Of a DNA stretch of 64,000 nt, positions 1 through 64,000 are shown piece by piece (position 1 is the first letter of the stretch; each line of letters begins with the position of its first letter). Both the position numbers and the translations under genes were made by a program. The stretch is from the NCBI GenBank assembly GCA_946548065.1, contig CAMNPM010000002.1:1-64000 (forward strand). Direction: 5' to 3'. The notes under the pieces were generated by a model. It saw only the letters and a program-made list of their open reading frames with translations, was not told the origin of the DNA and made no database searches. Source of the stretch: an uncultured Prevotella sp. Lineage in GTDB: Bacteria; Bacteroidota; Bacteroidia; Bacteroidales; Bacteroidaceae.

Positions 1-141
1 ATGTAAATATCCCTGTCTATCGGGGAAGCAAGCGGGTTAACCCATCGAAAGTGTTTTTTCCCCGATTTGCATAATTACTTTCTCAAAATATTGCAAAATT
101 CGGTAAAATCCCTTATCTTTGCAGCAAGAAAGTGAAAGACT

Positions 142-567
142 ATGAAACAGATGAAGTATTTACTGATGGCACTGATGTGCCTGCTGTCGTCGAACACTTT
201 TGCTGACGACACGCCCATCCCCGTCGAACAGCTCCCCGCAGCTGCTAAGGCTTTCGTACAGAACAACTTCAAGGACCTGAAGATTGTGTATGCCGAGAAG
301 GACTGGAACTCTTACGAGTGTCGCCTGTCTGACGGAACGAAGATCGAGTTCAACAAGAAGGGTAACTGGAAGAAGGTGGACCGTAAGGCAACAGCCGTTC
401 CTGCTGCGCTTTTGCCTAAGGCTGTCCATGACTACGTGAAGGCCAATTTCGCCGGCTGTGTGATTACGAAGGTTGAGAAGGAACGCTACGGCTATGAGAT
501 CGAACTCTCCAACGACATTGACCTGAAGTTTAATTATCAGGGCGTGCTCATTGGAATGGACGACTAA
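142..567 (+). CDS. PepSY-like domain periplasmic/secreted protein
   Basis: 141-aa ORF with signal peptide and two similar PVEQLPAAAKAFVQNNF / PAALLPKAVHDYVKANF repeats; TATCTTTG promoter box at 114-121. Confidence 0.8.
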   Translation: MKQMKYLLMALMCLLSSNTFADDTPIPVEQLPAAAKAFVQNNFKDLKIVYAEKDWNSYECRLSDGTKIEFNKKGNWKKVDRKATAVPAALLPKAVHDYVKANFAGCVITKVEKERYGYEIELSNDIDLKFNYQGVLIGMDD

Positions 568-572
568 AAAAG

Positions 573-606
573 ACAAGAGGGAGGGGCCAATGCTTCTCCC
601 TCTTGT
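573..606. terminator. Hairpin after the PepSY-like gene
   Basis: Perfect 11-bp inverted repeat ACAAGAGGGAG...CTCCCTCTTGT; no clear T-tract. Confidence 0.45.
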
Positions 607-816
607 GCGGTGAGCAAATCCTCCTGAGCCTTGAGCACCTCTACGATGGTCAGAGACATCATGAACAGCACTTTTACCAATTGTCCAGTTCCGTTATTCA
701 TTATTATAATATATATATTGGCGCATAAGTACGAATATTTTTCGAAACTAACAAATATTATGGCATTTTTATGTGTCAGGCAGGGTTCTAACATAATGAC
801 TTCCAGATTATAATAA

Positions 817-1962
817 ATGCCGAAACGGAGCGTTATATACATACGTATGCAATGGACTGACCGAATACGACAGGTAAAAATCATTCTGGTGGTGGCAGCG
901 GTGATTATTGCTGTAGCATCCCTTTTGGTGTCGCATTTCCTGGTTCGTGACCTCTCTAAGGAGGAGCGTCACCGGATGGAGGTGTGGGCCCAGGCCTTGC
1001 GCTCGTTGAATGCTGCAGACGAGACTACCGACCTGACGCTGGTGCTGAGTGTGATGGAGGGTAACAATACCATTCCGGTCATCGTGTTGAATGATGCGGG
1101 TGGTATTGATGACTATCGCAACATAGAAGATACGTTGGCATTGGAGAGTTATGCCCGCCGCATGGTGAAGGCGGGCGACACAATCCATGTGGGTAGCCAG
1201 TTGGTGTGCTATGACGACTCTATCATGCTGAAGCGCCTCTCTGCGTGGCCTTATGTCCAGCTGGGTATTGTGCTCATCTTCGTGGTGGTGGCCATCTTCG
1301 CCTTGCTGTCGTCGAAACGGGCCGAGCAGAACAAAGTGTGGGTGGGACTGTCGAAGGAGACTGCTCACCAGCTGGGCACTCCCGTGTCGAGCCTGATGGC
1401 TTGGGTGGAGATGCTGAAGGAGGAATATCCGCAGGACGAGTTGCTGCCTGAGATGGACAAGGATGTGAGGCGCCTTCAGCTCATTGCCGAGCGCTTCTCG
1501 AAAATCGGCTCACTGCCCGAACCCGTTGAGGCATCGATGAATGAGGTGCTGGAACATGTGGTCGACTATATGGACCGCCGTACCTCGAATCAGGTGGAGA
1601 TGATTTGCCGGCTGCCCGACCACGATGTCCGGGTGAAGATGAGTGCCTCGCTGTTCGAGTGGGTGATAGAGAATCTGTGCAAGAATGCGGTAGACGCTAT
1701 GGAAGGCAAGGGCGTGGTTACACTGACCCTGACGGACGATGGTCAGCGGGTGGTCGTGGAGGTGCAGGACACGGGCAAGGGTATCAAGAAGAAAGACCTG
1801 GGCAACGTGTTTACCCCCGGCTTTACCACCAAGAAGCGAGGGTGGGGACTTGGACTCTCGCTCGCCAAGCGCATCGTGGAGGAATATCATAAAGGCAGGA
1901 TTTTTGTTAAGCAGTCGGAGGTGGGAGTAGGTACCACGTTCCGTATTGAAATGCAGAAATAA
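817..1962 (+). CDS. Membrane sensor histidine kinase (orphan; alternative start at 847)
   Basis: Two hydrophobic segments, H-box KETAHQLGTPVSSL, N-box NLCKNAVDAM, G boxes DTGKGI and GWGLGLSLAKRI. Confidence 0.88.
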   Translation: MPKRSVIYIRMQWTDRIRQVKIILVVAAVIIAVASLLVSHFLVRDLSKEERHRMEVWAQALRSLNAADETTDLTLVLSVMEGNNTIPVIVLNDAGGIDDYRNIEDTLALESYARRMVKAGDTIHVGSQLVCYDDSIMLKRLSAWPYVQLGIVLIFVVVAIFALLSSKRAEQNKVWVGLSKETAHQLGTPVSSLMAWVEMLKEEYPQDELLPEMDKDVRRLQLIAERFSKIGSLPEPVEASMNEVLEHVVDYMDRRTSNQVEMICRLPDHDVRVKMSASLFEWVIENLCKNAVDAMEGKGVVTLTLTDDGQRVVVEVQDTGKGIKKKDLGNVFTPGFTTKKRGWGLGLSLAKRIVEEYHKGRIFVKQSEVGVGTTFRIEMQK

Positions 1963-2087
1963 TGCACACGACCTTTCGAAATGTGCAGAAAAGCGTTGCG
2001 TTAGTGGCTGATTTTCAGATAAAAAGCAAAAAAAATATAAATCATTGTCCTTAATTATTTATTTTTTCGTAACTTTGCACCCCAAAA

Positions 2088-2618
2088 GTGCGAATTATGT
2101 ATAGTCTGGAGCCATTAAAGATAGACCTGAAGGCACTGAAGGAAGCTGAAAGCCAGCTGGACTTCGACCTGGATGACCGCTATTTTGCGGCTCTCGACGG
2201 CTCACAGTTGGAGCATGGGACATTGCACGTGTCGGTGTCTATACGCAAGATGACCGGCTTTTTTGAAATCCTGTTCCATACTGAGGGTTCCGTTATTGTC
2301 AGCTGTGACCGCTGTCTGGACGACATGGAGCAACCCATAGAGGCAGACAACACGCTGATGGTAAAGCTGGGAGATACATACGCTGAAGAGGATGACACCG
2401 TGACGGTGAGCGAGTTGGAAGGAATACTCGACCTGTCGTGGTTCATTTATGAGTTTACGATGCTGGCCATACCCATCAAGCATGTTCATGCACCTGGAAA
2501 ATGCAATAGTGCGATGACGCAGAAGCTCGACGAGCTGAGCGGTGCCGCCCGAAGCGGTGAAGAGGAGGCTGAGGCAGTAGACCCCCGTTGGGAAAAATTG
2601 AAAAGTTTAAAAATTTAA
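2088..2618 (+). CDS. DUF177/YceD family protein
   Basis: Position directly upstream of rpmF, CDRCLDDMEQPI motif; TAACTTTG box at 2070-2077. Confidence 0.85.
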   Translation: MRIMYSLEPLKIDLKALKEAESQLDFDLDDRYFAALDGSQLEHGTLHVSVSIRKMTGFFEILFHTEGSVIVSCDRCLDDMEQPIEADNTLMVKLGDTYAEEDDTVTVSELEGILDLSWFIYEFTMLAIPIKHVHAPGKCNSAMTQKLDELSGAARSGEEEAEAVDPRWEKLKSLKI

Positions 2619-2640
2619 AAATTAAAAAAGGAATAGAATT

Positions 2641-2829
2641 ATGGCACATCCTAAAAGAAGACAATCGAACACTCGTACAGCAAAGCGTCGTACACATGAC
2701 AAAGCAGTAGCCCCCACGTTGGCAGTATGCCCCAACTGTGGTGCCTATCACATCTACCACACCGTATGTCCTACATGCGGATACTATCGTGGCAAGATTG
2801 CCGTTGTTATGGAGGAAGCAGCTGAATAA
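2641..2829 (+). CDS. rpmF: 50S ribosomal protein L32
   Basis: MAHPKRRQSNTRTAKRRTHDK with CPNCGAYH...CPTCGYYRG zinc motif. Confidence 0.97.
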   Translation: MAHPKRRQSNTRTAKRRTHDKAVAPTLAVCPNCGAYHIYHTVCPTCGYYRGKIAVVMEEAAE

Positions 2830-3839
2830 TGAGCAAAATCAATGCGATAATCACCGGCGTTGGTGGCTACGTACCCGACTATGTCCTTAACAACGAGGAG
2901 CTGTCGCGTATGGTAGACACCAACGACGAGTGGATTGTGACTCGCGTGGGCATCAAGGAGCGCCGCATCCTCATGGAGGAGGGCTTGGGTACCAGCTATA
3001 TGGCCCGTAAAGCCGCCAAGCAGCTGATGCAGAAGACCGGTGTCGACCCCGACACCATCGATGCGCTCATTGTCACCACCTCAACGGCAGACTATCAGTT
3101 TCCCTCTACGGCCAGCATCGTGTTGGGCAAACTGGGACTGAAGAATGCTTTGGCTTTCGACTTCTGGGCTGCATGCTGTGGATTTATCTACACGCTGGAT
3201 GTGGCTTCGGCAATGATACAGTCGGGACGCTATAAGAAAATCATCGTGATTGGTGCCGACAAGATGTCGTCAGTGACCGACTACAAAGACCGTGCTACCT
3301 GTCCGCTGTTTGGCGACGGTGCGGGAGCAGTCTTGCTGGAGGCCACGACAGAGGAGAACATCGGGCTGCGTGACTCCTACCTCCGTACCGACGGCAAGGG
3401 GTTGCCTTTCCTGCATGTGAAGGCAGGCGGGTCGGTGAGTCCCTCCAGTCACTTCACGGTAGATCATCGTCTGCACTACCTCTATCAGGAAGGTCGTACG
3501 GTATATCGCTATGCCGTGAGCAGCATGAGTGAGGACTGTGCATTGATAGCTGAGCGCAACGGACTGGACAAGAACAATATCCAATGGGTGGTACCCCATC
3601 AGGCCAATCTGCGTATCATAGAGGCTGTAGCCAAACGCTTGGAACTGCCTATGGAGCAGGTCATTGTCAACATTGGACACTTCGGCAACACCTCGGCAGC
3701 CACCATCCCCCTGGCCATCTGGGAGAATGAACATCTGCTGAAGAAGGGCGACAACATGATTATGACTGCCTTTGGTGCTGGGTTTGTTCATGGTGCATTA
3801 TATTACAAATGGGCTTACGACGGAAATAAAGATGCATAA
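2829..3839 (+). CDS. fabH: 3-oxoacyl-ACP synthase III
   Basis: ITGVGGYVPDYVLNNEEL, NDEWI, AACCGF active site, GHFGNTSAATIP; overlaps rpmF stop. Confidence 0.96.
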   Translation: MSKINAIITGVGGYVPDYVLNNEELSRMVDTNDEWIVTRVGIKERRILMEEGLGTSYMARKAAKQLMQKTGVDPDTIDALIVTTSTADYQFPSTASIVLGKLGLKNALAFDFWAACCGFIYTLDVASAMIQSGRYKKIIVIGADKMSSVTDYKDRATCPLFGDGAGAVLLEATTEENIGLRDSYLRTDGKGLPFLHVKAGGSVSPSSHFTVDHRLHYLYQEGRTVYRYAVSSMSEDCALIAERNGLDKNNIQWVVPHQANLRIIEAVAKRLELPMEQVIVNIGHFGNTSAATIPLAIWENEHLLKKGDNMIMTAFGAGFVHGALYYKWAYDGNKDA

Positions 3840-4746
3840 AGCAGGATTCGTAAATATAGTCGGAAATCCTAATGTAGGTAAGAGTACGCTCATGAACCAG
3901 TTGGTTGGTGAGCGTATTTCGATTGCTACGTTCAAGGCGCAGACCACCCGACACCGTATCATGGGTATTGTCAATACCAATGATATGCAGATTGTGTTCT
4001 CTGATACGCCAGGTGTGCTGAAGCCGAACTATAAGCTGCAGGAGTCGATGCTGGCCTTCTCTGAGTCGGCTCTGCAGGATGCAGACGTGCTACTCTATGT
4101 CACTGATGTGGTGGAGAATCCTGAGAAGAACATGGATTTTCTGGAGAAGGTGCAGAAGATGTCAATACCAGTGATTCTGCTGGTCAACAAGATTGACAGT
4201 CTCACCACCGACTCGTCTGCCAAAGGTGGGGAGAGCAGTCAGCTCATGCTGGCGCGGATTGTGGAGAAGTGGCACACGCTGTTGCCCAATGCAGAGATAC
4301 TGCCCATTTCGGCCAAGAACAAGTTTGGCGTAGACATGCTCCTCAAACGAATCAAGGAACTGCTGCCTGAGAGTCCGGCTTACTTCGACAAGGACCAGCT
4401 GACCGACAAGCCCGCACGGTTCTTCGTTTCAGAAATCATACGCGAGAAGATACTGCTCTATTACGACAAGGAGATTCCTTATTCTGTTGAAGTACGTGTG
4501 GAGCGTTTCAAAGAGACCGAAAAGAATATCCATATCAATGCCGTCATCTATGTGGAACGCGACTCGCAGAAGGGTATCATCATCGGACACCAGGGTGTAG
4601 CCCTGAAGAAAGTGTCTACTGAGTCTCGCAAGGCTCTGGAAAAGTTTTTTCAGAAATCGATATTCCTGGAGACCTTTGTCAAGGTCGACAAGGACTGGCG
4701 CTCCAACCAGCGTGAGTTGGATGCTTTCGGATATAATCCTGATTAA
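3832..4746 (+). CDS. era: GTPase Era (start at internal Met, overlapping the fabH end)
   Basis: [20 protein letters not shown]-terminal KH-like [21 protein letters not shown]. Confidence 0.95.
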
Positions 4747-4757
4747 TAAATAAGCAT

Positions 4758-6071
4758 ATGGGAAATTTAGTAGCGATTGTAGGACGCCCGAATGTAGGCA
4801 AGTCCACCTTATTTAATAGACTGACCAACTCTCGTCGTGCCATTGTGAGCGACGAGGCTGGTACCACGCGTGACCGGCAGTACGGAAAATGCGAGTGGAA
4901 CGGACGGGAGTTCTCAGTGGTAGATACTGGCGGCTGGGTCGTCAACTCCGACGACATCTTCGAGGAAGAGATCCGCAAGCAGGTGCTGGTGGCTACTGAA
5001 GAGGCCGACCTGATACTGTTTCTGGTAGACATCAGGAATGGACTGACCGATCTTGACCAGGACGTGGCACTCATCCTGCGCCGCTCTAAGTTGCCTGTTG
5101 TGCTGGTTGCCAACAAAGCCGACGACGGGAAAGACCTCTACGGACAGTACGAGTTCTATAAGCTGGGACTGGGTGACCCTTACTGTGTCAGTGCTGCTAC
5201 AGGATCAGGTACGGGCGACCTGCTCGACCATGTGCTGAGCAAGCTCAATACTGCTGAGATTGACGACATGGAAGACGGTACGCCGCGCTTTGCCGTCGTG
5301 GGACGCCCTAATGTCGGTAAGTCGAGCATCATCAATGCCTTCATCGGTGAGGACCGTAATATCGTAACAGATATTGCAGGAACCACGCGCGATTCCATCT
5401 ACACCAAATACGACAAGTTTGGCTTTGATTTCTATCTGGTGGATACGGCAGGCATCCGTCGCAAGAACAAGGTCACGGAGGATTTGGAGTTCTACAGTGT
5501 GATGCGCAGCATCCGTGCTATCGAGAACTCTGACGTCTGCATTCTGATGATTGATGCCACACGTGGCATTGAGGCTCAGGATATGAACATCTTCCAGCTG
5601 ATACAGAAGAACAACAAGTCGATGGTTGTGGTGGTGAACAAGTGGGACTTGGTAGAGGACAAGTCGCAGATAGCCATCAAGACCTTTGAGAATGCCATCC
5701 GCGAGCGTATGGCTCCGTTTGTGGACTTCCCCATCATCTTCGCCTCTGCCTTTACCAAGCAGCGCATCTTCAAAGTGCTGGAGACCGCCAAACAGGTGTA
5801 CCTGAACCGAACCATCAAGATTGGCACCTCGAAGCTGAACGAGGTCATGCTGCCCCTCATAGAACAGACACCGCCTCCCTCGATAAAGGGAAAGTATATC
5901 AAGATCAAGTATGTCTCGCAGGTGCCTGACACACAGATACCCACTTTCGTGTTTTATGCCAACCTGCCTCAGTATGTCAAGGAGCCGTATCGTCGCTTCC
6001 TGGAGAACAAGCTGCGTGAGAACTGGACACTGACAGGTACGCCTATTAACGTATTTATTCGCCAGAAGTAG
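4758..6071 (+). CDS. der: Ribosome biogenesis GTPase Der (tandem G domains)
   Basis: Two GRPNVGKS motifs, two DTGG/DTAGI, NKAD/NKWD. Confidence 0.97.
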
Positions 6072-6073
6072 CG

Positions 6074-6490
6074 GTGAAGTCATTTTGTCGTTTAGTCTCA
6101 AAGTCATTTCCTGTACTGACAGTCGCTTTGCTGCTGGCATGCTCTGGCGTTACTCGCGAGTGGGAGGCCGCTACTGCTGCCCAGAAGTATTATGAACTGT
6201 TGTCAAAGGGCGATGCCGTCAGGTTCATGGAAGGCAAGGCTGGTGTCGACAGCCTTCCTGCCGACTATTGCGAGCAGTTGCTGAAAGCTGTAGAGCAATA
6301 TCAGTCGGAGATACAACAGAATCACGGTGGGTTACGCGAAGTGCGCATCTCCGACAATGGTGGCCAGGCTGATACACTGCAGAATCACCCCTATGTCAAG
6401 GCTTTTCTCATATTATGTTATGGCGACTCTACGGAGGAGGAAGTCGTAGTACCCATGATAGAAGAGCATGGAACCTGGCGGATGAAATAG
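6074..6490 (+). CDS. DUF4878-like lipoprotein
   Basis: Signal/lipobox-like LLLACSG; small extracellular domain typical of this group. Confidence 0.55.
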   Translation: MKSFCRLVSKSFPVLTVALLLACSGVTREWEAATAAQKYYELLSKGDAVRFMEGKAGVDSLPADYCEQLLKAVEQYQSEIQQNHGGLREVRISDNGGQADTLQNHPYVKAFLILCYGDSTEEEVVVPMIEEHGTWRMK

Positions 6491-6617
6491 TACACAAGCT
6501 TTTTACAGCTTTTTTGATGGTTGTCTCTTACATAACAGCTTGTTACATAAAATCAAGGCGAAACAATGGTTGCCGCCATTTATCTTGTTTTTATTAAAAA
6601 AGTCAGTCCGTTTTTTC

Positions 6618-7388
6618 TTATTCGAATTGGTGATGGGTGACGGCCTCGCGCATCTCTTTCAGCAGGTCGCTGGCGAAGATGAAGTCGGTTAGGCGCTTGT
6701 TGGTAGAGTTCATAATCTGGCTGCTCTCTCCCTGCCATTCCTTGCGGCCTTCGTAGATGAAGATAATGTTCTCGCCAATACCCATGACTGAGTTCATGTC
6801 GTGGGTGTTGATGATGGTCGTCGTCTGAAACTCTTGCGTGATGCTGTGCAACAGTTCGTCGATGACCAGCGAGGTCTTGGGGTCGAGCCCTGAGTTAGGC
6901 TCGTCGCAGAACAGATATTTAGGGTTCAGCGAGATGGCACGTGCTATGGCTACGCGCTTCTGCATGCCTCCGCTGATCTCGCCAGGATATTTTTCCTCTG
7001 CTCCTACCAAATTGACTCGCGCCAGGCAGTCCATAGCCCGTCTCTGGCGTTCGCGAAGGGTCATCGAAGAGAACATGTCGAGCGGGAACATGACATTCTC
7101 CAGGACGGTAAGAGAGTCGAAGAGGGCTGCCGACTGGAAAATCATTCCCATCTCGCGGCGCATGTACACCTTTTCTTTTTTCGACATATTCACAAAGTCG
7201 CGACCGTCGTATAATATCTGTCCACGAGTGGGTTCGAACAGTCCTACAAGGTTCTTCATCAGCACAGTCTTTCCACTTCCGCTCTGGCCAATGATGAGGT
7301 TGGTCTTGCCGTCCTCGAAGACCGTTGAGATGTCTTTGAGCACCTCGATGTCATCAAAGCTCTTATATAAGTTCTTTACTTCTATCAT
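6618..7388 (-). CDS. ABC transporter ATP-binding protein, MlaF-like
   Basis: Walker A GQSGSGKT, signature ISGGMQKRVAIARA, Walker B YLFCDEP. Confidence 0.9.
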   Translation of the reverse strand: MIEVKNLYKSFDDIEVLKDISTVFEDGKTNLIIGQSGSGKTVLMKNLVGLFEPTRGQILYDGRDFVNMSKKEKVYMRREMGMIFQSAALFDSLTVLENVMFPLDMFSSMTLRERQRRAMDCLARVNLVGAEEKYPGEISGGMQKRVAIARAISLNPKYLFCDEPNSGLDPKTSLVIDELLHSITQEFQTTTIINTHDMNSVMGIGENIIFIYEGRKEWQGESSQIMNSTNKRLTDFIFASDLLKEMREAVTHHQFE

Positions 7389-8176
7389 GACAGCAGTTGT
7401 GTTAGGAATACGTCAGAACAAAGAATCAGCACGCTGGACATGACAACGGCATCCGTTGAGGCCTTGCCAACGTTGACAGATCCGCCCTCCACGTTATAGC
7501 CATAATAGGAAGGTACGGCCGAGATGATAAAGGCAAAGAAGAGACTCTTGATGATGGACATCCATACAAACCAGGGCTGGAAAGAATGCTGTAAGCCCAG
7601 CGTCAGGTCGTCGGGTACTATGATATGGCCAATGTATGCAGTGCCGTAGGCTCCCACAATGCCCAATGCCGAGGAGAATACCACCAGCAGGGGCATAATG
7701 GTTATCATGCCGAGGATCTTGGGCAGGATGAGGTAGCAGGCAGAGTTGATGCCCATGATGTCGAGGGCGTCAATCTGTTGTGTCACTCGCATGGTGCCTA
7801 TTTCCGATGCAATGTTCGAACCTACCTTGCCTGCCAGTATCAGACACATGATACTGCTGGAAAACTCCAGCAGCATAATCTCGCGAGTAGTATATCCCGA
7901 TACCCAGCGTGGCATCCAAGGTGACTGGATGTTCAGCTTCATCTGTATGCAGATGACGGCCCCGATGAAAAACGAAATGAGCAGTACGATTCCGATAGAG
8001 TTTATACCCAGCTGGGCCATCTCCTTGACGTATTGTTTCCAGAACATGCGAAAGCGTTCCGGCACAGAGAATGTGCGGCCCATCAGTATGACGAACTTGC
8101 CCAGCGTCGTCAGCCATTTATGCAGCAACTTAATCATAGCGGCTGCGAAGATACGAAGAAAAAATGAGCCTGCCAA
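7385..8176 (-). CDS. MlaE-family ABC permease
   Basis: LLISFFIGAVICIQ, IASEIGTMRVTQQIDALDIMGIN; 4-bp overlap with the ATPase. Confidence 0.92.
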   Translation of the reverse strand: MAGSFFLRIFAAAMIKLLHKWLTTLGKFVILMGRTFSVPERFRMFWKQYVKEMAQLGINSIGIVLLISFFIGAVICIQMKLNIQSPWMPRWVSGYTTREIMLLEFSSSIMCLILAGKVGSNIASEIGTMRVTQQIDALDIMGINSACYLILPKILGMITIMPLLVVFSSALGIVGAYGTAYIGHIIVPDDLTLGLQHSFQPWFVWMSIIKSLFFAFIISAVPSYYGYNVEGGSVNVGKASTDAVVMSSVLILCSDVFLTQLLS

Positions 8177-8194
8177 GCAACAGACTCATTTTTT
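8159..8194 (-). terminator. Bidirectional-type hairpin terminator between 8209 CDS and mlaE-like gene
   Basis: AAAAAATGAG...CTCATTTTTT perfect 10-bp arms including A/T tracts. Confidence 0.6.
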
Positions 8195-8208
8195 AAAATT
8201 TATTTTCT

Positions 8209-8718
8209 CTATGAGGCACTCTGATAGCGTGGATTCCTCCTGTCGCGTTTGTTGGCTCGGTGATGTTGGCGGCGCTGCATCAGCTTCTTCTGTATTCTGT
8301 CTTCCACCTCGTAGAATTTGCTGACTTGGTGGGCGCTAAGTACTTTGGCAAACTCATCCACATACTTCAGACGGATGGTCTGGGCTTGCTGCTGCCGTTC
8401 CATGCGTTGCTTGGTACGAGCCAGTTTCTCTTCATCGGTCAGTTGCTTGCGTTGTTGCTCGCCCGTAGCCCTCTGATCCTTACTCTTTGCATCCCGTTTC
8501 TTGCGAGGCCCCATGACACTGCGCATTTCCTCGCAATAGCGGCGATAGATAGGGACAAACTTTGCCTTCTGCTCGTCGGTGATATTCAGTCGGTACACCA
8601 TTTCGCGCACTTTGGCGTTGAAATACTCTTCATTCAGGGCTTCGCCTTTGTTGTCCTGTGCTGTTGCTGTCAGAGCAGCAAGCATCAGCATCATCACTGT
8701 TACAATCTGTTTCATCAT
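8209..8718 (-). CDS. Periplasmic Spy/CpxP-like (LTXXQ-type) protein
   Basis: Signal peptide, RLNITDEQKAKFVPIYRRYCEEM and basic coiled C-terminus; downstream of sigma factor. Confidence 0.6.
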   Translation of the reverse strand: MMKQIVTVMMLMLAALTATAQDNKGEALNEEYFNAKVREMVYRLNITDEQKAKFVPIYRRYCEEMRSVMGPRKKRDAKSKDQRATGEQQRKQLTDEEKLARTKQRMERQQQAQTIRLKYVDEFAKVLSAHQVSKFYEVEDRIQKKLMQRRQHHRANKRDRRNPRYQSAS

Positions 8719-8740
8719 TTCTTAACTTTAATTATTAACT

Positions 8741-9079
8741 TTATTCGTATTCCGGAATCTCTTCTATGTCATAATAAGCCAGTAGTTGGGCATCTTCGTC
8801 AGACAGGCTGTTCAAGAACTCGTCTATGGGTCCGTTGTTGTTCTCGGCCATCACTGTTGGCTGTTCGGTGAATAGATAGTGGTAGCTGATGCCGAAACCT
8901 CCCAGTAACAGCGCAGCTATAGCAGCAGCGACTATCACCTTTGTTCGGAGGCTCACAGTACGGGTCTTTTTCTGCTGACTGTCGATTGCCTTCTCGGTGG
9001 CTTGTTCTATCAGCTTCCTGACGTAATCGTCATGCTCAGCATAAGGCGTTCGCTTGCCAATGGATTCAAAGTCTTTCAT
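8741..9079 (-). CDS. Single-TM protein co-encoded with ECF sigma (candidate anti-sigma factor)
   Basis: One central TM helix VIVAAAIAALLLGGFGISYHYL; 4-bp overlap with sigma gene. Confidence 0.55.
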   Translation of the reverse strand: MKDFESIGKRTPYAEHDDYVRKLIEQATEKAIDSQQKKTRTVSLRTKVIVAAAIAALLLGGFGISYHYLFTEQPTVMAENNNGPIDEFLNSLSDEDAQLLAYYDIEEIPEYE

Positions 9080-9630
9080 CTTGTATGTTGTTTTATATAT
9101 GTTTTAATCTTCTCTGTTGCCAGATGGTAGTTTACTTTCAGCGTATTCTGGTTCTTGCCGGTGATACGTGCAATCTCCTCATAGCTCAGCTCGTCGTAAT
9201 AGCGCAGGTTGAAGGCAATACGCTGTTGGGTGGGCAGGGTAAGCAATGCTTCTTGGAATAACACCTCTGCGGAGTCACTGTCCAGCTCAGTCTCTGCTTG
9301 CATCTTACTGGTTAGAGCTGGAGCCAGGTCGTCGATGCTTTGCCATAGGTGTGTCCGTCTCCTCAGCAGTGTCAGGGCCTCGCGAGTGGCAATGCTATAG
9401 AGCCAGGTACTTAGCTTTCCGTCACCTCGAAAAGAGTCCAGGCTACTGAAGACCTTGATTAGCGTTTCTTGTAAGACATCTTCGGCATCATCGTGGCCTA
9501 CCACGATACGTCGGATATGCCAGTACAGCTTCTCGCCATATATGCTGGTCAGCTGTCGGAACCCCGCTTCACGTTGCTGGGGGTTGTGTAGCGTCTCGAG
9601 CAGTCTTTCTTGTCCTGTTTCTTGTACCAT
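9076..9630 (-). CDS. ECF RNA polymerase sigma factor (start MVQETGQ at 9630; track ORF is over-extended)
   Basis: Region 2 DDAEDVLQETLIKVF, region 4 LPTQQRIAFNLRYYDELSYEEIARITGKNQNTLKVNYH. Confidence 0.92.
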   Translation of the reverse strand: MVQETGQERLLETLHNPQQREAGFRQLTSIYGEKLYWHIRRIVVGHDDAEDVLQETLIKVFSSLDSFRGDGKLSTWLYSIATREALTLLRRRTHLWQSIDDLAPALTSKMQAETELDSDSAEVLFQEALLTLPTQQRIAFNLRYYDELSYEEIARITGKNQNTLKVNYHLATEKIKTYIKQHTR

Positions 9631-9686
9631 ACACTCCTTTGATGCAAAAAATCCGCAAAAGTTAAATTTGATATGTTTTTTTTTTG

Positions 9687-9694
9687 TACCTTTG
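9687..9694 (+). promoter_or_regulatory. Bacteroidetes -7 box TACCTTTG upstream of lptB
   Basis: TAnnTTTG with TTTG about 20 bp upstream; implies start at 9703. Confidence 0.65.
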
Positions 9695-9702
9695 CACCCA
9701 CT

Positions 9703-10551
9703 ATGGACGAAACGAAGAATAATCAGGTGGAAGAGCCTCAAAAGGAACCAGAGCGCTTGGTGTTGCGTACCGAGGGTTTGGTGAAGATATATGGCAAGCG
9801 CACGGTGGTAAACGACGTGTCGTTTGATGTGAAGCAGGGTGAGATTGTTGGTCTGCTGGGTCCCAACGGTGCGGGTAAGACCACCTCGTTCTATATGACA
9901 ACGGGGCTTATCGTTCCTAACAGCGGACATATTTACCTGGGCGACGAGGAGGTGACTTCTTATCCTGTCTACAAGCGTGCCCGTGCTGGGATAGGCTATC
10001 TGGCTCAGGAGGCCTCGGTGTTCCGTAAGATGTCAGTCGAGGATAATATCTTGTCAGTGCTTCAGATGACGGGCAAGCCCCGTGACTATCAGATGGAGAA
10101 GCTGGAGAGTCTGATCAAGGAGTTTCGTCTGCAGAAGGTTCGTAAGAATACAGGTGACCGTCTGTCCGGTGGTGAGCGCCGTCGTACGGAGATAGCCCGC
10201 TGCCTGGCCATAGAACCCAAGTTCATCATGCTCGACGAACCCTTTGCGGGTGTCGACCCGATAGCCGTGGAGGACATCCAGCAGATAGTGTGGCAGTTGA
10301 AGTATCGTAATATCGGTATTCTGATTACCGACCATAATGTGCACGAGACGCTGAATATTACTGACCGCGCCTATCTGTTGTTCGAGGGACGTATACTCTT
10401 CAAGGGTTCTCCTGAGGAACTGGCTGTCAATCCTATCGTGAAGGAGAAGTATCTTGGTACCAACTTCGTGTTGCAGCGTAAAGATTTTGCCAAGATGGAA
10501 GAGCTGCGCCGCAAGAAGTGGATGGACGAGGAGGAAGAAGCCAACCGCTGA
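9703..10551 (+). CDS. lptB: LPS export ABC transporter ATP-binding protein
   Basis: [54 protein letters not shown]. Confidence 0.95.
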
Positions 10552-10645
10552 CGATAGCGAGTGGTAGACAGCGGCAAATTTTTAACAAAAACGAAAATAA
10601 CATTAAAAAGTGAGGCCATTGTTTTGTGCTTCGCATAAATATTTG

Positions 10646-10653
10646 TACCTTTG
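10646..10653 (+). promoter_or_regulatory. -7 box TACCTTTG upstream of tig
   Basis: TAnnTTTG; lies inside the over-extended track ORF, supporting the 10689 start. Confidence 0.65.
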
Positions 10654-10688
10654 CACGCTCAAACGGACATTATATAAAAAAGACAAAG

Positions 10689-12035
10689 ATGAATATCACA
10701 TTTGAAGCTCCCGACAAGGTGAATGGCCTGATGACCATTACACTGGAGAAAGCAGACTACCAGGGAGAGGTAGACAAGACACTGAAAGACTATCGTAAGC
10801 GTGCCAATGTTCCAGGATTCCGTCCTGGACAGGCTCCGATGAGTCTTATTCAGCGTCAGTACGGTCCTTCTGTCAAGTTGGACGTGGTGAACAAAATGCT
10901 GGGTGAGAAGCTGTACGGTTACATCCAGGAGAACAAGATACAGATGTTGGGCGAGCCCTTGGCCAGTGAGCAGCAGGTTCCTCAGGATTTAGAGAAGGAC
11001 GAGACCCTGACTTTCAAGTTCGATATTGCCGTAGCTCCAGAGTTCAAGGCAGAGCTGACCGGTAAGGACAAGGTGGACTATTACAACATCACTGTCGATG
11101 ACAAGCTGATAGACCAGCAGGTAGAGATGTATCAGAACCGTAGCGGGCAGTATGAGAAGGTTGAGCAGTATGATGCTGAGCAGCGCGATATGCTGAAGGG
11201 CGACTTGCGTGAGTTGGACGGAAGCATAGAGGTGGCTGATGCAGTGTTGATGCCCCAATATATTAAGGTTGAAGACCAGAAGAAGTTGTTCGACGGTTCT
11301 AAGTTGGGCGATGTCATCACTTGGAATCCCCGTAAGGCTTATCCTGAGAGCGACGTTGAGGTGAGCTCGTTGCTGAAGATTGAGAAGGATGACGTGAAGA
11401 ATCACGAGGGTGACTTTACCTTCCAGATTACGGAGGTCAGCCGTTTCACCAAGGCTCCCGTCGACCAGAAGTTGTTCGATCAGGCCTTTGGCGAGGGTGC
11501 CGTGAAGACTGAGGACGAGTTCCGCCAGAAGATCAAGGAGATGATTGCTGCCCAGTTCAAGACTGACTCAGACTATAAGTTCCTGCTCGATGTTCGTGCA
11601 CATATGGAGGAGAAGGTTGGCAAGCTGGAATTCCCTGAGGCCCTACTGAAGCGTGTGATGAAGCTTAACAACAAGGACCGCAAGGATGTGGACGAATACG
11701 TGGAGAAGAACTTCGAGCTGAGCATCAAGGAGCTCGGCTGGCACCTCATCAAGGAGCAGCTGGTAGCCGCTCAGGGTATCAAGGTAGAAAACGACGACTT
11801 GAAACAGGTTGCTAAAGAGGCCGCCCGTGCACAGTTTGCCCAGTATGGTATGTCGAATGTCCCTGAGGAGTATCTGGACAACTATGCTCAGGAGATGCTG
11901 AAGAAGCGTGAGAACGTGGATGGCCTCGTAGATCGTGCTGTGGATATCAAGCTGACCGCCGCCCTGAAGCAAGTGGTGAAGCTGAACGAGAAAGACATCA
12001 CGATGGAGGAATTCCAGAAGATGTTGCAAGCATAA
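10689..12035 (+). CDS. tig: Trigger factor
   Basis: N-terminal ribosome-binding VPGFRPGQAPMSLIQRQYG, length and C-terminal helical arms. Confidence 0.93.
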   Translation: MNITFEAPDKVNGLMTITLEKADYQGEVDKTLKDYRKRANVPGFRPGQAPMSLIQRQYGPSVKLDVVNKMLGEKLYGYIQENKIQMLGEPLASEQQVPQDLEKDETLTFKFDIAVAPEFKAELTGKDKVDYYNITVDDKLIDQQVEMYQNRSGQYEKVEQYDAEQRDMLKGDLRELDGSIEVADAVLMPQYIKVEDQKKLFDGSKLGDVITWNPRKAYPESDVEVSSLLKIEKDDVKNHEGDFTFQITEVSRFTKAPVDQKLFDQAFGEGAVKTEDEFRQKIKEMIAAQFKTDSDYKFLLDVRAHMEEKVGKLEFPEALLKRVMKLNNKDRKDVDEYVEKNFELSIKELGWHLIKEQLVAAQGIKVENDDLKQVAKEAARAQFAQYGMSNVPEEYLDNYAQEMLKKRENVDGLVDRAVDIKLTAALKQVVKLNEKDITMEEFQKMLQA

Positions 12036-12100
12036 GCGATAATGATTGGTAGTTGGCAATAGTTGCCCGCACAATTATAATTCTTTAACCAAAAAAAAAG

Positions 12101-12130
12101 GTCGGAATGTATGGCGTTCCGACTTTTTTT
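12101..12130 (+). terminator. Rho-independent terminator after tig
   Basis: GTCGGAA...TTCCGAC stem flanked by A-tract and T-tract. Confidence 0.75.
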
Positions 12131-12132
12131 CG

Positions 12133-12140
12133 TAATTTTG
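12133..12140 (+). promoter_or_regulatory. -7 box TAATTTTG upstream of clpP
   Basis: TAnnTTTG immediately after the tig terminator T-tract. Confidence 0.6.
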
Positions 12141-12156
12141 TATCTCACTTTGAAAA

Positions 12157-12837
12157 ATGGAAGTAGAAACTATGAATAACGATTTTAGAAAATATGCCAC
12201 CAAGCATCTTGGTATTAATGGTTTGGTACTCGATGAAGTGATGAGTGCTCAGGCTCAGTATCTGAACCCCTATATCCTTGAGGAGCGTCAGTTGAACGTG
12301 ACACAGATGGATGTCTTCTCGCGTTTGATGATGGACCGCATCATCTTCCTGGGTACACAGATTGATGACTATACAGCTAATACCTTACAGGCTCAGCTGC
12401 TCTATCTGGACTCTGTCGATTCGGGTAAGGATATCAGTATCTACCTGAACTCTCCTGGTGGCAGTGTGACTGCAGGACTTGGTATCTACGACACGATGCA
12501 GTTTATCAGCAGCGATGTGGCTACCATCTGTACGGGTATGGCAGCTTCGATGGCCGCCGTGCTGTTGGTGGCAGGAGCTGAAGGTAAGCGTTCGGCTTTG
12601 CCTCACAGCCGCGTGATGATTCATCAGCCTCTGGGCGGCGTACAGGGTCAGGCTTCGGATATAGAGATCGAAGCGAAAGAAATCATGAAGTTTAAGAAGG
12701 AACTCTACACCATCATCTCTGAGCATTCGCATACGCCCTATGACAAGGTGTGGAACGATTCCGACCGTAACTACTGGATGACGGCTGAAGAGGCCAAGGA
12801 GTACGGTATGATAGACCAAGTGTTGAAGAGAAAGTAA
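12157..12837 (+). CDS. clpP: ATP-dependent Clp protease proteolytic subunit
   Basis: [11 protein letters not shown] and [14 protein letters not shown] active-site motifs. Confidence 0.96.
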
Positions 12838-12877
12838 AGTCAGAGACCCCAAAGGGAATAGAAGCAAGGAAGTAATA

Positions 12878-14092
12878 ATGGCAAAGAAATGTAACTTCTG
12901 TGGGCGTACAGATCGTGAAGTAAAGCTGCTGATTACGGGAGTGGATGGCTGTATCTGCGACGAGTGTGCCGTACAAGCCTATCAGGTGGCTACTGCTAAT
13001 GGTTATGGTCCGGATGCAAAGAAGTCCCACAAGGATTTCAAGGTAAGGCATATCCCTAAGCCCAAGGAAATCAAGGAGTACCTGGATCAGTATGTTATTG
13101 GCCAGGACGAAGCCAAGCGCTATCTGAGCGTGGCGGTCTACAATCACTATAAGCGTTTGCAGCAGCCCGCCAGTGATAATGAGGTGGAGATTGAGAAGTC
13201 GAATATCATCATGGTAGGCTCAACGGGTACTGGCAAGACGCTGCTCGCGCGTACCATTGCCAAGTTGCTTGATGTGCCGTTTACCATTGTCGATGCTACA
13301 GTGTTCACGGAGGCCGGCTATGTTGGTGAGGATGTAGAGAGCATCCTGACCCGCCTGCTTCAGGTGGCCGACTATGACGTGGAGGCTGCTCAGCGTGGCA
13401 TAGTGTTCATTGACGAGATAGACAAGATAGCCCGTAAGGCTGACAATCCTTCCATCACCCGTGATGTTAGTGGTGAGGGTGTGCAGCAAGGTATGCTGAA
13501 GCTCCTGGAGGGTACTATTGTCAACGTGCCTCCTCAGGGCGGGCGCAAGCATCCTGATCAAGAGTATATCCATGTGGATACCCATAACATCCTGTTTATC
13601 TGCGGTGGTGCTTTCGATGGTATTGAGCGCAAGATAGCTCAGCGCATGAACACGCATGTGGTGGGATACAACTCAGTGCAGAACGTGCGCAAGATTGACA
13701 AGGAGAACCTGATGCAATATATTGCTCCGCAGGATCTGAAGTCGTTTGGACTGATTCCTGAAATTATAGGTCGTCTGCCTGTCCTGACCTATCTGAACCC
13801 GCTGGACCGTCCAGCTCTTACCAAGATACTGACAGAACCCAAGAACTCTATCATCAAGCAGTATGAGAAACTGTTTGAGATGGATGGTATTAAGTTGACT
13901 TTTACTCCTGAAGCTCTGACTCTGATTGTCGACAAGGCGGTGGAGTACAAGCTGGGGGCTCGCGGGTTGCGTTCCATTGTGGAGAACATCATGATGGATG
14001 CCATGTTTGAGATACCCTCAAAGCGTGTGAAATCCTTTAATGTGACCAAGGAGTATGCCCAGGAGCAACTCGATAAATCGCATCTGAAATAA
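12878..14092 (+). CDS. clpX: ATP-dependent Clp protease ATP-binding subunit ClpX
   Basis: N-terminal C4 zinc finger CNFCGRT...[25 protein letters not shown]. Confidence 0.97.
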
Positions 14093-14113
14093 AATCCTAT
14101 ATAAACAAAGTCT

Positions 14114-16297
14114 ATGGCGAAGAAGAAACACAATCTAAGTGAAGCTTTGAAGAAATACTTCGGCTTCGATAAGTTCAAGGGCGACCAGGAAGCCATTGTG
14201 CAGAATGTGTTAGATGGTAAGGACACCTTTGTGCTGATGCCAACAGGAGGTGGCAAATCGTTGTGCTATCAGCTTCCCTCTCTCTTGATGGAGGGAACGG
14301 CTATTGTCATTTCTCCCTTGATAGCACTGATGAAGAACCAGGTGGATGTTATCAGTTCCATGAGTGAGGAAGGTACGGCTCATTACCTGAACTCCTCGCT
14401 CAATAAGGCAGCTATCGACCAGGTGAAAAGTGACATCATGGAAGGAAAGACCAAGCTGCTGTATGTTGCGCCAGAGTCGCTGACCAAGGATGAGAATGTG
14501 GAATTCTTGAAACGCGCCAAAATTTCGTTTTATGCTATAGACGAGGCTCACTGTATCTCAGAGTGGGGACATGACTTCCGACCGGAATATCGCCGCATCC
14601 GTCCTATAATCAACGAGATAGGTGTGGCTCCTGTGATAGCCCTTACTGCTACGGCAACGGACAAGGTTCGCACCGATATCAAGAAGAGCCTGGGCATTAT
14701 GGATGCTACGGAGTTCAAGAGTTCTTTCAATCGCCCCAACCTATATTATGAGGTGAGACCCAAGACGATAGATGTGGATAAGGATATTATCCGTTTCATC
14801 AAGCAGCATCCCGGCAAGAGTGGCATCATCTATTGCCTGTCGCGTAAGAAAGTGGAGGAACTGGCTGAGATACTGAAAGCCAACGATATCAAAGCCGCGC
14901 CTTATCACGCAGGGCTGGAGTCGGCATTGCGTTCGGAGACCCAGGACGCTTTCCTGATGGAGGAGATTGATGTCATCGTGGCGACCATCGCCTTTGGTAT
15001 GGGTATTGACAAGCCGGATGTGCGTTTCGTTATCCACTACGACATCCCCAAGTCGCTTGAAGGCTATTATCAGGAAACGGGACGTGCCGGGCGCGATGGT
15101 GGCGAAGGTCTGTGCATCACCTTCTATGCCCGTAAGGACCTGCAGAAACTGGATAAGTTTATGGAGGGCAAGCCTGTTGCTGAACAGGATATTGGCAGAC
15201 AACTGCTGGCAGAGACGGCAGCCTATGCTGAAACCTCTGTGTGTCGTCGCAAGATGTTGCTTCACTATTTCGGTGAGGAATACACGCAGAGTAATTGCCA
15301 TAATTGCGACAACTGTCTGCATCCAAAGACGGAGCTGGAGGCAAAGGACCTGCTTGTCATAGTCCTTCAAGCTGTATTAGCTTTGAAGGAGAATTTCCGC
15401 TCAGACCATGTAATAGATTTTGTCATTGGTAGGGAGACGGAGGAAATCCTTTCGCACAAGCATCAGAATCATGAGCTTTTTGGCGCAGGAGAAAAGTATG
15501 AACGGAAACTGTGGAACCCTGTTATCAGGCAGGCCATACTGGCTGGCTATCTCAAGAAAGATGTTGAGAATTATGGTCTGTTGAAACTGACCTCTGCCGG
15601 TAAGAAATTCTTGAAGAAACCGACGTCGTTCATGATAGTGGAAGACCATGAGTTTAATGAAGACTACGAGACCAGTCCTGAGCACGAGGCTACCATCAGT
15701 GCGTTGGACCAGACGCTGAGTGCGATGCTGAAGGACTTGCGTAAGAAGGTGAGCCGCAAGCTGGAGCGTCCTCCTTATGTCATCTTCCAGGATGTCAGCA
15801 TCGAACAGATGGCCACCGACTTCCCAGTGACGCTGGACGAGCTGAAGAATATCCAGGGAGTAGGTGAGGGCAAGGTGAAACAGCCTTATGCCAAGGAGTT
15901 CGTTGATCTCATCAAGCGCTATTGCGAGGAGAACGAGATAGAGCGGCAGGCAGACATGCGGGTGCGCACTGTGGCCAAGAAGTCTATCCTGAAGGTGAAG
16001 ATCATCCAGGCCATCGACCGCCAGATAGCCCTTGACGATATTGCCACAGCCCAAGGGCTTGACTTTGATGAGTTGCTGGATGAGGTCGAGGCTATCGTCT
16101 ATAGCGGTACTAAGTTGAACATCGACTATTTCCTGGACGAGGTGATGGACGAAGACCATGTTGACGATATCTACGACTACTTTGCCGATAGCGATACAGA
16201 CTCGTTAGAGGATGCCATCAAGGAACTGGGGGCCGAATGCTCCGAGGACGAGATACGTCTGGTGCGTATCAAGTTTATCAGCGAGATGGCCAACTAA
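14114..16297 (+). CDS. recQ: ATP-dependent DNA helicase RecQ
   Basis: MPTGGGKSLCYQLP, DEAH box, QETGRAGRDG, Zn motif, HRDC-like domain. Confidence 0.96.
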   Translation: MAKKKHNLSEALKKYFGFDKFKGDQEAIVQNVLDGKDTFVLMPTGGGKSLCYQLPSLLMEGTAIVISPLIALMKNQVDVISSMSEEGTAHYLNSSLNKAAIDQVKSDIMEGKTKLLYVAPESLTKDENVEFLKRAKISFYAIDEAHCISEWGHDFRPEYRRIRPIINEIGVAPVIALTATATDKVRTDIKKSLGIMDATEFKSSFNRPNLYYEVRPKTIDVDKDIIRFIKQHPGKSGIIYCLSRKKVEELAEILKANDIKAAPYHAGLESALRSETQDAFLMEEIDVIVATIAFGMGIDKPDVRFVIHYDIPKSLEGYYQETGRAGRDGGEGLCITFYARKDLQKLDKFMEGKPVAEQDIGRQLLAETAAYAETSVCRRKMLLHYFGEEYTQSNCHNCDNCLHPKTELEAKDLLVIVLQAVLALKENFRSDHVIDFVIGRETEEILSHKHQNHELFGAGEKYERKLWNPVIRQAILAGYLKKDVENYGLLKLTSAGKKFLKKPTSFMIVEDHEFNEDYETSPEHEATISALDQTLSAMLKDLRKKVSRKLERPPYVIFQDVSIEQMATDFPVTLDELKNIQGVGEGKVKQPYAKEFVDLIKRYCEENEIERQADMRVRTVAKKSILKVKIIQAIDRQIALDDIATAQGLDFDELLDEVEAIVYSGTKLNIDYFLDEVMDEDHVDDIYDYFADSDTDSLEDAIKELGAECSEDEIRLVRIKFISEMAN

Positions 16298-16321
16298 TTG
16301 TTAAGAAAGAAGAGCTAAGAG

Positions 16322-16371
16322 TTAAGAATTAAGAAAAAATGTCCTGTTGTGGCCATTTTCTTAATTCTTAA
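16322..16371 (+). terminator. AT-rich inverted repeat after recQ
   Basis: TTAAGAATTAAGAAAA / TTTTCTTAATTCTTAA 16-bp arms followed by further TTAATTC repeats. Confidence 0.5.
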
Positions 16372-16395
16372 TTCTTAATTCTTAATTAAAATGAG

Positions 16396-16403
16396 TAATT
16401 TTG
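16396..16403 (+). promoter_or_regulatory. -7 box TAATTTTG upstream of guaB
   Basis: TAnnTTTGC motif 30 bp before the start codon. Confidence 0.6.
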
Positions 16404-16420
16404 CACGCAATAAAATATAA

Positions 16421-17914
<1,494 letters not shown>

Positions 17915-17956
17915 GATGGTCGAATAACATAGTGCCGCATAAGAATTAAGTACGAG

Positions 17957-19390
17957 ATGAAGAGGTCCTTCATAGCTGTATTTCTTGCAGTAAGCCCGAT
18001 AGCCGGAACTTTTGGACAGGCACAAGACGATCCTGTCGTCATGACAATAGCGGGCGTCGATGTGCCGCGTTCTGAGTTCGAGTATTCCTACAACAAGAAC
18101 AATACCGATGGAGTCATTGACAAGAAGTCGGTAGAAGAGTATGTCGACTTGTTTGTCAACTATAAGCTAAAGGTTCAGGCGGCTTTAGATGCCCATATCG
18201 ACACAACGGCTGCTTTCCGCACCGAGTTTACGCAATACCGCGACCAGCAGGTGCGTCCTACGCTGGTGACCGATGCTGATATGCTGGCTGAGGCCCAGAA
18301 GGTCTACGCGCAGACTAAGGCAGGCATAGGTCCTGATGGCTTGGTGTCGGCAGCACATATTCTTATCCAGTTGTCTCAGCAAGCTTCCGACGAGCAGCAG
18401 CGTCTGGCCCGCCAGCGCATTGACTCCGTCTATGCTGCGTTGCAGGCTGGTGCCGACTTTGAAGGACTTGCCCGTAAGGTGTCGCAAGACCCTGGCTCTG
18501 CATCTCGAGGCGGTATGCTGGGATGGTTCTCGCGCAACCAGATGGTCAAGGAGTTCGAGGATGCTGCCTTTGCTCTGCAGCCTGGCGAGATGAGCAAGCC
18601 CGTGTTGTCGCCTTTCGGTTGGCACATCATCCTGATGAAGGAGCGCAAGCAGCTGGAGCCTTTCGAGTTCTACAAGGACAATATTCTCCGTTTCCTGGAG
18701 CAGCGCAATGCCCGTCAGAGTATCAGCGAGCAGAAGCTGGCAGCCAGCGTGGCGGCCTCTGGAGGTTCCCTCACCAAGGAACAACTGTTGCAGCAGCGTG
18801 CCGACTCGTTGGCAGCTGTCGACCCGGAGGCTCGTTATCTTATGAAAGAATATCACGACGGGCTGTTGCTTTACGAGATTAGTAATCGTATGGTATGGGA
18901 GAAAGCCTCAAAGGATGAGGCTGCACAGGCTCGCTATTTCAAGAAGAATAAGAAGAAATACAAGTGGGAGGAACCCCGCTTCAAAGGTATCGCTTATCAC
19001 GTGAAGGATGCTGCAGATGTAAAGGCTGTGGTGAAGTGCGTGAAGAAGCTGGATTTTGCCGACTGGAACGAAGCTCTGCACAAAGCCTTCAACAACGATT
19101 CCATCATCCGCATCCGTGTGGAGAAGGGATTGTTCAAGAAAGGCGACAATGCCCTCGTCGATCGTGAGGTGTTCAAGGTGAGCGGGGTGCAGGTAGACAG
19201 TGTGAAAGGATTTCCCATCGATGCTACTTATGGCAAGTTGTTGAAGAAGCCTAAGGACTACACCGATGTGCGTGGCCTGGTGGTTGCCGACTTGCAAGAT
19301 GAGATGATGCGACTCTGGGTTGCCGACCTGCGTAGGAAGTATTCCTTCGTCGTCAACGAGGAGGTGCTGAAAACTGTCAACAAGCATTGA
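17957..19390 (+). CDS. Periplasmic peptidylprolyl isomerase (parvulin/PpiC type)
   Basis: Signal peptide; AAHILIQLSQ...FEGLARKVSQDPGSASRGGMLGWF...PFGWHIILM. Confidence 0.88.
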   Translation: MKRSFIAVFLAVSPIAGTFGQAQDDPVVMTIAGVDVPRSEFEYSYNKNNTDGVIDKKSVEEYVDLFVNYKLKVQAALDAHIDTTAAFRTEFTQYRDQQVRPTLVTDADMLAEAQKVYAQTKAGIGPDGLVSAAHILIQLSQQASDEQQRLARQRIDSVYAALQAGADFEGLARKVSQDPGSASRGGMLGWFSRNQMVKEFEDAAFALQPGEMSKPVLSPFGWHIILMKERKQLEPFEFYKDNILRFLEQRNARQSISEQKLAASVAASGGSLTKEQLLQQRADSLAAVDPEARYLMKEYHDGLLLYEISNRMVWEKASKDEAAQARYFKKNKKKYKWEEPRFKGIAYHVKDAADVKAVVKCVKKLDFADWNEALHKAFNNDSIIRIRVEKGLFKKGDNALVDREVFKVSGVQVDSVKGFPIDATYGKLLKKPKDYTDVRGLVVADLQDEMMRLWVADLRRKYSFVVNEEVLKTVNKH

Positions 19391-19436
19391 TGCCGTTCTC
19401 CGTTGGACATAGTAATTTAGTAATTAGTCAATAAGA

Positions 19437-20822
19437 ATGAGAAATAGATCAAAGGCAATGAAGCTGCGCGGTTTATTATTTATTGTTTTTTCATTATTGT
19501 TTAGTCCTGTACTGGCTCAGACCGACTCTATTGGCTCCATAGTCGACGAGGTCATCTGGGTGGTGGGCGACGAGGCTATCCTAAAGTCGGATGTCGAGGC
19601 TATGCGTATTCAGGGACAGCAGGAAGGCATGCGCTGGTCGGGTGACCCCGATTGTGCCATACCTGAACAGATTGCTGTGCAGAAGCTCTATCTCAATCAG
19701 GCCATCATCGATAGCGTCGAGGTGACCGAGGCTGAGATTACTCAGGGTGTGGAGCAGTATATTGAGAATATGATTTCCGTCATTGGTTCGCGCGAGAAGC
19801 TCGAGGAGTATCAGAAGAAGAGCCTGACCCAGATTCGTGCTGACCTGCGTGAGTCGTATCGTGAGCGCCAGATGGTGCAGGGCATGCAGCAGAAGCTGGT
19901 GAAGGACATCACTGCAACCCCTTCAGAGGTGCGTCGCTATTTCCAGAACGTTCCTGAGGACAGTCTGCCGTTCGTGCCTACTGAGGTGGAGGTACAGATT
20001 ATCACCCAGCAGCCCCGTATCGAGCAGGATGAGATCAACCGTGTGAAAGAACAGCTTCGCGAGTTTGCCGACCGCGTCAACAAAGGCGAGACATCGTTCC
20101 AGACCCTTGCCCGTATGTATTCTGAAGACCCCGGCTCAGCCCGTCGAGGCGGTGAGCTTGACTATACTGGTCGAGGAATGCTTGACCCAGCATTTGCCAA
20201 TGTGGCTTTCAGTCTTACCGACCCCAAGCGTGTGTCGAAGATTGTAGAGTCAGAGTTTGGCTACCATATCATCCAGCTTGTCGACAAGCGAGGCGATAAG
20301 ATCAAGGTGCGCCACATCCTTCTGAAGCCTGTTGTCAGCCCTGATGCCATACAGGCCGCACTCAGTAGGTTGGACTCCATCCGTACTGACATAGTCGAGG
20401 GTAAGTTCCCCTTCGAGGCTGGTGCTTCTGTGATTTCCGATGATAAAGACACTCGCAACAATAATGGTCTGATGGCCAATATCACTCAGGAAGGGCGTAC
20501 ATCGCGCTTCAAGTTGTCCGACCTGCCCCCTGAGATTGCCAAGGCTGTCGATGTGCTGCAGGTAGGCGAGGTCTCCAAACCCTTTCAGATGATTAGCGAG
20601 CGTGGTAAGACAGTCTGTGCTATCGTCAAGCTGAAGAGTCGTACGGAGGGACACCGTGCTACGATTACCGAAGACTTCCAGGTGCTGAAGAATGTCGTTG
20701 CGGAGAAGCGTCGTCAGCAACGCCTTCATGAGTGGGTGGTCAATCGCATCAAGTCCGTCTATGTGCGAGTGAACGACCGCTACCGCGACTGCAAGTTCGA
20801 ATACGAAGGGTGGATTAGGTGA
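19437..20822 (+). CDS. SurA-like peptidylprolyl isomerase (start may be 19458)
   Basis: Two parvulin-like domains: FQTLARMYSEDPGSARRGGELDYTGRG; FGYHIIQLVDKRGDKIKVRHILLKP. Confidence 0.88.
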   Translation: MRNRSKAMKLRGLLFIVFSLLFSPVLAQTDSIGSIVDEVIWVVGDEAILKSDVEAMRIQGQQEGMRWSGDPDCAIPEQIAVQKLYLNQAIIDSVEVTEAEITQGVEQYIENMISVIGSREKLEEYQKKSLTQIRADLRESYRERQMVQGMQQKLVKDITATPSEVRRYFQNVPEDSLPFVPTEVEVQIITQQPRIEQDEINRVKEQLREFADRVNKGETSFQTLARMYSEDPGSARRGGELDYTGRGMLDPAFANVAFSLTDPKRVSKIVESEFGYHIIQLVDKRGDKIKVRHILLKPVVSPDAIQAALSRLDSIRTDIVEGKFPFEAGASVISDDKDTRNNNGLMANITQEGRTSRFKLSDLPPEIAKAVDVLQVGEVSKPFQMISERGKTVCAIVKLKSRTEGHRATITEDFQVLKNVVAEKRRQQRLHEWVVNRIKSVYVRVNDRYRDCKFEYEGWIR

Positions 20823-20850
20823 GTTGAGAGTTGACTGTTTATAGAACATT

Positions 20851-22575
20851 GTGAAAAGGGGCTTTTTAGTCATCATAGGTCTTGTGTTGCTGCTGATGGT
20901 GTTTGCCGTGCAGCCCGTCAAGAAGCGCACTCCTCGCAAGAAGGCGAAGGCGGTGCAGCAGGACAAACGTGTCTATCTGGTACATGCGGACAAACTGTAC
21001 TTCGACCAATATCGTACTGATGGAGCTCAGATTCTTGTAGGTAGTGTACACTTCCGTCACGTCGGAGCCAACCTGTATTGCGACAGTGCCCATTTCTATG
21101 AGGAGTCCAACTCCTTCGAGGCCTTCGGGCATGTCAGGATGGTGCAGGGCGACACGCTGAGCCTGGTGAGCGAATATGCCTATTACGACGGCAACGACCA
21201 GTTGGCACAGGCGCGTCGTAATGTGGTTCTTCGCCATCGGAAGACCACACTCTATACCGACTCGCTGGACTACGACCGGATGTATAGCTTCGGTAATTTC
21301 TTCGAAGGCGGTAAGATGGTCGACGGTAAGTCTACGCTGACCAGCGACTGGGGTGAGTACCATACTGACACGAAGATGGCGATGTTCTACTTCGACGTGC
21401 GCCTCAAGGACCAGAAGATGTATCTCACCACCGACTCGTTGTATTACGACACCCGTACCTCACGAGCCCATATCGTAGGCCCCTCGCACATCACCTCCGG
21501 CACCAGCCGCATCTATAGTGAGAATGGTTACTATAATACCAAGACCGAAGAGTCGGAGCTCTTTGGGCGTTCTGTTATCGAGGACCAGGGACGCACCTTG
21601 GTAGGCGACAGCGTGTTCCACAATGCCAAGACTGGCACCAACTACGCCTATTGGAATGTGGTGCTTACCGACACCGTCAACAAGACGATGCTGACAGGCG
21701 ACTATGCCGAATATAACGACTCTACCGGCTATGCGATGGCCACCAATCGTGCGGTAGCCATCGACTTCTCCCAGAACGACTCCCTGTTCATGCATGCTGA
21801 CACCTTTAAGATATTCACCTACAACAATAAGACGGACTCTGTCTATCGCGAGATGCATGCCTATAATAAGGTGCGAGCCTGGCGCATTGACGTGCAGGCA
21901 GTCTGCGACTCACTGGTCTACAACTCGCAGGACTCGTGTATGACGATGTACCACGACCCCATTGTCTGGAACAAGGGTCAGCAGCTCTTTGGCGAGGTCA
22001 TCAAGGTGTATATGAAGAACAACAAGCTCGACTGGGCTCACGTGATAGGTCAGGCTTTCTCTACCGAGCAGATGCCCGATTCCGTGCATTTCAACCAGGT
22101 GTCGTCGAAGGAGATGAAAGCCTTCTTCGTCGATGGTCAGATGCATGAGATGCAGGCCATCGACAACGTGCTGGTGGTCTATTATCCTATCGATGATTCC
22201 GACAGTACGCTCATCGGGCTCAACTATACCGAGACACCGCTGCTGAAGATGCTTCTCGAGAACCGTAAGATGAAGCGTATCTGGATGGAGAAGCCCACGG
22301 GTACGCTCTATCCTATGACCCAGATACCGCCCGACAAGTATTTCCTGCCCTCGTATGCTTGGTTCGACTATATCCGTCCGCTCGACAAGCAGGATATCTT
22401 CAATTGGCGCGGCAAGAAATCAGGCACCGAACTGAAGGAGCATAAGCGACGTGAGCGTCCTCGCAACACGCCTTCCGCATCTCCTGCAACACCTCCGCTC
22501 GCTCAGCCTGCAACACCTCCGCTCGCTCAGCCGCCTGTTGCCCCCACCGACTCTATTCAAAAACCTGCCTTATGA
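20851..22575 (+). CDS. OstA/LptA-like outer-membrane biogenesis protein (GTG start)
   Basis: Repeated beta-jellyroll motifs (YCDSAHFYEESNSFEAFGHVRM); Pro-rich C-terminus; position between SurA-like gene and mutL. Confidence 0.85.
   Translation: MKRGFLVIIGLVLLLMVFAVQPVKKRTPRKKAKAVQQDKRVYLVHADKLYFDQYRTDGAQILVGSVHFRHVGANLYCDSAHFYEESNSFEAFGHVRMVQGDTLSLVSEYAYYDGNDQLAQARRNVVLRHRKTTLYTDSLDYDRMYSFGNFFEGGKMVDGKSTLTSDWGEYHTDTKMAMFYFDVRLKDQKMYLTTDSLYYDTRTSRAHIVGPSHITSGTSRIYSENGYYNTKTEESELFGRSVIEDQGRTLVGDSVFHNAKTGTNYAYWNVVLTDTVNKTMLTGDYAEYNDSTGYAMATNRAVAIDFSQNDSLFMHADTFKIFTYNNKTDSVYREMHAYNKVRAWRIDVQAVCDSLVYNSQDSCMTMYHDPIVWNKGQQLFGEVIKVYMKNNKLDWAHVIGQAFSTEQMPDSVHFNQVSSKEMKAFFVDGQMHEMQAIDNVLVVYYPIDDSDSTLIGLNYTETPLLKMLLENRKMKRIWMEKPTGTLYPMTQIPPDKYFLPSYAWFDYIRPLDKQDIFNWRGKKSGTELKEHKRRERPRNTPSASPATPPLAQPATPPLAQPPVAPTDSIQKPAL
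22483..22530 (+). repeat. Perfect 24-bp tandem duplication encoding ATPPLAQP x2
   Basis: CCTGCAACACCTCCGCTCGCTCAG repeated twice. Confidence 0.9.
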
Positions 22576-24425
22576 CTGATGTAATCCATCTGCTACCCGA
22601 CAGCGTTGCCAACCAGATTGCTGCTGGCGAGGTGATACAGCGTCCGGCATCCGTCATCAAGGAACTGGTGGAGAATGCGGTAGATGCCGGAGCACAGACC
22701 ATCCACGTGTTGGTGGTCGATGCCGGAAGAACATCCATACAAGTTATCGACGACGGTTGCGGCATGTCGGAGACCGATGCCCGTCTGGCTTTCGAGCGTC
22801 ACGCCACCTCTAAGATTCTGCAGGCCGACGACCTGTTTAGCCTGCAGACGATGGGATTTAGGGGCGAGGCGCTACCCTCCATCGCTGCTGTGGCCCAGGT
22901 GGAGCTGCGCACCCGCAGGGCTGCCGATGAGGTAGGCACCAGTCTGCTCATCTCTGCCTCACGGGTCGAGAATCAAGAACCCTGTTCTTGCAGCCCGGGT
23001 ACCAGTATCACCGTCAGCAATCTATTCTTCAACGTTCCTGCACGTCGTAAGTTCCTCAAGACCAACGCCACTGAGCTTAACAATATCCTCACCGCCTTCG
23101 AGCGCATCGTACTCGTCTATCCCTCCGTCAACTTCACGCTCCACAGCAACAGCCAGGAGCTGATGAACCTTCGTGCTGGGTCATTGCTTCAGCGTATCAC
23201 CGATGTCTATGGTCGCCGCTATGCCCAGGACCTGCTGCCCATTCAGGTAGAGACGGCCCTCTGTAAGGTGACGGGCTTTGTGGCCAAGCCAGAGACGGCT
23301 CGCAAGAAAGGGGCTCCGGAGTGCTTCTTCGTCAACGGACGTTTCATGAAGCATCCTTATTTCCATAAAGCCGTCCAGCAGGCCTACGAGCGACTGGTGC
23401 CAGCAGGGTCGCACGTACCTTATTTTATATATTTTGAGGTCAGTCCTGCTGACATCGATGTCAATATCCATCCCACCAAGACGGAAATCAAGTTCGAGAA
23501 CGAGCAGTATATCTGGCAGTTGCTGATGGCAGCGGTGAAGGATGCTATCGGACAGTTCTGCGAGGTGCCGCAGTTAGACTTCGACACCGAGGGACGGCCC
23601 GAGATACCCACCTACGCCCCCACGCAGTCGGACTCCGCCCGCTTTGCCACCCCCTCGTCGCTCGACCATCATAACCCGCAGTATAATCCCTTCAGCAGCA
23701 GCAAGCGCAAGACCGCACCCGCTTCTGGCTGGGAGCAACTCTATGCCGACCTGCCTCGGCAGACATCCACTGAGCAACCAGCCCCTTCGCTCTTCGACAA
23801 CGATAGCACCCTTGCTCCGTTGGGAGGCTCCCAAGACCTTGCCTCAGTGGCTTCCGAGAAATCGCCTGTCCACTATCAGTACAAGGGATGCTACATCATG
23901 ACCGCTGTCAAGTCGGGCCTCATGATCATCGACCAGTATCGTGCCGATGTGCGCATACGCTACGAGCAGTATCTGGCACAGTTGCAGATGCGCGCTGCTG
24001 ATACCCAGCAGGTGCTCTTTCCTGAGGTGGTGCAGTTTGCCCCTTCCGAAATCCCCTTCCTCGAACAGATCCTGCCGCGTATGTCGGCTATAGGCTTCGA
24101 ACTCACCGACCTGGGACAAGGCAGCTATGCTGTTAATGGTATTCCTGCAGGCATCGAGGGCTTGGACTATGTGCAGCTGCTCCACAATCTTGTCGACGAG
24201 ACCCTTCACCATCACTCCGACTCTGCTGAGCAGCAGGCACAGGCTATTGCTCTCAGTATGGCCCGGCAGACAGCCGTACCGCAGGGGCAGGTGCTCAGCA
24301 ACGAGGAGATGGAGAATCTGGTCAACGAGCTCTTCTCGTGCAGCAACGTCAACTACACTCCTGATGGCCGCAGCATTTTGGCCATCCTTCCCCAGCACGA
24401 TATTGAGAAGTTGCTGGATAAATGA
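22572..24425 (+). CDS. mutL: DNA mismatch repair protein MutL
   Basis: IAAGEVIQRPASVIKELVENAVDAGA, GFRGEALPSIAAV, NVPARRKFLK; 4-bp overlap with upstream gene. Confidence 0.97.
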   Translation: MTDVIHLLPDSVANQIAAGEVIQRPASVIKELVENAVDAGAQTIHVLVVDAGRTSIQVIDDGCGMSETDARLAFERHATSKILQADDLFSLQTMGFRGEALPSIAAVAQVELRTRRAADEVGTSLLISASRVENQEPCSCSPGTSITVSNLFFNVPARRKFLKTNATELNNILTAFERIVLVYPSVNFTLHSNSQELMNLRAGSLLQRITDVYGRRYAQDLLPIQVETALCKVTGFVAKPETARKKGAPECFFVNGRFMKHPYFHKAVQQAYERLVPAGSHVPYFIYFEVSPADIDVNIHPTKTEIKFENEQYIWQLLMAAVKDAIGQFCEVPQLDFDTEGRPEIPTYAPTQSDSARFATPSSLDHHNPQYNPFSSSKRKTAPASGWEQLYADLPRQTSTEQPAPSLFDNDSTLAPLGGSQDLASVASEKSPVHYQYKGCYIMTAVKSGLMIIDQYRADVRIRYEQYLAQLQMRAADTQQVLFPEVVQFAPSEIPFLEQILPRMSAIGFELTDLGQGSYAVNGIPAGIEGLDYVQLLHNLVDETLHHHSDSAEQQAQAIALSMARQTAVPQGQVLSNEEMENLVNELFSCSNVNYTPDGRSILAILPQHDIEKLLDK

Positions 24426-24434
24426 CACGAATGA

Positions 24435-25619
24435 ATGACAAAACTAAATAGAGAGATGTATATGAGAAAGTTATTAGTGATTTTAGCCTTCATAGGTGTG
24501 TCGCATGCCGCTATGGCACAAGACGATCAGGTCTCTGATGCGAAGCACAGTGTGGTGACCAACTCGTTCTGGTCCAACTGGTTCATCCAGGCCAATGCCG
24601 TAGGTACCTCGTTCTGGGGTAGTCAGGAGAGCACGGGTGTCAAGTTCAGTAAGCTCTTCAAGTCCTATCGCACCAACCTCGGCTTCTCCGTTGCCCTGGG
24701 TAAGTGGTTCACGCCCGGACTGGGTCTGCGCACCAAGTTCAATGGTGTCTGGGGACGTAGCGTTATCTCAGAAGATAAGTCGCTCAATGCCAGCCGCTAC
24801 TGGACGCTCCACGAACAGGCTCTCTTCAACTTGAGCAATATGCTGATGGGCTATAACGAGGAGCGTGTATGGGACTTTATTCCCTATGCTGGTGCCGGCA
24901 TCAGTCGGAATATGTCGTACAACGCTTATTCTATGGGTTTGTCGGTGGGCATTCTGAACACCTTCAACCTGTCGCGCAAGGTAGCCCTTAACCTCGATAT
25001 CAATTATGGCATCTATGGAGCAGGGGCCGACGGTTTTGCCCATAGCAATGCTAATGCCAACAGCCTGAAAACCAAAGACCGTATGGTCAGCGTCGAGGTA
25101 GGATTCACCTATCGTCTGGGTAGTGCCACCTGGCGTAAGGTTGTTGATACGGACGCTCAGAGTGCTTTGGCTGAGAGCGAGATTGATGCCCTGAACGCCC
25201 AGTTGGCTGATGCGTTGGCAGAGAACGAACGTCTGGCCGGGCAGCTGTCTGCCCAGCAGCCCGCTCCCGTCGTCCAGCAGCCCGCAGCAGAGCCCCAGCT
25301 GGTGAGTGCTCCCGTATCGGTGTTCTTTGACCTCAACAAGTCTGCTATCGCTTCCAGACGCGAGTTGCAGAATGTGGCCGACCTTGTGGCGCTGGCTCGT
25401 CAGCAGCATGCCAAGCTGGTGGTTACTGGCTATGCCGACAGTGCTACGGGCAATGCCGACTACAACCGCCAGCTGTCGCAGCAGCGAGCCGATGCGGTGG
25501 TGGCCGAGATCGTCAAGCTGGGTTTTGCTCGCGAGGACATAGAGGTGGTGGCAGCAGGAGGTGTTGACAACTTGTCGCCTTCGCCCTATAACCGTCGCGT
25601 GACTGTTGCCCTGAAGTAG
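24435..25619 (+). CDS. OmpA-family outer membrane protein (start may be 24456)
   Basis: N-terminal beta-barrel, coiled-coil/Pro linker, C-terminal OmpA peptidoglycan-binding domain (VVTGYADSATGNADYNRQLSQQRADAV). Confidence 0.88.
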   Translation: MTKLNREMYMRKLLVILAFIGVSHAAMAQDDQVSDAKHSVVTNSFWSNWFIQANAVGTSFWGSQESTGVKFSKLFKSYRTNLGFSVALGKWFTPGLGLRTKFNGVWGRSVISEDKSLNASRYWTLHEQALFNLSNMLMGYNEERVWDFIPYAGAGISRNMSYNAYSMGLSVGILNTFNLSRKVALNLDINYGIYGAGADGFAHSNANANSLKTKDRMVSVEVGFTYRLGSATWRKVVDTDAQSALAESEIDALNAQLADALAENERLAGQLSAQQPAPVVQQPAAEPQLVSAPVSVFFDLNKSAIASRRELQNVADLVALARQQHAKLVVTGYADSATGNADYNRQLSQQRADAVVAEIVKLGFAREDIEVVAAGGVDNLSPSPYNRRVTVALK

Positions 25620-25712
25620 GGCAGGGTGCGCTTATTCAGGCGCTGAAACATAAAATTTCACATGTAAAGCAAAAAAGTGGTGCAAAAGTTTGGTGGTTTC
25701 AAAAAAACTCCG

Positions 25713-25720
25713 TACCTTTG
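25713..25720 (+). promoter_or_regulatory. -7 box TACCTTTG upstream of tRNA-Val
   Basis: TAnnTTTG with TTTG at 25689-25692, 20 bp before the tRNA. Confidence 0.65.
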
Positions 25721-25739
25721 CACCGCTTTTGAAAAGCAA

Positions 25740-25817
25740 GGGCGTTTAGCTCAGCTGGTTTAGAGCATCTGCCTTACAAGCAGAGGGTCGGCGGTTCGAA
25801 TCCGTCAACGCCCACCA
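25740..25817 (+). tRNA. tRNA-Val (anticodon TAC), CCA encoded
   Basis: GGGCGTT/AACGCCC acceptor stem, TCTGC-CTTACAA-GCAGA anticodon arm, GGTTCGAATCC T-arm. Confidence 0.96.
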
Positions 25818-25829
25818 GAACAATGACAA

Positions 25830-25862
25830 GTCTCACTCCAACTATAGGGTGAGGCTTTTTTG
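25830..25862 (+). terminator. Terminator after tRNA-Val
   Basis: GTCTCACTC...GGGTGAGGC stem followed by TTTTTTT. Confidence 0.7.
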
Positions 25863-25927
25863 TATTTCCACTCTTCCCTTGTCATGCCGACATGACTCAC
25901 CCCTATGAAATTTCTACTGACCCGACA

Positions 25928-25943
25928 TTAGGGAATTCCCTAA
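25928..25943. promoter_or_regulatory. Perfect 16-bp palindrome upstream of the glycine-zipper lipoprotein gene
   Basis: TTAGGGAATTCCCTAA, upstream of the -7 box at 25988-25995. Confidence 0.4.
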
Positions 25944-26019
25944 GCAATTTTGGGGAGATTCCTCTTTGCGGTTCGTCAGAAAATGTTTATCTTTGCATCG
26001 TGAATTATTAATAAAGGAC

Positions 26020-26916
26020 ATGCATATGAAGAAGAATGTATTATGGCTGCTTTGCTCGCTGGTGTTGTTGACTGGTTGTGGCACCTATACTGGTCAGGGA
26101 GCCGCAACGGGTGGTACCTTTGGCGCTATCTTAGGTTCTGCCATCGGTGGTATCTCTGGCGGTCGTCATGGTAGTAATTTAGGTACGGTTATCGGCATGG
26201 CCGGTGGTGCTGCTGTGGGTGCCGCAGTGGGCTCAGCTGCCGACCAGCGGGTGGCAGAGCGTACTGCCGAGTATCGTCAGGAGCGAGCCCGTCGTGCTGC
26301 AGCTGCTGGCTACGATGGTGCCTATGGCGGTGGCAACTATGGTGGCTCTGCTGGTGGTTATGGCAGTGGCAACTATGGTGGCTCTGCTGGTGGTTATGAA
26401 GGCGGGCAAGGCAGTAGCGACAGCGGCTACGATGCCTCTGGGCGCGGCGACGACCGTATCGACTTCGATGCCCCTGGTCCTCGCGACGGACGCGGCACCT
26501 ATTCTGCGGCTACTCCCCGTGTCTATACCCCTACGTCCGAGCCTGGCTACCACGTTCACTACAATGCCTTGATCGAGATTCGCAACGCCCGTGTCATTGA
26601 TGCCAATCACGATGGTGTGCTGCGTGCCGGTGAAGAGTGCAAGGTGACATTCGAGATTATGAATAACTCGTCGCAGGTGCTCTACGACGTACAGCCCACC
26701 GTGTTCGACGTTACGGGCAACAAGCACATACATATTTCTCCCAACCTGCACGTGGAGAGCATCGACCCCCATAGCGGTATACGCTATACAGCCTCCATCC
26801 TGGCAGACAGGAAGCTGAAGGACGGCTCCATCGTTATCCGTGTGGGTGTGGCTCAGGGCAACCGCGAGATTACCTCACAGATGCAGGAGTTCACCGTTCG
26901 CACATCGAGAAAGTAG
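26020..26916 (+). CDS. Glycine-zipper lipoprotein with Gly/Tyr-rich repeat and C-terminal beta-domain
   Basis: Lipobox LLTGCGT; GGTFGAILGSAIGGISGGRHGSNLGTVIGMAGGAAVGAAVG zipper; TATCTTTG box at 25988 rules out the 25966 start. Confidence 0.8.
   Translation: MHMKKNVLWLLCSLVLLTGCGTYTGQGAATGGTFGAILGSAIGGISGGRHGSNLGTVIGMAGGAAVGAAVGSAADQRVAERTAEYRQERARRAAAAGYDGAYGGGNYGGSAGGYGSGNYGGSAGGYEGGQGSSDSGYDASGRGDDRIDFDAPGPRDGRGTYSAATPRVYTPTSEPGYHVHYNALIEIRNARVIDANHDGVLRAGEECKVTFEIMNNSSQVLYDVQPTVFDVTGNKHIHISPNLHVESIDPHSGIRYTASILADRKLKDGSIVIRVGVAQGNREITSQMQEFTVRTSRK
26323..26394 (+). repeat. Two 36-bp tandem units (YGGGNYGGSAGG / YGSGNYGGSAGG)
   Basis: Direct reading; one visible mismatch between units. 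Confidence 0.85.
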
Positions 26917-26954
26917 GCGAGGGAGAGTTAAGAATTAAGAAAAAAGATAAAGGG

Positions 26955-27458
26955 TCACTTAGGAGCTTGGCGGGATTCCGGCAAGCTCTTTTCTATTTCC
27001 TGCCAGATGGGGCGCATGTCCTTGGCACCCTCGTTGGTTTCCAGCTCCAGCTCAGGCAGGTCTATCTCGTCGGTAGGCAAGTAGGGGATGATGATGCTGT
27101 TCACCTTCTGCACGATGACCACTGCTACGCCCTTCGAGATGATGTCGAGCTCCTTGGCAGCGCGCCACGACAGGTCGATGATGCGTCCTCGCACGAAGGG
27201 TCCGCGGTCGGTCACGCGTACGGTCACGCTGCGCTTGTTGGCCGGATTGGTCACCCTGAGCAAGGTGCCGAAGGGATAGGTGCGGTGGGCACATGTCAGC
27301 GAGTCGTTGTGCAGGCGTTCGCCGCTGGCCGTCTTGCGCCCGGCAAGGCGCTGGGCATAATACGAAGCCTTACCCTCCTGCTGGTCTTGGGCCAGCAACA
27401 GGGTAAAGCTCATTGTCATCAGTGTCGCTATAACAGCTATCTTGCTCTTAATACACAT
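26955..27458 (-). CDS. RlpA-like septal-ring/DPBB lipoprotein
   Basis: [43 protein letters not shown]...[13 protein letters not shown]. Confidence 0.9.
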
Positions 27459-27493
27459 TCATTATTATACTGACTCTTGGCCTGGGGCTGGGC

Positions 27494-28831
27494 TTATACC
27501 ACTCCCTGTGCCAGCATGGCTTTGGCCACCTTCATGAATCCGGCAACGTTGGCGCCCTTGACATAGTTGACGTAGTCGCCTTCCTTGCCGTACTTCACGC
27601 ATTGCTCGTGAATGCCCGACATGATGTGGTGCAGGTGCTGGTCTACCTCCTCGCCGGTCCAGGCGATGCGCATCGAGTTCTGCGTCATCTCCAGTCCGCT
27701 GGTAGCCACACCGCCTGCATTCACCGCTTTGCCTGGGGCAAACAGCTGGTGGGCGGCAATAAACTTGTTGACGGCCTCTGCCGTGCATCCCATGTTGCTG
27801 ACCTCAGCCACGCACAACGGCTTCTGTGCCAGTATCATGTCGGCATCGTCGCCGTTCAGCTCGTTCTGGGTGGCACAGGGCAGATAGATGTCGGCCTTCT
27901 GCTCCCACGGCTTCTTGCCTTCATAGAATGTCGAGCCTGGGAACTCGTCAGCGTATGGCTGGCAGATGTCGTTGCCCGAGGCGCGCAGCTCCAGCAGGTA
28001 GTCTATCTTCTCCTCATCCAGTCCGGCGGGGTCGTAGATGTAGCCGTCGGGTCCGGAGATGGTAATCACCTTGGCTCCCAGCTCGGTAGCCTTCTTGGCA
28101 GCGCCCCATGCCACATTGCCGAAGCCCGACAGGGCCACCGTCTTGCCTTTGATTTCCAACCCGTGCTCCTGCATCATCTGGTGTACAAAGTACAGTGCAC
28201 CGTATCCGGTAGCCTCCGGGCGCAGTATGGAGCCTCCCCATTCCATTCCCTTGCCTGTGAGGGTGGCACCACGGAATTCTGAGGTCAGCTTCTTGTACAT
28301 GCCGAAGAGGTAGCCAATCTCGCGTCCGCCTACACCGATGTCGCCGGCCGGTACGTCCATATCGGGGCCAATCACCTTGTACAGCTCCCACATGAAGGCT
28401 TGGCAGAAGCGCATGATCTCAGCATCGCTCTTGCCGCGTGGCGAGAAGTCGGAGCCGCCCTTGCCGCCGCCCATAGGCAGCGTGGTGAGCGCATTCTTGA
28501 AGGTCTGCTCGAAGCCCAGGAACTTCAGGATGCTCAGGTTTACTGACGAGTGGAAGCGCAGTCCTCCCTTGTATGGTCCGATGGCACTGTTGAACTGCAC
28601 ACGGTAGCCTATGTTCACCTGCACCTCGCCCTTGTCGTCGACCCAGGGCACACGGAAGGTGATGATGCGTTCTGGTTCTACAATACGTTCCACAATCTTG
28701 GCTTTCTCGAACTCCGGATGCTGGTTGTAAACGTCTTTGATGGACTCCAGCACCTCGCGCACTGCTTGCAGGAACTCTACTTCGCCCGGATGTTTCTTCT
28801 CCAGGTCTTGCATGATTTTCTCTACGTTCAT
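27494..28831 (-). CDS. gdhA: NADP-specific glutamate dehydrogenase
   Basis: PMGGGKGGSDFSPRGKSDAEIMRFCQAFM, VPAGDIGVGGREIG, GFGNVAWGAA. Confidence 0.97.
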   Translation of the reverse strand: MNVEKIMQDLEKKHPGEVEFLQAVREVLESIKDVYNQHPEFEKAKIVERIVEPERIITFRVPWVDDKGEVQVNIGYRVQFNSAIGPYKGGLRFHSSVNLSILKFLGFEQTFKNALTTLPMGGGKGGSDFSPRGKSDAEIMRFCQAFMWELYKVIGPDMDVPAGDIGVGGREIGYLFGMYKKLTSEFRGATLTGKGMEWGGSILRPEATGYGALYFVHQMMQEHGLEIKGKTVALSGFGNVAWGAAKKATELGAKVITISGPDGYIYDPAGLDEEKIDYLLELRASGNDICQPYADEFPGSTFYEGKKPWEQKADIYLPCATQNELNGDDADMILAQKPLCVAEVSNMGCTAEAVNKFIAAHQLFAPGKAVNAGGVATSGLEMTQNSMRIAWTGEEVDQHLHHIMSGIHEQCVKYGKEGDYVNYVKGANVAGFMKVAKAMLAQGVV

Positions 28832-28895
28832 AGTATAGTTTATTTTTAGTTATAGATGATAGGTGTTTGTTTGTCACTTTGTTAGTTTGACCACG

Positions 28896-28903
28896 CAAAT
28901 TTA
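28896..28903 (-). promoter_or_regulatory. -7 box TAAATTTG (minus strand) upstream of gdhA
   Basis: Reverse complement of CAAATTTA. Confidence 0.5.
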
Positions 28904-29022
28904 GGCAATTTTCTTCAAATGACAAAGGAAAATTCCGAATATTTTCTGCAAAAGGTTACATTTCGTTAAAATACTGGACTTATACCCTTCTTTTTGGCGC
29001 GTAGAGTCGTCCTGCTGGTGGT

Positions 29023-30054
29023 TCAGTTCTGTCTTTTGTATTTCTTCAGGTTGCGGTAGTATGAGCTGAGCGAAGCGAAGCCCGACTGTGCCGCCAGCTC
29101 CGTAGCCGACAGGGTAGGGTCGCTGTCCAGCAGCCGTTCGGCATGTGCTATGCGATAGCGGTTGACAAACTCGTTGAACGACATTCCCATCTCTCTGTTC
29201 AGAGTCAGGTAGATATAGGTGCGGTTGGTGTGCATGATGCTCGCCAGGTCTTCCAGTTTGAGGTCGTTCTGCAGGTATATCTTCTGGTCCTCCATCTGTC
29301 TGACGATGCGCTCTTTCAGGGTTAGGTTGCTCAGCGTTGCAGCCTGCTGCCGTACAGCCTTGTCGGGCGTCACCCCCTTGTCGCGCTCCATGTCGACGAC
29401 GGAGAACTCGCGGTGCAGTCCGGCATAGCCAATCATGAATAGCAGGGCTGAGAAGAGGGCCGAGAATACGTAGAGCAGCATCGTGTGGCTGGTGAACCAG
29501 TGTCGCCCGATGGTGTTGGCCGCAAACGACAGCAGGGCGATGACCATCATCAGGTAGAGGATGTTCTGCACGTTGCGCATCGACTTCTTCTCCGTGTCGG
29601 CATAGTATTGGTCTACCATCCTGTTGTAGCGGGATATCAGCCGTGACCCTATCGCCACGGTGGCTATCACCTCCAGGGCAAACACCACCTTGCGCACCTG
29701 GTCTACCCACTCCTGCTGCTGTGATGTGGCCCACAGCTGTGCAGCGGCCCCCAGCAGTGCGGGCAGCAGCAGCCACAGCCAGGCACGGTGCCAGCGGCTG
29801 GTCAGCCGCACTAAATAAATAAGGTATAGCGGATACACCGCCAGGTGGGCTGCCGTATAGGCCACGTCGGCATAGGGCATCAGTAGCACGTCGTGGTTGA
29901 AGTAGACGTAGTGGCCTGCATAGAGCACCGTTGTCGTGAACATGAAGCAGAGCAGGGTGCGCTGCCCGCGCAGCAGGCGGTTGTTCCATTCCAGGGCCAG
30001 CAGCACTGTGAACAGTGCGCAGACCAGCAGCGGCAGTGAGGTGAACAGTCCCAT
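29023..30054 (-). CDS. Membrane-anchored AraC-family transcriptional regulator
   Basis: Multiple N-terminal TM helices; C-terminal HTH LASIMHTNRTYIYLTLNREMGMSFNEFVNRYRIAHAERLL...GFASLSSYYRNLKK. Confidence 0.88.
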   Translation of the reverse strand: MGLFTSLPLLVCALFTVLLALEWNNRLLRGQRTLLCFMFTTTVLYAGHYVYFNHDVLLMPYADVAYTAAHLAVYPLYLIYLVRLTSRWHRAWLWLLLPALLGAAAQLWATSQQQEWVDQVRKVVFALEVIATVAIGSRLISRYNRMVDQYYADTEKKSMRNVQNILYLMMVIALLSFAANTIGRHWFTSHTMLLYVFSALFSALLFMIGYAGLHREFSVVDMERDKGVTPDKAVRQQAATLSNLTLKERIVRQMEDQKIYLQNDLKLEDLASIMHTNRTYIYLTLNREMGMSFNEFVNRYRIAHAERLLDSDPTLSATELAAQSGFASLSSYYRNLKKYKRQN

Positions 30055-30081
30055 AACTGATATTTTTTATTACCAGGTTAG

Positions 30082-31014
30082 TTACAGCGTAGTCTTGAAA
30101 TAGTCAATCGTCTTGCGCAGTCCCTCGTCCAGCTTTACCTTGGGCTCCCAGTTGAGCTTTTCCTTGGCAAGGGTGATGTCCGGACGGCGCTTCTTCGGGT
30201 CGTCTTGTGGCAGCGGCTCAAACACAATCTTGCTCCTCGAACCCGTCATGGCGATGACCTTCTCTGCCAGTTCCAGCATGGTGAACTCGCCCGGGTTGCC
30301 GATGTTCACGGGGCCGGTGAAGTCGTCGCCGCTCTCCATCATCCTGACCATGCCCTCTATCAGGTCGCTCACGTACTGGAACGAGCGGGTCTGCTGTCCG
30401 TCGCCATAGATGGTGATGTCTTCGTTGCGCAGGGCTTGCATGATGAAGTTCGATACCACGCGGCCGTCGTGCTGCGCCATGCGAGGTCCGTAGGTGTTGA
30501 AGATGCGGATGACCTTGATCCTGACCTGGTGCTGGCGGTGATAGTCGAAGAACATGGTCTCGGCACAGCGCTTCCCCTCGTCATAGCACGACCTGATGCC
30601 GATGGTGTTCACATTGCCCCAGTACGACTCCGGCTGCGGGTGGATGGCTGGGTCGCCGTACACCTCGCTGGTCGACGACTGCAGGATCTTGCATTTCGTG
30701 CGCCGCGCCAGTCCCAGCATGTGGTAGGCTCCGAAGATGCTCGTCTTGGTGGTCTGGATGGGGTCGTGCTGGTAGTGGATGGGCGATGCCGGACAGGCCA
30801 GGTTGTAGATCTCGTCGACCTCTGCCCAGTAGGGTTGGCAGACATCATGGCGCACCACCTCGAAGTTGGGCTTTCCTATCAGGTGCCATACGTTCTCCTT
30901 GCTGCCCGTATAGAAGTTGTCCAGACAGATGACGTCATTACCCTCGTTGACCAGTCGCTCGCACAGGTGGGACCCGATAAACCCGGCACCTCCGGTTACT
31001 AATATTCTCTTCAT
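30082..31014 (-). CDS. NAD-dependent SDR epimerase, UDP-glucuronate decarboxylase type
   Basis: [47 protein letters not shown]...YDEGKR. Confidence 0.93.
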
Positions 31015-31262
31015 AGTCTAAACTTCTTTTTTGTGTGCAAATATACGAACATTTTTTCAGATTAGCAAATATTACGCGAATTGAACGTTATTATTAATTG
31101 AACAATTAATGGGGGCAGTAGTGGCAGTATGTTCTTTGTTTTAACGAATCTTTGCTAAATTATTGCGCTGAATCTTGATCTTGTTGCCAGGATAAGGAAG
31201 CTTAGAAGGCATCGACTTCGAGCACTACCAGACGTGTGATGACTTTATTTGGAGGGAGTTTG

Positions 31263-31342
31263 GATTCTCACGTTGAGAATCCGGAGTTCTCAACGTGAGA
31301 ATTCTGAGACATGTGTATGAGGCCTGACAGACCCCAAGTTGG
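31263..31342. repeat. Phased palindrome cluster
   Basis: GATTCTCACGTTGAGAATC (31263-31281), TTCTCAACGTGAGAA (31287-31301), CCAAGTTGG (31334-31342); centres at 31272, 31294, 31338. Confidence 0.75.
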
Positions 31343-31352
31343 TAGTGGTTAT

Positions 31353-31480
31353 GCAGGGAGATGCCTCGGTGTTCTCCCTATGATGCCATATTGTAGCCAA
31401 GCTCAAGGGTATGGCATGTGTATGGTATGTATATGGTATGTGTATGGTATGTGTATGGTATGTGTATGGCATCTCCCTGC
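31353..31480. repeat. 11-bp tandem repeat (TATGGTATGTG, about 5.7 copies, 31410-31472) bracketed by a perfect 13-bp inverted repeat
   Basis: GCAGGGAGATGCC at 31353-31365 and GGCATCTCCCTGC at 31468-31480. Confidence 0.85.
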
Positions 31481-31546
31481 CTGAAGCGACTCTAAAGCGA
31501 TGCAAAAATGGACATTAGATGATAAAAGTCAAGAGCTTCGCACAAC

Positions 31547-31577
31547 CCCCGCTGAAGTCCTTTGCTGGCGGGGTTTT
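31547..31577 (+). terminator. Candidate hairpin with short T-tract in the long intergenic region
   Basis: CCCCGC...GCGGGG followed by TTTT; long 15-nt loop. Confidence 0.35.
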
Positions 31578-31747
31578 GCGAATTTGCGAGAGGATGTATT
31601 GTGATTATGCGAACATAATAACTGCAAAATTTGCGAATATGCGAATAGAATTTGCGATTGTGTGACGGCTGTGTCAAAGAAAAATACGATATTTGCGATA
31701 CAAAGTGACTGAATTAAACATATTATTAACATTAAAAACAAAACGCT

Positions 31748-32782
31748 ATGAAAAAATTATTCCTTTCTATGATTGCTATGGCCGCCTCAGTGGTGGGCTA
31801 TGCACAAGTGACAGACGCTGTGACCGCCACGCTGCAGGCTGGCGAGACCACCACCGTGTACTATGGCTACGATGCCTTCAAGGATGCCATCGCGGCAGCA
31901 CCCACAGACGTTGTAGGCATCATCACCCTGTCGCCAGGAGCCTTCAACAATCCTGGCAATATCTCTAAGAGTGTGAAAATCTATGGTGCTGGATTCCAGG
32001 ACGATACGGCCAACAATATCAGTGCCACCAGCGTGACGGGCGACTTGAACATCGTCAGCACCACTGAGGTGTCGCCCGTCGTTCGTATCGAGGGTGTCAA
32101 ATTCGTTAGCAATTGTGTGTTGAAGGGCTCTCAAACCATTACAGGAACGGAAATCGTGAAATGTGGCTTTGGGACGTTTTATAATTCGGTCGCAACGGAC
32201 AATACAATTATCCGACAGTCTTACTTCAGTGGTAATATTGATGGAGAAAGCAGGCTTGCTACACATTTTCTGGTTTCAAATTGTTATTTTAATAGAATTG
32301 GTTGGTTTAGTGCTGGTAGTGACGTCGCTGTACACCATTGTATCTTAAAAGAGGGTTATTATGGACATGGCCCTTATTTCTATTATGGAAATATCATAAA
32401 TAATGACGGTTCATATTCTATCGATGCTGGTGCCACCTGTCAATATAATGTGAGTTCAACTTGGAAGTTGAGTAATGGTGGTAATAATGTCTTAATAGGA
32501 AACTATGACAAATCTCAGTGGACAAATTTCAAGACGCTGTTTGCTGATGGTCAGGATAACCTGAATTACCTGGATGACTCTGGCAATCCCCGTACCTGGA
32601 CGTTGGCTGCTCCCTCAACCTATGTTGACCAAGAGGGTACGCCGTGCGGTGTGACCGGCGGCAACTTCCCCTGGAATCCCACGCCTGCTACCCCTCGCAT
32701 CACCAGCACCACGGTGGATGCCAAGACGGTGCCTGGCACACTGAAGGTAAGCATCACGGCCGTAGCTGGAAGTGCAGACTAA
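31748..32782 (+). CDS. Secreted hypothetical protein (possible beta-helix), composition mosaic
   Basis: Signal peptide MKKLFLSMIAMAASVVGYAQ; repeat-like Asn/Gly-rich body; AT-rich central part. Confidence 0.6.
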   Translation: MKKLFLSMIAMAASVVGYAQVTDAVTATLQAGETTTVYYGYDAFKDAIAAAPTDVVGIITLSPGAFNNPGNISKSVKIYGAGFQDDTANNISATSVTGDLNIVSTTEVSPVVRIEGVKFVSNCVLKGSQTITGTEIVKCGFGTFYNSVATDNTIIRQSYFSGNIDGESRLATHFLVSNCYFNRIGWFSAGSDVAVHHCILKEGYYGHGPYFYYGNIINNDGSYSIDAGATCQYNVSSTWKLSNGGNNVLIGNYDKSQWTNFKTLFADGQDNLNYLDDSGNPRTWTLAAPSTYVDQEGTPCGVTGGNFPWNPTPATPRITSTTVDAKTVPGTLKVSITAVAGSAD

Positions 32783-32804
32783 TCACCCTAAACAGAGACA
32801 GACA

Positions 32805-35800
32805 ATGAACAGAACCAGATATTTAGGACTGTCTTTGCTGGCTTTGCTCTGTTACATGACGGCTGTGGCGCAGACACCACCCACCGTCACGAAGTGTGAG
32901 TACTGGATAGACCAGCAATTTGGCAGTCGTACAACAGCAGAGATGACGGGCACCACCTGGAACTCGTCCATCGACATATCGGGGCTCAGCATAGGACTGC
33001 ATAGCATCGCCTTCCGCGTTGTCGACAGTAACAACTTGTACAGTTCTGTGCAGGTGAGGAACTTCCTGAAGGTGTCAGGCACAAGCTCTGGCGGTGCCTC
33101 ACTGAAGACCTATGAGTACTGGATAGACCAGGACTTCGCCCACAAGAAGAGCGGTACGGTACCCTCAGGCGGCGTTGTCAACATCGACGAGGACATCTCT
33201 GGCCTGAGCAACGGCCTGCACAGCATTGCCCTGCGCGTGATTGACGCAGACGATGTGGTGAGCAGTGTCGTGGTGAGGAACTTCCTGAAGGTGTCAGGCA
33301 CAAGCTCTGGCGGTGCCTCACTGAAGACCTATGAGTACTGGATAGACCAGGACTTCGCCCACAAGAAGAGCGGTACGGTACCCTCAGGCGGCGTTGTCAA
33401 CATCGACGAGGACATCTCTGGCCTGAGCAACGGCCTGCACAGCATTGCCCTGCGCGTGATTGACGCAGACGATGTGGTGAGCAGTGTCGTGGTGAAGAAC
33501 TTCCTGAAGGTGGCAGGCGCAGCCGGAGGCAGTGCGCTGCAGACCTACGAGTACTGGATAGACCAGGACTTCGCCCACAAGATGGGTGGCGAGGTACCCA
33601 CTGGCGGTGTCATCAATATCGACGAAGACATCTCTGGCCTGAGCAACGGCCTGCACAGCATCGCCCTGCGCGTGATTGACGCGAGCGGCGCGGTGAGCGG
33701 CGTGGTGGTGAAGAACTTCCTGAAGGTGGAGTCTGCAGGAGGAGGCAACGCCCTGCAGACTTATGAGTACTGGATAGACGAGGCCTTCGCTGAGCGACAG
33801 AGTGCTGCTGTGCCTGATGGCGGAGTGGTAGACCTCAACCTCGACATCTCAGCCCTGAGCAACGGTATACACTCGTTTAACTACCTGGTGCGCGACAAGG
33901 CAGGACTGGCCTCTGCCCCCATCACCAAGCACTTCCTGGTGAAGAAACTGGAGGGTGGCGACAAGCTCGTGGGCATCGACTACTGGATCAACGGAGGCAC
34001 ACGCCAGCGCATCGCCATCGACCCGGCAGCAGCCAACATCGACAGAGACGACGTGGTGATACCGCTCGACGGACTGACACCCAGCAGCATCGCTGCCGAC
34101 TATACCTTCGACGTGACGACGAAGAAGGTGGTGACCAAGGAGGACATCACCGTAGGACTGCAGGTGTTCAACGATGCTGAGGTAGGCTCTGAGGCTGTGG
34201 AGAAGACTATCGAGGACTTTGCCTTCACCGTAGACCCGCAGCTGGTGGCGCTCACCAACGAGGCTACGTCGACAAAGGCAGCTCCCAAGGGCGGAGTTGT
34301 GCAGGGCTTCAGCTATGCGGGAGCCGTAGGCGACTCGCTGCACTGGGAGGTGACAGGCTCCGACGCGAAGCTTGACTTCAAGGACGCTGCGGGCAATGCC
34401 ATCACGCCCGTGGCGAAGACCATTGGCGACAAGACGGTGCTCGTGATGAAGCTGCCTACTACGGAGGTCTACCTGCTGGCCTATGGTGCCACCGCTGACG
34501 ATGACCTGACGGTGAAGGTGGCGCAGCCCATAGACATCACCGTCAATGCAGCCACACGCGAGTATGGCGATGCCAACCCGGCATTCAGCTACACCAGTAC
34601 GGGAGCGGCCCTGCTGGGCGAGGTAGCCTACGTGACTACGGCCAATGCCAGCTCGCCAGCAGGCAACTATGCGGTAGACATAGACGCGACAGCCATCACC
34701 AACTCGTGGGTCACCCTGCATAGCGGTACGCTGACCGTCACCAAGGCCAAGCTGACCGTTGGCGTGACGGATGTCACCATCACGCAGGGCGAGGCGCTGC
34801 CCGTCTTCACGCTGACCTATAGCGGATTCAAGAACGGCGAGGACGAGACGGTGCTGACCACCCAGCCCACCGTGACCACCGATGCCACCAGCAGCTCGCC
34901 AGCAGGCGACTACGTGCTGACCCCAGGCGGTGGCGAGGCTGCCAACTACGACTTTGAGTACACCAACGGCAAGCTGACCATCAAGGCTGCCGAGCCCGTG
35001 ACACCTCCGACACCCGTGACGCAGGACATCAGCAAGGGAGGCACGGTGGCACAGATAGCCGACGTGCCGTATAGCGGCGAGGAGCTGAGGCCTGCCGTAG
35101 AGGTGAGGTATGGCGGCAAGCTGCTGACGGAGGGCATAGACTACTTCCTGTCGTACAGCGACAACGTGGACGTAGGAACGGCAACAGTCTTCATCTCAGG
35201 CATGGGTGACTACAGTGGTGACGTGCGCACCACGTTCACCATCGTGCTGCCCGTCAACGAGGAGACGTTCCCCGACGGCAACCTTCGCAGCTATATAGAG
35301 AACCAGGGCAGCGGTGCCGACGACATACTGACGCCCAGCGAACTGGCCGACATCACCCACCTCTACCTGATGGGTATGGGCATCAGCAACCTGTCGAGCA
35401 TCCGCTTCTTTGGTAAGCTGGAGTACCTGAACTGCCGCAACAACCAGCTGACGGTCCTCGACCTGTCGGGCAACCCGCTGCTGACGGAACTGCACATCGA
35501 GAACAACGCCATCCGGGGCGACGCGATGACTGCCCTCGTGGCCAGTCTGCCTAAGGTGAAGAGTGGCATCCTGAAAGCCCTCGACCTGTCGCAGCCCGGC
35601 TCTGTGGGAGCAGCCCTCCGGGCACCTGCCGACAATACGGTGGTGGAGGCGAACGAGATGACGCAGGAGCAGGTGGCTGCCGCCCGGGCGAAGGGCTGGA
35701 CGGTGCAGGCCCTGCTGTCGGACGGCACCTGGACCGACTACGAAGGCAGCAACGTTGTGGGCATCGACGTGCTGGGCATGGGCGACGACGCTAATGCCAA

Positions 35801-35903
35801 GTGGTACACCCTCGACGGACGTCCGCTGCCCGCCAAGCCCACCCAGAAGGGTGTCTACATCCGCAACGGACGCAAGGTGGTCGTGAGTAAAGTACAAAAA
35901 TAA
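32805..35903 (+). CDS. Large secreted multi-domain protein: YEYWID repeats, MBG-like domains, LRR-like segment, WYTLDGR-type C-terminus
   Basis: Signal peptide; tandem about 72-73-aa repeats; MBG-type REYGDANPAFSYT; LRR LEYLNCRNNQLTVLDLSGNPLLTELHIENN; C-terminal WYTLDGRPLPAKPTQKGVYIRNGRKVVV. Confidence 0.85.
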   Translation: MNRTRYLGLSLLALLCYMTAVAQTPPTVTKCEYWIDQQFGSRTTAEMTGTTWNSSIDISGLSIGLHSIAFRVVDSNNLYSSVQVRNFLKVSGTSSGGASLKTYEYWIDQDFAHKKSGTVPSGGVVNIDEDISGLSNGLHSIALRVIDADDVVSSVVVRNFLKVSGTSSGGASLKTYEYWIDQDFAHKKSGTVPSGGVVNIDEDISGLSNGLHSIALRVIDADDVVSSVVVKNFLKVAGAAGGSALQTYEYWIDQDFAHKMGGEVPTGGVINIDEDISGLSNGLHSIALRVIDASGAVSGVVVKNFLKVESAGGGNALQTYEYWIDEAFAERQSAAVPDGGVVDLNLDISALSNGIHSFNYLVRDKAGLASAPITKHFLVKKLEGGDKLVGIDYWINGGTRQRIAIDPAAANIDRDDVVIPLDGLTPSSIAADYTFDVTTKKVVTKEDITVGLQVFNDAEVGSEAVEKTIEDFAFTVDPQLVALTNEATSTKAAPKGGVVQGFSYAGAVGDSLHWEVTGSDAKLDFKDAAGNAITPVAKTIGDKTVLVMKLPTTEVYLLAYGATADDDLTVKVAQPIDITVNAATREYGDANPAFSYTSTGAALLGEVAYVTTANASSPAGNYAVDIDATAITNSWVTLHSGTLTVTKAKLTVGVTDVTITQGEALPVFTLTYSGFKNGEDETVLTTQPTVTTDATSSSPAGDYVLTPGGGEAANYDFEYTNGKLTIKAAEPVTPPTPVTQDISKGGTVAQIADVPYSGEELRPAVEVRYGGKLLTEGIDYFLSYSDNVDVGTATVFISGMGDYSGDVRTTFTIVLPVNEETFPDGNLRSYIENQGSGADDILTPSELADITHLYLMGMGISNLSSIRFFGKLEYLNCRNNQLTVLDLSGNPLLTELHIENNAIRGDAMTALVASLPKVKSGILKALDLSQPGSVGAALRAPADNTVVEANEMTQEQVAAARAKGWTVQALLSDGTWTDYEGSNVVGIDVLGMGDDANAKWYTLDGRPLPAKPTQKGVYIRNGRKVVVSKVQK
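32893..33957 (+). repeat. Intragenic tandem repeats (about 216-219 bp), two central copies apparently identical
   Basis: 33053-33271 and 33272-33490 read identical; diverged copies on both sides. Confidence 0.9.
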
Positions 35904-35916
35904 CGTGAAAAAGCGG

Positions 35917-35946
35917 CCTGACTCTTGGTCAGGTCGTTTTTTTTTC
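35917..35946 (+). terminator. Terminator after the large secreted protein gene
   Basis: CCTGAC...GTCAGG stem followed by a long T-tract. Confidence 0.7.
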
Positions 35947-35947
35947 G

Positions 35948-35955
35948 TACCTTTG
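35948..35955 (+). promoter_or_regulatory. -7 box TACCTTTG upstream of the PEP/pyruvate-binding protein
   Basis: TAnnTTTG directly after the terminator T-tract. Confidence 0.55.
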
Positions 35956-35964
35956 TAGGGTCTA

Positions 35965-38900
35965 ATGATGTATGAACCGATGAGCGTGACGAATACCAAT
36001 ATACCACAGGAGTTTAACAACTTCTTCCTGAAAGACGTTTCGTTTGTAAACCTGATGACGAAGCGCATCTGCAACATCCTGATAGTGGCCAATCCCTACG
36101 ATGCCTTTATGCTGGAGGACGACGGACGTATTGACGAGAAGCTGTTCGACGAGTATATGGAGCTGGGACTGCGCTATCCGCCTACGTTCACCCAGGTGTC
36201 AACAACGGAAGAGGCCAGCCGCGTGCTGGAGACCACCGACATCGACCTGGTGATCTGCATGCCTGGCAATGCCGACAACGACGCCTTCGCCGTAGCGCGC
36301 GACGTGAAGATGATGGCTCCCCACGTGCCGTGTGTGGTGCTGACTCCCTTCTCGCACGGCATCACCAAGCGCATAGAGCACGAGGACATGACCATCTTCG
36401 ACTACGTGTTCTGCTGGCTGGGCAACACCAACCTCATCCTGAGCATCATCAAGCTCATAGAAGACCAGATGAACATCGAGCACGACATCAAGGAGGCGGG
36501 TGTGCAGATGATTATGCTGGTGGAAGACAATATCAGGTTCTACTCCTCCGTGCTGCCCAACCTGTATAACTACATCCTGGCGCAGTCGAAGAACTTCTCC
36601 ACCGAGGCGCTGAACCCCCATGCTGCCGCACAGCGCAAGCGCGGACGACCCAAGGTGGTGCTGGCCACTACCTACGAGGAGGCCATGCACTGGTATGAGA
36701 TGTATCACGACAACGTGCTGGGCGTCATCTCCGACACGCGATTCCCCATGAAGGGTGTCAACGGGCGGCTGGCCCACGTGGAGGAGGGCGACCCAGAGGC
36801 CGGACTGAAGCTGCTGCGCGAAATCAGACGCAGGGACGAGTACGTGCCGCTCATCCTGCAGAGCTCGGAGATTGTGAACAAGGAGAAGGCCGAGAAGGAG
36901 GGCTTCCGCTTCATCGACAAGAACTCGAAGAAGATGAACGTCGACCTGCGGAAGCTGATAGAGGAGCACATGGGCTTTGGCGACTTCGTGTTCCGCGACC
37001 CGAAGACCAAGGAGGAGGTGCTGCGCGTGAGCTCACTGAAGGAGCTACAGGACAACATCTTCAAGGTGCCTAACGACTCGATGCTCTACCACATCTCGCG
37101 CAACCACATGAGCCGCTGGCTCTGCGCAAGGGCCATCTTCCCCGTGTCGGCATTCCTGAAGAACGTCACCTGGCACAAGCTGCAGGACGTGGATGCCCAC
37201 CGGCAGATTATCTTCGACGCCATTGTGCAGTACCGCCGGATGAAGAACATCGGTGTGGTGGCTGTCTTCGACCGTCTGAAGTTCGACCGCTATGCCCACT
37301 TCGCCCGCATCGGCGACGGCTCGTTGGGAGGCAAGGGGCGCGGACTGGCCTTCCTGGACAACATCATCAAGCGACACCCGGAGCTGAACCACTTCGACAA
37401 CGCCACCGTGCAGATACCCAAGACGGTGGTGCTGTGTACCGACTTCTTCGACGAGTTCATGGACAAGAACAACCTGTGGGGCATTGCGCTGAGCGACGCC
37501 TCGGACGAGGAGATACTGCAGCACTTCCTGAAGGCACAGCTGCCCGATGCACTGATAGCCGACTTCTTTACCTTCTTCGATGCGGTGAAGAGCCCCATCG
37601 CGGTCAGAAGCTCGTCGCTGCTCGAAGACTCCCACTACCAGCCCTTCGCAGGCATCTACTCCACCTATATGATTCCCTACCTGGACGACAAGTACGAGAT
37701 GCTGCGCATGCTGGCCTGTGCCATCAAGGGTGTCTATGCCTCTGTGTACTACAAGGACTCGAAGGCCTATATGACGGCTACGTCGAACGTGATAGACCAG
37801 GAGAAAATGGCGGTGATACTGCAGGAGGTGGTGGGCAAACAGTATGGCGAGCGTTTCTATCCCACCTTCTCGGGGGTGCTGCGCTCGCTGAACTACTACC
37901 CCATAGGCGACGAGCTGGCGGAAGAGGGCATCGCCTCGCTGGCACTGGGACTGGGCAAGTATATCGTGGACGGTGGACAGACGCTGCGCGTGAGTCCCTA
38001 TCACCCCAAGCAGGTGCTGCAAACCTCTGAGCTGGATACGGCACTGAAAGAGACCCAGACCCGCTTCTACGCTCTGAACATGAGCCACGTGGGCGACGAC
38101 TTCAAGGTGGACGACGGCTTCAACATTCTGAACCTCAGGGTGAAGGAGGCCGACAAGGACGGAGCACTGAATGGCATCGCGTCGACCTACGACCCCAACG
38201 ACCAGATTATCCGCGACGGCATCTATGAGGGAGGACGCAAAGTAATCTCCTTCTCCGGGGTGCTGCAGCACGGCATCTTCCCGCTGCCAGAGATACTGCA
38301 GCTGTCGCAGAAATACGGGTCGGAGGAGATGCGTCGGCCCGTGGAGATTGAGTTTGCCTGCAACCTGCAAACCGCCCCTACGGGGGGAGGTGTGGAGGGG
38401 GCTTTCTACCTGCTGCAGATAAGGCCCATCGTCGACTCCAAGCAGGTGCTGGACGAAGACCTGGCTGCCATTCCCGACGAACAGTGCCTGCTGCGCTCGC
38501 ACAACTCGCTGGGACACGGCATCTCGGAGGATGTGGTGGACGTGGTGTATGTGAAGACCGACGACGACTTCACGGCAGCCAACAATCTCAAGATAGCTGA
38601 CGAGATAGAGCAGATCAACCGTCGGTTCCTGGCTGAGGACAAGAACTACGTGCTGATAGGTCCTGGACGATGGGGGTCGAGCGACTACTGGCTGGGCATA
38701 CCCGTCAAGTGGCCGCACATCTCGGCAGCGCGCGTCATCGTGGAGGCGGGCTTGAAGAACTACCACGTAGACCCCTCGCAGGGTACGCACTTCTTCCAGA
38801 ACCTGACCTCGTTTGGAGTGGGCTACTTCACCGTCAACACCTATACGGGCGACGGTGTGCTGCAGAAGGATATCCTCGACAGCATGCCGGCAGTGGAAGA

Positions 38901-38997
38901 AACGGAGTTCGTGCGCCACGTGCGCTTCGACAAACCCCTGAAGATCATGATGGACGGGAAAAAGCAGCACGGAGTAGTGTTGCTGCCGTCAGACTGA
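35965..38997 (+). CDS. Tandem receiver-like domains + pyruvate phosphate dikinase-type ATP-grasp domain protein
   Basis: Second REC-like domain with VEDN, ISD, QSS, DKNS; PPDK_N motifs GSLGGKGRGLAFL, IAVRSSSLLEDS, FLLQIRP-like YLLQIRP; no GGxTSHA swivelling-His motif seen. Confidence 0.8.
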   Translation: MMYEPMSVTNTNIPQEFNNFFLKDVSFVNLMTKRICNILIVANPYDAFMLEDDGRIDEKLFDEYMELGLRYPPTFTQVSTTEEASRVLETTDIDLVICMPGNADNDAFAVARDVKMMAPHVPCVVLTPFSHGITKRIEHEDMTIFDYVFCWLGNTNLILSIIKLIEDQMNIEHDIKEAGVQMIMLVEDNIRFYSSVLPNLYNYILAQSKNFSTEALNPHAAAQRKRGRPKVVLATTYEEAMHWYEMYHDNVLGVISDTRFPMKGVNGRLAHVEEGDPEAGLKLLREIRRRDEYVPLILQSSEIVNKEKAEKEGFRFIDKNSKKMNVDLRKLIEEHMGFGDFVFRDPKTKEEVLRVSSLKELQDNIFKVPNDSMLYHISRNHMSRWLCARAIFPVSAFLKNVTWHKLQDVDAHRQIIFDAIVQYRRMKNIGVVAVFDRLKFDRYAHFARIGDGSLGGKGRGLAFLDNIIKRHPELNHFDNATVQIPKTVVLCTDFFDEFMDKNNLWGIALSDASDEEILQHFLKAQLPDALIADFFTFFDAVKSPIAVRSSSLLEDSHYQPFAGIYSTYMIPYLDDKYEMLRMLACAIKGVYASVYYKDSKAYMTATSNVIDQEKMAVILQEVVGKQYGERFYPTFSGVLRSLNYYPIGDELAEEGIASLALGLGKYIVDGGQTLRVSPYHPKQVLQTSELDTALKETQTRFYALNMSHVGDDFKVDDGFNILNLRVKEADKDGALNGIASTYDPNDQIIRDGIYEGGRKVISFSGVLQHGIFPLPEILQLSQKYGSEEMRRPVEIEFACNLQTAPTGGGVEGAFYLLQIRPIVDSKQVLDEDLAAIPDEQCLLRSHNSLGHGISEDVVDVVYVKTDDDFTAANNLKIADEIEQINRRFLAEDKNYVLIGPGRWGSSDYWLGIPVKWPHISAARVIVEAGLKNYHVDPSQGTHFFQNLTSFGVGYFTVNTYTGDGVLQKDILDSMPAVEETEFVRHVRFDKPLKIMMDGKKQHGVVLLPSD
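38372..38404 (+). repeat. G-rich palindromic insertion-like segment inside the ORF (TAPTGGGVEGA)
   Basis: CCGCCCCTACGGGGGGAGGTGTGGAGGGGGCTT interrupts the conserved ...FYLLQIRP region. Confidence 0.4.
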
Positions 38998-39019
38998 ATA
39001 GCATTGAGAATAGATTAAT

Positions 39020-40687
39020 ATGAAACTAAAGAGAATGAACCATTTAAACTGCAGACTGATACTTGTTGCGGCAGCTGTCGCGACAGTAGGACTGCTGGCA
39101 TCGTGCAAGGGCGGCTGGCGACAGTTGCTCGGCAACCAAGAGTCGGTGGTCGTGAGTCCGCTGGCCAAAGAGCTGGGATACAGCAAGGAGCGGCCCCTGG
39201 TGATGGGCATGAACACCAGCTATGCGCCGCTGCAGTATGTAGACGACAAAGGACAGCCCTGCGGATACGACATGGAGTTTACCCGGCGGCTGATGCAGCG
39301 GCTGGGCATACCCTACACCTTCTCGCCCAACCACTGGGACAAGATGTCGCCTGGCATCCTGTCGGGCAAGTACGACCTGGGACTGCTGGTGTACTCGTCG
39401 TACCGCAAGGAACTGACCAACTACTCGAATGCCGTTTTCAGGCTCTACTACCAGATAGTGTACAGGAAGTCGGAATACAAGATGTTCGACTTCCGCAACC
39501 TGAAAGGCAAGAAGATAGCCTATATGAAGTCGCGTCCCGTAGGCCTGATGCTGAAGGATGCCGAGGCCGACGACTATGCCATCACCGACTTGGACAGTGC
39601 TATCGTAGACCTCTCGAAGGGGAAGTATGACGGTGTGATATGCTACCGCTTCCAGGCCAACTACTATATCGAACTGAACGGGCTGGGACGGAAGCTGCAG
39701 GCTGACGAGCTGTCGCTGCAGCCGCGCGAATACTGCTACGCCAGTCATAACAAGAAGCTCATCGACATCATTAATGCTGAGTTGAGGAACATGGAAAGCG
39801 AGGGGATTGTAGACGAGATTTACGGGCGCGATGTGGTGTCCAACTTCGACGCTATCCGCATTCCCGACTGGGTGTGGGCGTTGCTGGTGCTGCTGATCTT
39901 CGTATTCCTCATCGTCTTCAGCATCAACCGCTACCTGCTGAGCCGCAGACTGCTTATAGCCAACGCAAGGGCGGAAGAGTCGACGCGCATGAAGAGCAAC
40001 TTTATCAAGCAGATATCGCACGAGATACGGACACCGCTGAACATTCTGAGCGGCTACACGCAGGTGCTGGCATCGCCATCGGCCCAGCTGACGAACGAGG
40101 AGAAGCAGGAGATTTCTGCCCAGGTGATGGAGAGCACGGAGCGCATCACAGGACTGGTGAACAAGATGCTGGAGCTGTCGGATGTGAGCAGTCAGGTGGT
40201 GATAGTACGCAACGATGAGCTGTCGGCACGTGAGATTGCTCAGCGGGCCGTGGAGGACTCGGGCATTGCGGAAGCCAACCACCTGGAGTTTGAGATGCTG
40301 GCGGGAGAAGGGGCCGATGCAGTATTCAAGACCCACCGCCGTACTGCCATCCGCATCCTGGAGCTGTTGCTGGACAACGCGATGAAGTTTACGCGCAGGG
40401 CTGAGTCGTACCACCAGGCGTTGCAGGAGAACAAGAAAGAACGGGTGACGCTGAGCGTGAGCCGGACGGGCGACAAGGCGCGTTTCGTGGTGGAGGATAC
40501 GGGAATCGGTGTGCCTGCAAAGGATGCTGAGCGCATCTTCGACGAGTTCGTACAGCTGGACGAGTATTACGACGGTACGGGCATCGGACTGACGGTGGCC
40601 CGCAGTCTGGCGCGCCGACTGGGTGGCGACGTGGTGCTGGACACTACCTATGAGGGCGGTGCCAGATTCGTCATGACGCTGGCGTAA
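39020..40687 (+). CDS. Solute-binding (SBP_bac_3-like) membrane sensor histidine kinase
   Basis: Periplasmic MGMNTSYAPLQYVDDKGQPCGYDMEF domain, TM WALLVLLIFVFLIVF, H-box KQISHEIRTPLNIL, HATPase DTGIGVP/GIGLTVARSLARRLGG; no receiver domain. Confidence 0.88.
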   Translation: MKLKRMNHLNCRLILVAAAVATVGLLASCKGGWRQLLGNQESVVVSPLAKELGYSKERPLVMGMNTSYAPLQYVDDKGQPCGYDMEFTRRLMQRLGIPYTFSPNHWDKMSPGILSGKYDLGLLVYSSYRKELTNYSNAVFRLYYQIVYRKSEYKMFDFRNLKGKKIAYMKSRPVGLMLKDAEADDYAITDLDSAIVDLSKGKYDGVICYRFQANYYIELNGLGRKLQADELSLQPREYCYASHNKKLIDIINAELRNMESEGIVDEIYGRDVVSNFDAIRIPDWVWALLVLLIFVFLIVFSINRYLLSRRLLIANARAEESTRMKSNFIKQISHEIRTPLNILSGYTQVLASPSAQLTNEEKQEISAQVMESTERITGLVNKMLELSDVSSQVVIVRNDELSAREIAQRAVEDSGIAEANHLEFEMLAGEGADAVFKTHRRTAIRILELLLDNAMKFTRRAESYHQALQENKKERVTLSVSRTGDKARFVVEDTGIGVPAKDAERIFDEFVQLDEYYDGTGIGLTVARSLARRLGGDVVLDTTYEGGARFVMTLA

Positions 40688-40693
40688 GACTTA

Positions 40694-41680
40694 TTACTGA
40701 CCCCCGAGACGTGAGAAATACTCGATGATGTCTTCCCACGTCTTGAAGGTGTCGGAACCATATTCCAGGAGGGTGGCCATCGTGTCGCCCTCCTTCTCTT
40801 TGGCAATGAGGTAGTCGCCATAGAGCAGGTCGCGACGATAGGTATAGACGGTATGGTGCCAAGCGGGTACTCCAACATGCTCGGTGAGCCACTGGGCGGT
40901 GGGGACGTAGGCTGACGCTGGGGCGACGAAATATACCTGATAGTGCTCGATGAGCAGACGGATGGCCTTAATCATCGAAGACACGGGCTTGCGGTAGTCG
41001 TCCATCAGGCTCTCTATACCTATATATATAATAGGGCGCTGACGGTGCTCCTGAAGGTCGTCAATCCAACGGATGACAGGCACGACGGAGTGCATGAACG
41101 ACTGGTCGTTCATACGGTGTTCACCGTGAAAGTGGATAGCCTGGGGATAGACGGAGTGGAACAGGTCGTAGGTGTTGACGGTGGTGTCCTCGTCGCCAAA
41201 GAGGCCATAGACGCGCAGACGGTCGTCATCCGTCAGGCCTTCGAAGCGGTGTTCCGACTGTTCCTTATACTCCTTGACCAGTGCTTTGTCGACATAGAAC
41301 TCCTGGATGCCGTCGAGGCGCGGATTCTGAAACTGCTGGGTACCCGTCATGCCGTGAGTACGCATTGTCTCGCCCATCTCCAGTGCCGGGTTGACACAGA
41401 TGCGATAGAAACCTCGAAGCTGCTCGGCATACATACCACCCATCGAGGTGCCGATGATAAGGTCGGGCTGCTCCTCCTGACACACCTGCTGTAGTAGGGC
41501 GATGCCCTCCTGAGGGTGAATGGGAATGTCGGGGGCTACCACCTTAGCCTGTGGCATCACCTCGCGCAGACGCTTGACGGTACCCGACTGTCCGCTGCTG
41601 GCGAAGCCGTGGACATACAAGATGGTTTTTCCGGCCATCAGGTCGGGGAATTGCTTGATATAAGGATTCTCTGTATTCAT
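40694..41680 (-). CDS. YqiA-like alpha/beta hydrolase fused to C-terminal HAD/5'-nucleotidase-like domain
   Basis: ILYVHGFASSGQSGTVKRL, GTSMGG nucleophile elbow, FGDEDT, GEHRM; C-terminal YQVYFVAPAS...TYRRDLLYGDYLIAKEKEGD. Confidence 0.7.
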   Translation of the reverse strand: MNTENPYIKQFPDLMAGKTILYVHGFASSGQSGTVKRLREVMPQAKVVAPDIPIHPQEGIALLQQVCQEEQPDLIIGTSMGGMYAEQLRGFYRICVNPALEMGETMRTHGMTGTQQFQNPRLDGIQEFYVDKALVKEYKEQSEHRFEGLTDDDRLRVYGLFGDEDTTVNTYDLFHSVYPQAIHFHGEHRMNDQSFMHSVVPVIRWIDDLQEHRQRPIIYIGIESLMDDYRKPVSSMIKAIRLLIEHYQVYFVAPASAYVPTAQWLTEHVGVPAWHHTVYTYRRDLLYGDYLIAKEKEGDTMATLLEYGSDTFKTWEDIIEYFSRLGGQ

Positions 41681-41772
41681 ATTACTGTGGTATTTAGGCA
41701 GCAAAATTACAAAAAAGAAGGCAAAAAGTGAGAGTTTTATCTAAAAAACTTGCAAAAGTAAAATTAATTGCC

Positions 41773-41780
41773 TATCTTTG
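41773..41780 (+). promoter_or_regulatory. -7 box TATCTTTG upstream of aquaporin gene
   Basis: TAnnTTTGC with TTG about 23 bp upstream. Confidence 0.6.
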
Positions 41781-41825
41781 CGTTAAATTAGTAAATTAAC
41801 ATTAATCATTTTAAACGAAGAGAGT

Positions 41826-42503
41826 ATGAAAAAGTATTTTGCAGAAATGGTAGGCACTATGGTGCTGGTACTGATGGGCTGCGGTGTTGCCGTGAGCCTG
41901 GGTTGTGACCCTGTAAACAACATTCCCGCTGTAGTAGGTACAGCTTTTGCTTTTGGTCTGGCCGTTGTGGCTATGGCTTACACCATTGGCGGCATCTCGG
42001 GATGCCACATCAACCCCGCTATCACGCTGGGCTGCATCATTGCCGGGCGTATGGATGCCAAGGAGGGCGGTATGTATATGCTGTTCCAGTGTATTGGTGC
42101 TTTCATCGGATCAGCCCTGCTGTATGTGCTGACAGCCAATGTTCCCGGACTGGAGGGCACGGGTGCCAACGACCTGCAGGCTAATGTGTCGGTGCTGGGT
42201 GGTCTGCTGGCTGAGATTATCTTCACCTGCGTCTTTGTGCTGGTAGTGCTCGGTGCTACTGCCAAGACCAATGGGGCTACCAACAATTTCGCTGGTCTGG
42301 CTATTGGTCTGAGCCTGGTGCTGGTACACTTGGTATGTATCCGCTATACTGGAACATCGGTGAACCCCGCCCGCTCGCTGGCTCCCGCACTCTTCCAGGG
42401 TGGCACGGCTTTGGCTAACCTCTGGATATTCATCGTTGGACCGTTTGTCGGTGGCGCACTGGCTGCCTGCATCTGGAAGTTCATCGAACCCGCAGAGAAG
42501 TAA
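41826..42503 (+). CDS. MIP-family aquaporin
   Basis: GCHINPAITLG and TSVNPARSLAPAL NPA motifs; six TM helices. Confidence 0.95.
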   Translation: MKKYFAEMVGTMVLVLMGCGVAVSLGCDPVNNIPAVVGTAFAFGLAVVAMAYTIGGISGCHINPAITLGCIIAGRMDAKEGGMYMLFQCIGAFIGSALLYVLTANVPGLEGTGANDLQANVSVLGGLLAEIIFTCVFVLVVLGATAKTNGATNNFAGLAIGLSLVLVHLVCIRYTGTSVNPARSLAPALFQGGTALANLWIFIVGPFVGGALAACIWKFIEPAEK

Positions 42504-42549
42504 TGCCTTAAGGTAGAGTTTGTGATTGGCTCCCGACTTGCAGGAATTG

Positions 42550-42622
42550 TCGAACTTCGAGTTCGAGTAATACAAAGCGAGACCGCTGGCATTCCCTTCG
42601 AGGAGTGCCTGCGGTCTCGCTT
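42550..42622. repeat. Two adjacent hairpins in the aquaporin-fba intergenic region
   Basis: TCGAAC-TTCGA-GTTCGA (42550-42566); AAGCGAGACCGC...GCGGTCTCGCTT 12-bp arms (42575-42622) with an inner GGCA..TGCC extension. Confidence 0.8.
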
Positions 42623-42764
42623 AGGTAAATGGTATCACGTGTTTTGTAATACGCAGTTTGCATTTTGTCCAGGACGGGATGCACGGAACGTTGTAAAAGT
42701 TTTAAAATCCGTGAAATCTTTGTAATCCGTGCGACTTTCTTTTTCGTTTTCTGAAAGAATTTAC

Positions 42765-42772
42765 TAACTTTG
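42765..42772 (+). promoter_or_regulatory. -7 box TAACTTTG upstream of fba
   Basis: TAnnTTTGC. Confidence 0.6.
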
Positions 42773-42816
42773 CGGGCAGATTGTGTTATTAAACTATCAA
42801 TTAACATCTTAAAATT

Positions 42817-43824
42817 ATGGTAAACTACAAAGAATTGGGTCTCGTGAATACTCGCGAGATGTTCAAGAGAGCAGTAGCTGGCGGCTATGCTATTCCCGCC
42901 TTCAACTTCAACACGATGGAGCAGATGCAGGCTATCGTACAGGCTGCTGTTGAAACAAAGTCACCCGTCATCATGCAGGTGTCTAAGGGCGCACGTAACT
43001 ATGCCAACGCTACTATTCTGCGTTATATGGCAGAGGGTGCTGTGGCTTATGCCAAGGAACTGGGTTGCGAGCATCCTGAGATTGTGCTGCACCTGGATCA
43101 TGGTGACAGCTTCGAGCTCTGCAAGGACTGTATCGATATGGGCTTCTCCAGCGTGATGTACGACGGTAGTGCTCTGCCTTACGAGGAGAACATCAAGATT
43201 TCGCGTCAGGTGGTAGAGTATGCTCACAAGTACGATGTCACCGTAGAGTGCGAGCTGGGTGTGCTGGCTGGTGTTGAGGATGAGGTTGCTTCTGAGGTGA
43301 GCCACTATACCAAGCCTGAGGAGGTCATTGACTTTGCTACCCGTACAGGCTGCGACTCGCTGGCTATCTCTATCGGTACTTCTCACGGTGCCTATAAGTT
43401 CAAGCCTGAGCAGTGTACACGTGACCCGAAGACTGGCAAACTGGTTCCCCCTCCCTTGGCATTCGACGTGCTGCATGAGATTGAGAAGAAGCTGCCCGGA
43501 TTCCCCATCGTGCTTCACGGTTCTTCTTCAGTGCCTCAGGAAGAGGTGGACACCATCAACAAGTTCGGTGGCAACCTGCCCGACGCTATCGGTATTCCCG
43601 AAGACCAGCTGCGTGAGGCCTCGAAGAGCGCTGTCTGCAAGATCAATATTGACTCTGACTCTCGTCTGGCTATGACTGCTGCTATTCGTCAGTATCTGGC
43701 TGAGCATCCTGAGCACTTCGATCCTCGTCAGTATCTGAAGCCCGCTCGTGAGAACATGAAGAAGATGTACATCCACAAGATTGTGAATGTGCTCGGTTCT
43801 AACGGCAAGCTGGCTCAGCATTAA
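42817..43824 (+). CDS. fba: Class II fructose-bisphosphate aldolase
   Basis: LHLDHGDSFE zinc site, SIGTSHGAYKF, VLHGSSSVPQE. Confidence 0.96.
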   Translation: MVNYKELGLVNTREMFKRAVAGGYAIPAFNFNTMEQMQAIVQAAVETKSPVIMQVSKGARNYANATILRYMAEGAVAYAKELGCEHPEIVLHLDHGDSFELCKDCIDMGFSSVMYDGSALPYEENIKISRQVVEYAHKYDVTVECELGVLAGVEDEVASEVSHYTKPEEVIDFATRTGCDSLAISIGTSHGAYKFKPEQCTRDPKTGKLVPPPLAFDVLHEIEKKLPGFPIVLHGSSSVPQEEVDTINKFGGNLPDAIGIPEDQLREASKSAVCKINIDSDSRLAMTAAIRQYLAEHPEHFDPRQYLKPARENMKKMYIHKIVNVLGSNGKLAQH

Positions 43825-43854
43825 TTAAAGAGGCTTTAATGCACAAATAATAAG

Positions 43855-43881
43855 GCTCCGCTTAATTGGCGGAGCTTTTTT
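43855..43881 (+). terminator. Rho-independent terminator after fba
   Basis: GCTCCGC...GCGGAGC + T-tract. Confidence 0.85.
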
Positions 43882-43899
43882 GTTGGGATAAGGCCCTTG

Positions 43900-44913
43900 T
43901 TACTCTGTGTCGGAATACTGTTTGACGACAGCTCCTGTGGCAGGATGCAGTGTCAGGTGGGTGACGTAGCGCTTGAAGGGAGTGCCGTCGAGCAACTGGA
44001 GGTAGCCAAACTGCGCCATAGGGATGTCGAAGGTGGCCAGCAGTTGGTCTTCCTGATAGAGGGATAGCTGTATGGTACTGGGGACGTTGACAAAGATACC
44101 GTCGCCTTTCTTATTATCAGGAATGGGGTTGCTAGTTGGGTGCAGGTTCTTCAGCGTCAGATAGAAGGGAATGCCGGACAGGTCGTCGCTGTCGACGATA
44201 CCAGTTTTGCTGGAGAGGCGGAACACCACCTGACGGCTGGTCTCTTCCATAGGACAGATGGTGATGATCTGTTCTATGGTGTCGCGGCGGGTGATGCCTG
44301 AAAACAGCATCGTCAGCATGTTACATTGATGGTCAATCTCGTTGAGCATCCGCTGCAGTTGTCGCTCGTCCTGGGGCATCTCGTCTGCTTCACCTGTGGC
44401 CAGCAGTTGGCGACGCTGGCGCAGTTCGGTAATCTGCAGGGCTGTCAGTTCGGCCATCTTTGCAGTACTGCCTGCAGCAAGAGCTTCGGCACTGAGGTAC
44501 GTCTTAGGCTGAATTGCTGGTTGCGACGCTTTTGTAGTCTGGAACATAGAGCGGTATGGGCTGTCTGGCGCAGGAAGGGGGGTGTCGTTGACAGCCTGCA
44601 GTATCCCTTCGCTGCTCAGGCGGATGTCGGCAGCCTCGCCCTTCCCTTTGAGCTGGAGCGTAAAGCACTTGGAGGTGTCGCGAACACCCAGGGTACTCAG
44701 TTCGCAGCTGACAACCCGGTGCTGAACCTGTTGCTGCTGCTGGATATGGTCCAGCTGCAGGTAGCGCTTAGCGTAATGGGAAAATTCTCCAGGTGTATAG
44801 GTACGTTTCTCTATCAGCAGATGTATACGTATAGCGGTCTTGGGCAGATAATACACTTGTGCACTAAGTGGCAAGACGACAGCGAGGTAAAGAAGAATAA
44901 AAAGTTTTCTCAT
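43900..44913 (-). CDS. DUF4831-like secreted protein
   Basis: Signal peptide, YYLPKTAIRIHLLIEKRTYTPGEFSHYAKRYLQ. Confidence 0.7.
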   Translation of the reverse strand: MRKLFILLYLAVVLPLSAQVYYLPKTAIRIHLLIEKRTYTPGEFSHYAKRYLQLDHIQQQQQVQHRVVSCELSTLGVRDTSKCFTLQLKGKGEAADIRLSSEGILQAVNDTPLPAPDSPYRSMFQTTKASQPAIQPKTYLSAEALAAGSTAKMAELTALQITELRQRRQLLATGEADEMPQDERQLQRMLNEIDHQCNMLTMLFSGITRRDTIEQIITICPMEETSRQVVFRLSSKTGIVDSDDLSGIPFYLTLKNLHPTSNPIPDNKKGDGIFVNVPSTIQLSLYQEDQLLATFDIPMAQFGYLQLLDGTPFKRYVTHLTLHPATGAVVKQYSDTE

Positions 44914-44921
44914 ACCTCGGC

Positions 44922-46436
44922 TTATTCTTTGAGTCGTTTGAAGGCGCGTCCCATGTAACTGACCAGGTCGCTGGCTACTACGCTCTCCTCGCCCAGCTCG
45001 GCTGCTGCCAGGTCGCCAGCCAGACCATGCAGATAGACTCCTACCATGCAGGCTTCTTGCTGCTTATAGCCTCGGGCCAGCAAACCCGTGATGATGCCAG
45101 TGAGGACATCACCGCTACCGGCTGTCGCCATTCCAGCGTTGCCCGTGGGGTTGAACAGGATGTGTCCGTTAGGCAGGCAGATGGCGGTATAGCGTCCCTT
45201 GAGGACGATGTAGCCCTTGATGCGTTGGGCCAGATTGCGCGCCTTGTTGAGGCGTTCATAGCTGTCAGCAGAATGCCCTTCCAACCTGTCGAGTTCTTTG
45301 GGGTGGGGGGTCATGATGATACCTTGTGGCAGCTGTTGCATCCAGGCACGGTGGTTGGCAAGTATGTTCAGGGCATCGGCATCGACAACAATCGGACACT
45401 GTGTGCGGCGCAGTTGGGAAATCAGTGCTATGGCGGTCTGCTCGCTTTGTCCAAGTCCAGGACCGATGCCTAATGCGTCGAAGTCATCTGTATCTACCGC
45501 CTCGGAGAAGATGGTTTCTTCGTTGCCCGTTTGTAATACTGCCTCAGGAACGGCAGTCTGTAGTATGGCAATATTGCGCCTGGGGGTGTTGACGGTCACC
45601 TTTCCGACGCCCGCCCGCATACAGGCTCGGGCTGCCAAGATGGCCGCGCCAGCCATACAGTAGCTGCCGGCGATGAGCAGTGCGTGGCCCATCTGTCCCT
45701 TATGTGCAAAGGGTGAACGACTGAGGAGCAGTTTGCGAATCTGCTCTTCCTCCACGATGGAATAGGGGGACTCTATATTGTTGATGCCCTCCTGGCTGAG
45801 ACGGATGTCGAGGATGCGGAGCTGTCCGATGAACTGCTGATACTCTGGGAAGAGGAAGACAAGCTTGGGCAGCTGCAGGGTCAGGGTGACATTGGCACGG
45901 ATGACGTTTGCCAGCACGTTGTAAGTATTGTCCTCGTTCATCAGTCCGGAAGGCACGTCAATGCTTACAACCTGCGCGGGGGAGGCGTTGATGTATTTCA
46001 CCAAAGAGGCAAAACCGCCGGCCAAGGGCTTGTTGAGACCAGAGCCGAAGAGCCCGTCGACCACCACCATGTTCTGTTCCAGACGGGGAGGGTCAAACTC
46101 TTCGACCACCTCAATGAAGTTCTGAATACGCTTGATGTCCTTTAAGCGGTCTTTGTTGGCGGAACAGTCAGGAGAGAGCTTGCCGTTGATGTTAAACAGA
46201 TAGACGCTTACTTGATAGTTTTTCTCAGCCAATAGCCGAGCTACCGCCAGCGCATCACCACCGTTATTCCCAGGACCGGCAAAGACAACGAAAGGAGCCG
46301 ATGTGGGATACATATTGGTAATGGCTTGTGTCATTGACTTAGCCGCACGCTCCATCAAATCGAGACTGGGAATAGGCTCGTGTTCGATGGTATATTTGTC
46401 CAGCTCATGTATCTGAGTACTTGTAAATATCTTCAT
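44922..46436 (-). CDS. nnr: Bifunctional NAD(P)HX epimerase/dehydratase
   Basis: N-terminal FAGPGNNGGDALAVARLL; C-terminal TPHPKELDRL, GNAGMATAGSGDVLTGIITGLLA. Confidence 0.94.
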   Translation of the reverse strand: MKIFTSTQIHELDKYTIEHEPIPSLDLMERAAKSMTQAITNMYPTSAPFVVFAGPGNNGGDALAVARLLAEKNYQVSVYLFNINGKLSPDCSANKDRLKDIKRIQNFIEVVEEFDPPRLEQNMVVVDGLFGSGLNKPLAGGFASLVKYINASPAQVVSIDVPSGLMNEDNTYNVLANVIRANVTLTLQLPKLVFLFPEYQQFIGQLRILDIRLSQEGINNIESPYSIVEEEQIRKLLLSRSPFAHKGQMGHALLIAGSYCMAGAAILAARACMRAGVGKVTVNTPRRNIAILQTAVPEAVLQTGNEETIFSEAVDTDDFDALGIGPGLGQSEQTAIALISQLRRTQCPIVVDADALNILANHRAWMQQLPQGIIMTPHPKELDRLEGHSADSYERLNKARNLAQRIKGYIVLKGRYTAICLPNGHILFNPTGNAGMATAGSGDVLTGIITGLLARGYKQQEACMVGVYLHGLAGDLAAAELGEESVVASDLVSYMGRAFKRLKE

Positions 46437-46495
46437 TTGTCTGCAAAAATACGAAAAATATGCTAATCTTTGCCTTTTCTTTGCTAAAAATTTAG

Positions 46496-46503
46496 TAATT
46501 TTG
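46496..46503 (+). promoter_or_regulatory. -7 box TAATTTTG upstream of hpt
   Basis: TAnnTTTGCA. Confidence 0.6.
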
Positions 46504-46528
46504 CATCAAATTTTCATTTATATCAAAG

Positions 46529-47068
46529 ATGAGCATCGTAAAAATCAAGGATAAGACGTTTCAAACGTCTATCTCAGCGGCAGAAATCAAGCAACGGGTA
46601 AAGGACTTGGCGGAGCGTATCAACCGTGATATGGCAGGCAAGAATCCGCTCTTCCTGAGTGTGTTGAACGGTGCGTTCATGTTTACTGCCGATTTGCTTC
46701 GCGCCATTACCATCCCCTGCGAGGTGTCGTTTGTGAAGCTGGCATCCTATGAGGGTGTGACATCTACCGGAAAGGTGAAGGAGGTGATAGGGCTTAATGT
46801 CGACATCAGCGGGCGTACCGTCGTTATCCTGGAAGACATCGTTGACACGGGTCACACGATGCGCCAGATGTTGGACTCGTTGCAGACGCGTAATCCGGCT
46901 TCGATACACGTCTGCACACTCTTTGTAAAACCCGACAAGCTGGAGGAAGAAGTGGATATTGACTATGCCGCCTTCTCGATTCCCAACGATTTCATTGTGG
47001 GCTACGGACTGGACTACGACCAGCAGGGACGCAACCTGCCCGAGATTTACACCCTTGTGGAGGGCTAA
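46529..47068 (+). CDS. hpt: Hypoxanthine phosphoribosyltransferase
   Basis: VVILEDIVDTGHTMRQML PRPP loop; LSVLNGAFMF. Confidence 0.94.
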   Translation: MSIVKIKDKTFQTSISAAEIKQRVKDLAERINRDMAGKNPLFLSVLNGAFMFTADLLRAITIPCEVSFVKLASYEGVTSTGKVKEVIGLNVDISGRTVVILEDIVDTGHTMRQMLDSLQTRNPASIHVCTLFVKPDKLEEEVDIDYAAFSIPNDFIVGYGLDYDQQGRNLPEIYTLVEG

Positions 47069-47222
47069 AGACAGAGACGAGATGAGAGAAATAAAACTGC
47101 CACATTTGCCAAGTGATGTTGAAGGGCGCAAGGGCGACCTGCTGACAGACTTGTGGTATACTTGGGACAGGACAGGAAAGGAGACAAAAATTAAACAGGA
47201 TAAACAAGAACAAAGAATAAAA

Positions 47223-47795
47223 ATGAAGAACATTGTAATTTTCGGTGCTCCCGGTTCAGGAAAGGGAACACAAAGTGACTTGCTGATAGAGCATTATGGA
47301 CTGGGACATATCTCGACGGGCGACGTGCTGCGTAACGAGATCAAGAAGGGTACGGAGCTGGGTAAGACGGCTCAGAGCTATATCGACAAGGGTAATCTGA
47401 TTCCCGATGAGTTGATGATTAGCATCCTTGCCAATGTATATGATGCGTACGGACGCGGACACAAAGGTGTCATCTTTGATGGTTTCCCCCGTACCATCCC
47501 ACAGGCCGAGGCCCTGAAGAAAATGTTGGACGAGCGCGGCGACAAGGTGGCAGCCATGCTGGAGCTGGATGTGCCTGAGGACGAGCTGATGACGAGACTT
47601 ATCAAGCGTGGTAAAGACAGCGGACGCGCTGACGACAACGAAGAGACTATCAAGAAACGTCTGGTGGTGTATCACTCGCAGACCCAGCCGCTCATTGAAT
47701 GGTACAAGAAAGAAGGCCTGCACTACCATATTAACGGATTAGGCACACTGGAGCGTATCTTCAGTGATATTCAGAAAGTAATAGATAACCTGTAA
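47223..47795 (+). CDS. adk: Adenylate kinase (in-frame upstream extension to 47082 exists)
   Basis: MKNIVIFGAPGSGKGTQSDLL, FDGFPRTIPQAE. Confidence 0.95.
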   Translation: MKNIVIFGAPGSGKGTQSDLLIEHYGLGHISTGDVLRNEIKKGTELGKTAQSYIDKGNLIPDELMISILANVYDAYGRGHKGVIFDGFPRTIPQAEALKKMLDERGDKVAAMLELDVPEDELMTRLIKRGKDSGRADDNEETIKKRLVVYHSQTQPLIEWYKKEGLHYHINGLGTLERIFSDIQKVIDNL

Positions 47796-48965
47796 ATGGA
47801 ATCCAACTTCGTAGACTACGTCAAGATTATGTGCCGTTCGGGCAAAGGCGGACGCGGGTCGATGCACCTGCGCCATGTGAAGTACAACCCGAACGGAGGT
47901 CCTGATGGCGGCGACGGTGGCAAGGGAGGCAGTATCATCCTGCGGGGCAACCATAACTACTGGACGTTGCTGCACCTGAAATACGAGCGTCATATCTTTG
48001 CTGAGCATGGTGGCAATGGCGGAAAGGACAAGTGTCATGGTACTGACGGCAAGGATGTGTATATCGACGTGCCTTGCGGTACGGTGGTCTACGATGCCGA
48101 GACGGGTAAGTATGTCTGCGATGTCACCTATGACGGGCAGGAGGTGGTGCTGCTGAAGGGCGGACGAGGCGGACTGGGCAACTTCCAGTTCCGCACGGCT
48201 ACCAACCAGGCTCCCCGCTATGCCCAGCCCGGTGAACCCATGCAGGAGATGACCATCATCCTGGAGCTGAAACTGCTGGCTGATGTCGGACTGGTGGGAT
48301 TCCCCAATGCCGGCAAGTCGACGCTGCTCTCGTCATTGTCGAATGCCCGCCCGAAGATAGCCAACTATCCCTTTACCACGATGGAACCCTCGCTGGGTAT
48401 TGTGGGCTATCGCGACAACAAGTCGTTCGTGATGGCTGATATTCCCGGTATCATCGAAGGTGCATCAGAGGGCAAGGGCCTTGGACTTCGTTTCCTGCGC
48501 CATATTGAGCGCAACTCACTGCTGCTGTTTATGGTGCCAGGCGATACGGACGATATCAAGCGCGAGTACGAGATACTGCTCAATGAGCTACGCCAGTTTA
48601 ATCCCGAGATGCTGGACAAGCACCGTGTGCTGGCCATCACCAAGTGCGACCTGCTGGACGACGAGCTGATAGAGATGCTGCGCGAGACGCTGCCTCAGGA
48701 TCTGCCTTGTGTCTTTATCTCGGCTGTGGCCAACAAGGGTCTTGACGAGCTGAAAGATGTGCTGTGGCGAGAGCTGAATGCGGAAAGCAATAAGCTGGCT
48801 GCTGTGTTGGCGGAGGACAGTCTGGTGCATCGCGACAAGGATATGACGCGCTTTGCAGAGGAACTGGCCGACGAAGGCGAGGATGAGGATATCGAATACG
48901 TAGACGGAGAAGAGATAGAAGACCTGGAAGACTATGACGACTTTGAGTACGAAGAAGGTGAATAG
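47796..48965 (+). CDS. obgE: GTPase ObgE/CgtA
   Basis: Gly-rich OBG fold [30 protein letters not shown]; acidic C-terminus. Confidence 0.96.
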
Positions 48966-49707
48966 TCCGCAGCTTACGTTTTATGATATGGGTGCTGATG
49001 TAGTAGCTTTCAGCACTACGCGAGAGGGAGGATGCAGTATAGGAAACTATGCTGCATTCAACATCAATAACTACTGCGGTGATTCTCCGGCACATATTGC
49101 AGAAAACCGCCGTTTGCTGAGCGAGCTTCTTGGCATATCTTCTCAGCATATCATCATGCCCCATCAGACTCACGGAACTACTGTAGCGCGTGTTGACGGT
49201 CCTCCTGCGGCAACGCTTGAAGCCACCGATGCGCTTATGACGGACTGCCCCGGACTGTGCATCGGGGTGAGCACTGCCGATTGTATACCTATTTTATTAT
49301 ATGATGCGCAGCATCGTGCGGTGTGTGCTATCCATGCGGGATGGCGGGGAACGGTGAAACGTATTGTCCGGCAGGCGGTGCGTTCTATGTGTGACGCCTA
49401 TGGCTCTGATGCTTCTCAGCTGCGGGCTGTCGTTGGGCCGGGCATCTCCCTGGAGGGCTTTGAGGTTGGCGATGAGGTGTATCTGCAGTTTGCTGAGGCG
49501 GGCTTTGACATGGGCTGTATAGCCCGTCGATACGAGAAGTGGCACATCGACTTGCCGTTGTGCAACAGTCTGCAGCTTCAGGAAGAGGGCGTCAAGGATA
49601 TCCAGCTGTCGGGCATTTGTACCTACCGGCAGTATGACCGCTATTTCTCAGCCCGCAGATTAGGGATACAGTCTGGTAGGATATTTACTGGTGTTATGTT
49701 AAAGTAG
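48934..49707 (+). CDS. pgeF: Peptidoglycan editing factor / laccase-domain (YfiH) protein
   Basis: [27 protein letters not shown]. Confidence 0.92.
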
Positions 49708-49710
49708 ACA

Positions 49711-50244
49711 ATGATGATGAAGATAAAAACTCTATTTGCATTAGTTTCGTTTCTTCTAACCCTGACTGGTTGTGCTCAGGCAAAATATCTGTCAAAGGAC
49801 GGACTGCGCGACAGCAGTCAGTGGTGGGCCTATCCGCTGCCGGGTGCGAAGGTTATCTCACCCTTTGGCGGAGGCCGTCACCATTCGGGCACAGACATCA
49901 AGACCAAGCCAAACGACCCCATCCTGGCTGCCTTTGATGGCGAGGTGGTCTTCTCTGCCAAGTATGGTGGCTATGGCAATCTGATTCGCATCAAGCATCC
50001 TTGTGGACTGGAGACGTACTATAGCCATAATTCCAAGAACCTGGTGAAGGTGGGCGATTATGTGAGGGCCGGACAGGTGATAGCTCTGACAGGTCGTACG
50101 GGGCGTGCCTCTACCGAGCACTTGCATTTCGAGACCCGTATAAATGGTAAGGCCATCAACTCCAACAAGTTTTTCGACCACGCCAGTCACACCATACGTC
50201 TCAAGGCCTTCAAGATGACCCGCGACGGTTATGTGGTCAGGTGA
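49711..50244 (+). CDS. M23 peptidase-domain lipoprotein
   Basis: HSGTDIKT, YYSHNSKN, TEHLHFETR; lipobox LTGCAQ. Confidence 0.92.
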   Translation: MMMKIKTLFALVSFLLTLTGCAQAKYLSKDGLRDSSQWWAYPLPGAKVISPFGGGRHHSGTDIKTKPNDPILAAFDGEVVFSAKYGGYGNLIRIKHPCGLETYYSHNSKNLVKVGDYVRAGQVIALTGRTGRASTEHLHFETRINGKAINSNKFFDHASHTIRLKAFKMTRDGYVVR

Positions 50245-50267
50245 CGGAGCTGGTGAATACGGAAATC

Positions 50268-50302
50268 AAAACGGGGAACATCCACACGATGTTCCCCGTT
50301 TT
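50268..50302. terminator. Bidirectional terminator between convergent M23 genes
   Basis: Perfect 15-bp arms AAAACGGGGAACATC / GATGTTCCCCGTTTT, 5-nt loop. Confidence 0.85.
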
Positions 50303-50350
50303 ATAATATGAGGCTTAACTTCTTGCTTCTTGACGATTCAGAAAGTTATA

Positions 50351-51292
50351 TTAATTGAACTTCAGTATTTGGCCAGCTTTCAGCTTGGCATTCTTCTTCA
50401 GGTGGTTCAGCTTCATGATGGCCTGCACCGTTGTTCCACGATAGCGAGCTATCGAGTAGAGTGTCTCGCCTCGCTTCACCTTGTGGAAGCGGGTTTCCTG
50501 AGCATACGATGCTGCGGGGGCTGCTGTGGCCAGCTCTACCTCGTCGTCGCTGTCGATAGATCCGAAGCTTACGCCATTGACACCGCGCAGGCGGGTTGCT
50601 ACGACAGATTCTTTCTGGTAGCTCGATTTGCGGAACATATAATAGTCGTCTACTACGTCCTGATTGCGGAAGTCGAACATCAAGGCTGGGTTTAGGGCTA
50701 CACCGCAGAGGCGTGTCTCGAAGTGCAGGTGAGAACCAGTACTGCGCCCCGTGTTGCCACCGAGTCCGATGGGATCGCCAGCGCGAACTTCCTGGTCTTC
50801 TACTACCAGCTGTTTTGACATGTGAGCGTAATATGTCTCCAGTCCGTTGTCGTGGCGGATGACAACATACTTGCCGTAGCCGCGGCCTTCGTAGCGTACT
50901 ACGCGCACCTTGCCTGCGAAGGCTGCACGGATGGTATCGCCAATATATACCTTGATGTCCAGCCCTTTGTGCTGGCGGTGCCAGCGGGGACCGAAGTTTG
51001 AGGTCAGCACACGGCTGGTTGTGGGCATGCAGAAATCCTTCAGCGAGATGCGGAAGGAGTCGGGCAGTTCCGTCACGCGACTGTGGGCATGCATATTGTC
51101 CCAGTCGTCGTAAAGGTCGGCGGAGGGAGAGTCGTAGCTTTCAATCTCTATCAGTCGGTGCAGTGCTACACTGTCGACTGCTTTCATTCTTCTGTCAATA
51201 GGTGCCTGACGTGCCAATAGGTCCTGTCCCATAGTAGGAAGTGTACTTATCGTTGCAAGTGCCAAGAATGCAATCTTATTTAATATCTTCAT
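50351..51292 (-). CDS. M23 peptidase with C-terminal LysM domain
   Basis: HKGLDIKVY, YYAHMSKQL, GSHLHFETR; LysM VKRGETLYSIARYRGTTVQAIMKLNHLK. Confidence 0.93.
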   Translation of the reverse strand: MKILNKIAFLALATISTLPTMGQDLLARQAPIDRRMKAVDSVALHRLIEIESYDSPSADLYDDWDNMHAHSRVTELPDSFRISLKDFCMPTTSRVLTSNFGPRWHRQHKGLDIKVYIGDTIRAAFAGKVRVVRYEGRGYGKYVVIRHDNGLETYYAHMSKQLVVEDQEVRAGDPIGLGGNTGRSTGSHLHFETRLCGVALNPALMFDFRNQDVVDDYYMFRKSSYQKESVVATRLRGVNGVSFGSIDSDDEVELATAAPAASYAQETRFHKVKRGETLYSIARYRGTTVQAIMKLNHLKKNAKLKAGQILKFN

Positions 51293-51350
51293 TACTAATT
51301 GTATTGGGTTCGGTTCTAATTATTCATTCCGTTATGTAAACAGAACGATG

Positions 51351-51358
51351 CAAAGGTA
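51351..51358 (-). promoter_or_regulatory. -7 box TACCTTTG (minus strand) upstream of the LysM-M23 gene
   Basis: Reverse complement of CAAAGGTA. Confidence 0.6.
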
Positions 51359-51427
51359 CTAAAAATTTTGCAAAGGACAAGAACATTAACACTCTTTTTG
51401 TGTGTTTTAACACTTATCGCGGGTTAT

Positions 51428-53533
51428 TTAAGAAATAACGCCCCAGTTGATGTTGGTTTTGCGTAACTCGCGTAACCTTTTCCAGAGTACGGCATATCGC
51501 TCTGAGTTGCACAGGGGGTCGTCGTCGATGATGGCCTGTGCTTCGTCGCGCGCCATCTGTACCAGTTGTCCGTCGCGGGCTATGTCGGCTATTTTCAGGT
51601 CGAAGGCCATGCCGCTCTGCTGGGTTCCTTCCAGGTCGCCGGGTCCGCGCAGCTTCAGGTCGGCTTCGGCAATGCGGAAGCCGTCGTTGGTCTGGCACAT
51701 GATGTCGATGCGCTTGCGGGTGTCTTCTGCCAGCTTGTAGTTGGTGACGAGGATGCAGTACGACTGTTCGGCACCTCGCCCCACGCGTCCTCTGAGCTGG
51801 TGGAGCTGTGATAGTCCGAAGCGCTGTGCTTCGAGGATGACCATGACCGAGGCGTTGGGTACGTTGACGCCTACCTCGATGACGGTGGTGGCTACGAGTA
51901 TCTGGGTCTCTCCGCTGACGAACTTCTGCATCTCAACTTCCTTCTCGGCAGGTTTCATCTTGCCGTGTACCTTGCTGAGGCGGAACTCGGGGAATACCTG
52001 TCTGAGGACTTCGAAGCCGTCTTCCAGATTCTTGAGGTCAATCTTCTCGCTTTCCTCGATGAGGGGGAAGACGATGTATACCTGTCGTCCCATGTTGATT
52101 TGCTTGCGCAGTCCATCGTAGAGCGTGGGCATGGAGCGGTCGTAGACGTGCTGTGTGAGGACGGGTTTGCGTCCGGGCGGCAGTTCGTCGATGACGCTGA
52201 CGTCCAAGTCGCCATACAGCGTCATGGCCAGTGTGCGTGGGATGGGTGTGGCGGTCATGACCAATACGTGCGGTGGGTTCTGGCTCTTGCTCCAGAGCTT
52301 GGCGCGCTGGGCCACGCCGAAGCGGTGCTGCTCGTCGACGACCACCATGCCCAGTCGGGCAAACTGCACGGTGTCTTCGATGACGGCGTGTGTGCCTACA
52401 AGTATCTGTACAGTCCCGTCGAGCAGTCCGTCGAGCACCTCTTGTCGGCGTTTTCCCTTGACGATGCCCGTCAGCAGTGCCACGCGGATGTCCATGCCAC
52501 GTAGGAAGTCCATGATGGTCTGCAGGTGTTGCTCGGCCAGTATCTCCGTAGGTGCCATGATGCATGCCTGGTAGCCGTTGTCCAGGGCGATGAGCATGGA
52601 CATGAGTGCCACGAGTGTCTTGCCCGAGCCTACGTCGCCCTGCAGCAGTCGGTTCATCTGTCGTCCGCTGCCCATGTCGCGGCGTATTTCGCGAATGACG
52701 CGCTTCTGTGCTTCTGTCAGAGGGAAGGGCAGGTGCTGCGAGTAGAAGTCGTTGAAGTGGTCGCCCACCTTTGCGAAGACGTAGCCGCGATATTTGCGTC
52801 GCTGGTCGCTCGCGTACCTTAATATATTAAGCTGAACGTAGAACAGTTCCTCGAACTTCAGCCTGACTCGGGCGCGCTCCAGCTCCTTGGCGTTCTGTGG
52901 ATAGTGTATCTTGCGCAGGGCATCGTCGCGCGACATCAGGTTCAGCTTCTGCGTGATATAGTCGGGCAGCGTCTCAGCCACGGGCTCTTTCAGTACGCCG
53001 AGCAGCGTCTTGGTGAGCCGTTCGAGGGCGCGGCTGTTGAGCCCCGCCTTCTTCATCTTCTCGCTGGTGTTGTAGTAGGGTTGCATGCCCATGGCCGAGA
53101 GTTCCAGCTTGCTGGCATCGTCGATGTCTGGGTGGGTGACGTTGATGCGTCCGTTGTAGACGTTGGGTCGTCCGAAGACGATGTACTCCGTGCCGATCTT
53201 GTACTGTTGTATGGCATATTTGCCTCCGTTGAACCACGTGAGGTCCATCACCTTCCCGCTGCCATCGGTGAAGTGGGCCACCACACGCTCCTTGCGGGCG
53301 CTCATCTTGAAGGTCTCGAACGAGAGGATGCGGCCCTTCACCTGTACGAAGGGCATGTCGCCCGTCAGCTCGCGGATGCTGTAGAGCCGCGAGCGGTCTA
53401 CGTGCTTGTAGGGGTAATACTGCAACAGGTCGCCGTAGGTCTGGATGCCCAGTTCCTCGCTGAGCATCTTCTTGCGCTGGGGGCCTACCCCCGGCAGATA
53501 TTGCAGGTCTTGTTGCAGGATGTTGTCAGTCAT
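51428..53533 (-). CDS. recG: ATP-dependent DNA helicase RecG (start at 53533; track ORF over-extended)
   Basis: LLQGDVGSGKTLVAL, DEQHRFG, MTATPIPRTLAMT, LRGRVGRG. Confidence 0.96.
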   Translation of the reverse strand: MTDNILQQDLQYLPGVGPQRKKMLSEELGIQTYGDLLQYYPYKHVDRSRLYSIRELTGDMPFVQVKGRILSFETFKMSARKERVVAHFTDGSGKVMDLTWFNGGKYAIQQYKIGTEYIVFGRPNVYNGRINVTHPDIDDASKLELSAMGMQPYYNTSEKMKKAGLNSRALERLTKTLLGVLKEPVAETLPDYITQKLNLMSRDDALRKIHYPQNAKELERARVRLKFEELFYVQLNILRYASDQRRKYRGYVFAKVGDHFNDFYSQHLPFPLTEAQKRVIREIRRDMGSGRQMNRLLQGDVGSGKTLVALMSMLIALDNGYQACIMAPTEILAEQHLQTIMDFLRGMDIRVALLTGIVKGKRRQEVLDGLLDGTVQILVGTHAVIEDTVQFARLGMVVVDEQHRFGVAQRAKLWSKSQNPPHVLVMTATPIPRTLAMTLYGDLDVSVIDELPPGRKPVLTQHVYDRSMPTLYDGLRKQINMGRQVYIVFPLIEESEKIDLKNLEDGFEVLRQVFPEFRLSKVHGKMKPAEKEVEMQKFVSGETQILVATTVIEVGVNVPNASVMVILEAQRFGLSQLHQLRGRVGRGAEQSYCILVTNYKLAEDTRKRIDIMCQTNDGFRIAEADLKLRGPGDLEGTQQSGMAFDLKIADIARDGQLVQMARDEAQAIIDDDPLCNSERYAVLWKRLRELRKTNINWGVIS

Positions 53534-55614
53534 TCGGCAGAGGTAGTCTTCAGGTGAATACACATCATGGTGAGGTCGTCGTTCGGTTCTGCTCCTGCAC
53601 GATGACGCTCTATCTCGGCCGTCAGGGTGTCGATGACCTGGCGGGCCCTCTCGTAGTGTGTGCGCTGCAGGGTGGCCAGCAGCCGCTCGTCGCCATATTG
53701 CTGCTGCTGCGGGTCCTCGGCTTCGTTCAGGCCGTCGGTATAGATGAACAGCGGCCGCCCCTTGATGGTGGCCATCTCCTCGCCAACATAGTCTAACCCG
53801 GGCCACAGACCGATAGGAGCGTTGGGCTCCATCTCCATAAACTCGCCAGCCGCCTCTCCGCCGCCAATGACGGGCGGGTTGTGGCCTGCATTGCAATAGT
53901 CAAGATGCCCCGTCTGTAGGTCGAGCAGCCCTAAGAAGAGGGTGACGAACATGCCCTGCTCGTTGTCCTCAGTGAGGGCCGCATTCATGCGGTTGCAGAT
54001 GTCGGCTGGCTTCATGCCCTGTGTGGCGAGGGTGCGGAACAGTCGGGTTACCTGAGCCATGAACAGCGAGGCAGGAACTCCCTTGCCGCTGACATCGCCC
54101 ACACAGAAATACAGCTTGTCGTCCTGCAGCACATAGCCATACAGGTCGCCCCCCACCTCTTTTGCCGGTACCATCGAGGCATACATGTCAAGGTCGTCGC
54201 GCTGAGGAAACTCCTTGGGCACCATCGACATCTGTATGTCGCGCGCAATGCGCAGCTCGCTCTCTATACGCTCCTTGGCCGTGGTGGTCTCCTCCAGCCG
54301 GTCGTAGGCATCCAGCAGCTTGTGGTGCTCGTTCTCCAGTCGGACGGCGGCACGGTGGCGGAAGAAGATGAAGATGACGAGGGCCAGCACCACGATGGCG
54401 GCAACAATAGAGGTGGTCACCAGCCGCTGCTGCGAGATGGCAGCCTTCTGCTCGGCTATCTGATGGTCTTTCTCCTGTGTCTCATAGATGGCCGACAGCT
54501 CTGCCGCCTCGTCCTTCTTCTGCCTGGCTATCGCAGAGTCGAGGGCGTCCACCATGCGCAGTCCGACGGCCACAGCCGTGTCCTTGTAGCCAGCACCGGC
54601 ATTGGCGCGAAACTTCGGGAACACATACTGTTGGATGATGTCGAGCGTGGGCTTGCCCACTCTCTGGGCTATCTCGTTCTCAATGTCGGCATAGGCCCCT
54701 GCGGCCTCGGCATAGCGCCCCGCGGCAATCAGGTATTCGCCTGGCGCATGGTGCCAGCCCTTCTGGTAGGCCTCCGACTGCTGATAGCGCACGAACGTCT
54801 CCTCGGCCTCCTTCTTCTTGCCCTGTCCCAGCAGGATGCAGGCCAGGCAGTTGAGGCGGCGGGCCTCCTGGAGTGCCAGCACACGCTGGTTGGCATTCGG
54901 GTTTTGGCGATAGGCCTGCAACATCGAGTCTACACACGCCGACCAGTGCAGCGCCTTGTCGTAGCGACGGGCATCCATGCAGAAGAGCGTGGTGTTGTTG
55001 AGGATGATGAGGGCATTTTCGATGGCATACTGCGACGTGTCTGTCGCTACGGCCTTCTTCATGTAGTCGTACGACTCCTCGAAACAACGGTCGGCCTCTG
55101 CGTTGCGGTTCATCTTCTGATGGCAAATGCCCATGTCGCCCATGTGGATGCCAATGCTGGTGTAGCTGGCCACACCCGACTGCTTCATCCTGGCTACGGC
55201 AGGAATGGCCACGCGCAGTGCCCCCTCGAAGTCGTGCTTCGCCTGCAGCCAGTTGGCCAGGTAAGCCACTGCCTTGTAGTAGGCTCTCTCCTCGGCCTTG
55301 CCCTTGATGTCGGTGCCCACGGCCGTTTTCCAGTAGTCCTCGCTCTGGCGCTGCTCCTTCAACTGTCTGCAGACATTGCCACGCTCGTAGTTGGCACGTA
55401 TCGGCCCTATGCCGCCAGCCCGTTCTATGCTGTCTATGACATAGAAAGCCCGCTCCTTGTCAGCGGTGCTCTTGGCAAGCCATATCAGTGAGTCGTTGTG
55501 TAGTGCTTGTAGGGAATCAGCCTCTGGCGTTGCTGTGGCTGCCGGGTCCCTCCCGCATCCCGACAGGACGAAGGACATCAACATCAGGACTGTAAGGCTA
55601 ATGGTTGTTCTCAT
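53530..55614 (-). CDS. TPR/TM/SpoIIE-type PP2C serine phosphatase
   Basis: Lipobox LSGCG, TPR-like helices, TM IVAAIVVLALVIFIFF, PP2C GGDLYGYV...GDVSGKGVPASLFMA; ATGA overlap with recG. Confidence 0.9.
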   Translation of the reverse strand: MRTTISLTVLMLMSFVLSGCGRDPAATATPEADSLQALHNDSLIWLAKSTADKERAFYVIDSIERAGGIGPIRANYERGNVCRQLKEQRQSEDYWKTAVGTDIKGKAEERAYYKAVAYLANWLQAKHDFEGALRVAIPAVARMKQSGVASYTSIGIHMGDMGICHQKMNRNAEADRCFEESYDYMKKAVATDTSQYAIENALIILNNTTLFCMDARRYDKALHWSACVDSMLQAYRQNPNANQRVLALQEARRLNCLACILLGQGKKKEAEETFVRYQQSEAYQKGWHHAPGEYLIAAGRYAEAAGAYADIENEIAQRVGKPTLDIIQQYVFPKFRANAGAGYKDTAVAVGLRMVDALDSAIARQKKDEAAELSAIYETQEKDHQIAEQKAAISQQRLVTTSIVAAIVVLALVIFIFFRHRAAVRLENEHHKLLDAYDRLEETTTAKERIESELRIARDIQMSMVPKEFPQRDDLDMYASMVPAKEVGGDLYGYVLQDDKLYFCVGDVSGKGVPASLFMAQVTRLFRTLATQGMKPADICNRMNAALTEDNEQGMFVTLFLGLLDLQTGHLDYCNAGHNPPVIGGGEAAGEFMEMEPNAPIGLWPGLDYVGEEMATIKGRPLFIYTDGLNEAEDPQQQQYGDERLLATLQRTHYERARQVIDTLTAEIERHRAGAEPNDDLTMMCIHLKTTSAE

Positions 55615-55651
55615 CTCTTAAGTCTATTTGATTTTCTGGCTATTGGGTTGT

Positions 55652-56353
55652 TCAAATGAGTACCTCGGCTATCTTGAGGTCGAAGGGGGTGGTCAGCTTG
55701 ATGTTCTCGCGGTTGCCCTCGACGAGGGTGATGTCGAAGCGGAAAGCTTCGACCACACTGGCATCGTCGGTGAAGGCCTCGCTGTAGGGCTGGCGGTTGG
55801 CAGCTTTCAGTAGCTGGATGTCGAAGCACTGGGGGGTCTGCACCAAGCGGTATTCGCCTCGGGGCTTGGTGCCTTCCGCTATATGGCGCAGCGTCTCGAC
55901 GACGGGGATGACGGGAATGACGGCTTTTTTCTCGCGGGCTGTCTCGTAGCAACGGCGGATGACGTCTATCGAGGGGAAGGGGCGCACACCGTCGTGTACA
56001 CCCACCACCCCTTCTGCATCGTCAGGGATAAGGGCCAGTCCGTTCTGTACGCTATGGAAGCGCGTCTCGCCACCGCTGGCCAAAAGGTAGGAACCGCCAC
56101 TGTCCAAAAGGTAGGAGCCGCCGCCCGCCTCCTCAGCAGGAAGGGGGAAACGATACTGCTGGCACAGCTGTCGCCAGTAGTCCTGCTGGGCTTTGGGCAG
56201 CACGAGGATGATCTGCAGGGTGGGGGAGTACTCGCGGAAGCGCTCTATGGTCCGCATCAGCACCGGACGCCCGCCAATGGGTAGGAATTGTTTGGGGATG
56301 TCGCTTCCCATGCGCAGCCCCTTGCCCCCGGCAACGATGATGACATAGTCCAT
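55652..56353 (-). CDS. ispD: 2-C-methyl-D-erythritol 4-phosphate cytidylyltransferase
   Basis: [42 protein letters not shown]. Confidence 0.94.
56080..56116 (-). repeat. 24-bp direct repeat within ispD ([16 protein letters not shown])
   Basis: CCAAAAGGTAGGA occurs twice with 24-bp period. Confidence 0.8.
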
Positions 56354-56922
56354 CAGGCCATCAAGTGTTTGTAGCGCATGCCCTCGGCTATCTGGTCGCT
56401 GGTCTTCTTGTCTGCCAGCTGGCTAAGCAGCTCGTAGGCGAAGGGAAATGCAGCGGCAGGTCCCTCGCCCGTGGTGATGTTGCCGTCGACGGTGACCAGG
56501 TCGCCAGTATATTTAGCACTGTTTTCAGCCAGAGCCTGCTCGAAGCCCGGATAGCAGGTAGCCTTCTTGCCGTCGAGGATGCCAAGGGGAGCCAGCACCA
56601 CAGCTGGTGAGGCACAGATGGCAGCCACCTTGCGGCCAGCAGCGGCCTGGTCGACAATAGCCTTGCACACGCCTTTGTGGGCGAACAGGTTGGACGCTCC
56701 GGGCATTCCGCCGGGCAGGAACAGCAGGTCGGCATCCGAGAAGTCGCCTTGCTCGAACATGATGTCGGCCTCGATGTTGACACCATGTGCTGTCTGTACC
56801 AGCGGGAAGTCGCTGATGCTCACTGTTGTTACGTCTACTCCTCCGCGACGCAGCACGTCGATGGGAATCAGGGCCTCGACATCCTCGAAGCCGTCAGCTA
56901 AGAATACATATACCTTTTTCAT
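56353..56922 (-). CDS. DJ-1/PfpI family protein (YajL-like)
   Basis: [40 protein letters not shown] nucleophile elbow. Confidence 0.93.
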
Positions 56923-56964
56923 TTACTATTTACTATATTACTATTTACAATTTATTATTTATAT

Positions 56965-57678
56965 TTATTTCAGACAATTCAGATACTGGCGGATGGTCTC
57001 CTTGAGGCCCAGGTAGAGGGCGTCGCAGATGAGGGCGTGTCCGATGCTGACCTCGTCGGTCCAGGGTATCTGCTGGTGGTAGTAGGCCAGGTTCTCGAGC
57101 GACAGGTCGTGGCCTGCGTTCAGTCCCAGGCCCACGCGGCGGGCCTCCTCGGCAGCTGCTACGAAGGGGGCAATGGCCTGCTCGCGGTTCTGGGCATAGC
57201 CCGAGGCGTAGGGTTCCGTATACAGCTCCACGCGGTCGGCTCCGCACACCTTGGCACCCTCCACCATCCGTGGGTCGGCATCGACGAAGATGCTGACGCG
57301 GATGCCGGCCTCCTTGAACGTGCGGCAGATGTCCGTCAGGAACGGACGGTTCTCCAGCGTGTCCCATCCGTGGTTCGAGGTAATCTGGTCGTGGCTGTCG
57401 GGCACCAGCGTCACCTGGGTGGGCCTGACCTCCAGCACCAGCTTGGTGAACGAGTCGATGGGGTTGCCCTCGATGTTGAACTCCGTCTGTATCTGGGGCC
57501 TCAGGTCGCGCACGTCCTGGTAGCGTATGTGGCGCTCGTCAGGACGGGGGTGGACGGTGACGCCTTGTGCGCCAAATGTTTCTACGTCGTGAGCCACCTT
57601 CAGCACGTTGGGGTTGTTGCCACCTCTGGCATTGCGCAGCGTGGCCACCTTATTGATATTTACACTTAACTTTGTCAT
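56965..57678 (-). CDS. pdxJ: Pyridoxine 5'-phosphate synthase (start at 57678)
   Basis: LSVNINKVATLRNARGGNNPNVL, GITVHPRPDERHIR-like VTVHPRPDERHIRYQDV, LNAGHDLSLENL. Confidence 0.95.
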   Translation of the reverse strand: MTKLSVNINKVATLRNARGGNNPNVLKVAHDVETFGAQGVTVHPRPDERHIRYQDVRDLRPQIQTEFNIEGNPIDSFTKLVLEVRPTQVTLVPDSHDQITSNHGWDTLENRPFLTDICRTFKEAGIRVSIFVDADPRMVEGAKVCGADRVELYTEPYASGYAQNREQAIAPFVAAAEEARRVGLGLNAGHDLSLENLAYYHQQIPWTDEVSIGHALICDALYLGLKETIRQYLNCLK

Positions 57679-57717
57679 TTTTTCGTGTCGTTTTATTACT
57701 TTTACACTAAGATTTAT

Positions 57718-57739
57718 TATCTTTGCAACGGCAAAGTTA
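57718..57739. promoter_or_regulatory. Face-to-face overlapping -7 boxes between pdxJ and nadK
   Basis: TATCTTTG (plus, 57718-57725) and TAACTTTG (minus, 57739-57732) separated by 6 bp. Confidence 0.6.
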
Positions 57740-57851
57740 CGAAAAGTCGAGCGAAATGCAAAAGGAAATCGTATTTTTCTTTTCATTTCTGAGGCGAAGT
57801 GAGCTCAATAATGGAAAAGATTAGTAGTCAACAACAAACAACAGAAAAGAA

Positions 57852-58742
57852 ATGATGACCGCACGAAAACTCAGGTTTGCTATTTTTGGCAACACCTACC
57901 AACCCAAGAAGTCTGTTTCGGCACAGAAGATACTGGCCTGTCTCTCCGAGCACAAGGCTGAGGTCTGCATAGAGCGGGCCTTCTATGAGTTCCTCACCGA
58001 CGTCCAGCAGTATGCCGTTGGCGATGTGCACCTATTCGACGATTCCCATTTCGATGCCGATTTTGCCATCTCGATGGGCGGCGACGGCACCTTCCTCCGG
58101 ACGGCCAGCATGGTGGGGCGAAAGGAAATTCCCATCCTGGGGGTCAATACCGGACGTCTGGGATTTCTGGCTGATATCAATGTGAACGACATCGAGCATA
58201 CGATAGAGGCTCTTTATCAGGAGGACTATAGTGTCGAGACACGGGCTGTCATCCAGGTGGAGACAGATGGCGAACCGCTGCAGGGCTATCCCTGCGCCCT
58301 GAACGACGTGGCTATCCTGAAGCGCGACAATGCCTCGATGATTACCATTCATGCCTGCATCAATGGCGAGACGCTGACCACCTATCAGGCTGACGGACTC
58401 ATCATGTCCACGCCTACAGGCTCCACTGCCTACTCGCTGTCTGTCGGAGGCCCCATCATCGTGCCTGGCACCCATGTGTTCTCCCTGACGGCCGTAGCCC
58501 CCCATTCGCTCAACGTGCGCCCCATCGTGTTCTCCGAGGATTCGGTTGTTGAGCTGACGGTGGAGACGCGCTCGCACAACTTCCTCGTGGCGCTCGACGG
58601 GCGCAGCGAGAAGCTGCCCGACTCCACGCGCCTCACCCTGCGCAAGGCTCCCTACCGCGTACAGGTCATCAAGCGCTCAGGCACCCGCTACTTCAGCACC
58701 CTGCGCGAGAAGATGATGTGGGGTGCCGACCAGCGACATTGA
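57852..58742 (+). CDS. nadK: NAD kinase
   Basis: MGGDGTFLRTA, GVNTGRLGFLAD, NDVAILK, STPTGSTAYSLSVGGPI. Confidence 0.95.
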   Translation: MMTARKLRFAIFGNTYQPKKSVSAQKILACLSEHKAEVCIERAFYEFLTDVQQYAVGDVHLFDDSHFDADFAISMGGDGTFLRTASMVGRKEIPILGVNTGRLGFLADINVNDIEHTIEALYQEDYSVETRAVIQVETDGEPLQGYPCALNDVAILKRDNASMITIHACINGETLTTYQADGLIMSTPTGSTAYSLSVGGPIIVPGTHVFSLTAVAPHSLNVRPIVFSEDSVVELTVETRSHNFLVALDGRSEKLPDSTRLTLRKAPYRVQVIKRSGTRYFSTLREKMMWGADQRH

Positions 58743-58790
58743 TTTTTTTGCATGCCTGTGGGTTTCTTTTCAGGCAGTGAGGGAAGTTAT

Positions 58791-58870
58791 GTTTCCAACT
58801 TGGGTACTTATGTCTCCAAGTTGGGTACAGGTGTTTCTAAGTTGGGTACATATGTTTCCAACTTGGAAAC
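58791..58870. repeat. Four 17-bp palindrome-type units with exact 21-bp period
   Basis: GTTTCCAACTTGGGTAC 58791, GTCTCCAAGTTGGGTAC 58812, GTTTCTAAGTTGGGTAC 58833, GTTTCCAACTTGGAAAC 58854. Confidence 0.9.
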
Positions 58871-59048
58871 ATAAAATCCATAACTATCAAAATACTTTTT
58901 CCATTTGTGTTTGGGAAATGTTTCTCTCGTGCCAAGACGGTAGTTGCTTCGTGCCGAGCGTGCGTATATTTAATAAGGTGGGAATGTTAAAAGTGTGTTA
59001 ATTAGAAAAATAATGCCTGAAAAATTTGGAGGGAACGTATATTTGTTG

Positions 59049-59080
59049 TACTTTTGCAGTGTACTATTAAGGTAGTACAC
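59049..59080 (+). promoter_or_regulatory. Promoter (TACTTTTG, 59049-59056) and palindromic operator GTGTACTA-ttaagg-TAGTACAC (59059-59080) of the ABC/GntR operon
   Basis: 8-bp perfect inverted repeat overlapping the expected transcription start. Confidence 0.7.
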
Positions 59081-59115
59081 CGAGAAAGATAATTTTCAAC
59101 CTAAATGATACGATT

Positions 59116-59931
59116 ATGATAGACGTTAAAAACATCAGTTTCAAGTATGCAGGCCAGAAGGAGTTGGTCTTCGATGATTTCAGTCTTCGGCTGGAGCAAA
59201 ACCGCATCTATGGTCTGCTGGGCAAGAATGGTACAGGCAAGTCGACCCTGCTCTATTTGATTTCCGGCCTGCTGCGCCCGAAGTCAGGTTCCGTCTCTTT
59301 CGACTCCGTCGCCACGTGCAAGCGACAGCCCGGCGTGCTGAGCGAGATGTTCCTCGTGCCTGAGGAGTTCGACCTGCCCGCTATGTCGCTCTCACAGTAT
59401 GTCAGCATCAACGAGCCCTTCTATCCGCGCTTCAGTCGCGAGGTGCTGGAGGCCTGTCTGAAGGACTTCGAACTCTCTACCGACCTGAAGCTGAACGCCC
59501 TGTCGATGGGGCAGAAGAAGAAAGTCTTCATGGCCTTCGCCCTGGCCACCAACACCCGTCTCCTGCTGATGGACGAGCCAACCAACGGGCTGGACATCCC
59601 CTCGAAGTCGCAGTTCCGCAAGGTCATTGCCCAGTATATGACGGAGGAGCGCACACTCATCATCTCCACCCATCAGGTACACGACGTGGAGCAGCTGTTG
59701 GACCATATCCTCATCCTCTCGCCGCAGAAACTGTTGCTCGACGCCTCGGTGCAGGAGATTCAGGAGAAGTATGCCTTCGAGTATCGCACCCCCGACCAGA
59801 TGCAGGACGTGCTCTACAGCGAGCCCTCGCTGCAGGGCAATGCCGTCATTGCTGCTCGCAAGGCCGATGATGCAGAGACACAGATTAACCTCGAACTGCT
59901 GTTCAACGCCGTCAACGAAGGCAAGATATAA
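59116..59931 (+). CDS. ABC transporter ATP-binding protein (YtrB-like)
   Basis: GKNGTGKSTLLYLISG, LSMGQKKKVFMAFALA, LLLMDEPTNGLD, STHQVHDVE. Confidence 0.9.
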   Translation: MIDVKNISFKYAGQKELVFDDFSLRLEQNRIYGLLGKNGTGKSTLLYLISGLLRPKSGSVSFDSVATCKRQPGVLSEMFLVPEEFDLPAMSLSQYVSINEPFYPRFSREVLEACLKDFELSTDLKLNALSMGQKKKVFMAFALATNTRLLLMDEPTNGLDIPSKSQFRKVIAQYMTEERTLIISTHQVHDVEQLLDHILILSPQKLLLDASVQEIQEKYAFEYRTPDQMQDVLYSEPSLQGNAVIAARKADDAETQINLELLFNAVNEGKI

Positions 59932-59963
59932 GACTACGAATTACACTAATTATACGAATTGTT

Positions 59964-60743
59964 ATGATTCAGTTTAATATACAAAGATTCGGAAAACTGG
60001 CCCGCTGGTCGCTGGTCAACGACAAGAAGTACTTCATCAAGAGCTTCTTGCAGGTCTTTGCCATCCTGACGTTCCTCTTCCTGTTCTTCACATGGGTGAT
60101 GAACCGCGAGTCAGTGCGTAGCAGTATCAATGCCTATGAGACCTGCTCCATCGCCGTGATAATCCTGTTTGGAACCACCTTCGTGCTGGGCTCTTCCTTT
60201 ATGTTCTATAGTATGGAGGGCAAGCACGACATGCAGAACCTGATGATGCTGCCTGCCTCGAACTTCGAGAAATACCTGATGCGCTATGCCTCGTGGATTC
60301 TCCTGTTGCCCCTTTATCTGGTAGCTTTGTTGGGAGCCGACGCGTTGCAGTATGTCGTCAACCTGATGGTGGGTCACGAGTACGTCACCTTCGTCACCTC
60401 CACGTTGGTGGACAGCCTCAGTCGTTTGTTCCAACTGGAAGTACACAGCCATCTGCGCCATACGTTTCTGAACTCCCTGTTGTTGCTGGCCGTCTTGTTC
60501 CATTCGCTCTACGCCCTGGGAGCCACCTTCTTCCGCACCCGTAAGTTCAACTGGGTACCGACCACCCTCGTCATCATCCTGCTGAGTATCGTTCCTAACA
60601 CTCAGGTGTCTCCTGCGGAAGCAACGACAACAGATCTGCTCATCACCGACCTCGTGGCCCTCTGCTGGACCATTCTGAACTTCTGGTTGTCTTATAAACT
60701 CTTCTGCCGTCAGCAGGTTATTGGTAAATTCATTAATTGGTAA
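59964..60743 (+). CDS. Multi-TM protein, probable ABC permease component
   Basis: About six hydrophobic segments; shares N-terminal FNIQRFGKLARWSLVND and LMMLPASNFEKYLMRY with the next gene. Confidence 0.7.
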   Translation: MIQFNIQRFGKLARWSLVNDKKYFIKSFLQVFAILTFLFLFFTWVMNRESVRSSINAYETCSIAVIILFGTTFVLGSSFMFYSMEGKHDMQNLMMLPASNFEKYLMRYASWILLLPLYLVALLGADALQYVVNLMVGHEYVTFVTSTLVDSLSRLFQLEVHSHLRHTFLNSLLLLAVLFHSLYALGATFFRTRKFNWVPTTLVIILLSIVPNTQVSPAEATTTDLLITDLVALCWTILNFWLSYKLFCRQQVIGKFINW

Positions 60744-60747
60744 AGCT

Positions 60748-61635
60748 ATGAATACGTTTAGTTTCAATAGATTTGGAAAGACGCTCCGTTGGGTGTTGAG
60801 TGTCAATCAGCGTCGAATACTTTATGCTATAGCAGGCTCCGTCGTGGGTGTGTTTATGGCTGAAATGATACTGCTGAGGATGGGTGATATTTACAGTCCT
60901 CTCACCATGCTGCACTATTACGGACAGATAGGTGCCGCCCTCTTTGCATTGGTGTCGCTCATCATGGTCAGCACCATCCTGTCGAGTGTGAACGAGAAGC
61001 GCAAGCGTGAGGCTTTCCTCATGTTGCCGGCAAACAATCTCGAAAAATTCCTCGCCCTGATGACCTACACCTCCGTCGTCTGTGTGCTTGGTGTCTTCCT
61101 GGCGTTCGTCTTGGGCGACAGTCTTCGCATGGTGTGGTTCTGGATCAGTGGGCCGTACACAGAGGCGAAGGTTTCGTATATAGGCAATCCAACGGAATAC
61201 TATTACTGGTGGTCGTCGGCCATCCCCAAGATGATGGATAATCTGACGCCTCATATACTGGAGGCTGATTCCTGCAACTGGTTCTATCTGGTGATGTATA
61301 TCGTCGTGATTGCTGCCATTGCCGTGTGGACACATTCGCTCCTGATTATTGGAGGGACGTTGTTCCGCAAATATTCATTCGTCATATCTTGTCTGGTGTT
61401 CATCTTGTTCTGGGTGATTTTTGGAAAGACGATGCAATATTTCGAACTCTCTATGTTTACATCTAATTGGGAAGATGGTAAATACGTGTCTGGCGAGGTT
61501 GGCATCCCGGCCTATATTCTCGCAGTACTGCTCCCCCTGCTCGCTGTCTTCAACTACTGGGCTTCGTTCCACATCTTCAAGAACTTACAATTGATTACTA
61601 ATAAATGGTTGAACTATGACTTTCACAAACGATAA
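60748..61635 (+). CDS. Multi-TM protein, probable ABC permease component, paralogue of upstream gene
   Basis: FSFNRFGKTLRWVLSVN, FLMLPANNLEKFLALMTY. Confidence 0.7.
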   Translation: MNTFSFNRFGKTLRWVLSVNQRRILYAIAGSVVGVFMAEMILLRMGDIYSPLTMLHYYGQIGAALFALVSLIMVSTILSSVNEKRKREAFLMLPANNLEKFLALMTYTSVVCVLGVFLAFVLGDSLRMVWFWISGPYTEAKVSYIGNPTEYYYWWSSAIPKMMDNLTPHILEADSCNWFYLVMYIVVIAAIAVWTHSLLIIGGTLFRKYSFVISCLVFILFWVIFGKTMQYFELSMFTSNWEDGKYVSGEVGIPAYILAVLLPLLAVFNYWASFHIFKNLQLITNKWLNYDFHKR

Positions 61636-61963
61636 AGCAATCTACCTGCAGATGGCGGACCGCCTCTGTGACGAGATACTGGCAGGTACGTACAAGGAGG
61701 ACGACCGCATTCCAAGCGTCCGCGAGTATGCCGTCCTGTTACAGGTGAACACCAACACGGCTGTCAAGGCCTACGACGAGCTGGCTCGCGCGAACATTAT
61801 ATATAATAAGCGCGGACTGGGATACTTTGTCTCGCCAGGCGCCAAAGAGCAGATACTGACGGAGCGCCGTCGCGACTTCATGGACAACCGGCTGCCTGAA
61901 CTGTTCCGACAGATGCGCCTGCTGGGCATCGGAATCGAGGAAGTCTGCAAGGCCTGGGAGTAA
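61616..61963 (+). CDS. GntR-family transcriptional regulator, YtrA subfamily type
   Basis: 115 aa: wHTH DEILAGTYKEDDRIPSVREYAVLLQVNTNTAVKAYDELARANIIYNKRGLGYFV plus short helical tail. Confidence 0.92.
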   Translation: MTFTNDKAIYLQMADRLCDEILAGTYKEDDRIPSVREYAVLLQVNTNTAVKAYDELARANIIYNKRGLGYFVSPGAKEQILTERRRDFMDNRLPELFRQMRLLGIGIEEVCKAWE

Positions 61964-62034
61964 TGATTTGCTTCAATCTCTTGGCAAAATGATAAAATGT
62001 CGTTAGAATATGCCGTACTTTGCAACTTTCTGAC

Positions 62035-62042
62035 TACCTTTG
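62035..62042 (+). promoter_or_regulatory. -7 box TACCTTTG upstream of the MacB-type ATPase
   Basis: TAnnTTTG; supports start at 62068. Confidence 0.55.
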
Positions 62043-62067
62043 TCGTCAAATAGACAAAACCAACAGC

Positions 62068-62730
62068 ATGATTCACTTAAAAGACATTCATAAGACCTAT
62101 CAGGGCGCCCAGCCGCTGCACGTGCTGAAGGGCATTACGCTCGACATCGAGAAGGGCGAGTTCGTCAGCATCATGGGAGCGTCGGGGTCGGGCAAGAGTA
62201 CCTTATTAAATATATTAGGTATTCTCGACAACTACGACTCGGGCAGCTACGAACTCGCCGGAGTGCCCATCTGGCACCTCTCGGAGACCCGCGCCGCTGA
62301 GTATCGCAACAAGATGATAGGCTTTATCTTCCAGTCGTTCAACCTGATTTCGTTCAAGACGGCTGTCGAGAACGTAGAGTTGCCGCTGTTCTATCAGGGC
62401 GTGTCGCGCAAAAAGCGCCACGCGCTGGCCCTGGAGTATCTGGAGCGACTGGGGCTGCGGGACTGGGCTGAGCACTATCCCAACGAGATGTCGGGTGGTC
62501 AGCGCCAGCGCGTGGCCATAGCCCGCGCACTGATTACCAAGCCACAGATTATCCTGGCCGACGAGCCTACGGGAGCACTCGACTCGAAGACCAGCATCGA
62601 GGTGATGGAACTGCTGAAGCAGCTGAACCAGGAGGAAGGCATCACCCAGATCATCGTCACCCACGACCCTACGGTGGGCCAGCAGACCAACCGCATCATC
62701 CGTATCAAGGACGGACTGATAGAAGAGTAA
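62068..62730 (+). CDS. MacB/LolD-type ABC transporter ATP-binding protein
   Basis: GASGSGKSTLLNILG, MSGGQRQRVAIARAL, ILADEPTGALD. Confidence 0.94.
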   Translation: MIHLKDIHKTYQGAQPLHVLKGITLDIEKGEFVSIMGASGSGKSTLLNILGILDNYDSGSYELAGVPIWHLSETRAAEYRNKMIGFIFQSFNLISFKTAVENVELPLFYQGVSRKKRHALALEYLERLGLRDWAEHYPNEMSGGQRQRVAIARALITKPQIILADEPTGALDSKTSIEVMELLKQLNQEEGITQIIVTHDPTVGQQTNRIIRIKDGLIEE

Positions 62731-62748
62731 AAAGTAAAAGAGTAAGCC

Positions 62749-64000
62749 GTGATAGAACTATTCAAGGAGATAGCACAGACAGCCAGGCGCAACAAGCTGC
62801 GCACAGCCCTGACGGGATTCGCAGTGGCCTGGGGCATCTTCATGCTCATCGTGCTGCTGGGAGCAGGCAACGGGCTCATCAATGCACAGCTGAGGCAGTC
62901 GTCGCGCTTCCTGTCCAACTCGATGATGGTGTTTGGCGGGCGCACCTCGAAGGCCTATCAGGGACTGAAGGAGGGACGGAGCATCCGACTGCAGGGGCGT
63001 GACATCGGCACCACCGACACTGAGTTCAAGGACGTCGTCGACAAGGTGGGCGCACAGTACAGTGCCAGTGTCACCATCAGCCACGGACAGGAGTATATCG
63101 CCACAGAGGTGACGGGCGTCTATCCTAACCATACGAAGATTGACAAGATGGAGATGCTCCATGGGCGCTTCATCAACCAGATAGACCTGAAGGAGAAGCG
63201 CAAGGTGCTGGTGCTGAGCAGTAAGCAGGCCAAGGAGCTGGAACCTAAGAAGGACTATAAGACGCTCCTGGGACGTTACGTCAAGGTGGGCAACTTCTCC
63301 TTTAAGGTGGTGGGCATCTATAAGGATGAGGAGAGTCGCTCGTCAGAGGCCTTCTCTTCCTACAGTGCCATCAAGGGCATCTTCGGAGCCAATACCGACG
63401 ATGCGGGAAGTATTGAGTTCACCTTCCACGGGCTGACGACGGAGGAGGCCAACGAGGACTTTGAGAAAGACTACCGCCGTCGCCTGAATGCCAACCATCA
63501 GGCGCACCCCGAGGACGAGAGCAGCGTGTGGCTCTGGAACCGATATACGCAGAACATGCAGATGGAGCAGGGCATAGACATCATCCGTACGGCCCTCTGG
63601 ATAGTGGGACTGTTCACCCTGCTGTCGGGCATCGTGGGCGTGTCGAACATCATGCTCATCACCGTCAAGGAACGCACCCATGAGTTCGGCATCCGCAAAG
63701 CCATCGGAGCCAAGCCCTGGGGCATCCTCCGGCTGATTATCACCGAAAGCGTCATCATCACCACCTTCTTCGGATACATTGGTATGGTGCTCGGTGTGAT
63801 GGCCAACGAGTATATGGACGCCACCCTGGGCCACGACACCATCGACACGGGACTCTTCCAAGCCACCATGTTCCTCAACCCCACCGTGGGGCTCGACGTC
63901 TGCATCGAGGCCACGATGGTGATGGTCTTTGCAGGCACCATAGCAGGACTCATCCCAGCCTTCAAGGCAAGCAGAATCCGCCCCATCGAGGCGCTAAACG
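62749..64000 (+). CDS. MacB/FtsX-type ABC permease, GTG start, truncated by window end
   Basis: Open frame VIELFKEIAQTARRNKLRTALTGFAVAWGIFMLIVLLGAGNG...GIVGVSNIMLITVKERTHEFGIRKAIGAKPW...RPIEALN; absent from the ORF track. Confidence 0.92.
   Translation, partial: MIELFKEIAQTARRNKLRTALTGFAVAWGIFMLIVLLGAGNGLINAQLRQSSRFLSNSMMVFGGRTSKAYQGLKEGRSIRLQGRDIGTTDTEFKDVVDKVGAQYSASVTISHGQEYIATEVTGVYPNHTKIDKMEMLHGRFINQIDLKEKRKVLVLSSKQAKELEPKKDYKTLLGRYVKVGNFSFKVVGIYKDEESRSSEAFSSYSAIKGIFGANTDDAGSIEFTFHGLTTEEANEDFEKDYRRRLNANHQAHPEDESSVWLWNRYTQNMQMEQGIDIIRTALWIVGLFTLLSGIVGVSNIMLITVKERTHEFGIRKAIGAKPWGILRLIITESVIITTFFGYIGMVLGVMANEYMDATLGHDTIDTGLFQATMFLNPTVGLDVCIEATMVMVFAGTIAGLIPAFKASRIRPIEALN

Follow-up and report, generated by a model that had tools for sequence, protein, structure and literature searches.

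What does a protein that joins receiver domains to a PPDK_N-type ATP-grasp domain act on, and which kinase controls it? The question is raised by a locus of an uncultured Prevotella sp., of which we analyzed a stretch of 64,000 nucleotides (the window). At positions 35965..38997 (+), the window encodes a 1010-aa protein, assigned to the PPDK_N family from its ORF, Pfam matches and relatives, and at 39020..40687 (+) a 555-aa sensor histidine kinase of the solute-binding protein (SBP) type. Both ORFs were confirmed at these positions. The PPDK-like gene was found in 55 of 60 relatives, and a search for viral homologues of its product returned none. The 1043-aa ORF upstream (32772-35903, +) contains several near-identical repeats (TYEYWIDQDFAHKK...NFLKV), which look recently duplicated, and its GTG start overlaps the preceding ORF.

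An AlphaFold2 model of the 1010-aa protein was built from an alignment of 59 homologues (pLDDT 82.6, pTM 0.74), and residue conservation was scored over 153 full-length homologues. The model is composed of REC1, REC2, a helical linker, the ATP-grasp domain and a final domain. The domains named in the initial annotation were all recovered, but it had overlooked the final ~170 residues.

The N-terminal part forms two receiver folds at about aa 37-178 and 182-335. By Foldseek, they match the tandem receivers of PleD (E 1e-6), and the receiver fold also matches 3luf; the Pfam match to Response_reg was weak (E 0.0078). REC1 (36073..36498, +) is a pseudo-receiver according to the model and the homologue alignment. 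Residue 99 (Met99 in the window protein) is Met in 127 of the 153 homologues and Asp in none, and the phospho-site is occupied by Met or another non-acidic residue throughout. REC2 (36508..36969, +) is a complete receiver: E187, D257, S/T300 (Ser in the window protein) and K319 are conserved in 153/153 homologues and D188 in 150/153. Thus, a first receiver without phospho-Asp and a second one with a complete phospho-site, as had been read from the window sequence, hold for the family. REC2 is predicted to be the conserved phospho-acceptor, with D257 (codon at 36733..36735, +) as the acceptor residue. In PleD, phosphorylation takes place on the first receiver and a GGDEF domain provides the output. 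The 1010-aa protein resembles PleD-type regulators in its REC-REC pair, in the degeneration of one receiver and in its enzymatic output, whereas here REC2 is the intact receiver and the output is an ATP-grasp domain.

The helical linker (aa 340-430; 36982..37254, +) is DUF5752-like in some homologues: PF19027 exceeded the cut-off in the homologues of loci L037 and L093 and was weak in the window protein. It is followed by the PPDK_N ATP-grasp domain (aa 453-831; 37321..38457, +; Pfam E 1.7e-40) with the catalytic residues K457, R548, E796, Q818 and R820. K457, R548, E554, D555, E796 and Q818 were invariant in 153/153 homologues. The GGKG, VRSSS..ED and LQIRP motifs are shared with the ATP-grasp domains of PEP synthase, PPDK and rifampin phosphotransferase. 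In contrast to these enzymes, the 1010-aa protein possesses leading receivers and a C-terminal domain of unrecognized fold, and lacks the PEP-utilisers His domain and the PEP TIM barrel, neither of which was detected by Pfam at E<=1. The ORF terminates after a 172-aa non-TIM domain. The view that the protein is not a normal PEP synthase, and that its output is a PPDK-type ATP-grasp module and not a DNA-binding domain, was therefore upheld, as was the absence of a swivelling phospho-His domain and of a TIM barrel (Pfam; hhalign and Foldseek on the C-terminal domain).

The C-terminal 'GRWGSSD' domain (about aa 839-1010; 38479..38994, +) carries the motif GPGRWGSSDxWLGIPVxW. When modelled alone, it gave a pLDDT of 91.6 and a pTM of 0.90, and Foldseek found no match among PDB structures at E<=0.001. 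Searches of PHROGs, NCBIfam and PDB sequences with this domain or the whole protein gave no informative family. H942 (codon at 38788..38790, +), in the motif G[ST]HFF, is the only invariant His of the protein (153/153 full-length, 8/8 short and 13/13 remote homologues). The order of secondary-structure elements and the G[ST]HFF motif resemble the swivelling phospho-His domain and its GGxTSHAA motif. A degenerate swivel domain was considered and rejected: comparison by hhalign with 18 authentic swivel domains of PPDKs gave a probability of <1%, and the isolated domain produced only weak matches to protease-associated domains (E about 0.3-0.7). Since neither hhalign nor Foldseek backs it, homology to the swivel domain is not claimed. 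We hypothesize, solely at the level of the residue, that H942 may be a phosphoryl acceptor.

The kinase gene lies 22 bp downstream on the same strand. Pfam detected SBP_bac_3 (60-268), HisKA (324-389) and HATPase_c (442-554) in its product and no receiver domain, in agreement with the initial annotation. From this arrangement, it had been proposed that the two genes form a unit in which a ligand activates the SBP kinase, the kinase phosphorylates REC2, and REC2 controls the ATP-grasp output. The close spacing, the complete kinase motifs and the complete REC2 would fit such a pathway. However, conservation of the gene pair, set beforehand as its test, failed: the kinase stood beside the PPDK-like gene only in the genome of the window. 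None of the relatives examined, 91%-identical ones among them, had it in this position. No kinase homologue adjoined the PPDK-like gene at 29 same-genus loci, some with little downstream sequence, and among 79 named loci the sole exception was a distant kinase (31%) two genes off. The SBP kinase is a member of a patchy, expanded family. A strong match (E<=1e-40, often covering only the kinase half) was obtained in 9 of 32 good-quality genomes of the genus, and the best matches were located on contigs other than that of the PPDK-like gene. A 14-kb stretch around the closest homologue (64%, L110) contained no PPDK-like gene. At five Prevotella loci (L151, L161, L163, L164 and L188), the PPDK-like gene borders directly on a UPF0227-type gene, the one that follows the kinase in the window. 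The kinase thus looks like a local insertion between the two. We rejected it as the partner of the 1010-aa protein on conservation, and the two-gene pathway is highly improbable. The gene that follows in the window (40694-41704, -) encodes a 336-aa protein with a UPF0227 (esterase-like) N-terminus and a C-terminal half without a family assignment; it is convergent with the kinase gene and 6 bp apart from it.

The conserved genomic partner is the gene for glutamate dehydrogenase (GDH). In the window, a 445-aa GDH (27494..28831, -; PF00208 9.5e-79, PF02812 9.2e-52) is encoded divergently from the PPDK-like gene, 7.1 kb away. When the neighbouring genes of 58 orthologue loci were clustered, GDH was present in 30, and the next commonest family in 8. 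Of 55 Bacteroidales genomes, 23 had a GDH within 10 kb of the PPDK-like gene, where chance predicts 0.56 for 3-Mb genomes (Poisson p about 4e-29, a value that overstates independence because the genomes are related). Of 33 genomes, most of them from other Bacteroidota classes, 27 had one within 3 kb, where 0.1 is expected. GDH was near the PPDK-like gene in 38/56 Bacteroides, 12 of which had two GDHs within 10 kb, and at 26/79 named loci. The layouts vary (divergent, convergent, codirectional, or tandem as in GDH-PPDK-GDH-PPDK-GDH), and the GDHs belong to several subfamilies. The association beyond chance is well supported.

About half of the Bacteroidales genomes had no GDH within 10 kb, some of their contigs being too short to tell. 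Among 248 Bacteroidota genomes, GDH was present in 226 and the family of the 1010-aa protein in about 40. Since many Bacteroidota thus have GDH without the PPDK-like protein, the latter is not generally required for GDH. A GDH residue that could mark a modification target was also sought. None separated the PPDK-linked GDHs from those of genomes without the PPDK-like gene, and this candidate mark was rejected; no target site on GDH is therefore suggested. A literature search that covered few subscription papers brought up no description of the GDH link or the C-terminal domain.

Variants of the protein also occur with GDH. In several genomes, a 580-aa receiver-less form, composed of the ATP-grasp and C-terminal domains, follows a 428-aa GDH in the operon. 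Because receiver-less forms exist beside GDH, these two domains constitute the core and the receivers are an add-on control. A remote PPDK_N paralogue of ~1060 aa, found in the same 428-aa GDH setting, adds a nucleotidyltransferase domain at its C-terminus (L109:7146-10337 and L227-L239; NTP_transf_2 was confirmed in L109). These paralogues mostly come directly after the second GDH (428 aa), and the 580-aa form is often placed between the two.

A longer paralogue of about 1160 aa carries an N-terminal extension (L037:5363-8845, L039:9268-12759 and L042:9112-12585), whose repeats we read as GAF-like. At these three loci, the gene order is korA-korB-long PPDK-short PPDK-GDH, so that it adjoins 2-oxoglutarate:ferredoxin oxidoreductase genes (assigned by sequence motifs). 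Elsewhere it lies beside NuoEF-like genes, and some copies have NarL-type regulators next to them. The genomic setting is thus the 2-oxoglutarate/glutamate node. At L093 (8973-11725), L094 and L097, a PAS histidine kinase and a NarL-type response regulator are encoded between two GDH-PPDK units. This kinase is a possible source of REC2 phosphorylation in that lineage.

We propose that the 1010-aa protein is a receiver-gated, ATP-dependent regulator dedicated to GDH in Bacteroidota, and give this reading about an even chance. We infer GDH as the target, a direction of effect, a role for H942 and an upstream kinase as follows. Nitrogen or carbon status would be relayed by a kinase encoded elsewhere, which would phosphorylate REC2 at D257. 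The PleD-like pair of a degenerate REC1 and a phosphorylatable REC2 would then gate the catalytic core of ATP-grasp and C-terminal domains. With ATP, the core would modify GDH or activate it, probably passing a phosphoryl group through H942. No other neighbour approaches GDH in frequency, and the residues of REC2, the ATP-grasp domain and H942 are essentially invariant, which makes the case for a GDH regulator. A caveat on the chemistry at H942 is that no relation between the C-terminal domain and the phospho-His swivel domain could be detected.

The linkage on which the regulator reading draws could also arise if nitrogen genes are controlled together, and need not indicate a physical target. 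On that account, the PPDK-like gene would cluster with GDH only through a common nitrogen regulon, and the nitrogen genes of P. ruminicola are indeed strongly ammonium-responsive (PMC5552732); yet GDH alone stands out among the recurrent neighbours, and we consider this very unlikely. The protein might instead bind its partner without changing it covalently, as a nucleotide sensor or assembly factor whose ATP-grasp domain binds ATP/AMP and which activates or holds GDH. The GDH linkage and the lack of a detectable phospho-His swivel fold speak for this reading. However, invariance of K457, R548, E796 and Q818 in 153 sequences would be unusual for a pure sensor, and a non-catalytic role seems rather unlikely.

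A metabolic role, in which a receiver-regulated ATP-grasp ligase or dikinase acts on glutamate, 2-oxoglutarate or a related carboxylate and is linked to GDH by pathway, appears quite unlikely. The intact ATP-grasp domain, the 2-oxoglutarate oxidoreductase among the neighbours and a weak match to PigC, a PPDK_N relative that is a biosynthetic ligase, all point toward an enzyme of this kind. Against it, the receivers, the DUF5752-like linker and the GAF-like N-terminal extensions are modules of signalling type, the PEP TIM barrel and swivel domain are absent, and no conserved third pathway gene accompanies GDH.

Fusions of REC to a PPDK domain have already been recorded in a census (PMC5847659), evidently of the same architecture class; the census entry itself gives the architecture only, without a partner, a function, the C-terminal domain or the GDH link. 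According to the title of Baggio and Morrison (1996), as cited in PMC4539542, GdhA activity of B. thetaiotaomicron depends on a trans-acting gene. In Bacteroides, the 3-kb PPDK-like gene is located downstream of, and convergent with, a 444-aa GDH gene, directly so in L107 and L145. In L261, the order is GDH-catalase-PPDK-GDH, with the catalase gene (9654-11114) between the 444-aa GDH and the PPDK-like gene. This catalase fits the published annotation of BT_1971. BT_1971 had been taken as the B. thetaiotaomicron orthologue of the PPDK-like gene and was rejected, since published papers call it a catalase; by analogy with L261, the gene order suggests BT_1972. In the 1996 abstract, a 3-kb downstream segment reportedly restores activity in E. 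coli. As its title and abstract present it, the 1996 factor acts on GDH and is encoded next to gdhA; one of the Bacteroides GDHs has the 3-kb PPDK-like gene among its downstream genes, and the factor and the product of this gene may hypothetically be identical. The PPDK-like protein is thus a candidate for this factor. The match would fail if the 445-aa GDH was the one cloned as gdhA, since the PPDK-like gene lies upstream of it.

GlnE/GlnD covalent control likewise is an ATP-dependent control of ammonia assimilation, and the remote paralogues carry a nucleotidyltransferase domain, whereas the 1010-aa window protein has none. In its most specific form, the proposal would make the protein a receiver-gated PPDK-type protein kinase that autophosphorylates H942 in a new C-terminal domain, then modifies GDH, replaces GlnE/GlnD-style control in gut Bacteroidota and is the missing GdhA factor; it would represent a new class of post-translational control over ammonia assimilation. 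We regard this full version as rather unlikely.

In Bacteroides and Prevotella, which dominate among gut and rumen bacteria, GDH is one of the major enzymes that assimilate ammonia. The PPDK-like family occurs in nearly all members of this group, is linked to GDH throughout the phylum and retains an intact active site; it therefore offers a testable gene and the testable residues D257, K457 and H942. It also adds to the outputs of response regulators an ATP-grasp core, which probably acts on a central metabolic enzyme and not on DNA.
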